Positions 1 to 64,000 of a stretch of 64,000 bases of DNA are shown here, piece by piece. Both the position numbers and the translations under genes were made by a program. The stretch comes from Cloeon dipterum (lineage: Eukaryota; Arthropoda; Insecta; Ephemeroptera; Baetidae). The notes under the pieces are model-generated. The model was not told the DNA's origin. It saw only the letters and a program-made list of their open reading frames with translations, and searched no databases. Position 1 is the stretch's first letter, and each line of letters starts with the position of its first letter. The DNA lies in NCBI RefSeq assembly GCF_949628265.1, contig NC_088790.1, positions 3,166,545 through 3,230,544 of the forward strand. Reading direction: 5' to 3'.

Positions 1-714
1 AGTACTTTTGAGTTTTGAAACATATTTTGTATTTTTTCCAAAATTGCAGATTTTCGAAAGGGCCTCGTTCAAATTTGCCAGTTGATAGTAATGTCTAAAC
101 TTGCCTATATTCAGAAAGCTGATTAAATTTCCATTTCTACTGAGCAAATTTTTAATGTTTTAGCACAGAATTTGCCTGAATTTTCAACTGGCCTTTAGAG
201 ATCCTTGAATAATTTTTTGGGAAGATAAAAATACCCAAGATTCAGCTCAGAAAAAATTTTTTTTCATTTTAATAATTTATTTATGATTTTCAGAGGTAAA
301 TTCGGTTAACTCAGACCATTGTGGTTCTTAGAGTTCCCGCATAACACAAATAATTTTTTTACAAAAACAGATTTTTGCTCATCACGTGCGAAAATTTCAA
401 AATTTTCTGTTAATGGAAACGTTATTAAAATGATAATTAAATGAAATTAACTAGCGTTGACCAATCAGGAATTTACAGCGCTAGACCTTGTTTTCTCACT
501 TGATTTGGAATCCTCTGATCGAAATCTAACTGACAGTGTGAGTCTTTCTTTGGACAAATGCGGAAATTCAGCGAAAATTGCGATTGCACAATTCCTTTGA
601 GCATTTCCATTTAAATTCTAAATTTAAAAAATGCTTTGAGGAAATTCACTATCATTCCTCTTTAATTTAATAATTTGCCACTGAAAATGTAATGAAATAA
701 ACCCAAATTCTCAG
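1..714. other. non-coding stretch upstream of the first visible Dicer exon
   Basis: No exon could be supported here on either strand. The stretch is AT-rich and ends in a clear splice acceptor (ctcag at 710-714) leading into the Dicer exon, so at least its right part is a Dicer intron. Upstream Dicer exons (helicase, PAZ, start of RNase IIIa) must lie to the left of the window or in parts I could not recognise. Confidence 0.6.
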
Positions 715-2660
715 GCGTTGTCGGACACGGTTGAAGCCCTGATTGGCGCCTATGTGGAAAGCTGTGGCTATGTCGCCGCTGCTGATTTGTTGGCTTGGTT
801 CGGCATTGTGCCCGCTTCTCTCAAGTCCTTGTTGACCAAGCCACCTGTGTTCACTTTTTATCAAGATTGCTTGGACCCTGGAGTGGAACTGTCATCAGAA
901 ATTAATCGTTTCGTACCAAGTAACAAGATGAGCAGAACGGTCTGAATGACTTTATTCAATAACCGTAATTTCCACAGATATGAAAAGGCTGGAAGAAGTG
1001 CTCGGATACAAATTCCAGAATGCAGGCTATTTGTTGGAAGCGCTCACCCACGCTTCTTGCATGTCTAATCAAATTACGGCCAGCAACGAACGGATGGAAT
1101 TCCTCGGAGACGCAGTGCTTGGTAAGCGATAATCATGGTTTTGGTGGTGTTAAGATAATCTCTGATGAAATTGACACCATAACTCTAAGAGTAACCTAAT
1201 AATTTTGACTATACGGGACATTTTTTGGGAAGTTTAGGTGAACGTTGAAGTCTTTTTCGAAAATTTCCAGCAGTGTTATGTGATTTTAAACATTTTAAAA
1301 ATCCGAAACGCCCCTACAAAGTGGTATCAGGGCAAGTGTGAACTTTTGTGAAAAATATATAGTTATCAAATAATTTTTAAAACAGTACCACGGAGGTCTC
1401 AAAATTGTAAAATTTGTCCCCAAACCCTTTAAAATATGTATGTATTTTGTCTTTTTTCTGCTTGTAAAGCCTGTTTTTTGGTCCAAATTTCGATTATTTA
1501 GCTTAGCTTTATTTAATTTTTGTCATAGGATTAATAGAACCAGAGTTATAAATTTTTACTCGTCTAAAAGCCAAAATTTTGTCGTAATAATGAAATTTCC
1601 AACCTCGCCAGACTTCCTCACCACGTGCCACATTTACGAACATTGCGGCAACCTCTCTCCTGGGGTCGTGACTGACGTGCGCTCGTCCATCGTGAACAAC
1701 AACGTGTTCGGCTCGTTCGTGGTGCGCTACGGACTGCACACCTTCCTCTTGCACAATTCGTCGCTTCTCTTTGGGTTCATTGACAACTTTGTCGAGCATC
1801 AGCAAATGAACAACCATGTCATTGATGACGAGGTAATTTTTTGCGCCCCATGATATTTATCACGGTGTTTGCTAAATTTCAAATTATGCAGTCCCTCTTT
1901 GCCATCTCCGAAGACAACCACGTGAAAGTGGCCAAATGCGTCGAGATTCCCAAGGTGCTCGGCGACTTGTGGGAAAGCGTGGCATGCGCGGTTTACTTGG
2001 ACTCTGGAAAGGATTTGGTTACGACCTGGAATGTCTTCTATCCCCTGATGAAAAACGAAATTGGTAATAACATAAAGAACACCGTTAGTGTTCGAAGCCG
2101 CCGACAGTTGGCGCCATCGTATACTTTCGTTATAAATTTAATTTTAAGGCATTTCCGATGCGACTTCAGACTCAGTCCTGTAACTGTGTATTCTTCATTT
2201 TCTTTTGGTTTTCGGCACGTCAATAGAAAGTGTAGTGCCTTAACATTAAACTTATTACTAAAAAGTATACCGTGGCGCCATCTGTTAGCGACTTCAAACA
2301 CTAACTGGTATATTTTATGTGTGATTTTACAAAATTACTTGATTCTAGATCGTTTTGTTGCCAAACCTCCCATTCAGCCTTTCCGCTTGCTTCTGGAAAC
2401 TTACGGAAACAAGAATTGTACATTCGAGTGAGTTTCATTCATGAATCAATTGAAATTTTGATAACTACTCTTGTATTCTTAGGGTTGTTGATGCAACAGT
2501 AGAAAAGCACATGGTGCGCTTGACTGTGAAGTATGGCCCAAACATCTACACCTGTCACGGAATGGGTGGAAGCCTCAGATACGCCAGAAACGCCGCCTCT
2601 AAGTATATGCTGAAAATTATCGAGGCGGACACTTCAAATGAGACCAACCAGAAAGCATAA
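715..2660 (+). CDS. Dicer, C-terminal part (end of RNase IIIa, RNase IIIb, dsRNA-binding domain); 5' partial
   Basis: Endoribonuclease that cuts double-stranded RNA or pre-miRNA into small RNAs. Six exons join in frame: 715-919, 978-1121, 1612-1832, 1892-2063, 2349-2427 and 2483-2660 (999 nt, 332 residues plus stop). Exon 1 has the second acidic pair of RNase IIIa in [11 protein letters not shown]. Exon 2 has the RNase IIIb signature [12 protein letters not shown], continued by DF in exon 3. Exon 4 has the second RNase IIIb pair in [10 protein letters not shown], so the metal-binding acidic residues appear intact. Exons 5-6 form the C-terminal dsRNA-binding domain ([18 protein letters not shown]) and end at a TAA; a polyadenylation signal aataaa lies at 2927-2932. 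Dicer-1 versus Dicer-2 cannot be decided from this piece; I lean weakly to Dicer-2. The gene converges with the minus-strand CTLD-OBP gene. Confidence 0.93.
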
Positions 2661-3542
2661 AATTTTGATTCAAGACTGGTTAAGCAACGAAATTGCAATA
2701 AGCATTCTCCTGCAGAAGCAGTATATTACCTGTTGAATGTTTTATATCTTTGCGACAGCAGTTATATTTTATGAACTCTGACCACAAATGATTTTATGCT
2801 TTAGCTGAATATTTTTAAAGGTTTCGACATTTTTCTGTGTTTATATTTTTGTAAGAGACTGAAACACTCAAATAATGATAACTGTCGCACATCTCATTAC
2901 GTGCTATGAAATTTTAAACGAAAGACAATAAATAAGGGTGATAATTCAGAAGAAGTCTCAACGTTTTAGTTTTTTATATACAGTGTATATATTCCTATAG
3001 AAAAGGGTTCGAAATCGAAATTTCCTTCAATATATACTCCACTTGACAAGAAAAATCGATAATATGGGTAATTTTTTTCTGAAAACGTTCAATTTCTAGA
3101 TGTCTACCAGGGAAATGGCCCATGACTCATTCTAATAATTTGATGAGTAATTTCTAAGCTGATTTTTGTCACTACGAAAATTATATTAAATCTTTTAATG
3201 ATTTTGTTACATTTTCAATAATATTTTCGCAAGTAAAAAATATGATTCATGAATTTTTTTTTGTCAAAATATAAAAATGGGAAAAATCCATCAGCCATTA
3301 AAGACTTACAAAGCTTGTATTTAATCAAAAAGGGAAATTTCAAATTTTTCTGGAACGTCTAATATGACCCACTGACTTATTTGTCTCAGCGAAATTGAGC
3401 AGAAACTGCTTAAATCCAATGGCTCAAATTGGTGCTCTATCAATCGACAAATAATGCTGCATGGAATGAGAAACTTTTATTTTATCTGCAAAATTACATA
3501 AATAAACCTATATCAAAAATCATTATTTAAAAAACCACAAAA
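2661..3542. other. intergenic gap between convergent Dicer and CTLD-OBP genes
   Basis: Apart from the Dicer polyadenylation signal (2927-2932) and a minus-strand aataaa (plus-strand tttatt at 3476-3481) for the neighbouring gene, I see only AT-rich sequence here, with no open frame worth calling. Confidence 0.6.
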
Positions 3543-6500
3543 TTAAATTGGTTTTTCGCATATGGCCGGATACGTATCAAAAGTAGCAACAGTCGCTATC
3601 CTGGCTGACGAACTCGAAGGGTCACTAAGTCGAACCGCAACCACCCTGTTTGCATTGCTGACAAGCTGCCCACCGAGATAGACGAACGAGTTGTCCAACG
3701 GCACCGCACTGGGACACCACGAAAAGAAATCTGAACTCTGAAAGTTGAACGCACTGACGAGGAGCGTTGCGTCTTGCTTAAAAGTTGAAATTATTTGGCC
3801 TGTTGGAAATAAAGAAAAGGGTTATATTCATTAATTCCTATTAATGAGGCCGGAGGATACCATTATTCGCGCTGTTAAAACACTGCAATTCTTCATTGGT
3901 TTCAAATTGGGCCAATCGCCATCCGTACTTGCAACAATTTTCGTGCGCTTGTTCGAAAGTCTAATTTGAAAAATAATAATTTATAATTGTTCCATCTATT
4001 GGAAGGTTTTCATACCATGAGAGTGGTTAAGACCAAGTAAAAGTTGCCGCAGGCGGAGACAAAATAATAGCCATTCGAGTTGGAGATGTCTTTTTACAGA
4101 AATAAATTATGTGAGGCATTTTTAAATGGTATTTTATGCTGCAATTGGAAAAATTGCCAAAAGAAATAGATCCCCGTTATTTATGGTTCGTTAGATATTT
4201 TAGAAGACGAAATTTTAAATCTATTTTCTACTCCGGATTAAAATATGACCAATAGAGGTGAGCACCCCGAAACACATTCAGCTCGCTAGGGGAAGTCAAG
4301 CCAGGTCAAACGGTGTGTAGTTTTTGCATTTCTAACATTTAGAACTCGAGATTTGGCGCTTACAAAATTTGTGTTTTTCGAAATTCAAAATTGAATTTCT
4401 CAAAAACAAAGCCGAGTACCACCTTGAAATGTTCCCAAATGTTGACACGTGCCTTGAGACCTATTTCGGAAGGGCGTTTCGGATTTTTCAAATCCAAAAA
4501 AAATAAAAACACCCAGAAATGAGCCTTGGTGACCTTACACCTTGACCGATGACCTAAAATTTGGTGTTCATTCGATCGGGATTGGCGAGAGGAGTTCGGC
4601 GCATACTTTAACCAACTCAAAATAACGTAAATTTTTCTTTTAACAAATTTTCATCTTAAAACTCCGTAGAAAAAAATTGGATTAATAGAGCAGGGCTCTC
4701 TCCTCAACTAACTTACCTGTCAAATAATTTGTCGCAACTCCAGACTCGACTAGCTAATTAAGAATCAAAAATAATTTTTTTGTTTATTCGGTTGTCGAAT
4801 TTATACGAAATTGATTACCTGCGTGTTACAAGTGAGATTTTCCGGACACGCTGGCTGCATGCTGGGCCAGCCTCTTCCTTCCTGCACACGCAAAAATGAA
4901 TATTCATTCTTATATATCAATCATTTTTCTGCCTTGCCATGTTCGTGTCCAAATCTGCGCTGCCAACAGCGATCATTTCCGCCACTGTGTCAGGCGCATT
5001 ATCTGTGCCGCATTTAAAAAGCCTTGCTGCCGTTTCGCACGCGTCGTCGCTCACTGTCAGTTTTAATTAATTCTCAACAACTACTCTTCGATAATGAATG
5101 TTACAATTTACCAGGCTTTTTGTTGCACAAATCGTAAATGTGCAAGTCCTTTTGCAATGTTTCATCGTCGCCAACCTTCAACTGAGCTTCAACGAATTTG
5201 ATTATTTGCCAGTCGACTGGAACCCCATTGACAATCTGTGAAACATAACGCTTTTTATTTGTTTTTTTTTTAAACACGCGGTTTGTTACCAGTCCTGCGT
5301 TTTCACCAATACACCGCAAAAAGCACTGAACGTTGAGAATTTAGAAATTAATCATGGTGAAATTAATTCTGATTTTAATATACCTTAAAATTGTGTGTGT
5401 ATGATGGTGCTGTTAGCAAGGAGTCAATTTCAGCTGAAACCAAAAGTCATTTTAGACCAAATATTGAGACTTTGTTGGCTAGGCACCAAAACATAATATT
5501 AACGTGATTTATTAAATCAAGCAAGCGCTTAGCTCGGCTGCGAAAGCCGTTTCTTGCACATTAAATAGGCATTCTTGCACTTTTGCAAGGCGTTCTTGCA
5601 CGTTAAATTGAACTTCTTGTGAAAGTCCACCAAATTACATCGACAACAAAGACCCGAGACCCTTGCCAAAACATAATCTGGATCCTCTCTGCGTCTTTTA
5701 TAAATTTACCTTGGGAAATATTGAAAATATTCATGCATTCCTTTTCCAACATTTTTGTCGTATTTTTGCCTGCAGGTGACTATAAATGCGTATTGATGAC
5801 AATAATTAGCAGTTTTAACGTCTAATGTAACACCAACTTCACAAAGGTGAGCAGCTGCATTCGAACATTCACGGCTTTCCAAAATTCCCTCTTTAAGATT
5901 GAGTGAAACGCACGTATCGCTTGAACTAGGTTGGTTGCGTCCCCACAGTTCGGAATTTTCGTCGAAAAATTGCTTCCGTCCACACCACGAAAATGTACCC
6001 GGCAATCTTCTGTCAGTTGCACTTGTCCAAAAACTCCCGTTGAAAAAAGGGTCAGCTTAAAAAATGAAAAATGTAAATTTGAATTGAAAATTAAAAAATG
6101 CTTACTGCCTGCCAAATCCTTCAAACATTCCATTTTCTTGACACTTTCAATGCTGACCGACCTCATACCGATTCGCTCGCAGAAGCACTTTGCTTCGAAC
6201 CAGCTTGACTAAATTGTAAATTTGATTGTTTATTGTATTTTTTAAAATTAATAGCTTTACGTTTGTCGATGGTGCGCCAAACACGAACATGTTTCCACAG
6301 CTTTTATTCCAACGACCATATATCGATGCCCCTAAATTAAGAATAATTATTTATTTGGCTAAATAAATCAACTTGTTTGGGGAAGCACTAAAACTTGATT
6401 CGAGCAAAATAAATAAATTCAGCCCAAAGAGCACCACCCAAATAGGCAGGGGGTGAGTTCTATCCTCTCTAAAGTCTTAATAATTAATCATGATGACGTC

Positions 6501-9052
6501 AAGTCTGTTCGAAATCTGGGCAAAATTTGGCTAATTTCAAAATGCAAAAAAATAAAAAAGCATACGTTTTTTTAATTCACAAGTCAGAATATTTTGAAAG
6601 AGATAAAAATACTGCGTCGCCAGTCACCATGATACTCTCCATTAAATGGGGCACTTTTTAGCAATTTTTAAACTTGAAATTTTTTTTATTTCAATGATCC
6701 CAAAAAAATCTTGAGCATGTCATAAACTAAATTTTCCTTACCAGCCAAGTTATTGCCGTCAGAGGTGAAGAGAGATTCCTGTTTTGAGCGTATTGTTAAT
6801 TTAATTAGGAGAACCTATAGTTTTATTTCAAATTACGTTTTTCTTGCAAGCGACTCCACATTCCGGGACTGTACGCTTTGGTTTGAGAGCTCCCTGCAAA
6901 ATTATTTTAGTTTAAGAAGTGACTCATTTCAATTATTTCTGTTGAATAAAACCTTGCACGCTGGCATGTAGCGCCACGAGCAGTTTCTGTATGTCCAAGA
7001 AATGGCAGGAGCCTCGCTAGAAACGTTCCTCGCCACTTGCATCCGTAGACAGTCGAGCCCATTGGGTACACTTTTCACCCCGACACGCTTGTTACTTGGA
7101 CACCAAACGCCCCGACTCGTTCCTCCGCTCCAATAGTTGTAATTCAAATTCCAGAATGCTAAATATGACATTTTTGGTTATTATTTGGTTCAAATAAATT
7201 ATTAATTATTACACTTGGCAAAATTTTGCAGACAATTATGTTCGATTTCATCAGCGATGCTCAAAGGTTCCAGTCCTAAACTGCAGCAAAAATTGTAGTT
7301 CTCTTCCCAAGTTAACTAAATATGAAAATGGTTCAAATTTATGATTTGAATTAACATTTTTATTTACAGGCCGATTTCCAAATAAGAAATTCGTGTTACA
7401 AACAGATATGAATGATCCGTATTTTGTTAAATCTGTCAGGCAGGAGAAAAGTATTTTTATTTAAAGATTTAAGTAAATTTTTTGGCTGATTTTACCATCC
7501 TGATTTAAAAGTGAGTTCTGAAATTAAATAAAATGTATCAACAACTTCAGTTATTTAAACGGAATTACATTTCTAAAGCACTCTTTTTCACAATTTTCCT
7601 GTTAAAAATTATTTTAATAGTTCGTAAAATCAAGCAAAATCATTGAAATTTCTCATTACAGGTCTTTCAGTACTGGTCGTTTCTAATGCATTAGGTGTAA
7701 CATCCGTCTCTGCTTTTCCGTCACACAAATTTCGATATGAATTAATGGTTAGCCTTAACAAAAAATAAAAATCAGACAAACCTGCCAACGTCCGGTCGTC
7801 ATTAAATTTGGAGGTTGTGCCAGAAACCTCATTTTCAGCTGTCACTTATCAAAATTAATGCAATTTTCTGATTAACAAGAACATGGTTTAAATCTACCTT
7901 CTTGCTCAGTTGGTCTCAGAAGATCAGCGTCAACCTGCTGGACCTTCTTTTTTTTATTTAATTTTCTGTTCTGAGTAATTTATTTTACTGTGGACTCTGT
8001 TGTAATTTCTGTTGATATTGTTTTTTCTGGGGCTTCTGTCTCATTGCGTCTTTTCTTATTCGAGGAGCCGGAACATAAACTAGGTTTGGCGCCGCAGCAT
8101 CGTATTATATACGCTCGTCTAGTGCTGGTTACTTTATTAGCTTTACTCAGCACGTGCGTCACTTTCCCTACAGGATACAGATTTATGTATGGACTACTTA
8201 ATTTTTGAATTTTGTGTCATGGTCCTGCAACCTTGGCCGAGTTCTTTTGAGGTGTTTTAAATTGGCACACGTTTAACTATTTTTTTTTTAAAATACCTCT
8301 CTGGTCTATCACGGCTATCTTGATTACTTTTTGATTCTTTCCTCCTCGTTGAACCTTCCTCAGCGGGCTTGCACTCTGAAGAGTTTGTACAAAACTTTAA
8401 GAAATTTCTTGAAATTTGCCATTTTTAGGATTTTTCCAATATTTTCAAACAGAAAACCGCGTTGGAGAAATAATATTGAAAAATAAATAATATAAAATAT
8501 TATTTTATTTTTACGGCTTGTCGTACATTTTGAAATTCTGTATTGTGGCTTTCTTAAAATCAAGCTTTATTTTTACTTTTTACGAATCAATTTTTAAAAT
8601 GGCTTATTTTATATAATAAATTGAGAAGAATAAATTTTCATGTGCTCTTCCGTATTTTCCAAGATTGTTGCTGAATTATTAAGATTAAATCCGTAGTTCT
8701 ATTTATAAATCTAACATTTTTAGAAATTAAAATAAATTGTCAATCTAGAATCTAGATGACAATTTCCGAGAGATTTCTATCTAATCTATTAGCTTTTATA
8801 GCCGTATGTAAAAATTATCAAAAATTCAATTTGAACTCGAAATCCGCGAGTAGAGCAAATATTTTCATATAAATTGTGTTGTTTAGGATAGAAGTGAGAA
8901 AAAGGCATTTTTTCTGATTAATAGATGCATTCCCCTTTTTAAATAATAAGTTAATAAGATATCATTTCCCCGCAATATACAGTACTTACAATGGCAAGTA
9001 GACAACCAAGAACGATGCAAATAACAAGGCTGTTGTAGGGAACGAATTTCAT
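3543..9052 (-). CDS. secreted multidomain protein: CTLD - CTLD - odorant-binding domain - CTLD
   Basis: Hand-built model, 25 exons from high to low coordinate: 9052-8990, 8375-8297, 8167-7989, 7970-7898, 7844-7782, 7709-7660, 7517-7496, 7432-7368, 7315-7213, 7158-6953, 6893-6837, 6778-6742, 6331-6261, 6208-6106, 6055-5834, 5769-5710, 5433-5384, 5325-5290, 5235-5112, 5053-4938, 4881-4819, 4753-4717, 4089-4016, 3960-3861, 3799-3543. All phases agree; 2310 nt, 769 residues. Residues 1-21 are a signal peptide (MKFVPYNSLVICIVLGCLLA), followed by a basic and Ser/Thr-rich linker to about 176. CTLD-A is about 177-301 (WEENYNFCCSLGLEPLSI), CTLD-B 333-464 (FWTSATD and LWGRNQPSSSDTC), the OBP domain about 465-593, and CTLD-C 627-769 (CCKYGWRLAQFET, final YPAICEKP). 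No CTLD has a plain EPN or QPD sugar motif, so calcium-dependent sugar binding is doubtful. The weak joint is exon 20 to 21, which needs a GC-AG intron; without it the protein stops at 4917 after the OBP domain. Confidence 0.8.
4917..5769 (-). other. odorant-binding-protein (PBP/GOBP-type) domain embedded in the CTLD gene
   Basis: Exons 5769-5710, 5433-5384, 5325-5290, 5235-5112 and 5053-4938 encode the six-cysteine OBP pattern: C1-x25-C2-x3-C3-x43-C4-x9-C5-x8-C6, within the ranges of classic insect OBPs. Key stretches are MLEKECMNIFNIS (C1), HNFKCFLRCIGENAGL (C2, C3), IYDLCNKKP (C4) and DDACETAARLFKCG (C5, C6). The first exon joins the last CTLD-B exon (5834) in frame through a phase-1 intron. 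OBPs are small secreted carriers of hydrophobic ligands. There is no signal peptide at the domain's own start, which supports its being internal to the larger gene. If the GC donor at 4936-4937 is not used, the reading frame ends at TGA 4917-4919. Confidence 0.85.
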
Positions 9053-9442
9053 TGTTTTTTGAAATACGCTGTTACGTTGAATGTGAGTGTTGTTTCGTTC
9101 CTCTCGTGGATGGACTACTCGAATTAATTTGATCTATACCTGAGTAGCAAAATCAGGTGGAGTGGGAAATGCTGCGCAGTGCTCAATGCTCCGTTGAGAG
9201 CCTGAATTATGAATTTGTTAAGTTTCATTTCCAATTTAATAAAACACAATGAGTCTCAGTTCAACAATTAGTTACATATTCCGTTTTTATTTAATTTATG
9301 GTGTGACATTCGATGATAATTCTTTGTGTGCGAATGATCCGATTTGAAACAATTTTTATGCTTTTTGCTATACAGAACATCAATAACAAGAATACCCATT
9401 TTTACGATTTTCTGTTTGCTAAGCAACACATCTATATCTAAA
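9053..9442. promoter_or_regulatory. spacer between APN-1 3' end and CTLD-OBP start
   Basis: Both neighbours are on the minus strand. The gap must hold the APN-1 3' UTR (minus-strand aataaa read from tttatt at 9286-9291) and the promoter of the CTLD-OBP gene. I see no convincing TATA box or other named element. Confidence 0.4.
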
Positions 9443-12400
9443 TTACGCGAAGTATTGTTCATTGGCGTGCGAGGAGAGCCACTCGGTGACAGTTTTGTGG
9501 TGCTGGGAATGCCACTGCACATTCAACTGGACATTTTCCAGCGCCTGCTTCACTTGCAATTTCGAGTCTTTGAGGTACTCGGCGTTCAAATCAATGAACG
9601 ATTTAATCTGTCATCATACAGGGATTTAAATTAAAGAAAAATTTATTAATTATCAATAATTACCTGGTTCAGGTCGTATTCTGTGTTCATCGACTCGCAA
9701 ATAGCTCCAACGAAGCGTCCAATGCGATTGAATTTTGGCTTAAAGCTGAAATTTGAGTTGATTTAGGTGCATTGAAGAGTATGTATCAGTACTTACAAGG
9801 CGTGAATATCCTTGATTCGAGTGAAAAGAAATTCTCTGGCCACGTAAAAGCCGCTCGAGCTGCGAGCCACGGAATAAAACACGCTAAGAGCATCTTGCTT
9901 GCGGATTCCTGTAGTTTCATTCAACGACATGTCCAAATATCTGCGATAAATTTTTGTTATGAAATTAAGTTTAACCTATTTCAATGCGTTTACCTGTGCA
10001 GCAGCCACATTTCCTTCGCACATCCTAAAGCAGAGAGCAGTTTGCCTTTTTCTGCGCCGACGTTCGAGCCCAAAAATCTTTTCCACACAAAGTCCCAGGT
10101 TGGCTGCCCTCCGGATTTCACAGCAGCGCAATAGACCACGCCTCTCAGGTCAACAGGAATGCTTCAGAAATTTAAAATAAATTAAAATTACGAGAAAAGC
10201 AATAATTCAGCCTACGGATTAACGACGTCAGGGTCCTCGCTTTGTTCCTGCCAGGTTTTGAAAAGGGCAGTGGCCCTGGCTTCGCAGTCAGACACTCCCA
10301 TGGTGCATGACCAGCTTAGAACCTGAGAGCGGTGTTTGGTTTGCGGCAGAGTGTCATCAGCCTTTCTCGCCCTATTAATTATATAATCAATACTTGGATT
10401 TTTTAAAAATTTAAAATAAAATTTCACCTCAAGGGCTCGTCAAGTTCCTCGTAAATGGGTGTGAGGAGGGTTCTCATAAAGTTTCTGAAAGGTCCAAAGC
10501 CGGCGCCCCGTCTCGTCATCCTGGTGAAGTAGGCAAGGTTCGAGAAAGCGGCTCGCCAGGGCAAGTACTCTCGCTCTTGACGCAGGTAGCGGAGAAGGTT
10601 CAAGGCCGAGTTGTACTCGAGCAAGCCTGCCCTGGCCAGGTCAAGAGCGTCGTCGATCAATTGTGCTCTGTTCAAGCCAGGAATTCCTCCGTGGTTTTTC
10701 TCGGTCCTCAGCGCAGTCGAGAGCAATTCCCAATTTTTCAGGTCATAATTTATCCGGTACAAAGCTGGAAAATTATTGGTTCAATCTAAAAAATTTGAGG
10801 GATTATTAATTTACCAGTGGCATTGACGTTGAGCAGGAGCCATTGGTCCTCTTTAGGCAGATCAGTCAGAGTTGCGTTTGATGTGTTCATCCAGAAGCGA
10901 GGTTTGGTGCTGATGTCGAGAAGCGCATTCGACGGATCCGTGTAGCTGATGGGCACCCACCACAAGCTCTCGTCGCTCGACCGACCGAGCCAATCAGTCA
11001 CAAAACGATTCTGGGGGAAGATATAGGCAACTGGTGAAGCAAAAGTGTGTTGCAAGTTGCTGTCTACGGCCAATGCAGGCGTTACAATTTACAATATTAG
11101 AAACCCTGGCTTTCGGTTATTGGTATTACCTGCGTAAGCTCAGCAGTTCCTGCCTCGTAATTGCGCATGACGTGAATGACAGGATATCCAGTTTGGAGGG
11201 TCCAGCTGTCCATGATTTCTTTTACTGTCGCTCTGCCCGGTGCAGCTGACTTATTCTCAGGATCTGTCAAACAGTTGAGGTTTATCAACAGCCAAATTTT
11301 ACCCCTCTAAACAAATCATGGCTCGTGGCTTCTGAAAATCTCTACGGGTTCTTTCACCTGGGTGGCATCCGAATAATTCTGAAAAGCGTTGCTGGCGGTG
11401 CGGGTGCAAGTGCAGTGCGCGGTTCTTTTTTCTGCGGCGCAGCATTCTGCTACGATATCGCCAGCCACCTTTCCAGCATTATCAACCTCAGTTCAAAACC
11501 GTTCGACATTAAAATCCCCCCGCACCCCATTGCTGAAAGAAATATGCCAACGCACTCTTTTCTGCCTCTTACCTTTTGCGGAATCGAGTTGCGCTTGCTC
11601 CTCTAAACAAGCCCACAAAGCGTCTTGGGCCGCGTTGTTGAACTGGTGGGCCTTCAGGTATCTGTTCACGCCGCGTCTAAAAGTGCCCTCGCCCAAAAAG
11701 TGGTTCATCATCCTCAGAATAATGGCACCTGAGCAGAAATTAATTTATCTTTCAGTTTCTCTTGCGAACTCAGAGGCAAAATTCGTACAGTGAGAAGCAA
11801 AATGCAGCTTTTCAAATTGAGAACGCAATTTAGAGTCTCACCGTGAGATCTAAAAACATCCAGCCGTACTCACGGTGTGACACAAAGTTGCGTTCTTAAT
11901 TTGAGTGCTACATTTTTCTCAGAATGCGTACCTTTGGAGTATGAGATCGCATCAAACAGTTGCCAGATTTCATTCGCATTCTTGATGTTATTCGAGACTG
12001 AATGCGAAGATTGCAAAGAGTCCACGGAGAAGACGGTAAGAAGAGACTCCGTCATTTGGTCTTCCAGCGAGTTCCATGTTGGCTGGGCCTAATACATTTA
12101 ATTTATTTAAAAAATAATACTACTTAAAAATGAATCAATTTACATGAGAAGTTCCCAGCGCTGCGACGTAAGTAGCAAATCCTTCATTAAGCCAAATATC
12201 ATCCCACCACTTCATGGTGACCAAATTTCCAAACCACTGGTGTGCTAATTCGTGAGCAACCACGCGCGTAACGGACTCTTTGGAGCTGGCGGGCGAAACT
12301 CCTTCCTCGTGCAGCATAGCCGTTTCTCTATGTACTTCAAATTAGGGTTTTTTCGTTAATGCTATCGTTTCTCGTTTTACCTGTAAGTGACCAATCCCCA

Positions 12401-14473
12401 GTTTTCCATTGCACCTGACGAGAAATCCGGCACAGCAATCATATCCATTTTAGGAAGGGGATACGGCACGTTGAAATAATCTTCAAAGAAATCAAGCACC
12501 TTCGGAGCGATATCGAGGGAATAGCTGGCCTGGGCGATAGCGTCAGGTCGGGCCCACACCCTGAAGGTGGTGTTGGCAGGGGTGGATTCCAAGTAAGCAA
12601 AGTCGGAAACGACAAACGCCACCAAGTACGTCGACATTCGCACACTCTCAACGTATTCGTCGCGGAACCAATCGTCCTCACTATTTGAAAATGGTTTAAT
12701 TTTTTAATTACCGTCTTTGACGAAGTTTCTGATCACACCAATCGATTCTTGAGGGTCGAATTAAGTAAATTGAATATTTTTTCCGACCAAAAAGTGCAGT
12801 GCGACGTCGTGCGAACTTCTTTCCCGCCAAAAAATATTAATCTATATCTGAGATCTGCGCATGCTGCAGGATCTGACAAAGAAGTCATTTGTACAGGCGG
12901 TCTCTCTGCTCAAACCAGCTCTGACGCATGCGCACTTCTCGCATTCATACTGTTTTGGCGGGAAGAAAAAGTTCGCACGTCGCGCTGGACTATTAGGTTG
13001 GAAAAAATATCCACTTTACCTAATTTGACCCTCAAGAATCGATTGGTGTACTCAGAATTTTCGTCAAAGACGGTCTTTAAAATAAAAGTCATACAGTTGG
13101 ACTGATTTGGCCAGCGGCATGTTGCTGATGGAGGTGAAACCCTTGCGGCGAATCATGTTCACTTGGAAAACAGCCTTCATAGCGGGCTCATCAAAACAAG
13201 GAAAGGCTCTGCGGGCGTCCACCGGCTCGAATTGTGTCACTCCCATCCATCTAAAAATTGCTATTATTATTTGAGAGTTTTACAACAACAAACTACTGTC
13301 TTCGTGTGCGTGCAACGTGATGAAGGCAGGCGCGCGCGTGTCAAAACCACAATAATTAGCATTCACGCGGGGCAACTGTGTCATTGCCGTTGACAGGTGC
13401 TGGGTGGATTATGTACATTTGATTCGATTATTATACACGTTAGTGCTTCTGCGGTTTCCATCTGGCCGGCCGCCAAGAAAACAAACCCATTTAGCGAATG
13501 TGAGTGAGAATGGAGCAAGTTTTCAGAGTCACTTTTACTCGCGCACCGTGGGTTATACCAGAGCTAGTTGTTTATTGAGAGAACGACTTCTCTGGGAAAT
13601 TTCCACGATGAGGAAACTAATAAATATTCAAGATACTGCTTGAAAAAATTCATTTAAAGGTTCAAGATGCCAGCTTGATTCTAAATTGTTTTAATGTAAT
13701 AAAAAAATTTCAAATTAAATTATTTTTTGCTTGATCCCCCCCTCTCTCTCTCTCTCTCTCTTCGCGATCTGTCCAATAATGTGCGAATTTAGAGGAAATT
13801 TCCCTAAATCATGATTTTACAATACAAACTTTATCAAAAATGAAATTTGTAGCTCCATATCCAATTTTCAGTTATTTTTGTAATTAAAAATTGTCGCTTA
13901 CTTTGTGGTTCCAGTGGCTTTGTCTTTATAGCTGCTTCTGTAGTAGCCTGCCAAGTTAGTGGTGAGGGCTCCCGTGTACGGAATGTCAATGATGTATTTG
14001 TGCCCTGATTTCAGCTCTTCGTTCAGATGAATAATGTAAAAGCTGTTTTCAGCGTCAATCTCGTGTCCAGCGATTTGCAAATTGTGGCCAGTCGCGTTGT
14101 CGGTCACGTTGACGTCGTCAGTGGTCAAATTGAGTCCTCTCGAGTGCAGCACCACTTTGGACGTGTCCTCCGCGCAAATGACCCTGATCACCGTGCGTCC
14201 CTCGAATCTGAAGTTGTCTTCCTCGAGGAAGGTTTTTATTTCCAAAGTGTAATGTTCCGGGCGCAGGTTTTCGGGCAGCCGGTACGAAGTCGCATTCGAG
14301 GCGGCAGCGGGTGACGCGGTGGTCGAGGCCGCCAGCGAATTGGCCGTCGACAGGTCGCTCTCAACGCTGGCAGCGGTCGAGGTGGATAAATCTTCGCTCG
14401 CAGTAGAGATGCTCTCTTGTCCGCATGCGAAACTGGCCGTGAACAGCACTAGGACCAGCGCTATTGAACCCAT
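9443..14473 (-). CDS. APN-1: secreted aminopeptidase N-like metallopeptidase (M1 family)
   Basis: Zinc exopeptidase that removes N-terminal residues from peptides. Exons: 14473-13902, 13250-13095, 12680-12381, 12327-12144, 12088-11932, 11728-11573, 11263-11130, 11010-10815, 10764-10428, 10371-10216, 10161-9994, 9940-9797, 9745-9664, 9607-9443 (2907 nt, 968 aa). The signal peptide starts [18 protein letters not shown] and is followed by a Ser/Thr/Ala-rich stretch to about residue 65. Then come an M1 N-terminal beta domain, the catalytic domain with exopeptidase motif GAMEN (332-336) and zinc site HELAH (368-372) plus E391, catalytic Tyr454 (SYSKG), and an ERAP1-C-like helical domain. There is no hydrophobic C-terminal tail; the protein ends EQYFA. 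It is the most divergent of the seven copies, with a longer N-terminal linker, and is probably the oldest split. Introns 2 and 5 carry inverted-repeat insertions. Confidence 0.95.
11785..11931. repeat. short inverted repeat in intron 5 of APN-1
   Basis: The sequence from gtacagtgagaagc to the right edge at gaatgcgtac is an imperfect palindrome of about 147 bp (tttcaaattgagaacgcaa pairs with ttgcgttcttaatttgag, with a central tcaccgtgaga). Its right edge abuts the splice donor of exon 5. Paralogues lack it. It is a probable small foldback insertion. Confidence 0.65.
12711..13073. repeat. MITE-like inverted-repeat element in intron 2 of APN-1
   Basis: Terminal inverted repeats begin ccgtctttgacgaa and end ttcgtcaaagacgg. 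The arms continue with matching caccaatcgattcttgaggg and ccctcaagaatcgattggtg, and again near the middle (gtgcgaacttctttcccgcc against ggcgggaagaaaaagttcgc). The six other APN copies have a 40-60 bp intron at this position, so this is an insertion of about 363 bp. No transposase is encoded. Confidence 0.8.
13742..13761. repeat. (CT)n microsatellite in intron 1 of APN-1
   Basis: About ten CT units preceded by a C-run, in the 650-bp first coding intron. I recognise nothing else in that intron. Confidence 0.8.
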
Positions 14474-14483
14474 CGCGCCTGCG

Positions 14484-17027
14484 AATCAACATTTTGAGAA
14501 ATTCAAAAAGGGAACAAGCAGGGTTCAGCAATGTTGCAATGCGCAAAAATAAACCACTGGTTTTTAGTGATAAAAAACCATTAGTTTGGGGTTTTCCTCA
14601 TTTTTTCGAATTCACGCCTGAAAATTTCACTTCAAAAATTTCAGAACTTTTGGAAAATTACGATGATAGTGTTTGAATTGTCGGTCTTTTAGTGAAACAA
14701 GAAACAAGTGGCTTTTATAGTGATTTTGTAAAAATCCCTATTTTTTGTCATTCATCATGAGGATTTTTTATCTTAAAATATTCCGGTGTTTCGGGAAAAT
14801 GCGCGAAATTGCAGAAAAACAATTTTTTAGCAATGCAGTGTTTTCCGAGCTTGCCAATTTATTTCCGTAATTTAAATGCCTGGAATTGCTTGAAATTTGA
14901 TTAGATTTACAATTTTTGGCACAGTCTAAGCTAGGAAAGGTCCACCTCCCACCTTTTGGCCAAAAATCAAATGCTTTGCTCAACTTTGCATACGCGTGGA
15001 AAAATATTTTAGGATGTTGATGATTATTTAAATTATATTTAAGATTAATGAGTGCGCAGAAATGATGATTATTATTAATACTGTGCTATTTTTCATATTT
15101 CCTTGTGTGCATTGTAGTGATGCATTCCACCTGCTCTATTTTGTAGTGACATGCCAAAAGTTAAATAAAAATTAATGAAGTTTTAGGTCATAATTCCAAA
15201 AATTGCCTAGTTTTCAGGGGGGCTCAAAGTTGGATAATTTAAAATAAAATATTTTCACGGACTTTTTGCTGCAGTGAGAGCAAAGATAAATTAATAAAGA
15301 AGTGACCAATACATTAAACGCCCAACAAAAAACTTCGTAGGTCAAAGGTCAAGGTCACTAAAATTCAACCTAAGATTTCAAGAAATCTTTGCATATCGAA
15401 GGGCACAAAAAATTTGAATTCTAAGATAGCCGAAATTCGCCTTTTTTTGCTCTTTTTATCCCTGTCCGAGGAGGACCGGGAAGGGCGCGCACTGCACTAG
15501 CACGAATGCTGAAACCCGGGTCCCAATAACACCGCGAACGGATAACATGGGCGCACCGGGCCGCACAGGGACCCAGCCCACTCAAGGGCCACTTGCCTCC
15601 GCACCGAGGACTGCATTGAAACGCTAGACATTCGTCCCGTGAAGCCAAATCACGCATGCTGGAAAGGTGCAAACCAGCAAGTAGCGAGTCGGCGCCGGTG
15701 CGCCTCCCAGCCCGTCGAGCAATTTGAGCAATTCGAGTTACTAAACTAACCACTCTTTGCCATCTCTGACATTAGGTAGCCAGTATTAGAACTCCGAATT
15801 GCTCAAATACCTCCCATTGCTTTGACACTCCTGAGAGTGCCTTAACAATGCGAGCCAACGGGCTGGTTAGATAAAACGGGCTTATTTGATAAAAAAAGCA
15901 TATAAAAGTTTTGTGCATCGGGTGTTCCGCATTTTTGAGAAATTTGAATTTGAATTTTGAAAATCGTGTTTCTTGCCCCAAAATAATAATTCTAAATTCA
16001 ATTTACGCTAGCTTCCCGATTTTTCAGCCAGATTTGGCAATTTAGGTGATCCTTTTTGAAAAGTTATTAGTTTCTATAAGGAGTGTAAATCATCCCTTAT
16101 CCCCTGGAGGTGATTTATTTTGGTTAATTGTTCAATTTCGCCGATTTTGACCGTCCATGGTGTCGATCTATATGTTTTCCGCCCCCCAAAAATCAAATCT
16201 AATCAATTTCACTTGCATCCTTCTGCTCTACTTCGGTCTGTATTCGAGATGATTTTTTTTTAAATGCACACAGAGTGTGAAAATAACGTTCCTCTATATG
16301 ATTAAATTGTACTATTCTCGCCATAAAAGAAGGAGAGCTTCGTTTACGATGCAAATTGCTCAAAGAGTTGATTACCTCAACTGAAATAGGTGCTATAAGG
16401 TCCTGATTGCCATGCTAATTCCTACACTTCCCTCATCTTATCGCGTTATGTACAAATTATACATGCAGCAAAGAAAATTACAAGTGTACGGTACGCTTGC
16501 CAGCCTGAAGCTCTATATTATTATTAGACAGAGAGAAAAAATATTCAAAGACAGGTGAAGTAAAAGTATTGAGAAAAACATCGTTTTGGTAGCCGCACCA
16601 AAAGACTATCACTAAAGAGGTCAATAACTCGGATCGGTTTCGCGTTCAAGATAATTTTCGGCCTTCAAAAACCTGTTTCTCGGTATCGTGTGACAGCAAC
16701 TAGTTCATCCTTTACTCAGTATTCAATCAGAACCAGATGATGCTGCGCGTAAAAAGCGCGGAAATAAGGTCAGCTCGAGAATCGAGAAGTGAAACCGATT
16801 GAATAAATTTCAAGCGTAGCACCAGGAAATAAATAATTGTTTGTATGAAATTAAGTATCGATAACATTTTTCAAGTTAAAATAACTCTTATCAGAGAAAT
16901 TATTAAAAAAAAATAAGCAAGGAGTTAACTACGATGTAATATTTTGCTAGTATTATATTTTCTTTTAATTTTTTTTTTTAATTTTGTGTATTGACATGCA
17001 AGAATAACCAAGAGTGAATAGTCTTAC
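14484..17027 (-). other. inferred 5' UTR intron of APN-1
   Basis: The stretch between the leader exon (donor at 17022-17027) and the acceptor just before the ATG at 14473. It has no supportable coding sequence. It holds a SINE-like repeat at about 15435-15862, and near 15320-15360 a short motif (aggtcaaaggtcaaggtcac) that also occurs in the foldback element of APN-2. The rest is AT-rich and unassigned. Confidence 0.5.
15435..15862 (-). mobile_element. SINE-like retroposon, copy 1
   Basis: GC-richer than its surroundings. Read on the minus strand it starts near aaccagcccgttggc and ends in an A-rich tail (gggataaaaagagcaaaaaaag). A nearly identical copy lies at 56296-56732, and the 3' body recurs at about 60940-61190. 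It encodes nothing convincing. Confidence 0.7.
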
Positions 17028-17165
17028 CGTGTGGCCGTCCGTCAGGAGAGCTGCTGGGTCAATGGCTGGGTCCGCGGTGGCGCGCGGTGCCTGTCTCGAA
17101 CCTGCACCTCCCGCAGCGCAGCGCCGGTCCCCTCTTTTAGCACGGCTATGCGCGTGTGATGGAAC
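17028..17165 (-). promoter_or_regulatory. APN-1 leader exon and promoter block (inferred)
   Basis: Minus strand: a GC-rich segment ending in ggccacacg followed by the donor gtaagac (17022-17027). It is a diverged copy of the block found once upstream of every APN gene. The splice donor and the 'cattgaccc...agct' core are conserved, while the upstream part (gctaaaagagggg instead of gataaaaagtgggg) has drifted. It probably supplies the non-coding first exon. Confidence 0.55.
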
Positions 17166-18075
17166 CTTAACGTCCTTTCCAGCGCAATCGCTCTTTTCTT
17201 TGCAAACAAAAATCGATGCAAATACAAAGGGCGCCAGTTCTAATAATGCTAATGCTGCAGCTGTCCAGAAGTACGCGTATAATTTTAACGGCTAAAGTTT
17301 GTGGTTTGTGTTCCAGCAGACAAAGGGTCACGGGTTGAAAGACAAAATTTACACCAGAAATCAAACAAAACTCTCAATAATATAGAATTAAATATTTTTC
17401 ATTATATCTAGGTTTTAAAATAAGAAAATAATATTTATAAATGAAACGAGAATTTATTTCTAGAATTATAATTGAAACTTAAAAGAAAATCAAGCGCTTT
17501 TTTGTTGACATTGGCAGCATACTTTCATTTTCTGTTGTGCAATTTCTGTGCTATAATAGGCATTCATTATTACACACGCGTCTCTTTTGTTCGACTTTAC
17601 GAAACCGGTTAAATGCGTGCAAAAAGCGTGCAAATGACGCAACACTATTACAAAGTAAGTATAAGCCTCTGATCCTACGAAATTAATCACGTACTCTGCT
17701 GCTGACGAGATAGATTTGATGCTTGAGTGAAACTTGTTATTAAAGAGTGCAACAAAAGCGGGTTGCCCCATATTTGTTTTATTCGTATTTAACAGAATCC
17801 TTTTTAATGGTGGATAGTCAAATCAAATTCAATTTCACAGGTAAAAAATTATTAATTAACAAAGAAAGAAATACAAACACAGCCATTCAAATTTTCTTAA
17901 ATTTATTTTGTTTCCAAATTAAACAAAATCGGGGTTTCCGTGTATAATCTGCAAAAGGAAACCAAAAATTTGGAATAAAAACATATGAATAAATTTTCTG
18001 CTTTCATTTTAAATGGGAAATAAATAAAAAAATTTAAATACATTTAGAATTGAGATAGATAGTGGTACTTTCGGA
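17166..18075. other. intergenic spacer between APN-2 3' end and APN-1 promoter
   Basis: AT-rich sequence with no supportable gene. It must contain the APN-2 3' UTR near 18000-18075 and sequence upstream of the APN-1 leader exon. Confidence 0.5.
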
Positions 18076-21000
18076 TCACGCGGATAGTTCTTTATTAGCG
18101 AAAGAGGAGAACCACTCAATAACTGTTGAATAGTATCTCGAGTGCCACTGCACGTTCAACTCGACATTCTCCAGTGCCTGCTTCACTGCAAATTTCGCCC
18201 CTTTGAGATATTCGGAGTTCAGTTCCACAAATTGCTTGATCTGTAATTGTAATAGAGGAATAGAGCGATAGTAAATTTATTTTGAGTTTTATTTTACCTG
18301 CTCCAAATCATTTTTCGTGCTCATCAAACGAGAAACACCTTCAACGTATTTTCCAACTCGAGAGAATTCCGGACTAACACTAAAATTCAATTAATAAATA
18401 TTTGAATCTAATTATTTCCATGAAAAACCTACTAAGAGTGAATATCTTTGATGCGGGAGAAAAGAAATTCTCTCGCAATGTAGAAGCCGCTCGAGCTAGT
18501 GGCCACCGAATTAAACACGCTGGTTACATCTTGCTTGCGAATGCCTGAAGTTTCGTTCATTGACATGTCCAAAAATCTGAAATTTCCCATGAACCTTTAC
18601 AAACATTAAGTCTTTTATGCTTCGTGTTCACCTGTGCAAAAGCCACATTTCTCGTGCGCATCCTAAAGCAGACAAAAGTTTATTTTTTTCTGCGGCGACG
18701 TTCGAGCCCAAAAATCTCTTCCACACAAAGTCCCAGGCTGGTTCGCCTCCTGATTTTACAGCGTGGCAGTAGACCACGCCTCTCAGTTCAACAGGGATGC
18801 TTTAAAAAATATTAAATTAATTTTACGTGGGAACGCATTTGTTTCAATCGTACGGATTAACAACGTCTGGATCCTCGGCGGTTTGCTGCTGCCAGGTTTT
18901 GAAAAGAGCCACGGCTTGCTCCTCGCAGTCGGACACCCCCAAGGAGCATGACCAGCTTAGAACCTGAGCGCGGTGTTTCATCTGCGGGATAGTGTCTACG
19001 GCCACACTTGGCCTGAAAAAATGGATTATTTTTATTTTAAAAATAAATATTTATTTAAAAAAATAAATCATTAAATTGCTTACGTGAAAGGTTCGTCAAG
19101 TGCGTTGTAAACGGGAGTTAGAAGAGCGCGGACGAATTTTCTAAATGGACCATATCCTCCTCCTCGTTTTGTCATCCTGGACAAGTATTCCAGGTTCGAG
19201 AAGGCGGCGCGCCACGGAAAGTATTCTCTTTCATGGGGAAGATAGCGAAGAAGGTTCAGGGCCAAATTGTACTCGAGTAAACCAGCCTTGGCCAGACTGA
19301 ACGCGTCGTCGATGATCTGCACTCTGTTCAAAGTGGGAATCCCTCCGTGGTTTTTCTCGGTTCTCAGCACAGTGGACAAAAGATCCCAATTTTCAGAATC
19401 ATAATTTATCCGGTACAAAGCTGGAAAATTATAGGTTAAATTAAATATTTCATTGATAATGTATTACCAGTGGCATTAACGTTGAGCAGGAGCCATTGGT
19501 CCTTTTTGGGCAGATCTGTCAGAGTTGCATTAGACGTGTTCATCCAGAAGCGAGGCTTGGTGCTCATGTCAAGGAGCGCATTCGACGGGTCCGTGTAGCT
19601 GATGGGAACCCACCACAAGCTCTCGCGATCCTCACTCGAACGGCCAAGCGAATCAGTCACAAAACGATTCTGGGGGAAAAAATAGGCAACTGGTAAATGA
19701 TAGAAGTGTTGCGAGTTGCTGTCTACGGCCAATGCAGGCGTTTCAATATAAAATAAACCTTGCAGCTTTCGGATAATGATATATTACCTGCCACAGTTCT
19801 GCGCTTCCTTTCTCGTAATTACGCTTGACGTGAATCACCGGATATCCAGTTTGAAGCGTCCAGCTGTCCATGATTTCTTTCACTGTCGCTTCTCTTGGCG
19901 CTTCTTTTCGACTAGAATCTGCTCAACACAATTTGAATTAAATTATATCGGTAAGAAATTTATTAATTCAGGTTCGTATTAATTAAGCTATTTAAATAAT
20001 CTGAATAAATACCTCGAGCAGAGTCGTCTCGTGACTGTTCCTCAAAACTGGCCCACAAATCATTTTGGACCGCGTTGCTATACTGGTGAGTCTTTAAATA
20101 TCTGCCGACGCCTCGCCTGAAGGTTTCCTCGCCCAAAACGTAGTTTAACATTCTCAAAACTAGATAGCCTGTAATAAAAAAAATCAGGTGGAATTTCACA
20201 ATCAATAATAGAAACTCAAACAAACCTTTGGAGTATGATATGTCATCAAATAATTGCCAGATTTCACTGGGATGCTGAATATTATTTGAAACGGGATGTG
20301 ACGATTTTAAAGAATCTTTAGAAAAGATTTTCTGGAGAGCTTTAACTGCCAAATAGTCAGGATAATTCCACGATGGTTGAACCTAACACCACATCGAATT
20401 ATATAGTATAAATATAATCAAAATACCAGAAAACGTTACATGATTAGTTCCGAGCCCTTGAACGTAAGAAGCAAATCCTTCGTTGAGCCAAATGTCATCC
20501 CACCACTTCATGGTGACCAAATTTCCAAACCACTGGTGAGCTAATTCGTGGGCCACAACGCTTGTCACCCGTTCTTTAGCGTTCAGATCAGAAACACCTT
20601 CCTCATACAACATAGCCGTCTCTCTAAAAATTATATGTTTAACTTTAAAAATTAAATGAACTGATTTTTTGTAAATGACCTGAAGTCCAAATATAATCAC
20701 TCTCCCTTCTACATATCCTTACGAATTTATTTTAAATAAGATCGATGACTCTAGGAGCAGTTATTTGCGAGATTGGAGGTCGATTGGACGCGATTTTTCA
20801 GCGTTGAAATTTTTAGGTGGCAGTCATATTTGCTTAAAGTACTTGTTAATAGATGGTGAAATTCCAAATTTGAAGCTCGGGAATGGGGGCGTTCCCTATT
20901 TTTTCGGTATCTCAAAAATACCCGAAAAACGAATTGTGTTAATGAATTGTAAACTGCAACTCTTGACTGCATTGAGGTATCACCTTGAAATTTTCACTGC

Positions 21001-24000
21001 CCAACCTAGTTTTTGATCCTGAACAACTTTTACATTTACAAAAAATTCGCAGGTCGAAGGTCAAGGTCACCTTTTGCGACCTTTTTTTGAAAATTCAAAA
21101 TTAAGGGATGATAGCCCCCTACGATTTTTTTGGGGTTCAGGGCTGAAATGTAGCCCGTGAAATTCTGCAAAAGCACACCAAGTTTCATAGGTGCAATCGC
21201 GATACTTTTGCTGCAATTCGAATTTGAAGTTTGAAAACCTGCTCGAAGCCGCTTTACCGCGCATGCACTTTGAGCGGCGAGTTCGCCTCTCGTTTTTCAA
21301 GTTGATTTTTTTCGCATTTCACTTGCTTAGAAACACCAATGGGGCCTAGGGTAGACCAAGGAAGGTCAAAATCGACCTTCAGGGTCTGTCCCTGACGTGA
21401 CCCTGAGATCCGAAATATCGAAAATTTCCAATTTCATCGAACTTGGTGTCCTTTAATAGGTTTTCACCACCGTAGAGCTCAAATATACAGCCAAAACTGC
21501 CGAATGACAATCCTGAAACCAGTTCTTGAAATATTTGTGGTATTTGCCATAATTCCATGTGTTAAAATTGTCAAATTTTGAAATCTAAAATTTATGAAAA
21601 GATTCTTCTGTTTTGTACTTACGAAATTTATATTGAGTTTTAAAAAAACCGATCGTTTTTTTTACAAAGTTAACAAATATATTTAGAGCAATAACAAATA
21701 AATTACACGTTTAAAATTTTTTCTTAAAAAAGTATGGAAATAAATTTTTTTTAGTTTTTTAAAGTAGATTAATTTTTGTTATTGCATTTAATAACATTTT
21801 TTATAGCATTAAGCATAAGATCCTTTATTATCAGCACATATTATACTTTATATGTGCAAATAAGAAGTATCTTTTCATAAATTAAAAATTTCAAAATTTT
21901 GACCATTTCACACATCACGTCTGGATGAATGGCTACCACAATTATTTCAAGAACCGGTTTCGGGATTGTCATTTGGTGGTTTTGGCTATATATTTGAGCT
22001 CTACGATGGTGAAAACCTATTAAAGGACACCAAGTTCGATGAAATTGGAAATTTTCGATATTTCGGATCTCAGGGTCACGTCAGGGACAGACCCTGAAGG
22101 TCGATTTTGACCTTCCTTGGTCTACCCTAGGCCCCATTGGTGTTTCTAAGCAAGTGAAATGCGAAAAAAATCAACTTGAAGAACGAGAGGTGAACTCGCT
22201 GCTCAAAGTCCACGCGCGGTAAAGCGGCCTCGAGCAGGTTTTCAAACTTCAAATTCAAATTGCAGCAAAAGTTTCGCGATTGCACCTATGAAACTTGGTG
22301 TGCTTTTGCAGAATTTCACGGGCTACATTTCAGCCCTGAATCCCAAAAAAATCGTAGGGGGCTATCATCCCTTAATTTTGAATTTTCAAAAAAAGGTCGC
22401 AAAAGGTGACCTTGACCTTCGACCTGCGAATTTTTTGTAAATGCAAAAGTTGTTCAGGATCAAAAACTAGGTTGGGCAGTGAAAATTTCAAGGTGATACC
22501 TCAATGCAGTCAAGAGTTGCAGTTTACAATTCATTAACACAATTCGTTTTTCGGGTATTTTTGAGATACCGAAAAAATAGGGAACGCCCCCATTCCCGGG
22601 CTTCAAATTTGGAATTTCACCATCTATTAACAAGTACTTTAAGCAAATATGACTGCCACCTAAAAATTTCAACGCTGAAAAATCGCGTCCAATCGACCTC
22701 CAATCTCGCAAATAACTGCTCCTATATAAAATTGCAATCAAATTTTAGTCTAATTTTGCATGAACTGAAAGAAATTGCAAGGATTTTGGACTACGTTATC
22801 AAGATGTTCCTTTCCTGGCTACAATATAATTTCCTCAAATGTGATCTGTCCTCATAGACGTTTTCATCTTGGCTTTTATTAAAAATTGTAAATCTATTAA
22901 TTGCGATGGTATCATTTACTCTAGTGTATCAAAAAGCCTGTAACATTATCACAAAGCTGCCTGTTATAACACAAAAAGTTTAATTAAGTCGTACGCCGTC
23001 GGTGTCCAATAAATAATTATTAATTTAAAAAAATTGCTAGAATTTGAAGTTTATTTACCTGTAAGTAACCAATCCCCAATTTTCCATTGCACCCGCCGAG
23101 AAATCGGGCAGCGCGATCATATCCATTTTAGGAAGGGGATAAGGCACGTTGAAATACTCCTCGAAAAATTCCAGTACTTTTGGGCCGATTTCCAGCGAGT
23201 ATCGGGCCTGTTCTATGGCATCATGTCGAGCCCACACCCTGAAGGTGGTGTTGTCAGGGCTGGATTGGAGGTGTGCAAAGTCGGAAACGACAAACGCCAC
23301 CAAGTACGTCGACATTCGCACACTCTCAACGTATTCGTCGCGGAACCAATCATCCTCACTATATTGGCAAATGGATTAATTTTTTAAATAAATATTTTAA
23401 TTAAAAATCGTACAGTTGGACTGATTTGGCCAGTGGCATGTTGCTTATGGAGGTGAAACCCTTGCGACGAATCATGTTCACTTGGAAAACAGCTTTCATC
23501 GCGGGCTCATCAAAACAAGGAAACGCTCTGCGGGCGTCAATTGCTTCGAATTGCGTTGTTGCAATCCACCTGTCAAGCATTTACTACATATTTAGCCAAA
23601 AATAAACAATATTTACTTTTTGTCTCCAGTCGCTTTATCTTGATAGCTGCTTCGATAGTAACCTTTCAAGTTGGTGGTCAAATATCCCTTAAAGGGAATT
23701 TCAATCAAATATTTGCTCCCTGATTTCAGCTCCTCTTTCAGGTTGATTATGTAGAATTCGTTTCGAGTGTCAAACTCGTGACCGATGATTTCTTTGTCTC
23801 CGACTCGCACTTGGTCAGTTTTTAAGATGAGGTCTGTAGAATGCAGCACCACTCGAGACGTGTCCTTCTCACATTTAACCCTAATCAGGACGCGTCCTTC
23901 GAATCGCGAATTTTCTTCGTCCAGGAAAGTTTTAAGTTCCAAAGTGTAATGTTCTGGACGCAGATCTCCCGGTAGGCGATATGAAGGTGTTGGAAGCGCG

Positions 24001-24152
24001 GTAGTCGAGGCCGATAAAGAATTAGCTGTTGTCAGTTCCGGCTCGGCGACGCTTGTTGTCGAGAACAACGGTGCTCTTGGAGACACGCTTTCAATCCCTA
24101 TTGCTAAACTCGCCATCAAGAGCAGAACTATTTGAAAATTTGTTGGCTCCAT
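18076..24152 (-). CDS. APN-2: secreted aminopeptidase N-like metallopeptidase
   Basis: Exons: 24152-23617, 23569-23414, 23358-23059, 20623-20440, 20382-20226, 20168-20013, 19918-19788, 19669-19468, 19420-19084, 19012-18854, 18799-18632, 18576-18433, 18379-18298, 18240-18076 (2877 nt, 958 aa). Same exon count and phases as its siblings. The signal peptide starts [19 protein letters not shown]; a Ser/Thr-rich linker extends to about residue 53. The exopeptidase motif is canonical (AGAMENWG), the zinc site is HELAHQWFG with WLNEGFA 18 residues on, and the catalytic Tyr is in SYSKG. With APN-1 and APN-7 it is one of three copies with fully canonical GAMEN and HELAH, so activity is expected. Intron 3 is about 2.4 kb, against under 1 kb in siblings, because of the foldback element at 20754-22722. 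Confidence 0.95.
20754..22722. mobile_element. ~2-kb foldback (long inverted repeat) element in intron 3 of APN-2
   Basis: The left end ggagcagttatttgcgaga is perfectly mirrored at the right end. The arms (about 20754-21630 and 21850-22722) are near-identical inverted copies around an AT-rich loop of roughly 200 bp. TA dinucleotides flank both ends (20752-20753 and 22723-22724), and the sibling introns read actatatataaaatg at the empty site, which suggests a Tc1/mariner-type TA target. Each arm has an 83-94-codon open frame with no recognisable similarity; I regard these as arm symmetry, not genes. Confidence 0.9.
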
Positions 24153-26028
24153 GGTACCTGGAAATGGAGGAGTAAAAATTAAATAATGCGGTCATTCAAT
24201 TAAGCTCATATTTTTCCAACATTTTCTAAAGCCAAAATTTTCTGGATTAGTCGCGTCAAGACGAGTCGAATGATACGTAATTTTTCATTTTTTTTATTTT
24301 TTTCTAGGCATGAGACTTTTAGGAAATCGCTTGCAGCACAATTTTAGCTTGAAGGAAAGTTTTGATTTGTTTAGGAGATATTACAACAAAGACTCAAGCT
24401 AAAATTTGGCTGTACTGATTTTTTTCCAAGCTCTAAATTTTGTTGGTAACTTTGTACAAGAATTTTCGGTCAGATTTGCAGCACAATTTTTTACTATCTG
24501 AAAAAGACAGGAAATTGCATCAGCTCTCACAATCAGCAGCAGAGGGATTCATTTTGATGATTTGTAACGATAAACATGGACCCCTTCCTAAATGGACAAT
24601 TTTAGTCCAAAATACTTTAAAACTAAAATGTTTCCTGCTCAGCTAGTACACGTTTGTTTTTACTCGCATTCCAAATTTCACACTCTCCTGTTGGTATTTT
24701 CACTCTAACCCAACCACCACCTTCAGGATACTCAGTTTGTTTCAAATTTTCCATCCTGTACAAATAAACAGGTGTCAAAACATAAATTTAATTTCTGCTT
24801 TGATGAAAAGATTAAAATAAATAAATCGATTTTCTGACATCATTAAATAAAATATTTAAGTGAAAAGTGTGCTTGTCTGTATGATTGAAAGGTAAAAAAT
24901 TCATACACGAGAGCTGTTTCTATGTGAAAATCAGATTATTTGGGGGTCGACAGAGGACAATGACTGTTTTCGTGTTTGCTCCGCTGGCCAAGCCAATTTT
25001 AGCAAGCGCAAAAACCGGTTTCTATTTTTTTGCTGTTGTTTCGATGTGGCGATTCAATGAAAAATCTGATTGGCACTTTTTCAACCGACGAGCAGGATTG
25101 TGACGAATGACAATGTTAATTTTAATTACCTAGAACCTAGAATTGCTTTCAATTTTTGAAAGCCTATATCATTCTAGTTTTCAATAAATCTGAATGCATG
25201 AATTTTGTGATCAGCTCGAGAAAGATAACTGATTGCTGGGGATACTATTAAATGCGGGTAATCCAGCCATAAGTTTAGAGCTTTTATTTTGAAGAACAAC
25301 GAAATATTTTTAATTTTGCCTGTGCCTTTCAAGGAAAGCACTTTTTAATTTAAAAATGAATCTGTTTAAACATCTGAATTTAAGTGAGTTGATTATAAAG
25401 ACAATGTTAAGAGAAAAAGTGACAAAAAGTTTACTTCGCGTACGCCCATCTTGTATACTCGATCATTATTTGGGACGGTTCACCATCTCTCAAAAATGTT
25501 TTTGTGGCGCAAAAAAGGGTTGTGAGAGCCATGGCCGGCGTGAGATACTCGCGGAATAACACCGCGCTGGACTCGTGCCGTCCACTTTTTACGGAATTTT
25601 TACCCTGTATTCTTCGTATATCCTGGAGTGCATGAAACATTTTTTGGTCAAATATATAGGAGTAAATTCCTCCTGATACGAGACCAACCTCTTGTTGGCT
25701 TATGCACCAGACGTACAGCTACAAATCTCTCCAAATAACCAGAGACTTTGTGTGTTCCTAAATATTTCGGCCCAGAGCCCATTAATAATTTACCGGTATA
25801 GAGATAAAATTGATTGAGGAAGACCAGATATTTCTAAAAGCTATAAAAAATATTGCATGGAAATCAGTTTTACGACATAATATCTGCATTTGTTGCCTGT
25901 GATTTTGTAATATAGATAATATTAGTATGTAAAAGAGGATAGGATAACACTTGACGTGTATTTAAAAAGGCGCCCGTGTAAATATTGACTGAATCAAAAC
26001 AAAAGCTCTAAATGAAATCAAATCTTAC
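24153..26028 (-). other. inferred 5' UTR intron of APN-2
   Basis: Between the leader-exon donor (26023-26028) and the coding exon. It contains a LINE relic at 25431-25930. Segments at 24700-25130 are shared with the upstream regions of APN-3 to APN-7 (for example aggacaatgactg followed by ccaattttag), so the duplicated unit includes this intron. Confidence 0.5.
25431..25930 (+). pseudogene. decayed non-LTR retrotransposon reverse transcriptase, C-terminal part
   Basis: Plus-strand reading gives retroelement-like stretches in one frame, interrupted by stops: YAHLVYSIIIWDGSP, then VFVAQKRVVRAMAGVRYSRN, then TALDSCRPLF, followed by broken frames containing QTYSYKSLQI and EDQIFLKAIKN. The order 'YxxxxSxIxxWG...QKRxxRxMxG' is typical of the region after the RT domain in LINE elements. 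Multiple stops show it is dead. Confidence 0.75.
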
Positions 26029-26215
26029 CGTGTGACCGTCGAACGAGCCGGCAGGTCAATGGCAGGGTCCAGGGATGGGAGCGTCTTAAATCTACTTTCC
26101 CGTAATAGCGGCCCCCTCTTCATATCTCAACGAGTGAGAGACACGTGTGGGATGCGCGGCACAGGGTTAAATTTACGCAGAGACGCAAACTTGACGGGGA
26201 TTTCATTTTACGATA
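26029..26215 (-). promoter_or_regulatory. APN-2 leader exon and promoter block (inferred)
   Basis: Oriented copy of the shared upstream block, ending with a strong donor (minus strand ggtcacacg|gtaagat). The expected gagataaaaag is degraded to gagatatgaag. It lies about 1.9 kb from the APN-2 ATG. Confidence 0.55.
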
Positions 26216-26881
26216 GAATAAAATCTTGTATTCGCTTGTAAAGTTAATATTAATTTAACCAGATTAAAATTATGCTTCTGAAATATTATTGTTAACTTTG
26301 AGAATGACTATTCTAAAGCATAATATATATGCATGCTGGATCTACCCTGACGCCAGGGTTAGAAATTAAATCTGTTTAAATGTTCTTGTCTGACCTCAGG
26401 ATTGCTCCTAGCAGGTTCCCGATCGCGCGAATTTTATTTTCTGGCTATTCGCACCGGAAACAGAAAATTCCGATTTTTCAAACTTTAAACCTTATTGTAT
26501 CTGGAAATCTGGTGGCTTCTCCATCGTAAAGATTTCTAGGCATGCAAGAGACATTTGGGCAACATTTTCCCCTCTAACTATGGGGAGCCGAGCTCATCCT
26601 AATCCGTTTTCATGTTTGGTTGTTAGTGCATTTATTGATTCCATAGATTAATATTGTTAGGTGCTGCTTGTTAGAAATTAGAAATGTCATTAATAGATTT
26701 TCAATTCAATTTTTATTGTTTTTAAATTAAAACAAAATTTTGTATTTCCCCTATATTCTCTGCAAACTAACACCAAAATTTAAAAAAATGATTGAAAGTG
26801 CTGCTCTCTTTTTAAACAGGAAATAAAATAGATTAAATACGGATTTGAGACAAAAAGTGCTGCTTACGCACTTTTACCGGA
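26216..26881. other. spacer between APN-3 3' end and APN-2 leader block
   Basis: No gene seen. It contains the conserved spacer motif tctgacctcagga...ttctagg that also occurs near 32110 and 39860. Confidence 0.5.
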
Positions 26882-29800
26882 TCACGCGAATAATTCTTCA
26901 TTTGCGTTAGAAGAGAGCCACTCAATAACAGTTGAATAGTATCTAGAGTGCCACTGGACGTTCGACTCGACATTCTCTAGAGCTTCTTTCACTGCATATT
27001 TCGCATCTTTCAGGTATTCGGAGTTTAGTTCCACAAATTGCTTGATCTGTAATTGTAATAGAGGAATAGAGAGAGAGGATAAATTTATTTTGAGTTTGGT
27101 TTTACTTGCTCCAAATCATTTTTCTTGCTCATCAAATGAGAAACACTGTCGACGTATTTTCCAACTCGAGAGAAATCTGGACTGACACTAAAGTTCAATT
27201 GATAAATATATGAATCTAAATATTTTCAAGAAAAACTTACTAAGAGTGAATATCTTTGATTCGTGAGAAAAGAAATTCTCTCGCAATGTAGAAGCCTTTC
27301 GAGCTTGTAGCCACCGAATTAAACACGTGGGTTACTTCGTGATTGCGAATGCCTGAAGTTTCGTTCAAGGACAAATCCAAAAATCTGAAAATTTCCAATT
27401 ATTGCCTTTACCAACATATATTACACTCCGGCTATGTGTTCACCTGTGCAAAAGCCACATTTCTCGAGCGCATCCTAAGGCAGACAAAAGTTTACTCTTT
27501 TCTGCAGCGACGTTCGAGCCCAAAAATCTCTTCCACACAAAGTCCCAGGCCGGTTCGCCTCCTGATTCTACTGCGTTGCAATAGACCACACTTCTCAGTT
27601 CAACAGGAATGCTTCAAGAAAATTAAAAATCAGTAATAAGTAGACGAATTTTTGTTTCAATCGTACGGATTAACAATGTCTGGATCCTCGGTTTGTTTTT
27701 GCCACGTTTTGAAAAGAGCTGCGGTTTTCTCCTTGCAGTCGGATACCCCCAAGGAGCATGACCAGTCCAGCACCTGAGCGCGATGTTTCATCTGCGGGGG
27801 AGTGTTTCTGGCCAAAGTTGGCCTGAACTCATTATAAATTTCATTAGAGAAATAGGAAATAAAAATTTAATTGCCTACTTGAACGGCTCATCAAGTGCGT
27901 TGTAAACGGGAGTTAGAAGAGCGCGAATGAATTTTCTAAATGGACCGTATCCTCCTCCTCGTTTTGTCATCCTGGACAAGTATTCCAGGTTCGAGAAGGC
28001 GGCTTTCCACGGAAAGTATTCCGTTTCATGGCGAAGATAGCGAAGAAGGTTCAGAGCCAAGTTGTACTCGAGCAAACCAGCCCTGGCCAGGTTAAACGCG
28101 TCGTCGATGATCTGCACTCTGTTCAAAGTGGGAATTCCTCCGTGGTTTTTCTCGGTTCTCAGCGCAGTTGACAAAAGGTCCCAATTTTCAGAATCATAGT
28201 TTATCCGGTACAAAGCTGGAAAATTATGGGTTAAATTAAATATTTCATTCATGATTAATTTACCAGTGGCATTAACGTTGAGCAGGAGCCATTGGGCCTT
28301 TTTGGGCAATCCTTTGAGAGTTGCGTTTGACGTGTTCATCCAGAAGCGAGGTTTGGTGCTCATGTCGAGGAGCGCATTCGACGGGTCCGTGTAGCTGATG
28401 GGAACCCACCACAAGCTCTCGCGATCCTCACTCGAACGGCCGAGCCAATCAGTCACAAAACGATTCTGGGGAAAGATATAGGCAACTGGTAAAAGATAGA
28501 AGTGTTGCGGGTTGCTGTCTACGGCCGATGCAGGCATTACAATATAAAATACACCTTGCAGCTCTTGGTTAATGATATATTACCTGCCAAAGTTCAGCGC
28601 TTCCTTCCTCGTAATTTCGCATGACGTGAATCACCGGATATCCAGTTTGAAGTGTCCAGCTATCCATAATTTCTTTTACGGTTGCGTCTCTTGGCACTTC
28701 ATCCGTTCTGCTAGAATCTAAACAATTTGTTTTAAATTGTAAATAATATCACTAAATGCAGGTTGGTATCAATTGAGTTATTTAAAATAATGACTATATA
28801 TACAGTATATGTATGCATACCATTAGCAGAGTCATCCCGCAACTGTTCCTCAAAAGTGGCCCACAAATCATCTTGGACTGCGCTGCCATACTGGTGAGTC
28901 TTTAAATATCTGCTGACGCCTTGTCTGAAATTTTCCTCGCCCAAAATGTAGTTTAACATTCTCAAAACTAGATAGCCTGTAAAAAGAAATTCAGATGGAA
29001 TTTCACATAATTAATAGTTAAAACGCATATAAAAACCTTTAGAGTATGATATGTCATCAAATAATTGCCGGATTTCACTTGGGTGTTGAATATCATTTGA
29101 AACCGGATGGGATGATTTTAAGGAATCTTTAGAAAATATGCCCAGGAGACATCTAACCGCCATATTGTCAAGATAATTCCACGATGGTTGAACCTTACAC
29201 AGAATTGAAATATAGAAAAGAATATAAGAAAAATCCCTGACAACGTTACGTGATCAGTTCCGAGCCCTTCAAGGTAAGTAGCAAATCCTTCATTGAGCCA
29301 AAGATCATCCCACCACTTCATGGTGACCAAATTTCCAAACCACTGGTGTGATAATTCGTGGGCCACAACAACAGTCACCAATTCTTTAGATATTATTTCA
29401 GAATTACTTTCCTCGTACAACATACACGTCTCTCTAAAAATGAATTATTATTAATTAAACAAAACTATACTAACGTTTTTTTTTGTAAATGCTAGGTTCA
29501 AATTTACTCACTCTCCCTCCTAATACACTGCATATGACAATTTTTTAAATAAGATGAATATCATACGTAAAATGACGAGATTCATTTTTTTTTTTAATTT
29601 TAACTTGACTGAAACAAACTGTACAGATTACTATTTTAACAAGGATATTCCTTTCCAAATATCATTTCCTCGTCGGTGATCATTTACTGGACCCTATCAA
29701 AAAACATTTAACATTTTATCCCAAAATCCACCCGTATAATAAATAAATATTTGTAACTAATTCGTGCGCCATTATTGTCCCTCAAAGATATATGTCTAAA

Positions 29801-30921
29801 CATATTAATAATATTACTTACTCGTAAGTAACCATTCCCCAGTTTTCCATTGAGTTCATCGTCAAATCGGGCAGCGCGATCATGTCCATTTTAGGAAGGG
29901 GATAGGGAACGTTGAAATACTCCTCAAAGAAATCTAGCATTTTTGGGCCAATTTCCAGCGAGTACCGGGCCTGTTCTATGGCATCTTGGCGAGCCCACAC
30001 CCTGAAGGTGGTGTTGCCAGGGTTTGATTGGAGGTGAGCAAAGTCGGAAACGACAAACGCCACCAAGTACGTCGACATCCGCACACTCTCAACGTATTCG
30101 TCGCGGAACCAATCAGCCTCACTATATTAGCCAATGGATTAATTTCTTAAATAAATATTTTTATTAAAAATCATACAGTTGGACTGATTTGGCCAGCGGC
30201 ATGTTGCTGATGGAGGTGAAACCCTTGCGGCGAATCATGTTCACTTGGAAAACAGCTTTCATCGCGGGCTCGTCAAAGCAAGGAAATGCTCTGCGGGCGT
30301 CAACTGATACGAATTGTGTTGTTGCAACCCACCTGTCGAACATTTATTAATCATTTACCAAGAAATAAAAATAAACAATATATACTTTTTGTCTCCAGTC
30401 GCTTTATCTTGATAGCTGGTTCGATAATATCCCGCTAAGCTGGTGGTCAAATTTCCCTTAAAGGGAATTTCAATCAAGTACTTGCTCCCTGATTTCAGCT
30501 CCTCTTTCAGTTTGATTATGTAGAATTCGTTTTGAGTGTCAAACTCGTGACCGACGATTTCTCTGTCTCCGACTCTCACTTGGTCGGTATTTAAGATGAG
30601 GTCTGTAGAATGCAGAACCACTCGAGACGTGTCCTTCTCACATTTAACCCTAATTAGGACGCGTCCCTCGAATCGCGAATTTTCTCCGTCAAGGAAAGTT
30701 TTAATTTCCAAAGTGTAATGTTCTGGACGCAGATCTCCCGGTAGGCGATATGAAGGTGTTGGAAGCGCGGTAGTAGAGGCCGATAAAGAATTAGCTGTTG
30801 TCAGTTCAGGCTCAGAGGCGCTTGTTGTCGTGAACGACGGCGATCTTGGAGACACGCTTTCAATCCCGAATGCAAAACTCGCCATCAAGAGCAGAACTAT
30901 GAGCAAATTTGCTGACCCCAT
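26882..30921 (-). CDS. APN-3: aminopeptidase N-like protein with altered GxMEN motif
   Basis: Exons: 30921-30386, 30332-30177, 30121-29822, 29433-29250, 29193-29037, 28976-28821, 28717-28584, 28465-28264, 28215-27879, 27822-27667, 27611-27444, 27384-27241, 27187-27106, 27046-26882 (2877 nt, 958 aa). The start is the ATG at 30919-30921, which begins [19 protein letters not shown]; upstream in-frame ATGs precede the splice acceptor and are not used. The zinc motif is intact but reads HELSH in place of HELAH, with WLNEGFA. The substrate-amine motif reads NSMENWGM instead of GAMENWGL; the Glu is kept and the leading Gly lost. Intron 8 (48 nt) has no stop in frame, so retention would add 16 residues. 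Activity or specificity may differ from APN-2. Confidence 0.94.
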
Positions 30922-31787
30922 TGTGCCTGTAAATGGAAGAATAATAATTAAATTAGGCGGGCATTCAATAAAGATAATATTTTTTCCGAAATATTCGAAA
31001 ACCAAATTTTACTAGAATTATGTTACAAAATTGGTCTAAAAATTAAACATGTAATTAATTTTTCTATTTTTTTTTATTTGCAAATTCGTGAAATGTCCCT
31101 ATATAGAAGCTACACTCCAGCGAAAATAGAAGATTCACCTGTATTAATAAAAACAGGTGTAATTAAATCATCAATTATATTTTTGCTATGATAAAACGAG
31201 TAAAATAAATAATGCAATTTTCCGTCAGCATTAAACAAATTTTTCAGTTAAAAGTGTGCGTGTCTGTATGAATTAATTGTAAAATTATTAGTACACGAGC
31301 TCTGTTTCTAAGTGGAAATCAAATTATTCGGGGGTCAACAGAGGACAATGACTGTATTCGCGTATGCTCCATTGGCACACCCAATTTTAGGCACCTGCAA
31401 AAACCAGTTTCTTCTTAACGAGGCGAATAAATAAAAATATGATTGGCATTAAGATATTCCCTTCTTTTTCAACAGACAGGCAGCAGGATTGTTAAGGATG
31501 ACTTAGCTAATTTCAATTGCCTAGAATTGCTATGAAAATCTATCAATATAGTTTTTAATTTATCTGAATGCATGAGTTTTGAGATTAGCTCAAGAAAGTT
31601 CATGAGCGCGTGCTGGGAACACAAATAAATGCGGCTACTCCAACCATACATTTTTATCTTTTATTTTGAAGAACAATTATTAAATTGTTTAATTTTGCCT
31701 GTGCTATGATAATCACGGCAATCGATATTTAATTTAAAAATAAATCTGTTAAAATATCTGAAGATGCGTGATTGATTAAGGTCTTAC
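30922..31787 (-). other. inferred 5' UTR intron of APN-3
   Basis: No gene. From about 31110 onward the sequence is nearly identical, inverted, to the segment upstream of APN-6 (about 47811-48437), including a shared 60-codon open frame that I consider non-coding. Confidence 0.6.
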
Positions 31788-31960
31788 CGTGTGGCCGCCG
31801 AGCGAGCTGGAAGGTCAATGTCAGGGTCGAGGGAACGTGGTGTCTTACATCAACGTTCCCTGTAGCAGGGATCCCCACTTTTTATCTCAGAGAGTGAGAG
31901 ACGCGCGTGTGAGAGGTGCGGGCTAAATTATCGCAGAGAAGCAGATTTATCGGGGTTCTC
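31788..31960 (-). promoter_or_regulatory. APN-3 leader exon and promoter block (inferred)
   Basis: Minus strand: ctctgagataaaaagtgggg (TATA-like, embedded GATA site; about 31878-31886), then the leader segment with caatgtcagggtcgagg in plus orientation, ending in ggccacacg|gtaagacc at 31788. This is the best-preserved form of the block shared by all copies. Confidence 0.6.
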
Positions 31961-33606
31961 TATTCACGTCAGAAAAATCATGTATTCGCATTAATAATCA
32001 ATACTAAGTTAAACTGATTAAACTTTAAAAAAGCCTTTTTAATTATTATTTTTATGCTTGAAATACCTGACGCCAGGGTTAGAATTTTAATCTGTTTTAT
32101 AATGCTTTTGTTTACCTCAGGAATCACTCCTAGCGATTTCTAATTTCTCACAATTCACCAGACACAGAAAATGCTAATTTTTTAAATTTTGACCTTCTAT
32201 AAATCTCGAAAACTATTGTTTTCCCCATCCTTAAAATTTATAAGCATGCAAAAATATTCTCTATACCTATAGACGCAAATTTCAGATGACAAATTCTTAA
32301 TATTTTCAAAATATCAACATTTTAAAACAATTCAAATGTATACGTGAATGTAACAGTTGTTGGCCGTATCTTTTAAGGTTCTAGCTTCATTAGAAATCGA
32401 GATAATCATGATTTGTCAATTCTCACGGGCCCGTGTCTATAAACTTCAATCTAATATTTCGGGAAAGCTACATGGATTTTTCCCACATATCTTGGTATTA
32501 TAATTACACCCTTAGATAACACACCAAAAATCAAATCTCTTGGAAACACCGATAGCACCGTTAGTTTTGCACCCACAATGAAAGAGCCGTTACTAACTGA
32601 TTTTGCAAATCGAATACTTTTTAGATTTAACTAATGCCTACATGGTCCAATTAGGAATGACAGTGAAGGATAAGAGATGCCAATCTATCATTGAGAGAGA
32701 AATGGTTCATACGCGAAGGACCGCAGTAAAACAAACAAAGAATATCGTAAGATATATAATTTAAAATTTCCTTCAAAACTAAAAAGACAAAACAAAAACT
32801 ATTAAAATTTGATTAATTTAACTGTGCTAACAATTATTGAGAAATATTACAATACGCGCACATCAATTTTCCTCGCTCCATGAATGACGATTATCGATGT
32901 GTAACCAAGCGTTAAAAATATTTTACAGCTTCACCAATTCATATATTGAAGGTTTTTACCGGTAATTTGGTTCTACTTTAAAACTTTTTGATTCAGATTT
33001 TAATCTTCTGAACGGATATTTCAATTAAATATATTATTTTCTTGAAAAGTGTTTGCACCAAGGCCCAAAAACTTATAAAGCATGAAGCGGAAAATTGATA
33101 AATGAAACTGTTTTTTTCTTTTTTAATGAATTGAATTCCATTTTAGTTGTATATTGTGTAAAATCATAACATCGCTTTTTCTAATAAAATCCAAAAGAAA
33201 GCATATGCTTAATTAATGTTAGAATAACCTGGTTAAAATATTGACGTTTAAGATATGTGAATTACTTTAAATATTTTCGCAGGCAGCAATAAATTTTTGC
33301 TGGATTTTCCCCTTAAGAAATAAAATCTTATTATTGAAGTGGAGCTCCTACTCCTTTTTCATTTTTGGTAATTAGAGTTTTTTATTTGATGAAATATTAC
33401 TTTTAAGCGCTGTTTGTTAAGAATTCGAAATGCCATTCAGTTGTTCTTCAACTTGATTTTTTATTGTTTTAAACTATAACAAAATTTCGGTTTTTCCTTT
33501 AAGCTCTGCATTAGAAGAACAAAATACTATTATGAAATTTGCTGCTCCTATATTAAATAGCTGAAATATTAAATAAAAATTTTAGGTAGAAACTTTCGCA
33601 TGCAGA
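31961..33606. other. spacer between APN-4 3' end and APN-3 leader block
   Basis: No coding sequence supported. A block at about 32560-32740 (ccgttagttttgcacccaca and its neighbourhood) recurs at 40310, 41390 and 60660, always upstream of a leader exon. It is duplicated spacer. Confidence 0.55.
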
Positions 33607-36600
33607 TCACGCGGATAATTCTTCATTTGCGTAAGAAGAGAACCACTCTATAACAGTTGGATAGTATCTGGAGTGCCACTGCACGTTCAACTCGACATTC
33701 TCTACTGCCTCCTTCACTGCATATTTCGAATCTTTGAGGTATTCCGAGTTCAGTTCCACAAATTGCTTGATCTGTAATTGCAAAACAGGAGAGTAGAGGG
33801 ATATAAATAAATTGCATTTGATTTTACCTGTTCCAAATCATTTTTCGTGCTCATCAAATAAGAAACACCTTCGATGTAGTCTCCAACTTGAGAGAAATCT
33901 GGCCTGACACTAAAATTCAATTAATTAATATGAATCTAAATAATTTCACCAAAAACTTACAAAGAGTGAATATCTTTGATGCGTGAGAAAAGAAATTCTT
34001 TCGCAATGTAGAAGCCGCTCGAGCTAGTGGCCACCGAATTAAACACGTGGGTTACATCTTGCTTGCGAATGCCTGAAGTTTCGTTCAAGGACAAATCCAA
34101 AAATCTGAAAATTTCAAAATTAATGCCTTTACCAACACATTAACCTCTAACCAAGTGTTCACCTGTGTAAAAGCCACATTTCTCGCGCGCATCCTAAGGC
34201 AGACAAAAGTTTACTCTTTTCTGCGGCGACGTTCGAGCCCAAAAATCTCTTCCATACAAAGTCCCAGGCCGGTTCGCCTCCTGATTCTACAGCGCTGCAG
34301 TAGACCACGCTTCTAAGTTCAACAGGAATACTGCGAGAAAATTAAAAATCAGTAATAAGTAGACGAAATTTTGTTTCAATCGTACGGATTAACAACATCT
34401 GGATCCTCGGTTTGCTGCTGCCAGGTTTTGAAAAAAGCTACGGCTTTCTCCTCGCAGTCGGACACCCCATAGGAGCATGACCAATCCAGCACCTGAGCGC
34501 GGTGATTGATCTGCGGGAGATTGTCTCCGGCCACACTTGGTCTTAACACAAAGTTAATTTAATTGGAGAAATAAAAACCATTAAATTGCTAACTTAAAAG
34601 GATCATCAAGTGCGTTGTAAACGGGAGTTAGAAGAGCGTAGATGAATTTTCTAAACGGACTGAATCCTCCTCCTCGATTTGTCATCCTGTACAAGTATTC
34701 CAGGTTTGTGAAGGCGGCTTTCCATGGCAAGTACTCTCTTTCGTGGTGGAGATAGCGCAAAAGGTTCAGGGCCAAGCTGTAGTCAAGCAAGCCGGCCCTG
34801 GCAAGGTTAAACGCGTCATCAATGATCTGCACTCTGTTCAAAGTGGGGATTCCTCCGTGGTTTTTCTCGGTTCTCAGCGCAGTGGAGAGAAGCTCCCAAT
34901 TTTCAGAATCATAGTTTATCCGGTACAAAGCTGGAAAATAAAAGGTTCAATTTTAACTTTTAATATGGAGATGATCTCGCTATTACCAGTGGCATTAACG
35001 TTGAGCAGGAGCCATTGGTCCTTTTTGGGCAGGCCAGTGAGAGTTGCGTTTGACGTGTTCATCCAGAAGCGAGGTTTGGTGCTCATGTCGAGGAGCGCAT
35101 TCGACGGGTCCGTGTAGCTGATGGGCACCCACCACAAGCTCTCGCGATCGTCACTCGAACGGCCGAGCCAATCAGTCACAAAACGATTCTGGGGAAAGAT
35201 ATAGGCAACTGGTAAAAGATAGAAGTGATGCGAGTTGCTGGCAGTGGCCGATGCAGGCGTTTCAATATAAAATAAACCTTGCAGCTTTCGGATAATGATA
35301 TATTACCTGCCACAGTTCAGCGCTTCCTTCCTCATAATTACGCTTGACGTGAATCACCGGGTATCCAGTTTGAAGCGTCCAGCTGTCCATGATTTCTTTT
35401 ACTGTCGCTTCTCTTGGCGTTTCTGTTCGACTAGAATCTGCTCGACACAATTTGATTTAAATTTTAACAGTGACAATTTATTAAATCAGGTTTGAATTAA
35501 TTAAGCTATTTAAATAATCTGAATAAATACCTCGAGCAGAGTCGTCTCGCGACTGTATCTCAAAACTGGCCCACAAATCGTCTTGAACCGCGTTGCCATA
35601 CTGGTGTGTCTTTAAATATCTGCTGACTCCACGCCTGAAAGTTTCCTCGCCCAAAACATAGTTCAACATTCTCAAAACTAGATAGCCTGTAATAAAAAAA
35701 TGGGGCTTAATACCACAATCATTAATAAAAACTCATTCAAACCTTTAGCGTATGATATGTCATCAAATAATTGCCGGATTTCACTTGGGTGCTGAATATT
35801 ATTTGAAACTGGATGGGACGATTTTAAAGAATCTTTAGAAAAGATTTTCAAGAGAGACCTAACCGCCTGATTGTCAGGGTGATTCCAAGTTGGTTGAACC
35901 TAAATAACACAGAATTGAAATTGTAATGATGAGTGGTAAATAATAGAAAAGGAATTGAAAACGTTACGTGATCTGTTCCGAGCCCTTCAAAGTAAACAGC
36001 AAATCCTTCATTGAGCCAAAGATCATCCCACCACTTCATGGTGACCAGATTTCCAAACCACTGGTGAGCTAATTCGTGGGCCACGACGTTCGTTATGAAA
36101 TCTTTAGCGTTCAAATCAGAAACACCTTTCTCATACAACAATGCCGTCTCTCTAAAAATGAAATATTTAACTTTAAAGATATTAAGTAAACCATTATTTT
36201 TAAATGATCTGAAGTCCAAATATATAATCACTTTCCCTTTTACAACTTCTTACGATTTTTTTAAATAAGATCTATAACTATATATAAAATGACAATCCAT
36301 TTTTTTTTTTGAATGGACTGAAACAAACTGTAAGTATTGGACTATGTTAACAAGATATTCCTTTTCTGGCTAAATTATAATTTTTTCATAACTGATCTGC
36401 CCTTATAAATGTTTTCAACATAAAATTTACTAAACAATTGTAATGAGATGGATGTATCATTTACTCGACCGTATCATGAAACCTTTAACATCATCCCAAA
36501 AGCTGCTTGATATAATGTCCAAAAATTGTGATTAAATTGTACGCCGATGGTATCCAATATATAAATTCCTATAAACATATTAATAATTTGAAGTTATTTA

Positions 36601-37707
36601 CTCGTAAGTAATTAATCCCCAGTTTTCCATTGCCACTGATGAGAAATCCGACACAGCAATCATGTCCATTTTAGGAAGGGGATAGGGCACGTTGAAATAC
36701 TCCTCAAAGAAATCCAGCATCTTCGGGCCGATTTCCAGCGAGTATCGGGCCTGTTCAATGGCATCTTGTCGAGCCCACACCCTGAAGGTGGTGTTGCCAG
36801 GGTTGGATTGCAGGTGAGCAAAGTCGGAAACGACAAACGCCACCAAGTACGTCGACATTCGCACACTCTCAACGTATTCGTCGCGGAACCAATCGTCCTC
36901 ACTATATTAGCAAATGGATTAATTTCTTAAATAAATGTTTTAATTGAAAGTAATACAGTTGGACTGATTTGGCCAGTGGCATGTTGCTGATGGAGGTGAA
37001 ACCCTTGCGACGAATCATGTTCACTTGGAAAACAGATTTCATCGCGGGCTCATCAAAGCAAGGAAATGCTCTGCGGGCGTCAACTGATACGAATTGTGTT
37101 GTTGCAACCCACCTGTCGAACATTTATTAATTAAAAATTTAGCAAAGAATAAAAATAATCAATTAATTTACTTTTTGTCTCCAGTTGCTTTATCTTGATA
37201 GCTGGTTCGATAATATCCTACTATGCCCGTGGTCAAATTTCCCTCAAAGGGAATTTCAATCACGTATTTGCTTCCTGATTTCAGCTCCTCTTTCACTTTG
37301 ATTATGTAGAATTCGTTTCGAGTGTCAAACTCGTGACCGATGATTTCTTTGTCTCCGACTCTCACTTGGTCGGTATTTAAGATGAGGTCTGTAGAATGCA
37401 GCACGACTCGAGACGTGTCCTTCTCACATTTAACCCTAATCAGGACGCGTCCTTCGAATCGCGAATTTTCTCCGTCCAGGAAAGTTTTAATTTCCAAAGT
37501 GTAATGTTCTGGACGCAGGTCTCCCGGTAGGCGATACGAAGGTGTTGGAAGCGCGGTAGTAGAGGCCGATAAAGAATTAGCTGTTGTCAGTTCAGGCTCG
37601 GCGACGCTTGTTGTCGTGAACGACGGTGCTCTTGGAGACACGCTTTCAATCCCGATTGCTAAACTCGCCATCAAGAGCAGAACTATGTGCAAATTTGTTG
37701 ACCCCAT
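33607..37707 (-). CDS. APN-4: aminopeptidase N-like protein (VAMEN variant)
   Basis: Exons: 37707-37172, 37112-36957, 36901-36602, 36151-35968, 35899-35743, 35686-35531, 35437-35307, 35188-34987, 34930-34594, 34541-34386, 34330-34163, 34104-33961, 33909-33828, 33771-33607 (2874 nt, 957 aa). The signal peptide starts [19 protein letters not shown]. The zinc site is canonical ([16 protein letters not shown]) and the catalytic Tyr is in ISYAKG. The GxMEN motif is VAMENWGL: first Gly replaced by Val, Glu kept. No membrane anchor; the protein ends EELSA. It is the last minus-strand copy and faces APN-5 head to head. Confidence 0.95.
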
Positions 37708-39578
37708 TGTACCTGAAAATGGAGGAATAAAATAAATTAAATTATGGGGTCATTCAATAAAGTTAATCATTTGTAAATTTTCAGGAATAATCTCACCAAG
37801 TCGAGTTGTGATTTTCATATTTGGATTCTTTCCGAAACGTATATGCAAAGTCGTTAGTATGAAAATTCCTTAAAAACTTCACCATCGCGAGATTGACCAC
37901 TCGGGAAAAAAATTTTGACTGAGTGTGCACACTCTCCTGTTAAAATTTCCACTCCAACCCAACCACTGCGCTTAAGGTGCTTATTTCATTTTAAATGTTC
38001 AATCCTGTATTAATAAGCAGGAAAACATCGTTTTAATTTTTGCTTTTATGACACAAGTGAACTAAATAAAGCAATTGTACGCCATCATTAAATGAATAAT
38101 TTAGTCAAAAGTGTGCTTGTTTGTATGATTTAAATGTAAACAAGCGCTCGCTGCACCGCGCTTAGCGGTTCGTGCGCCGACAAGCTGCCGGATGTCGAAA
38201 AAATATTGAAAAACACCCTTAAAATTTTTGGTAATATCCATTATAATAGAACATTTATGGTACGATTGTATTAAAAATCCCTCAAAATGTTCCTAGCCGA
38301 TATGGAGTGCCGCTAATAGCAATAATTAAACTCTGGCTCGATCTGGATCTTAGAAAAACATGATTTCGACTTTTGCGAAAATTCGGCACTTCGAAAAGGC
38401 GTCCCAATAGCGTTTTTTCAACTTAAAATATTCATAGCTTGACTCCTGTCGATCACACGATCGAAAAACAATGCTCGCCGGACTCGTGGTTAAGTTCTGC
38501 GTACGATAGGATCCCTCGTCACCCCCAAACCCCCAAAAATCGCTGCAAAAAGCGCAACAATCTGGCACTTCATTTGCGACTGACTGGGTTTGGCGCCGAT
38601 CGATGCGGTTTTGGCGATTTTTTTTAACCAGAAGCATAGTGAAGCGATTTACTCGGCGGGAAGTATGAAGGTTAAGAATAAGAATAAATTAGCACTCGAG
38701 CTCTGCTGTTTCTACGTGGAAATCAAATTATTTGAAGGTCGACAGACTACAATTAATGTATTCGTGTTTGCTCCGCTGGCAAAGCCTTTTTTATCACCCG
38801 CAATATCCGGTTTCTATTTGACTTGGTGAATAATTGAAAAATATTATTTGATGATTTTACTAAACGCATATGCGTGCAACAAATTGAATAAATGACTGAT
38901 ATTAACAATAAAATATTCGCTTCGTTTGCACGTGATAAGCAGGATTGTGAACAGGGTTGCATATTTATATGCTTACCACTGGTTTTTAATGGTTTTTACC
39001 ACTCAATTTATACCAATTTCTTGCGCATGAAATGCAATAAATTATTTTATTCCATTTTTGCCCTGTGAAAATCTAAAATTTGCGGGTTGGAGCTGTCAAA
39101 AAGATTTTTTTTTAAATTGCCTCAATTGCTCCAAAAATTTATCTCTAACAAATTTTCAAGGCGAGGTCGTGATCAAATTTAATTAGAAACTATTTAAAAC
39201 TGACAATGAGGTGCAAATGTTGTCTGCAACAATCTGGTAAAAATTGAGAAAAAAACTGCTTTTTAACACTGCGCTATTTTTTTTAAATGCGGGCTTTTAG
39301 CAACCCTGATTGTGATGAATGACTATGCTGATTTTCATTTCCTAGCATTGCTTTCAGCTATTGAATGCTTCCATTAAATCCAACATTAATTAATAATTAA
39401 TTTAAATACATGAATTTTGAGATCAGCTTTGACCGCATGCAGGTAGCACTAATGAACGGCTTATCCTTAAGAACAATGAAAATTGTATAATTTCACCCAA
39501 ATAGGGTGTAAAAATATTTACGGCAGTCACAATTTAATTTAAAAATGAATATCTGAAGATGAGTGATTAAAGTCTTAC
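37708..39578 (-). other. inferred 5' UTR intron of APN-4
   Basis: No gene. It carries an unclassified insertion (about 38142-38690); the flanking parts align with the upstream introns of the sibling genes. Confidence 0.5.
38142..38690. mobile_element. unclassified ~550-bp insertion upstream of APN-4
   Basis: Siblings read ...gtatgatt..gtaaaa then tacacgag.ctctgtttc directly. Here a GC-richer segment, starting caagcgctcgctgcaccgcg and ending ggcgggaagtatgaagg, interrupts that alignment. I found no terminal repeats, tail or recognisable protein, so the class is unknown. Confidence 0.5.
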
Positions 39579-39745
39579 CGTGTGGTTGGCGAGCTAGCTG
39601 GAAGGTCAATGGCAGGGTCGAGGGAGCGCGATGTCTTAAATATACGTTCCCCGTAGCAGGGATCCCCACTTTTTATCTTTGCGAGTGAGATGTGCGGTAC
39701 AGGGCTAATTATCGTAGAGACGCAGACTTTTCGGGGCTTTCCATT
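39579..39745 (-). promoter_or_regulatory. APN-4 leader exon and promoter block (inferred)
   Basis: Minus strand: aagataaaaagtggggatcc (TATA-like near 39668-39677), leader segment, then caaccacacg|gtaagact at 39579. About 1.9 kb upstream of the APN-4 ATG. Confidence 0.58.
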
Positions 39746-39779
39746 TACGATAGAATAATATCCTGCCATCGCAATTAAA

Positions 39780-41454
39780 ATTAATACTAATTAAACGGAT
39801 TAAAATTATGCTGGAACTAACCTGCCACCGCAGGGTTAGAATTTAAATTTGATTTAATGGTCTTGTCTGACCTCAGGGTTGACTCCTCGCGATTTCTAAT
39901 TTCTCACAATTCACCAGACACAGAAAATGCCAATTTTTCAATCTTTATCGCTCTGTATCTCAAATACTATTGGTTTCTCCATCCTAAAAATATGTAAGCA
40001 TGTGACACGCACTCGGGGCAACATTGTTCCCTGTACCTAGACACAATTTTAACATGAAACATTTTGAATAAATTTCAATAATTCAAGTATTAGTGAACGT
40101 AACAGTTGTTGACCATATCTTTTAAGGTTCTAGCTTCATTAGATCTCGAGATAATCAAGGTTTTGTTTACTCCCACGGGCCCGTTTCTACAAATTTCACT
40201 CTGATTCTCCGGGAAAGCTCTTAGAATTTTTCCCGCAAATCTTGGCTATTATGACAACCATGTAAAACACAAAAAATTGCAAATTTGAACACCAATAAAA
40301 CCGTTAGTTTTGCACCCACAATACTGAAAGAGCCGTTACGAACTGGTTTTGCAAATGGCAAATCTCTTACATCATGACTTTGCAGATTTAACTAATGCCA
40401 AAATGGTCCAATGAGCAATGACAGTGAAGGATCGACTATTATCGAGACAGAACAGATTGATACGAGGGACCAGCATTTTAATGCACAGAATAACGTTATA
40501 TAATTTAAAATTACCTTTAAATCTAAAAAGACTACACACTAAAAAAATTGATTCTTACGATTCTTACAAAAACAAATATTACATTACGCTCACATCAATT
40601 TAGCTCGCTTCCATGAATGACGTTTATCGAGTGCAAGCGTAAGCGTTCAAAATATTTTATAGCCTCTCATCTTAACATATATAGAGATTTCTTCAGGTAT
40701 TTTTTGCAAATTAAAAATATCAATTCAAATATCAATGTTATGAAACTGCAATTTCAAAAAACATTATTTGATTTTCATAAAAAGTTCCACCAATAAAATG
40801 TATCAAGAACTTAAAAAGATTGAAAGCAATAGACTTTTCTCTTCTGATGTGAAAAATTAATAAATAAAACTGTTTTTTCTTTTTATATGAATTATTGAAC
40901 GCCATTTTGTTGTTGTTTATTTTGTGAAATCTTAACTTATTGTGCTCGGCTTTTTAAATAAAAGGAACAATTTTAGGTAGCAGTTTTATTTTCGCCCAAT
41001 ATTTATCATTAAAAAAATGAAGAAAAAGTGGTTTTTAATTTTTCAGTTTAGATGGAAAATAATATACTTGTCTTTCAAGTGTGTGAATTCGGTGGAAATA
41101 CTTCATTAAGAAAATGAGTTACTTTAAAAAAAATTTTTTTCAGATGTTTTGATATTTTAATCGAAATTCGCTCAAATTGTCTGTAAAAATCATTAAATTT
41201 TGAATTATCTCTACCTGACGTTGACTGAATGATGGACCTTCAATCTCTCTTTTCGAGATAGTATTTTGGCCTAGTCCATCACTGTAATTGCTCATTGGTC
41301 CATTTCGGCATTAATAAATTTGCAATGTCGTGACAGAAGAGATTATTTGCGACTTGTAAAACCAGTTAGTAACGGCCTTTTCACTATGGGTGCAAAACTA
41401 ACGGTGATATTGGTGTTTCCAGGAGGCATTTGATAATATATAATATCGTCTGCA
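39780..41454. other. head-to-head centre of the array with inverted spacer blocks
   Basis: Between the divergent leader blocks of APN-4 and APN-5. A segment at about 40290-40450 (ccgttagttttgcaccc ... tggtccaatgagcaatgacag) is repeated inverted at about 41240-41425 (ctcattggtcc ... gggtgcaaaactaacgg). The centre near 40850 is the symmetry point where transcription direction switches. No gene is seen. Confidence 0.75.
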
Positions 41455-41554
41455 ATTTTTGGTGTGGGGATCCCTGCTACAGAGAACGAAGATTCAAGAC
41501 ACCGCGCTCCCTCGACCCTGCTATTGACCTTCCAGCTCGCTCGGTGGCCACACG
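41455..41554 (+). promoter_or_regulatory. APN-5 leader exon, upstream part truncated
   Basis: Reads tggggatccctgctacag ... gctcggtggccacacg|gtaagtc. The usual gagataaaaag just upstream is missing; instead gataatatataatatcg comes directly after the inverted spacer block. The leader and donor are intact. Confidence 0.55.
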
Positions 41555-42793
41555 GTAAGTCTTCAATCCACTCACTCATCACTCATCTTCAGATATTTTA
41601 ACAGATAATAATTTTTAAATTAAATAGCGATTGCCAAAAATATTTTAACACACAATTGAGGCAAGTTTATAAAATTTTCATTTTGTTGTTATGGCTGGAT
41701 TAGCCGTTCGTTGTTGGCTCAATGCGGTCATGATCAGTTATATTTCTAAGCTGTGATCTCAAAATTCATGTATATAAACTAATTAAAAATTAATGATGGA
41801 TTTAATAGTTTGAAAGTTGAAAGCATATTCTAGGAAATTAAATTACGCACAGTCAGTCTTCACAAACAAGGTTGCAAAAAACCGCAATATTTAAAAAATA
41901 AATGGAGTGCAGGGGTAAAAAGCATTTTTTTTTCAATTTTCACCAGTTTCTTGCAGGCAATGTGTGCACCACAGTTTTCAATAATATTCTGATTATTAGC
42001 TCATGACCTCGACTTGAAAAATTGTGAGAGAGATATTTTTGGAGAATTTGAAAATGCAAAAATGGCAATATAAAAGAAAATATCGGCACTGTGGAGGAAA
42101 TTTTTACCAATCCGTTAGCAAATTTTAGATTTTCACATGGAATAAGGGATAATTTCATTTCTTGAGCAAGAAATTGGTAAAAATTGAGTGGTAAGATCCA
42201 TTGAAAACCAGTCGTTAAGAAACTGGTTTTAGCGGGTGCCTAAAATTGGCTTTGCCAGCGGAGCAAACACGAAAACAGTCATTGTCCTCAATCGACCCCC
42301 AAATAAAATGCTTTCCACATAGAAAAATCTATCGCGTACTCATTTATTTACATTTGAATTTTCATTTTAAATTCGAACTAAATTATTTGTTTAATGTGAA
42401 CAGAAAATTGCTTTATTTCGTTTACACGATTTATCAGAGCGGATATTTAATTGATGATTTAACACCTGTTAATATTGGATTGCACATTTAAAACGAATTG
42501 TGCGCCCTGAAGGCGGTGGTTGGGTTAGAGTGGAAATTCTCACAAGAGGGTGTGCACAAACTGTCCATATTTTAGTCCCGAGTAGTTAATTTGCTATTCT
42601 CATTAGAGTAAAGTTTCTATATTGATTCTCATTTCAACAACTATGCTAATAATTTCGTATGAAATCCAAAAATGAAAAATTATATACCCGTCTTGATGCG
42701 AGTATGCTACCAATTTTTGAAATTTTCGGAAAAAATATAGGCTTAATTAAATGACCGCATAATTTAATTTGTATTCCTCCATTTTCAGGCACC
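41555..42793 (+). other. inferred 5' UTR intron of APN-5
   Basis: No gene. The acceptor is at cattttcag just before caccATGG (42794). The sequence aligns, diverged, with the upstream introns of the other copies. Confidence 0.5.
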
Positions 42794-45700
42794 ATGGGGT
42801 CAACAAGTTTTCAAATAGTTCTGCTCTTGATGGCGAGTTTTGCAATCGGGATTGAAAGCGTGTCTCCAACAGCACCGTCGTTCACGACAACAAGCGCCTC
42901 TGAGCCTGAACTGACAACAGCTAATTCTTTATCGGCCTCTACTACCGCGCTTCCAACACCTTCATATCGCCTACCGGGAGATCTGCGTCCAGAACATTAC
43001 ACTTTGGAACTTAAAACTATCCTGGACGAAGAAAATTCACGATTCGAAGGACGCGTCCTGATTAGGGTTAAATGTGAGAAGGACACGTCTCGAGTGGTGC
43101 TGCATTCTACAGACCTCATCTTAAATACCGACCAAGTGCGAGTCGGAGACAAAGAAATCATCGGTCACGAGTTTGACACTCAAAACGAATTCTACATAAT
43201 CAACCTGAAAGAGGAGCTGAAATCAGGGAGCAAGTATTTGATTGAAATTCCCTTCGAGGGAAATTTGACCACCAGCTTAGCGGGCTATTATCGAACCAGT
43301 TATAAAGATAAAGCGACTGGAGACACAAAGTAAATGATTGTTTATTTCTATTTTTAGATAAATGTATGATAAATGTTTGACAGGTGGGTTGCAATAACAC
43401 AATTCGTATCAGTTGACGCCCGCAGAGCGTTTCCTTGCTTTGATGAGCCCGCGATGAAAGCTGTTTTCCAAGTGAACATGATTCGCCGCAAGGGTTTCAC
43501 CTCCATGAGCAACATGCCGCTGGCCAAATCAGTCCAACTGTATGAATTTTAATTGAAATCTCTATTTAAAAATTAAATTATTCGCAAATGTGTAGTGACG
43601 ATGATTGGTTCCGCGACGAATACGTTGAGAGTGTGCGAATGTCGACGTACTTGGTGGCGTTTGTCGTTTCCGACTTTGCTCACCTCCAATCCAACACTGG
43701 CAACACCACCTTCAGGGTTTGGGCTCGACAAGATACCATTGAACAGGCCCGGTACTCGCTGGAAATCGGCCCAAAGATTTTAGATTTCTATGAGGAATAT
43801 TTCGACGTGCCCTATCCCCTTCCTAAAATGGACATGATTGCTGTGCAGGATTTCTCAACAGGTGGAATGGAAAACTGGGGATTGGTTACTTACGAGTAAA
43901 TAACTTCCAATTATTTCTATGCTTATAGTTATTATCTATATATTGGACACCATCGGCATACGACTTAATCAAAATATTTTGTTCAATATTCTGTTCGCTT
44001 TTAAAAAGGGTTTCTGATACGGTCAAGTAAATGTTAGAATTGAATTGTATATATTTGAGTGTCAGCATGGTAATACATCAAGTGATGATCTTTTTACAAG
44101 CATTCCATCTAATTGCAAACGATAAACACAAAAATACAAAAGAAAACAACATAGAGGAGAGGAATATCTTGTTAACAGTCCACTCCATACAGTTTGTTTT
44201 AGTACATTCAAATTTAAAAAAAAAAAACGATTGTCATTATATATAGTCATCCAATTTTCTTACGTTCTAGAAGGGAGAGTGACTAAATTTGGACTTTGAT
44301 CATTTAAAAAAAATCGGTTTGCATAAATTTTGTTTAAAATAAAATAATCTATTTTTAGAGAGACGTGTATGTTGTATGAGGAAAGTACTTCTGAAATAAA
44401 TGATAAAGAAGAAGTGACGCACGTCGTGGCCCACGAATTAGCTCACCAGTGGTTTGGAAATTTGGTCACCATGAAGTGGTGGGATGACATTTGGCTCAAT
44501 GAAGGATTTGCTGTTTACGTTCAAGGGCTCGGAACAGATCACGTAACGTTTTCAATTACTTTTCTATTATTTAAACCTATTTAAAATATTTGTAAGGTTC
44601 AACCAACGTGGAATCACCGTGACACTATGGCAGTTAGATCGCTCCTAAAAATCTTTTCCATAGATTCCTTAAAATCATCCCATCCAGTTTCAAATAACAT
44701 TCAGCACCAAAGTGAAATCAGGCAATTATTTGATTACATATCGTACGTTAAAGGTATATTTGAGTTTTTATTGTTAATCATATGATATTCTATCTGATTT
44801 TTTTTATTACAGGCTATCTCGTTTTGAGAATGTTAAACTACGTTTTGGGCGAGGAAACTTTCAGGCAAGGCGTTAGCAGATATTTGAAGACTCACCAATA
44901 CGGCAACGCGGTCCAAGATGATTTGTGGGCCAGTTTTGAGCAACAATTGCGGGATGACTCTGCTCGAGGTATATAGGCAGAACTATTTTAAAAACTTGAT
45001 ACCGACCTAAATATAATAAATTGTTACTGTCACAAATTAAATCAAATTTTGTCAAATAGATTCTAGTAGAACGGATGAAGTGCCAAGGGAAGCGACAGTG
45101 AAAGAAATCATGGACAGCTGGACGCTTCAAACTGGATACCCGGTGATTCACGTCAAGCGTAATTACGAGGAAGGAAGCGCTGAACTGTGGCAGGTAATAC
45201 CATTAACCAAAAGCTGCAAGGTTTATTTTATATTGTAACGCCTGCATTGGCCGTAGACAGCAACTCGCATCACTTCTATCATTTACCAGTTGCCTATTTT
45301 TTCCCCAGAATCGTTTTGTGACTGATTGGCTCGGCCGGTCGAGTGACGATCGCGAGAGCTTGTGGTGGGTGCCCATCAGCTACACGGACCCGTCGAATGC
45401 ACTGCTCGACATCAGCACCAAACCTCGCTTCTGGATGAACACGTCAAACGCAACTCTCACTGGCCTGCCCAAAAAGGACCAATGGCTGCTGCTCAACGTT
45501 AATGCCACTGGTAATACATTATCAATGAAATATTTAATTTAACCTATAATTTTCCAGCTTTGTACCGGATAAATTATGATTCTGAAAATTGGGATCTTTT
45601 GTCCATTGCGCTGAGAACCGAGAAAAACCACGGTGGAATCCCCACTTTGAACAGAGTGCAGATCATCGACGACGCGTTTAACCTGGCCAAGGCTGGTTTG

Positions 45701-46874
45701 CTTGAGTACAACTTGGCCCTGAACCTTCTTCGCTACCTCCGCCATGAAAGAGAGTACCTTCCTTGGAAAACCGCCTTCTCGAACCTGGAATACTTATCCA
45801 GAATGACAAAACGAGGAGGAGGATATGGTCCATTTAGGAAATCCGTCCGCGCTCTTCTAACTCCCGTTTACAACGCACTTGATGAACCTTTCAAGTAAGC
45901 AATTTATGGTTTATTTCTACAGTTAAATTAATTTTGAGTTAAGGCCAAGTGTTGCTGGAGAAACTATCCCGCAGATGAAACACCGCGGTCAGGTGCTGGA
46001 CTGGTCATGCTCCTTTGGGGTGGTCGACTGTAAAGAAAAAGCCGTGGCTCTTTTCAAAAATTGGCAGCAGCAAACTGCCCAGGATCCAGACGTTGTTAAT
46101 CCGTACGATTGATACAAAAATTCGTCAACATATTACTGATTTTTTCGCAGCATTCCTGTTGAACTGAGAAACGTGGTCTACTGCAACGCAGTAGAATCAG
46201 GAGGCGAACCGGCCTGGGACTTTGTGTGGAATAGATTTTTGGGCTCGAACGTCGCCGCAGAAAAAAGTAAACTCCTGTCTGCTTTAGGATGCGCGCGGGA
46301 AATGTGGCTGTTGCACAGGTAAAAGCATATTTAAACTAGAAGTTAAATCAATTTCGTAATGGAAATCCATCGCAGATTTTTGGACATGTCCTTGAACGAA
46401 TCTTCAGGCATTCGCAAGCAAGATATAGCCATCGTGTTTAAATCGGTGGCCACTAGCTCGAGCGGCTTCTACATTGCGAAAGAATTTCTTTTCTCACGCA
46501 TCAAAGATATTCACTCTTAGTAGGTTTTTCGTGAAAATGTTTATATATCTATTGAAAAATCGATTTTTAGTGTCAGTCCGGATTTCTCTCGAGTTGGCAA
46601 CTTCGTCGAAGGTATTTCTCATTTGATGAGTACGAAAAATGATTTGGAGCAGGTAAAATCAAACTCAAAATAAATTTACTCTCTCTCTATTCCTCTATTA
46701 CAATTACAGATCAAGCAATTTGTGGAACTGAACTCCGAATACCTCAAAGATGCGAAATATGCAGTGAAAGAAGCACTAGAGAATGTTGAGTTGAACGTGC
46801 AGTGGCACTCGAGATACTATTCAACTGTTATTGAGTGGTTCTCTGCTAACGAAAATGAAGAATTATTCGCGTGA
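42794..46874 (+). CDS. APN-5: aminopeptidase N-like protein (GGMEN variant)
   Basis: Exons: 42794-43329, 43384-43539, 43596-43895, 44359-44542, 44597-44753, 44813-44968, 45060-45193, 45309-45510, 45558-45894, 45944-46102, 46151-46318, 46376-46519, 46571-46652, 46710-46874 (2880 nt, 959 aa). The signal peptide starts [19 protein letters not shown], with a Thr/Ser-rich linker to about residue 53. Catalytic residues by position: GGMEN 320-324, H356, E357, H360, E379, Tyr442 (ISYVKG). GGMEN keeps the leading Gly, and this form occurs among active M1 enzymes. The C-terminal ERAP1-C-like domain spans roughly 600-930. The protein ends EELFA with no GPI signal. Polyadenylation signal aataaa at 47049-47054. 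Confidence 0.95.
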
Positions 46875-47639
46875 TCTGGTAAAAAGTGCGGCAGCGGCAA
46901 TTTTTTCTCTCAAAATCTGTATTTAAATTAATTTAATTTCTGTTAAATAGAAGAGCAGCACATTTAATCAATATTTTTTTCAATTTTTGTTCCTGTGCAG
47001 AGCATATTCGGGAAAACCGAAATTTTGATTTAGTTCAATCACATAATTAATAAAATCTGAATGACATTACGTATTTCTATCGAACAGCGCGTAATATTTA
47101 TAATATAACACTATCATCACCTGTATGTACTTCCTATGCTGAAGGTCAAATAAATTGAATTGAATAAACACTAAAAAACAAAAATAAATAAAGGAGTAGG
47201 AGCTCGGCTCACCACCCACTACAATAATCGGTTTTTATTTCCTTAGAGGTAAAATGAATAAAAAAATTTCTGCCTGCGAGAACACTTCAAGTAATTCACT
47301 CACCTGACACGTCTTTATTTCAACCAGAGACTATTCTCCAACATTTATAAAACTGATGCTCTTTCTTGGCCTGATATATAAAAAAGCCAGGCATGCATGT
47401 TTTGTACACCATATAGTTAAAACTATAATTGACGTTCAATTCATATACGATCGGATTATTGCGGCGCCATACATGAGGTCAAACAAGACCATTTAAACAG
47501 ATTAAAATTCTAACCCAGTCGTCAGTTAGTTCCAGCATAAAAAATATTCATTAAAAAATATTTTTTTAATTAAGTTTAATCGGTTTATTTAAGTATTGTT
47601 TTAAATGTTATTGCGCTATTTTAAAGTATCGTACAAGGA
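46875..47639. other. APN-5 3' UTR and spacer
   Basis: Contains aataaa at 47049-47054 and more A-rich candidates near 47150. No gene seen. Confidence 0.55.
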
Positions 47640-47810
47640 ATGCCCCGAAAAGTCTGCGTCTCTGCAATAATTTAGCCCGAACCTCTCACACGCGCGTCGC
47701 TCACTCTCTGAGATAAAAAGTGGGGATCCCTGCTACAGGGAAGGTAGATTTAAGACACCGCGCTCCCTCGACCCTGCCATTGACCTTCCAGCTCGCTCGG
47801 CGGCCACACG
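47640..47810 (+). promoter_or_regulatory. APN-6 leader exon and promoter block (inferred)
   Basis: ctctgagataaaaagtgggg (TATA-like at 47711-47720), a leader with ctccctcgaccctgccattg, ending gcggccacacg|gtaagacc. Nearly identical to the APN-3 block in inverted orientation. Confidence 0.6.
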
Positions 47811-48957
47811 GTAAGACCTTAATCCACTCCGCAACTTCAGATATTTGAACATATTCATTTTTAAATTAAATATTGATTGCCGTGATTATCATAGCACAGG
47901 CAAAATTAAACAATTTAATTGTTCTTCAAAATAAAAGATAAAAATGTATGGTTGGAGTAGCCGCATTTATTTGTGTTCCCAGCACGCGCTCATGAACTTT
48001 CTTGAGCTAATCTCAAAACTCATGCATTCAGATAAATTAAAAACTATATTGATAGATTTTCATAGCAATTCTAGGCAATTGAAATTAGCTAAGTCATCCT
48101 TAACAATCCTGCTGCCTGTCTGTTGAAAAAGAAGGGAATATCTTAATGCCAATCATATTTTTATTTATTCGCCTCGTTAAGATGAAACTGGTTTTTGCGG
48201 GTGCCTAAAATTGGGTGTGCCAATGGAGCATACGCGAATACAGTCATTGTCCTCTGTTGACCCCCAAATAATTCGATTTCCACTTAGAAACAGAGCTCGT
48301 GTACTAATAATTTTACAATTAATTCATACAGACACGCACACTTTTAACTGAAAAATTTGTTTAATGCTGACGGAAAATTGCATTATTTATTTTACTCGTT
48401 TTATCATAGCAAAAATATAATTGATGATTTAACACCTTGTCGTACACTCTTTGGCCGACTACTGACCTTAGAGGTGTCAGGATCAGGAGACCGTATCAAG
48501 AACCATATTTACATTCTCTAATATCTTCTCGAGCACACAATCAATTCTCGTAATTCTTCGCAAAATTTCCGCATTAATTCGCGATCAATTATGTTTCCGT
48601 TTACATCAAACAGTCATCCTTCATTCCTTAACGCATAGTTCAGTGGACTACACACCTGTTTAGTAATAAAGGATTGAACATTTAAAACGAATTGAGCACC
48701 CTGGTTGGGATAGAGTGAAAATTACAACAGGTTGTGCACAAATAGTCAATATTTTTGTCCTGAGTGGTCACTCTGCAATCCTCGCGACATTGAAGTTGCA
48801 TGGATTCACAGCAAATAAACTTCGGAAAAAAATCCAAAAATGAAAAACTACATAACATTAAACTCGACTTGAAGAGATATTTCCGGAAAAAATATAAATT
48901 GTTAACTTTATTGAATGACCACATTATTTAATTTTTATTCCTCCATTTTCAGGCACC
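47811..48957 (+). other. inferred 5' UTR intron of APN-6
   Basis: Nearly identical, inverted, to the APN-3 upstream segment up to about 48437, where a solo LTR interrupts. It ends with the acceptor cattttcag before caccATGG at 48958. No gene. Confidence 0.55.
48438..48652. mobile_element. solo LTR, 215 bp
   Basis: Begins TGTCGTACAC and ends GGACTACA (TG...CA). It is flanked by a perfect 5-bp duplication CACCT at 48433-48437 and 48653-48657. The corresponding APN-3 segment has a single uninterrupted cacct, giving the empty site. No internal retroviral-type coding region remains. Confidence 0.82.
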
Positions 48958-51900
48958 ATGGGGTCAACAAGTTTTCAAATAGTTCTGCTCTTGATGGCGA
49001 GTTTAGCATTCGGGATTGAAAGCGTGTCTCCAAGAGCACCGTCGTTCACGACAACAAGCGTCGCCGAGCCTGAACTGACAACAGCTAATTCTTTATCGGC
49101 CTCTACTACCGCGCTTCCAACACCTTCATATCGCCTACCGGAAGACCTGCATCCAGAACATTACACTTTGGAAATTAAAACTTTCCTGGACGGAGAAAAT
49201 TCGCGATTCGAAGGACGCGTCCTGATTAGGGTTAAATGTGAGAAGGACACGTCTCGAGTGGTGCTGCATTCTACAGACCTCATCTTAAATACCGACCAAG
49301 TGAGAGTCGGAGACAAAGAAATCATCGGTCACGATTTTGACACTCAAAACGAATTCTACATAATCAAACTGAAAGAGGAGCTGAAATCAGGAAGCAAATA
49401 CGTGATTGAAATTCCCTTCGAGGGAAATTTGACCACGAGCTTGAAAGGATATTATCGAACCAGCTATCAAGATAAAGCAACTGGAGACAAAAAGTAAATT
49501 AATTGATTATTTTTATTCTTTGCTAAATTTTTAATTAATAAATGTTCGACAGGTGGGTTGCAACAACACAATTCGTATCAGTTGACGCCCGCAGAGCATT
49601 TCCTTGCTTTGATGAGCCTGCGATGAAAGCTGTTTTCCAAGTGAACATGATTCGGCGCAAGGGTTTCACCTCCATCAGCAATATGCCACTGGCCAAATCA
49701 GTCCAACTGTATTACTTTCAATTAAAACATTTATTTAAGAAATTAATCCATTTGCTAATATAGTGAGGACGATTGGTTCCGCGACGAATACGTTGAGAGT
49801 GTGCGAATGTCGACGTACTTGGTGGCGTTTGTCGTTTCCGACTTTGCTCACCTGCAATCTAATCATGGCTACACCACCTTCAGGGTGTGGGCTCGCCAAG
49901 ATGCCATTGAACAGGCCCGATACTCGCTGGAAATCGGCCCAAAGATTTTAGATTTCTATGAGGAGTATTTCGACGTTCCCTATCCCCTTCCTAAAATGGA
50001 TATGATCGCACTGCCTGAGTTAACAGAGTACGCAATGGAAAACTGGGGAATGATTACCAACGAGTAAGTAACTTCCAATTATTAAAATGTTTATAGTTGT
50101 TTATTATTTATTGAACACCAATAGCGAACGAATTAATTACAATTTTTTGAACAGTACAACGGGCAGATTTTTGGATACTGTCGAAGTTTTATTTTGATAC
50201 AGTCAAGTAAACAATATAATGATGTATCACAAAAAACAACATTCACTAAATTAAAATTTTTCTAGTAAGTTTCAAGAAGAGTACATTTATAAAAACAGAT
50301 TACATGTGAGGAATTGATGTTAAGAAATGAATTGATTATCTTGTCAACATAGTCTAATCCTTACAGTTTGTTTTAGTCCATAAAAAAGATTTTCATTATA
50401 TGTGGTCATCAAAATTAAAAACTTTTCGTATGCAGCAGTAGGAGGGAGAGTTTGTATATTTAAACTTAGGTCGATTATACAAAGTATAGTTAGTTGAAAT
50501 TATGTTTTTAGTAAAATAATTCATTTTTAGAGAGTCGTGTATGTTGTATGAGGATAGTACTTCTGAAATATATGATAAAGAAGACGTGACGGTCACTGCG
50601 GCCCACGTATTGGCTCACCAGTGGTTTGGAAATTTGGTCACCATGAAGTGGTGGGATGATCTTTGGCTCAAAGAAGGATTTGCTACTTACGTTGAAGGGC
50701 TCGGAACAGATCACGTAACGTTTTTACAAATTTTTCTTTTATTATTCACTATTTCGATTCTGTGTTAGGTTCAACCCTCGTCGAATTACCTTGACAATAT
50801 GGCGGCTATGTCTCTCCTAAGAATCTTTTTTAAAGATTCCTTAAAATCATCCCATTCAGTTTCAAAAGATATTCAGAACCCTAGTGAAATCCGGCAATTG
50901 TTTGATGACATATCGTACTATAAAGGTTTATATGCGTTATTATTATAATTATTAATTATATGAAATTTCTTCTAAATTTCTTTTTACAGGCTATCTAGTT
51001 TTGAGAATGTTAAACTACGTTTTGGGCGAGGAAACTTTCAGACGAGGCGTCAGCAAATATTTAAAGACCCACCAGTATGACAACGCGGTCGAAGATGATT
51101 TGTGGGCCAGTTTTGAGCAACAATTGCGGGATGATTCTGCTCGAAGTATATAATCAGAATTAATTTAAGAACTTAATTGATACCAACCTTAATTTAAGAA
51201 ATTGTTACTGTCACAAATTAAATCAAATTTTGTCAAATAGATTCTAGTAGAACGGATGAAGTGCCAAGAGACGCGACCGTAAAAGAAATTATGGACAGCT
51301 GGACGCTTCAAACTGGATACCCGGTGATTCACGTCATGCGAAATTATGAGGAAGGAAGCGCTGAACTGTGGCAGGTAATATATCATGAACCGAAAGCTGC
51401 AAGGTTTTTCTTATATTAAACCCCTGCATCGGCCACTGCCAGCAACTCGCATCACTTCTATCTTTTACCAGTTGCCTATATCTTTCCCCAGAATCGTTTT
51501 GTGACTGATTGGCTCGGCCGTTCGAGTGACGATCGCGAGAGCTTGTGGTGGGTGCCTATCAGCTACACGGACCCGTCGAATGCGCTCCTCGACATGAGCA
51601 CCAAACCTCGCTTCTGGATGAACACGTCAAACGCAACTCTCACTGGCCTGCCCAAAAAGGACCAATGGCTCCTGCTCAACGTTAATGCCACTGGTAAATT
51701 AATCATCCCCAAAACTTTTAAAATTAATGAACATATTTTTCCAGCTTTGTACCGGATAAACTATGATTCTGAAAATTGGAATCTTTTGTCCACTGCGCTG
51801 AGAACCGAGAAAAACCACGGAGGAATCCCCACTTTGAACAGAGTGCAGATCATCGACGACGCGTTTAACCTGGCCAAGGCTGGTTTGCTCGAGTACAACT

Positions 51901-53076
51901 TGGCCCTGAACATTCTTCGCTACCTCCGCCATGAAAGAGTGTACCTGCCTTGGCGCGCCGCTTTCTTGAACCTCGAATATTTTTCTAGGATGACAAAACG
52001 TGGAGGAGGATACGGTCCGTTTAGAAAATTCGTCCGCGCTCTTTTAACTCCCGTTTACAATGCACTTGATGAACCATTCAAGTACGAAATTAAAATATTA
52101 GTTTTCGAATTTAATTAATTAAGTTAAATTTGATATTAAGGCCAAGTGTTGCTGCAGACACTCTCCCGCAAATCAAATACCGCTTTCATGTGCATGACTG
52201 GTCATGCTCCTATGGGGTTTCCGATTGCGAGGAGAAAGCCGTGGCTCTTTTCAAAACCTGGCAGCAGCAAACCGAGGATCAAGACGTTGTTAATCCGTAC
52301 GATTGAAGTTAAAAAGTTTAAAAATAATTTTTTTTATTAATTTTCTCGCAGCATTCCTGTTGAACTGAGAAGCGTTGTCTACTGCAAAGCAGTAGAATCT
52401 GGAGGCGAACCGGCCTGGGACTTTGTGTGGAAGAGATTTTTGAGCTCGAACGTCGCTGCAGAAAAGAGTAAACTTTTGTCTGCCTTAGGATGCGCACGAG
52501 AAATGTGGCTTTTGCACAGGTGAACACTTGGTTAGAGGTTAATATGTTGGTAAAGGCATTAATTTTGAAATTTTCAGATTTTTGGACATGTCCTTGAACG
52601 AAACTTCAGGCATTCACAAGCAAGATATAGCCAGCGTGTTTAATTCGGTGGCCACTAGCTCGAGCGGCTTCTACATTGCGAAAGAATTTCTTTTCTCACG
52701 CATCAAAGATATTCACTCTTAGTAAGTTTTTGGTAAAAATGTTTATATTCCTATTAATTAATCGAATTTTAGTGTCGGTCCGGATTTCTCTCGAGTTGGA
52801 AAATATGTGGAAAGCGTTTCTCATTTGATGAGTAAGAAAAATGATTTGGAGCAGGTAAAATAAAACTCAAAATAAATTTACTATCGCTCTATTCCTCTAT
52901 TACAATTACAGATCAAGCAATTTGTGGAACTGAACTCTGAATACCTGAAAGATGCGAAATATACAGTGAAGGAAGCAGTAGAGAATGTCGAGTTGAACGT
53001 GCAGTGGCACTCTAAATACTACCCAACTGTTATTGAGTGGTTCTCTGCTCACGAAAATGAAGAATTATTCGCGTGA
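48958..53076 (+). CDS. APN-6: full-length but probably inactive aminopeptidase N paralogue
   Basis: Exons: 48958-49493, 49553-49708, 49764-50063, 50531-50714, 50769-50925, 50990-51145, 51241-51374, 51492-51693, 51745-52081, 52141-52296, 52352-52519, 52578-52721, 52773-52854, 52912-53076 (2877 nt, 958 aa). All splice sites and the whole frame are intact. At the zinc site the sequence is gcc cac gta ttg gct cac, i.e. HVLAH where siblings have HELAH: the general-base Glu357 is Val. In addition, WLNEGFA is WLKEGFA and GAMEN is YAMEN. The zinc-binding His356, His360 and Glu379 and Tyr442 remain, so metal may still bind. Signal peptide [19 protein letters not shown]. Intron 8 (51 nt) has no stop in frame. 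Polyadenylation signal at 53243-53248. A binding or decoy role is an inference. Confidence 0.94.
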
Positions 53077-53739
53077 TCCGGTGAAAAGTGCGAAGCAGAA
53101 ATTTTTCCTCAAATCTGCATTTAACTTATTTTTATTTCCTATATAATAGGAGAGCAACACATTTCATCATAGAATTTTTAAATGTTTTTATCTTGTGCAG
53201 AGCATAAAGGGGAAAACTGTATTTTGGTTATAATTTTATAACAATAAAATTTAAATTGAATAAAATCTGAATGACAATGCGAATTTCTAACAAACAGTGC
53301 CTAATGGTAATAATTTTTCCATAAACACTAAAAAAAAAAAAATGAAAAAGGAGTAAGATCTCGGCTCCCTCCTAGTACAATAATCAGTTTTTATTTTTTA
53401 GGGTACAAATCCAGCAGAAAAATGTTACTGCCTCCGAGAACATTTCAAGTAATTGACTATCGTCTGATGCGTCTTTATTTCAACAAGATTATTGCAACAT
53501 TAATAAAATTGATGCCATATTTTGGCCTGATATTTATAAAAGGCAAGCATTCATGTTATGACTTTTTTATGATACACAACTAAAAATGGCGTTCAGTTCG
53601 TGTAAAACAAAGAAAACCACGTTATTAATAATTCTCTTCAGAATGGAAAAGGCTATTTCAATCTTTTTAAGGTCTTGCATTTCGGTAGAACAACTATACA
53701 AGATACAAGATATGTATATTCAATATAAATACAATACAT
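53077..53739. other. APN-6 3' UTR and spacer
   Basis: Holds aataaa at 53243-53248. No other feature recognised. Confidence 0.5.
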
Positions 53740-53951
53740 GATTTTATTCTATCGTACAAGGAAAGCCCAGAATGGTCTGCGTCTCTGCGATAATTTGGCC
53801 CTATGCTACACATCTCACGCGCGCGTCTCTCTCTCTCTCTCTCGCTGAGATAAAAAGTGGGGATCCCTCTGCTATACAGGGAAGGTAGATTTAAGACACC
53901 GCGCTCCCTCGACCCTGCCATTGACCTTCCAGCTCGCTCGGCGGCCACACG
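53740..53951 (+). promoter_or_regulatory. APN-7 leader exon and promoter block (inferred)
   Basis: A nine-unit (TC) run at 53826-53843, then gctgagataaaaagtgggg (TATA-like about 53849-53857), the leader, and gcggccacac|ggtaagacc with the exon end at 53951. Nearly identical to the orphan block at 62740-63011. Confidence 0.6.
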
Positions 53952-54878
53952 GTAAGACCTTAATCCATCACGCATCTTCAGATATTTAAACAGATTCATT
54001 TTTAAATTAAATATTGATTGCCGTAAATATTTAAGCGGAGGCAAAATTAAAAAAATCATTGTTCTTAAAAAAGCTCTAAATTTATGGTTGGAGTAGCCGC
54101 ATTTATTAGTGTTCCAAGCATCAGGCTGAACTTAAAATTCATGCATCCAGATTAATTGAAAACTATATTGATAGATTTTCAAAGATTGAAAGCAATTCTA
54201 GGAAATTAATATTAGCAAAGTCATCCTTCACTATCCTGCTGCTTGTCTGTTGAAAAAGAAGAAAATGTCTTAATGCCAATAATAATTTTCATTTATTCGC
54301 CTCGTCAAGAAGAAACTGGTTTTTGCAAGTACCTAAAATTGGGCGTGCCAATGGAGCATACGCGAATTCAGTCATTGTCCTCTGTTGACCCCCGAATAAT
54401 TTGATTTTCACTTAGAAACAGAGCTCGTGTACTCATATTTTTACAATAATTTCATACAGTCAAGCACACTATTAACTAAATTATTAGTCTAATGCTGACG
54501 GAAAAATTGCTTTATTTATTTTACTCGTTTTATCAAAGCAGAAATAAAATTGATGCTTTAATTACATTGTTTATTCAAACAGGATATCACATTTAAAACG
54601 AATTGAGCACCCTGGTTGGGTAAGAGTGATAATTCCAACAAGAGAGTGTGCACAAGCAGTCCATGTTTTTGCCCTCTGCAATTCTTGCGAGAGTGAGGTT
54701 GGATTCTCATTTTCAACACCTTGCAAAAAAATTCAGAAAAAATAAGAAATGAAAAAAATTACATATCATTAGACTCGACTTGATGAAATTAATCCTGAAA
54801 ATATAGAAATTATTAAATTACTGAATAACCGCATAACCGCATAGGTTAATTTATTTTATTCAACCATTTTCAGGTACC
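53952..54878 (+). other. inferred 5' UTR intron of APN-7
   Basis: No gene. Very similar to 63409-64000, the stretch after the eighth leader block. It ends with the acceptor cattttcag before taccATGG. Confidence 0.55.
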
Positions 54879-57800
54879 ATGGGGTCATCAAATTTGCTCA
54901 TAGTTCTGCTCTTGATGACGAGTTTTGCATTCGGGATTGAAAGCGTGTCTCCAACAGCACCGTCGTTCACGACAACAAGCGCCTCTGAGCCTGAACTGAC
55001 AACAGCTAATTCTCTATCGGCCTCTACTACCGCGCTTCCAACACCTTCATATCGCCTACCGGAAGATCTGCGTCCAGAACATTACACTTTGGAAATTAAA
55101 ACTTTCCTTGACGGAGAAAATTCGCGATTCGAGGGACGCGTCCTGATTAGAGTTAAATGTGAGGAGGACACGTCTCGAGTGGTGCTGCATTCTACAGACC
55201 TCATCTTAAAAACTGACCAAGTGCGAGTCGGAGACAAAGAAATCGTCGGTCACGAGTTTGACACTCAAAACGAATTCTACATAATCAAACTGAAAGAGGA
55301 GCTGAAATCAGGAAGCAAATACGTGATTGAAATTCCCTTCGAGGGAAATTTGACCACCAGCTTGAAAGGATATTATCGTAGCAGCTATAAAGATAAAGCG
55401 ACTGGAGGCAAAAAGTAAATATTTATTTATTTATTTATTTTGGCTAAATGTGTAGTAAATGCTTGACAGGTGGATTGCAACAACGCAATTCGAAGCAATT
55501 GACGCCCGCAGAGCGTTTCCTTGCTTTGATGAGCCCGCGATGAAAGCTGTTTTCCAAGTGAACATGATTCGTCGCAAGGGTTTCACCTCCATCAGCAACA
55601 TGCCACTGGCAAAAACAGTCGAACTGTATGATTTTTAATTCAAATACTTATTTAGGAAATTAATCCATTGGCTAATATAGTGAGGCTGATTGGTTCCGCG
55701 ACGAATACGTTGAGAGTGTGCGAATGTCGACGTACTTGGTGGCGTTTGTCGTTTCCGACTTTGCTCACCTCCAATCCAACCCTGGCAACACCACCTTCAG
55801 GGTGTGGGCTCGACAAGATGCCATAGAACAGGCCCGATACTCGCTGGAAATCGGCCCAAAAGTACTGGAATTTTTCGAGGAGTATTTCAACGTGCCTTAT
55901 CCCCTTCCTAAAATGGATATGATCGCGCTGCCCGATTTCTCAGCTGGCGCGATGGAAAACTGGGGATTGGTAACTTACAGGTAAATAAACTTCAAATTTT
56001 ATTTATTTGTTTCATTACTATTTAAATATTGGACACCATCGACGTAGGACTTAATTGCAATTTTGTTTCTTAGAATAGACAGCTTTTGTTTTCATGTTAC
56101 AGGCATTTTGATACAGTTGAGCAAGTTATGCATCCATTACAAATAGATACATTTTTTTTAGTAAATTTCAAGATGAAAACGTCTATGAAAGATCACAGAT
56201 GAGGAAATAATTATGCATAGCCAGAAAAGGAATATCTTGTTAATATCGGTTCATATAGTCCAATCCTTACAACTTGTTTTAGTCCATTCAAATTTTTTTT
56301 GCTCTTTTTATCCCTGTCCGAGGACCGGAGGACAGGGAAGGGCGCGCACTGTACTAGCACGAAATACTGAAACCCGGGTCCCAATAACACCGCGAACGGA
56401 TAACATGGGCGCACCAGGCCGCACAGGGACCCAGCCCACTCAAGGGCCACTTGCCTCCGCACCGAGGACTGCATTGAAACGCTAGACATTCGTCCCGTGA
56501 AGCCAAATCACGAATGCTGGAAAGGTGCAAACCAGCAAGTAGCGAGTCGGCGCCGCAGGTGCGCCTGACAGCCCGTTGAGCAATTTGAGCAATTCGAGTC
56601 ACTAAACTAACCACTTTTTGCCATCTCTGACATTGGGTAGCCAGTATTAGATCTCCCAACTGCTCAAATACCTCACATTGCTTTGATACTCCTGAGAGTG
56701 TCTTAACAATGCGAGAGAACGGGCTGGTTAAATCAAATTTATGGAATGTCGTTTTATAAAGTCATATCTAAGTCATATATATAAAAAAAATCATAAGAAG
56801 TTGTGGACGGGAGAACTGGGTATTATCGTACTTCTTGTCATTTACAAAAAATCGGTTTGTTTAAATTTTGTTTAGAGTAAAATAATTCATTTTTAGAGAG
56901 ACGGCTATGTTGTATGAGGAAGGTGTTTCTGACACAAATGCTAAAGAATGGGTGACGTCCGTTGTGGCCCACGAATTAGCCCACCAGTGGTTTGGAAATT
57001 TGGTCACCATGAAGTGGTGGGATGACATTTGGCTCAACGAAGGATTTGCTTCTTACGTTCAAGGGCTCGGAACTAATCATGTAACGTTTTCTGGTATTTT
57101 GATTATATTTATTCTTTATATTTCGATTCTGTGTTAGGTTCAACCATCGATAAATTACCCTGACTCTATGGCGGTTAGATCTCTCCTGGACATCTTTTCT
57201 AAAGATTCTTTAAAATCGTCCCATCCAGTTTCAAATAATATTCAGCATCCCAGTGAAATCTGGCAATTATTTGATGACATATCATACTCCAAAGGTTTGT
57301 TTGAGTTTCTATTATTGATTGTGAAATTCCACCTGATTTTTTTATTACAGGCTATCTAGTTTTGAGAATGTTAAACTACGTTTTGGGCGAGGAAACTTTC
57401 AGGCGAGGCGTCGGCAGATATTTAAAGACTCACCAGTATAGCAACGCGGTCCAAAATGATTTGTGGGCCAGTTTTGAAGAACAGTCACGAGACGACTCTG
57501 CTCGAGGTATTTATTCAGATTATTTAAATGGATTAATTAATACGAACCTGAATTAATAAATTGTCACTGTTGAAATTTAAATCAAATTGTGTCGAGCAGA
57601 TTCTAGTCGAACAGAAACGCCAAGAGAAGCGACAGTAAAAGAAATTATGGACAGCTGGACGCTTCAAACTGGATACCCGGTGATTCACGTCAAGCGCAAT
57701 TATGGGGAAGGAAGCGCTGAACTGTGTCAGGTAATACCATTAACTAAAGGCTGCAGTGTTACATATATTTTAACGCCTGCATCGGCCACTGCCAGCAACT

Positions 57801-59429
57801 CGCATCACTTCTATCTTTTACCAGTTGCCTATATCTTTCCCCAGAATCGTTTTGTGACTGATTCGCTTGGCCGTTCGAGTGAGGATCGCGAGAGCTTGTG
57901 GTGGGTTCCCATCAGCTACACGGACCCTTCGAATGCACTGCTCGACATGAGCACCAAACCTCGCTTCTGGATGAACACGTCAAACGCAACTCTCAAAGGA
58001 TTGCCCAAAAAGGACCAATGGCTCCTGCTCAACGTTAATGCCACTGGTAATAGCGAGATCATCTCCATATTAAAAGTTAAAATTGAACCTTTTATTTTCC
58101 AGCTTTGTACCGGATAAACTATGATTCTGAAAATTGGGAGCTTCTCTCCACTGCGCTGAGAACCGAGAAAAACCACGGAGGAATCCCCACTTTGAACAGA
58201 GTGCAGATCATCGACGACGCGTTTAACCTGGCCAAGGCTGGTTTGCTTGAGTACAACTTGGCCCTGAACCTTCTTCGTTACCTCCGCCACGAAAGAGAGT
58301 ACCTTCCTTGGAAAACCTCCTTCTCGAACCTGGAATATTTTTCTAGGATGACAAAACGAGGAGGAGGATACGGTCCATTTAGAAAATTCGTCCGCGCTCT
58401 TATAACTCCCGTTTACAATGCACTTGATGAACCATTCAAGTACGAAATTAAAATATTAGTTTTCGAATTTAATTAATTTTGTGTTCAGGCTAAGTGTGGC
58501 CGGAGAAACTATCCCGCAGATCAAACATCGCGCTCAGGTTGTGAGCTGGTCATGCTCCTTGGGGGTGTCCGACTGCGAGGGGAAAGCCGTGGCTCTTTTC
58601 AAAACCTGGCAGCAGCAAACCGAGGATCCAGACGTTGTTAATCCGTACGATTGAATCAAATCTGCGTCTATGTAAATTTAATTATTTATTTTCTTGCAGT
58701 ATTCCTGTTGAACTGAGAAGCGTGGTCTACTGCAAAGCAGTAGAATCTGGAGGCGAACCGGCCTGGGACTTTGTGTGGAAGAGATTTTTGGGCTCGAACG
58801 TTGCCGCAGAAAGAAGTAAACTTCGGTCTGCCTTAGGATGCGCGCGAGAAATGTGGCTGTTGCACAGGTGAACACATAGCTGGAGGTTAATATATATGTT
58901 GTTAAAGGCAATAATTGGAAATATTCCAGATATTTGGACATGTCCTTAAATGAAACTTCAGGCATTCGCAAGCAAGATGCATCCAGCGTGTTTAATTCGG
59001 TGGCCACTAGCTCGAGCGGCTTCTACATTGCGAGAGAATTTCTTTTCTCCCGCATCAAAGATATTCACTCTTAGTGAGTTTTGCGTGAGAATAATTAGAT
59101 TCATATATTAATTAATTGAATTTTAGTGTTAGTCCGGATTTCTCTCAAATTGGATACTTCGTCGAAGGTGTTTCTTATTTGATGAGCACGAAAAATGATT
59201 TGGAACAGGTAAAATCAATTGCAATTTATTTATATCCCTCTACTCTCCTGTTTTGCAATTACAGATCAAGCAATTTGTGGAACTGAACTCGGAATACCTC
59301 AAAGATTCGAAATATGCAGTGAAGGAGGCAGTAGAGAATGTCGAGTTGAACGTGCAGTGGCACTCGAGATACTATTCAACTGTAGTCGAGTGGCTCTCTT
59401 CTCACGCAAATAAAGAATTTTCAGCGTGA
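54879..59429 (+). CDS. APN-7: secreted aminopeptidase N-like metallopeptidase
   Basis: Exons: 54879-55414, 55470-55625, 55681-55980, 56897-57080, 57138-57294, 57351-57506, 57600-57730, 57845-58046, 58103-58439, 58489-58644, 58700-58867, 58930-59073, 59127-59208, 59265-59429 (2874 nt, 957 aa). The signal peptide starts [19 protein letters not shown]. Canonical [17 protein letters not shown] and WLNEGFASY; catalytic Tyr in SYSKG. Exons 3 and 4 resemble APN-2 more than the plus-strand neighbours APN-5 and APN-6, which suggests exchange or ancestry across the inversion. Intron 3 holds a SINE-like insertion (56296-56732). Intron 7 (114 nt) is open in frame, so retention would insert 38 residues. 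Polyadenylation signal at 59685-59690. Confidence 0.95.
56296..56732 (-). mobile_element. SINE-like retroposon, copy 2, with target-site duplication
   Basis: Same element as 15435-15862. It is flanked by an 8-bp direct repeat TCAAATTT at 56288-56295 and 56733-56740. On the minus strand it starts near aaccagcccgttctc and ends in an A-rich tail (gggataaaaagagc). It sits in intron 3 of APN-7, antisense to the gene. Confidence 0.8.
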
Positions 59430-60935
59430 TCTGGTGCGAAAGCAACACTTTTTGTCTTAAATATGCATTTAACTTATTTTATTTTCCTATTAAATAGTAG
59501 AGAAACACATTTAATCATATATTTTTTCGATTTTTTAAATTTCTGTTGTTCTTCTGTGGAGCATAAAGGAGAAAACCGAAATTTTGATTTAGTTTTGTTT
59601 TTGTATTTTTTTCTTTGGGACATTGTTTGTAATCGGATAGGGTGGATTGTGGGGAGATCATATGTACTAATATGCTAAATGACAAATAAATTGAAATTGA
59701 AACATTATACACATAAAATTTAACTAAAAACTGAATGGCATTTCGAATTTATTTCAAACAGTGCCTAATAATAATAATAATAATTGATCAATCAACACTA
59801 AAAACCAATAATAAAAAAAGAAGGAGCTTGGCTTCTAATCCGATACAATAATCAGTTTTTATTTTCTGAGGTAAAAACCCAGCAAAAAATGTTGCTGCCT
59901 GCGAGAACATTTTAAGTAATTCTCACTCATATGACACGATTTTTGTCAACCAGGTTATTCGAATATTAGTAATACTGATGCCTTGATTTAGCCTGAAATT
60001 TAAAAAAGCCAAGCATGCATGTTAAGATTTTTACACAATTCAACTTTAATTTTAATTCGTTTAAATAGAAAAGAACAGTGATAATAATTTTTTTCCACTT
60101 TAAAAGAGAAAATTTGAGCTTTCAATCATTTTAAGGTTTTTCTATTTCGATGGAACAACTTTATTCGAAAATAAAATTTATTTCGAAATTTCAGTATCTT
60201 AAAATTGATTTGAATCGATAAAATTATAAGGTTGCCAAAATTAAATGCAAAATGCACCCTATGCATGCTTGGGTGAAGCTGTTTAATATTTTGAACGCTT
60301 GCTTGCACTCGATTAACGTGTCATGCATGGAAGCGAGGAAAATTGAAGTTTGCGTAACGAAATAATTTTTCTCACTATTAGCACACTTAAGAGAACCAAA
60401 ATATGTATCGCTTAATTTTGTCTTTTTAGATTTAAAATAAATTATAAATTATTTTATCTTACGTTATTCTGTGTATTAAAATTCTGGTCCCTCGTATCAA
60501 TCTGTTTTCTGTCCCGATAATTGTTTGGTTAAGTCCTTCACTGTCATTACTCAATGGACCATTTAGATTTAGTCATTAGTTAAATCTGCAAAGTCATATG
60601 AGATAAGAGAATCGCTATTAGCAAAACCAGTTAGTAACTGCTCTGTCAGTATTGTGGGTGCAAAACTAACGGTGTTATCGTTGTTTCCAGGGTTGTTGTT
60701 TTGGTGTCGCTTACAATTTTTTATTTTATTAGGATGTCACAATAACCTTGAATTGCGGGAAAAATTCAAGTAGCTTTCACGGATAATCAGAGCGAAATTT
60801 GTAAAAATGGAATTGACAAAAATGTGATTATTTCGAGTTCTGATGAAGCTAGAGCTTTATGATTGGTGTCAAAAGTTACCTAATTGCATGGTTGACAACG
60901 TTCATTTTTTAATAAAATATATATTTTGATATATT
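59430..60935. other. APN-7 3' UTR and duplicated spacer
   Basis: Polyadenylation signal 59685-59690, an (AAT)n run near 59767-59784, and the conserved spacer block at about 60540-60690 (gggtgcaaaactaacgg) that precedes leader exons elsewhere. No gene. Confidence 0.55.
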
Positions 60936-61291
60936 TTTACTCTTTATATCCCTGTCCGAGGACCCGGGAAGGGCGCGCACTGCACTAGCACGATTGCTGA
61001 AATCCGGCTCCCAATAACACCGCGAACGGATAATATGGACGCACCAGGCCGCTCAGGGACCCAGCCCTGCACTGAAGGGCCACTTGCCTCCGCACCGAGG
61101 ACTGCATTGAAACGCTAGACATTCGTCCCGTGAAGCCAAATCACGAATGCTGGAAAGGTGCAAACCAGCAAGTAGCGAGTCAGCCTAGAGTTATGCAGCG
61201 GTGGTTTTCCAGACGGTCACACATCCAACTACTGGTTGCAACGAATGCTACTGCTTAACTTCGGAGATCTATCAAGAACCGGTGTGCCAGC
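60936..61291 (-). mobile_element. SINE with a 5S-rRNA-like head (SINE3-type), copy 3
   Basis: Read on the minus strand, the head (61291-61199) resembles 5S rRNA: caccggttcttgatagatc, ccgaagttaagcag, then ttggatgtgtgaccgtctgg, matching the order of the 5S box A and box C regions. It is followed by the same body as copies 1 and 2 (actcgctacttgctggtttg onward) and an A/T-rich tail (gggatataaagagtaaaaat). The 5' end of the 5S similarity is weak. I judge it a 5S-derived SINE, not a functional 5S gene. Confidence 0.7.
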
Positions 61292-61299
61292 AGTAAATT

Positions 61300-61690
61300 T
61301 GAAAATTTGTAATGTTTAATATACACGAAAGACCAGGGACGTGCATGGGCATAGAACGCGCCGCGCGCCTGAATTGAATATTGCGCCTCAGAAATTGATG
61401 ATTTCGCAGCAAAATCCATTTTCTAGTGCTGCAATTTTGTACAATGCATTGCCAGTTTCGCTATGGCTTGAGCCGCGATACGATAAGTTTGTCGTTGCTG
61501 TGAATGAATTTCTTCACTTAAAGAAATTTTACGATTCTGATGAATTCTTAAATTTGCATATGTAACAAACCTTTGATTTTTATTTGTATTATTGTGTGTG
61601 CATTGCAATTGGGGGGCATATTATTAGAATGTAACATATCTGATGTATATGACCTCGCCAAAAGTCAATAAAGATTATTATTATTATTAT
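61300..61690 (+). mobile_element. LINE 3' fragment, plus strand
   Basis: A 75-codon open frame (61341-61565) with retroelement C-terminal style: NPFSSAAILYNALPVSLW ... VNEFLHLKKFYDSDEFLN. It is followed by aataaag and an (ATT)n tail at 61673-61688. Only the end of the second ORF is present. Confidence 0.7.
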
Positions 61691-61751
61691 AACTGTAATA
61701 TTGTGCCTATAAGTGTAGGGGAAAATGTTGTCCCAATAAGTGTGTTTCATA

Positions 61752-62450
61752 ATTATTATTATTATTCATTTTATTGGACACCATCGGTGTACAATTAACA
61801 GTCAATTACAAATTTATTTATTATAACGGAATGCTTGAGATAAAGTTAAAGGTTTTTTGACACAGTCTAGTAAATGGTACATACTAGAAAGCAAAGAATC
61901 ACAATAAATACATTTACAATTAGCGGTGACATCGAGATGAAAACATTTATGTGAACAGACGAGGAAATGATAGCCATGAAAAGAATATCTAGTTAACATA
62001 GCCCTGTCTTTAAAATTTGTATTAGTCCGATCCAAATTACACATAGCAGGGGTTTTAAAAAATTTTGGGTCAATGGATTGTCGTTTAACATTCATATTAT
62101 TCAAAAACTTCTCATAGGCAGTTGTAGAGGAAGAGAGTATTTGGATTTAAGCTAATTAACAAAATATTCAGTCTGAACCAATTCATTTACAAATCTGGAT
62201 TTCATTCTCTTGTCTACGCTAAGGGCTTTTTTAAAGAATCTAGATTTAGCACATTCCAACTTGTTAAGATCATTCAGAGATAAATGAGACCAAATTGCTT
62301 CTATACCATACGAAGCTACAGGAGAAATTGCCAAGTTAAATAGCTTTTTTGAAGTGAAAATAGACGATTTTGAAAGGTTTTTTATTTTAGATGTTGCAAA
62401 AATTGAAGCTTTAGCTCTCTTATCAAGATGATTTGAAAAGTATGTTTCAT
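61752..62450 (-). mobile_element. LINE 3' fragment, minus strand
   Basis: The minus strand encodes SPVASYGIEAIWSHLSLND and KSRFFKKALSVDKRMKSRF (62334-62152), then, after a frame break, CKCIYCDSLLSSMYHLLDC (in 62104-61814), a Cys-His arrangement common at the end of LINE ORF2. The tail is the AAT-type run at 61752-61767. Truncated and frame-shifted. Confidence 0.75.
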
Positions 62451-62739
62451 AAACCTAAAAATTTTCAGGATGGAAAAACCATCAGCTTTTCTGTGTCGGG
62501 TGCAGTAGCATTATGCAGAAATATAAATCGCATGATCGGATCGTTCCGGCACAGGAAGCCGGCTGGGAGCCCTCCCTGAGGTCAAACAAGACCATTAAAA
62601 CAGATTAAAATTCAAACCCTGGCGTCAGGTAGTTCCAGCATAAAAATATTCATTAAAAAAGTATTTTTAAAAGTTTAATCGGTTTAAATTATGTATATTG
62701 ATTATAAATACGATACATGATTTTATTCTATCGTACAAG

Positions 62740-63011
<272 letters not shown>

Positions 63012-63058
63012 GTAAGACCTTAATCCATCACGCATCTTCAGATATTTAAACAGATTCA

Positions 63059-63408
63059 TTATTATTACTCTTGTTTATTCTTGCTATTGTCAATACATAA
63101 AATTCAAAGGATTAAATAGAAAATGTAGCAAGAAAGGTCATAGTACTAGCAAACATATTGCAAAAACTATGAATTAAAATGTAATCTCTCGCCACACTGA
63201 GCCGTAAATGACACATGCAAATTCACTGAACACTATAAATTTGTTACAGATGTCTTTTACACAGGGGGTAAACTCGGCCGCCGTGCAATTCTTGAGTTCA
63301 GATGGAAAGTCGTTCCACGGTTTCACCAACCTGAAGGAAAAAGCTCGTTGGCCGAACACGCTTCGCACAGACGGTGGCTGCAGCCGTGGGTGCTGGCTCT
63401 TGGCATTT
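63059..63408 (-). mobile_element. LINE 3' fragment inserted after the eighth leader exon
   Basis: The minus strand encodes RSVFGQRAFSFRLVKPWNDF and SELKNCTAAEFTPCVKDICN, a typical LINE C-terminal pattern (FGxRxFxxRxxxxWNxxP). The tail is the ATTATTATT run at 63059. The flanking sequence is continuous in the APN-7 copy (cagattcatttttaaatt), showing a clean insertion. Confidence 0.75.
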
Positions 63409-64000
63409 TTAAATTAAATATTGATTGTCGTCAATATGTAAGCGCAGGCCAAATTAAAAAAATCATTGTTCTTAAAAAAAGCTCTAAATTTATGGTTGGA
63501 GTAGCCGCATTTATTAGTGTTCCAAGCATCAGGCTGATCTAAAAATTCATGCATCCAGATTAATTGAAAACTATATTGATAGATTTTCAAAGATTGAAAG
63601 CAATTCTAGGAAATAAAAAAAAGTCATCCTTCACTATCCTGCTGCTCGTCTGTTGAAAAAGAAGCGAATATCTTAATGCCAATAATAATTTTCATTTATT
63701 CGCCTCGTCAAGAAGAAACTGGCTTTTGCGGGTACCTAAAATTGGGCGTGCCAATGGAGCATACGCGAATTCAGTCATTGTCCTCTGTTGACCCCCAACT
63801 AATTTGATTTTCACTTAGAAACAGAGCTCGTGTACTCATATTTTTACAATAATTTCATACAGACACGCACACTTTTAACTGAAAAATTTGTTTAATGCTG
63901 ACGGAAAATTGCATTATTTATTTTACTCGTTTTATCAAAGCAGAAATCAAATTGATGCTTTAATTACATCTGTTTATTAATACAGGATATACCATTTATA
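63409..64000 (+). other. start of the 5' UTR intron of the inferred eighth APN gene
   Basis: Nearly identical to about 54003-54600 upstream of APN-7. It carries the same motifs (ccaatggagcatacgcgaattcagtcattg and the following cctctgttgacccc). No coding exon is reached before the window ends. Confidence 0.55.

Follow-up and report, generated by a model that had tools for sequence, protein, structure and literature searches.

In multi-CTLD endocytic receptors (mannose receptor, Endo180/uPARAP), C-type-lectin domains (CTLDs) occur in series, and we know of no odorant-binding-protein (OBP) domain in such a receptor. The long-form D7 salivary proteins of mosquitoes carry two OBP-like domains and no known CTLD. 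Classic insect OBPs (PBP/GOBP, PF01395) have six cysteines in a classic spacing, the stand-alone proteins being about 120-170 aa long according to a published account (PMC13205551). The gene described here lies in a 64,000-nucleotide stretch of Cloeon dipterum DNA (the window). Its OBP domain resembles classic OBPs in the spacing of its six cysteines and in significant Pfam and PDB profile matches; unlike them, it is placed between CTLDs in a predicted protein of 771 aa and has no signal peptide of its own. In contrast to secreted CTLD proteins (Lectin_C, PF00059; mosquito GCTLs), the window protein has several divergent CTLDs around an OBP and lacks the EPN, QPD and WND motifs. Serial CTLDs are shared with the endocytic receptors, which are among the fold matches of the structure model of a closely related protein (P0001, below), whereas Pfam matched no CysR, FNII or membrane domain in the window protein. 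Like the D7 long forms it has an OBP-related domain within a larger secreted protein, and a single weak profile match links its OBP to a D7-type PDB entry (6v4c, E 0.0039). On the basis of sequence comparison we propose, with a probability of about 0.85, that this is a single-gene fusion coding for a secreted multidomain protein, within a large mayfly family of lectin/OBP fusions that is apparently undescribed.

An exon-by-exon rebuild of the gene on the minus strand (9052-3543) yielded 26 exons, where the initial annotation had counted 25; its agreeing phases and 769 codons (plus stop) were borne out, the total being 769-771 codons depending on the join chosen. All introns are GT-AG save the OBP/CTLD-C intron, which has a GC donor (4937-4882). 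The predicted protein runs from a signal peptide through a CCG motif and linker, CTLD-A, CTLD-B and the six-cysteine OBP to CTLD-C:

8990..9052, minus strand: exon 1, start codon and predicted signal peptide (MKFVPYNSLVICIVLGCLLAI), from the rebuild; helix at residues 2-21 in the P0001 structure model
7660..8375, minus strand: exons 2-6 and their introns, coding for a basic N-terminal stretch that contains the CCG motif and for the Ser/Thr/Glu-rich linker after it, from the rebuild
6953..7598, minus strand: exons 7-11 with introns, CTLD-A, from the rebuild and hhalign to the CTLD-B profile (99.9%)
5838..6893, minus strand: exons 12-16 and their introns, coding for a linker and CTLD-B; 6055-5838 is the last of these exons
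5780..5837, minus strand: CTLD-B/OBP intron, phase 0, GT-AG, from the P0001 sequence and paralogue phases (initially annotated alternative 5833-5770, phase 1)
4938..5779, minus strand: exons 17-21 and their introns, the OBP domain with its six cysteines, from PF01395 (E 3.3e-12) and PDB OBP matches
4882..4937, minus strand: OBP/CTLD-C intron, GC donor, phase 0, with in-frame TGA 4919-4917 if retained; same join in P0001
3543..4881, minus strand: exons 22-26 with introns, CTLD-C and stop codon TAA, from the rebuild and hhalign to the CTLD-B profile (98.9%)
3476..3481, minus strand: putative AATAAA polyadenylation-like signal about 60 bases past the stop, read from the DNA

A Pfam scan of the joined protein, suggested as a check by the initial annotation, places both families above their curated cut-offs, with PF01395 at residues 466-571 (46.9 bits against 22) and PF00059 at residues 356-463 in CTLD-B (E 3.5e-8, 34.6 bits against 22.6). 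The OBP cysteine spacing of 25-3-43-9-8, initially described as of classic type, was reproduced exactly, and all six cysteines are present in 23 of the 23 OBP rows of the family alignment. CTLD-B has the CTLD fold, and among PDB sequences it is best matched by mosGCTL-1, a mosquito lectin (E 1.1e-7). Neither CTLD-A nor CTLD-C matched Lectin_C in Pfam when scanned alone, and their assignment comes from the profile comparison with CTLD-B only; against PDB sequences CTLD-C gave weak matches only, the best being the sea raven antifreeze protein (E 0.053). With a mean pLDDT of 60.6, the P0001 structure model reaches moderate quality; values fall below 50 at residues 23-161, and the OBP part has seven helices at 472-592 at low to middling pLDDT. 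Its fold matches cover CTLD-B almost alone, and no OBP is in the list, which was filled by CTLD-B.

P0001 is a 771-aa protein deposited for Cloeon dipterum, with the same architecture and both Pfam families. It spans 100% of the stretch used as query (residues 150-769) and, over the full length, is identical to the window protein in 702 of 775 columns, which argues that the fusion frame is more than chance. The CTLD-CTLD-OBP-CTLD order that had been read from the DNA is thereby upheld by the open frame, P0001 and the two Pfam domains, and its secretion signal is likewise supported. At the CTLD-B/OBP boundary the in-frame intron join predicted initially stands, whereas its placement at 5834/5769 in phase 1 does not: both joins are open in the DNA, and we favour 5838/5779 in phase 0 since P0001, which is joined there (CE followed by SPAGKN, giving 771 aa), and the paralogues point to it. 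The OBP continues CTLD-B in frame and no start codon was found on reading the 58-base intron between them, in agreement with the earlier view that the OBP has no signal peptide of its own; the window gene does not have the form of a small stand-alone OBP.

Each join of the window gene contains an intron and the OBP/CTLD-C join is non-canonical, as might be expected had adjoining CTLD and OBP genes been wrongly joined by prediction. We regard this as very improbable: a junction-spanning query found at least 104 loci where a single frame without stops leads from CTLD into OBP, on which ground we reject mis-joined neighbours, and the run-through was seen directly in the sequence of paralogue L041. 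This query gave 362 candidates, of which 150 were scored and listed; 104 of these 150 reach query residue 97 or beyond, 45 end at residues 78-91, and one, ending at residue 89, was left out of the count. Common intron phases and broadly congruent domain trees also speak against mis-joining; the OBP and CTLD-C phases are alike in five gene models with splice sites picked by hand, two missing introns excepted. A 36-base intron could be drawn at the L041 CTLD/OBP join, where GT and AG are present, and was set aside because it is shorter than every intron modelled here (at least 41 bases) and annotated relatives read through it. At the same join, as well as in CTLD-C and at the N-terminus, annotated P0002 differs from our model of L042.

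The main product could instead be CTLD-CTLD-OBP, with the GC-AG intron often retained and CTLD-C present in one isoform only. Unspliced, this intron would bring in the TGA at 4919-4917 six codons later, leaving an OBP-like end (MARQKND), and the CTLD-C part has at most 62 residues in 5 of 20 relatives (P0005, P0008, P0012, P0016 and P0023), in which the models may be incomplete. We nevertheless consider this unlikely: the initially annotated 4938/4881 join is used identically, as GC-AG, by P0001, the same intron is GT-AG in our models of the paralogues L040, L041 and L042, and CTLD-C is the most conserved part between the window protein and P0001 (169/174). The single fusion ending in CTLD-C remains our preferred model.

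OBP and CTLD occur together at at least 122 loci of the genome, counted from matches, most without full gene models, and two further loci were confirmed by reading the sequence. The loci with a CTLD make up 122 of 138 OBP loci, a share that is biased upward because the loci came from fusion-type queries. Locus counts drew on 6 of 6, 53 of 83 (E < 0.001), 5 of 8, 1 of 3, the 150 listed of 198, 29 of 44, 125 of 125 and 105 of 150 rows of the respective searches. The CCG motif of the N-terminal segment recurs across the family, and for 104 of 117 matches to this segment an OBP or junction locus follows downstream on the same strand (median 3.3 kb). Annotated relatives (555-1592 aa) are found in C. 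dipterum and in Neocloeon triangulifer. Both PF00059 and PF01395 were detected in 20 of 20 scanned, N. triangulifer included, out of 24 proteins found, with P0007, P0009 and P0024 (no precomputed PF01395) and P0017 (a 1592-aa double model) left out; precomputed Pfam assignments give both domains in 19 of 23. A profile search of 5.8 billion proteins, with 8000 candidates scored, returned P0001 alone, though relatives exist. Searching the whole genome with PF01395 matched one exon, a Drosophila Obp28a fragment gave no match, and an exon of a stand-alone-looking OBP (C3:3625498) retrieved itself and two weak matches. The initial annotation knew of no protein carrying both domains, and none was found described in the literature searched; the architecture is much more frequent than that annotation was in a position to tell. 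Two well-studied insect domain families are thus paired at at least 122 loci of one genome, apparently unremarked before.

The trees of the OBP, the preceding CTLD and CTLD-C (23, 23 and 18 rows after length filters) have two large groups in common. Distance correlations among the domains are 0.85-0.92 (n = 17), a level that 0 of 2000 permutations reached. Because the domain trees largely agree, the fusion is probably older than the duplications of the family. One ancestral joining would have put the OBP between CTLD modules, and gene duplication would then have spread the joined gene.

The C. dipterum genome paper reports 191 'OBP genes' and argues from OBP expression that the gills have a sensory role (PMC7250882). 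Much of this set may consist of CTLD fusions, in which case the reported expansion may need a different reading; if many OBP genes are indeed fusions, OBP counts between insects and the interpretation of gill OBPs would need revision. A broader proposal, to which we give somewhat less than even odds, is that most of this record expansion consists of stalked CTLD-OBP-CTLD proteins, a family of baetid mayflies, and not of free odorant carriers. The chemosensory gills of the nymph would then bear a coat of diversified ligand-catching proteins, held at the surface and of a type undescribed in other insects.

Our tentative view of function is an OBP carrier kept at the surface by lectin-fold modules. 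Small hydrophobic ligands would be held by the OBP; the CTLD-fold modules, together with a CCG segment that would form disulfides, would fix the carrier at the surface or in mucus, such that it would stay on the body surface in water and not be washed off. The initial annotation had likewise suggested a ligand carrier combined with modules for surface or glycan binding, perhaps in chemosensing or immunity. With about equal likelihood, the same fusion could serve immunity or scavenging (of microbes, lipids or damaged material) instead of chemosensory carrying. A large, clustered family whose members combine Ser/Thr/Pro-rich stalks with several divergent CTLDs is reminiscent of recognition families, and both the mosGCTL-1 match of CTLD-B and the QPD motifs of relatives fit such a role. 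Against it, published C. dipterum OBP genes, which may include fusion genes, are mostly nymphal, many being expressed in heads and gills and some in HRP-positive cells (PMC7250882).

The glycan binding put forward in the initial annotation is weakened for the window gene, in which EPN, QPD and WND, like in P0001, each occur 0 times. EPN or QPD, together with WND, are marks of Ca2+-dependent sugar binding in lectins. Other family members may still bind sugar, since among the other 24 related rows, counted over whole sequences, QPD is present in 16, EPN in 6 and WND in 2.

Exon joining on the minus strand of the window (9052-3543) gave a gene of 26 exons whose phases agree over 769 codons plus a stop; the initial annotation had arrived at the same codon number and phase agreement, but with 25 exons. 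The predicted protein runs from a signal peptide through a basic segment carrying the CCG motif and a Ser/Thr/Glu-rich linker to two C-type-lectin domains (CTLD-A and CTLD-B), an odorant-binding protein (OBP) domain and a third CTLD-like domain (CTLD-C). The gene and its neighbours are arranged as follows.

9052-3543, minus strand: CTLD-A/CTLD-B/OBP/CTLD-C fusion gene
9443-11100 and beyond, minus strand: M1 aminopeptidase-like upstream neighbour with an ERAP1_C domain (E 5e-28)
685-1132 and about 1600-2660, plus strand: convergent downstream neighbour resembling a Dicer-like gene at its RNase III end (Ribonucleas_3_3, E 2.4e-6, under the Pfam cut-off)

A Pfam scan identified the OBP (PF01395, E 3.3e-12) and CTLD-B (PF00059, E 3.5e-8), with no Lectin_C match for CTLD-A or CTLD-C searched alone. 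These two domains are nevertheless CTLD-like by profile comparison, aligning to CTLD-B with 99.9% (CTLD-A) and 98.9% (CTLD-C) probability, with the OBP below 0.4% in all four pairings. The N-terminal part of the protein reached 95.6-96.6% against CTLD profiles in the same comparison, and some relatives have an extra N-terminal CTLD. The OBP cysteine spacing of 25-3-43-9-8 noted initially was confirmed in the window protein.

A deposited C. dipterum protein of 771 aa, P0001, contains both Pfam domains, covers the whole searched region and has the same residue as the window protein in 702 of 775 alignment columns.

Identity of the window protein to P0001 by segment
N-terminus and linker: 127/159
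CTLD-A: 128/147
Linker and CTLD-B: 149/161
OBP: 129/134
CTLD-C: 169/174

Judging from its name, P0001 probably derives from the 2020 annotation, which is described as using Augustus with RNA-seq splice hints on an assembly of 1395 scaffolds (PMC7250882); this differs from the 190 Mb genome of ten contigs analysed here. P0001 also shows the GC-AG join 4938/4881 proposed initially. The proposed phase 1 join of CTLD-B to OBP at 5834/5769 is disfavoured, as P0001 joins CE to SPAGKN, corresponding to window exon ends 5838 and 5779 in phase 0. GC donors recur in the fusion genes (window 4937; locus L042 3788; candidates in L040 and L081), and might permit regulated shorter isoforms.

When the OBP and CTLD-B were used as genome queries, adjoining CTLD and OBP exons were found at other loci. 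Four of these, L039-L042, were modelled with splice sites picked by hand using the window gene as guide, and share the order CTLD-OBP-CTLD, with OBPs about 30% identical to that of the window. The hand models, including the window gene, have phase 0 at the CTLD/OBP boundary, with no intron there in L041, where the CTLD passes into the OBP within one unbroken exon. Phases inside the OBP are 1, 0, 0, 1 (one intron missing in L040 and L039), followed by 0 at OBP/CTLD-C and then 0, 1, 0, 1. L042 forms a complete frame of 949 aa with signal peptide, CCG motif and long Thr/Ser-rich stalk. Its annotated protein, P0002, agrees with the hand model at a GC donor inside the OBP, but has a later start, a different CTLD/OBP join (between CEAS and TRD) and a different CTLD-C. 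Two adjacent stalk exons (L042 6459-5985) are near-copies, and exon duplication may thus change the length of the stalk. Three further loci chosen from weaker OBP matches (L081, L082 and L083) each showed a CTLD followed by an OBP when read by eye.

A junction query of 102 residues spanning the CTLD/OBP join gave 150 matches from the 150 of 362 candidates scored, at least 104 of which start in the CTLD and extend deep into the OBP with no stop (contigs C1 43, C4 39, C5 10, C3 7, C2 5); identity is low (30-34%) for eight of the 104, of which C3 holds seven and C5 one. OBP exon matches clustered into at least 127 loci, 111 with upstream CTLD evidence. Together with 11 junction loci outside the OBP clusters, this yields at least 122 distinct CTLD-OBP loci, counted as loci with matches rather than completed gene models. 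Among the 16 OBP loci lacking CTLD evidence, L081 and L083 proved to have CTLDs on reading, and C3:3625498 resembles a stand-alone OBP exon. The CCG segment had 117 genome matches (E up to 0.1). For 104 of these, the 9 kb downstream contain an OBP or junction locus in the same orientation (median distance 3.3 kb); 53 have such a locus upstream, as expected because the genes are clustered. Conversely, 105 of 138 loci have a CCG match 1-9 kb upstream.

A protein search (E up to 1) returned 23 proteins. C. dipterum contributes 18 and Neocloeon triangulifer 5; both species belong to the Baetidae, and the deposited names go no further than 'uncharacterized', 'hypothetical' or 'C-type lectin domain-containing'. 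According to precomputed Pfam, 19 of the 23 carry both domains, and PF00059 and PF01395 were found (E up to 0.01) in all 20 proteins of an alignment of annotated relatives. Quick trees of the OBP, preceding CTLD and CTLD-C, with SH-aLRT support only, recovered the same two large groups (support 98-99 and 92-95), with Neocloeon proteins interspersed among those of C. dipterum. The window gene and L040 form long branches outside both groups and pair only in the preceding-CTLD tree (83), where long-branch joins may be false. Inter-domain distances correlate at 0.92, 0.85 and 0.85 (n=17), with none of 2000 permutations as high. Tree agreement, Neocloeon placement and distance correlations therefore indicate that the fusion probably predates these duplications and the Cloeon-Neocloeon split.

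The strings EPN, QPD and WND mark calcium-dependent sugar binding. Since none is present in the window protein or P0001, such binding by the window gene product is unlikely. Relatives may differ in this respect, as QPD (16), EPN (6) and WND (2) occur among the other 24 related rows. All six cysteines are present in 23 of 23 OBP rows, which suggests an intact carrier. The fusion protein would be a putative ligand carrier anchored at a surface or in mucus; an immune or scavenger role is about equally likely.

Our literature search by title and abstract start, with subscription journals mostly outside its scope, found no description of a CTLD-OBP protein among the matches listed, in line with the initial annotation. 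PMC7250882 reports 191 C. dipterum OBP genes; of the 152 analysed, 121 fall into nymphal or pre-nymphal clusters, and gill expression is given for 82 of 167. The word 'lectin' is absent from the main text of that paper, and some of the 191 may be fusions. For the heptageniid mayfly Parafronurus youi, the accessible portion of PMC13205551 lists 10 OBPs, the heaviest at 27.53 kDa, without mentioning 'lectin'; this hints that the family is absent from some mayflies or was overlooked in this species.

L039 and L040 lie about 100 kb from each other on C4 and are almost identical copies. Their OBP blocks differ by four non-synonymous and no synonymous changes, and the flanking CTLD blocks combined by one and eight, respectively; these small numbers could reflect diversifying selection on the OBP. 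MITE-like inverted-repeat insertions were seen in fusion-gene introns of L040 (about 5280-5900) and, at two places, L082.
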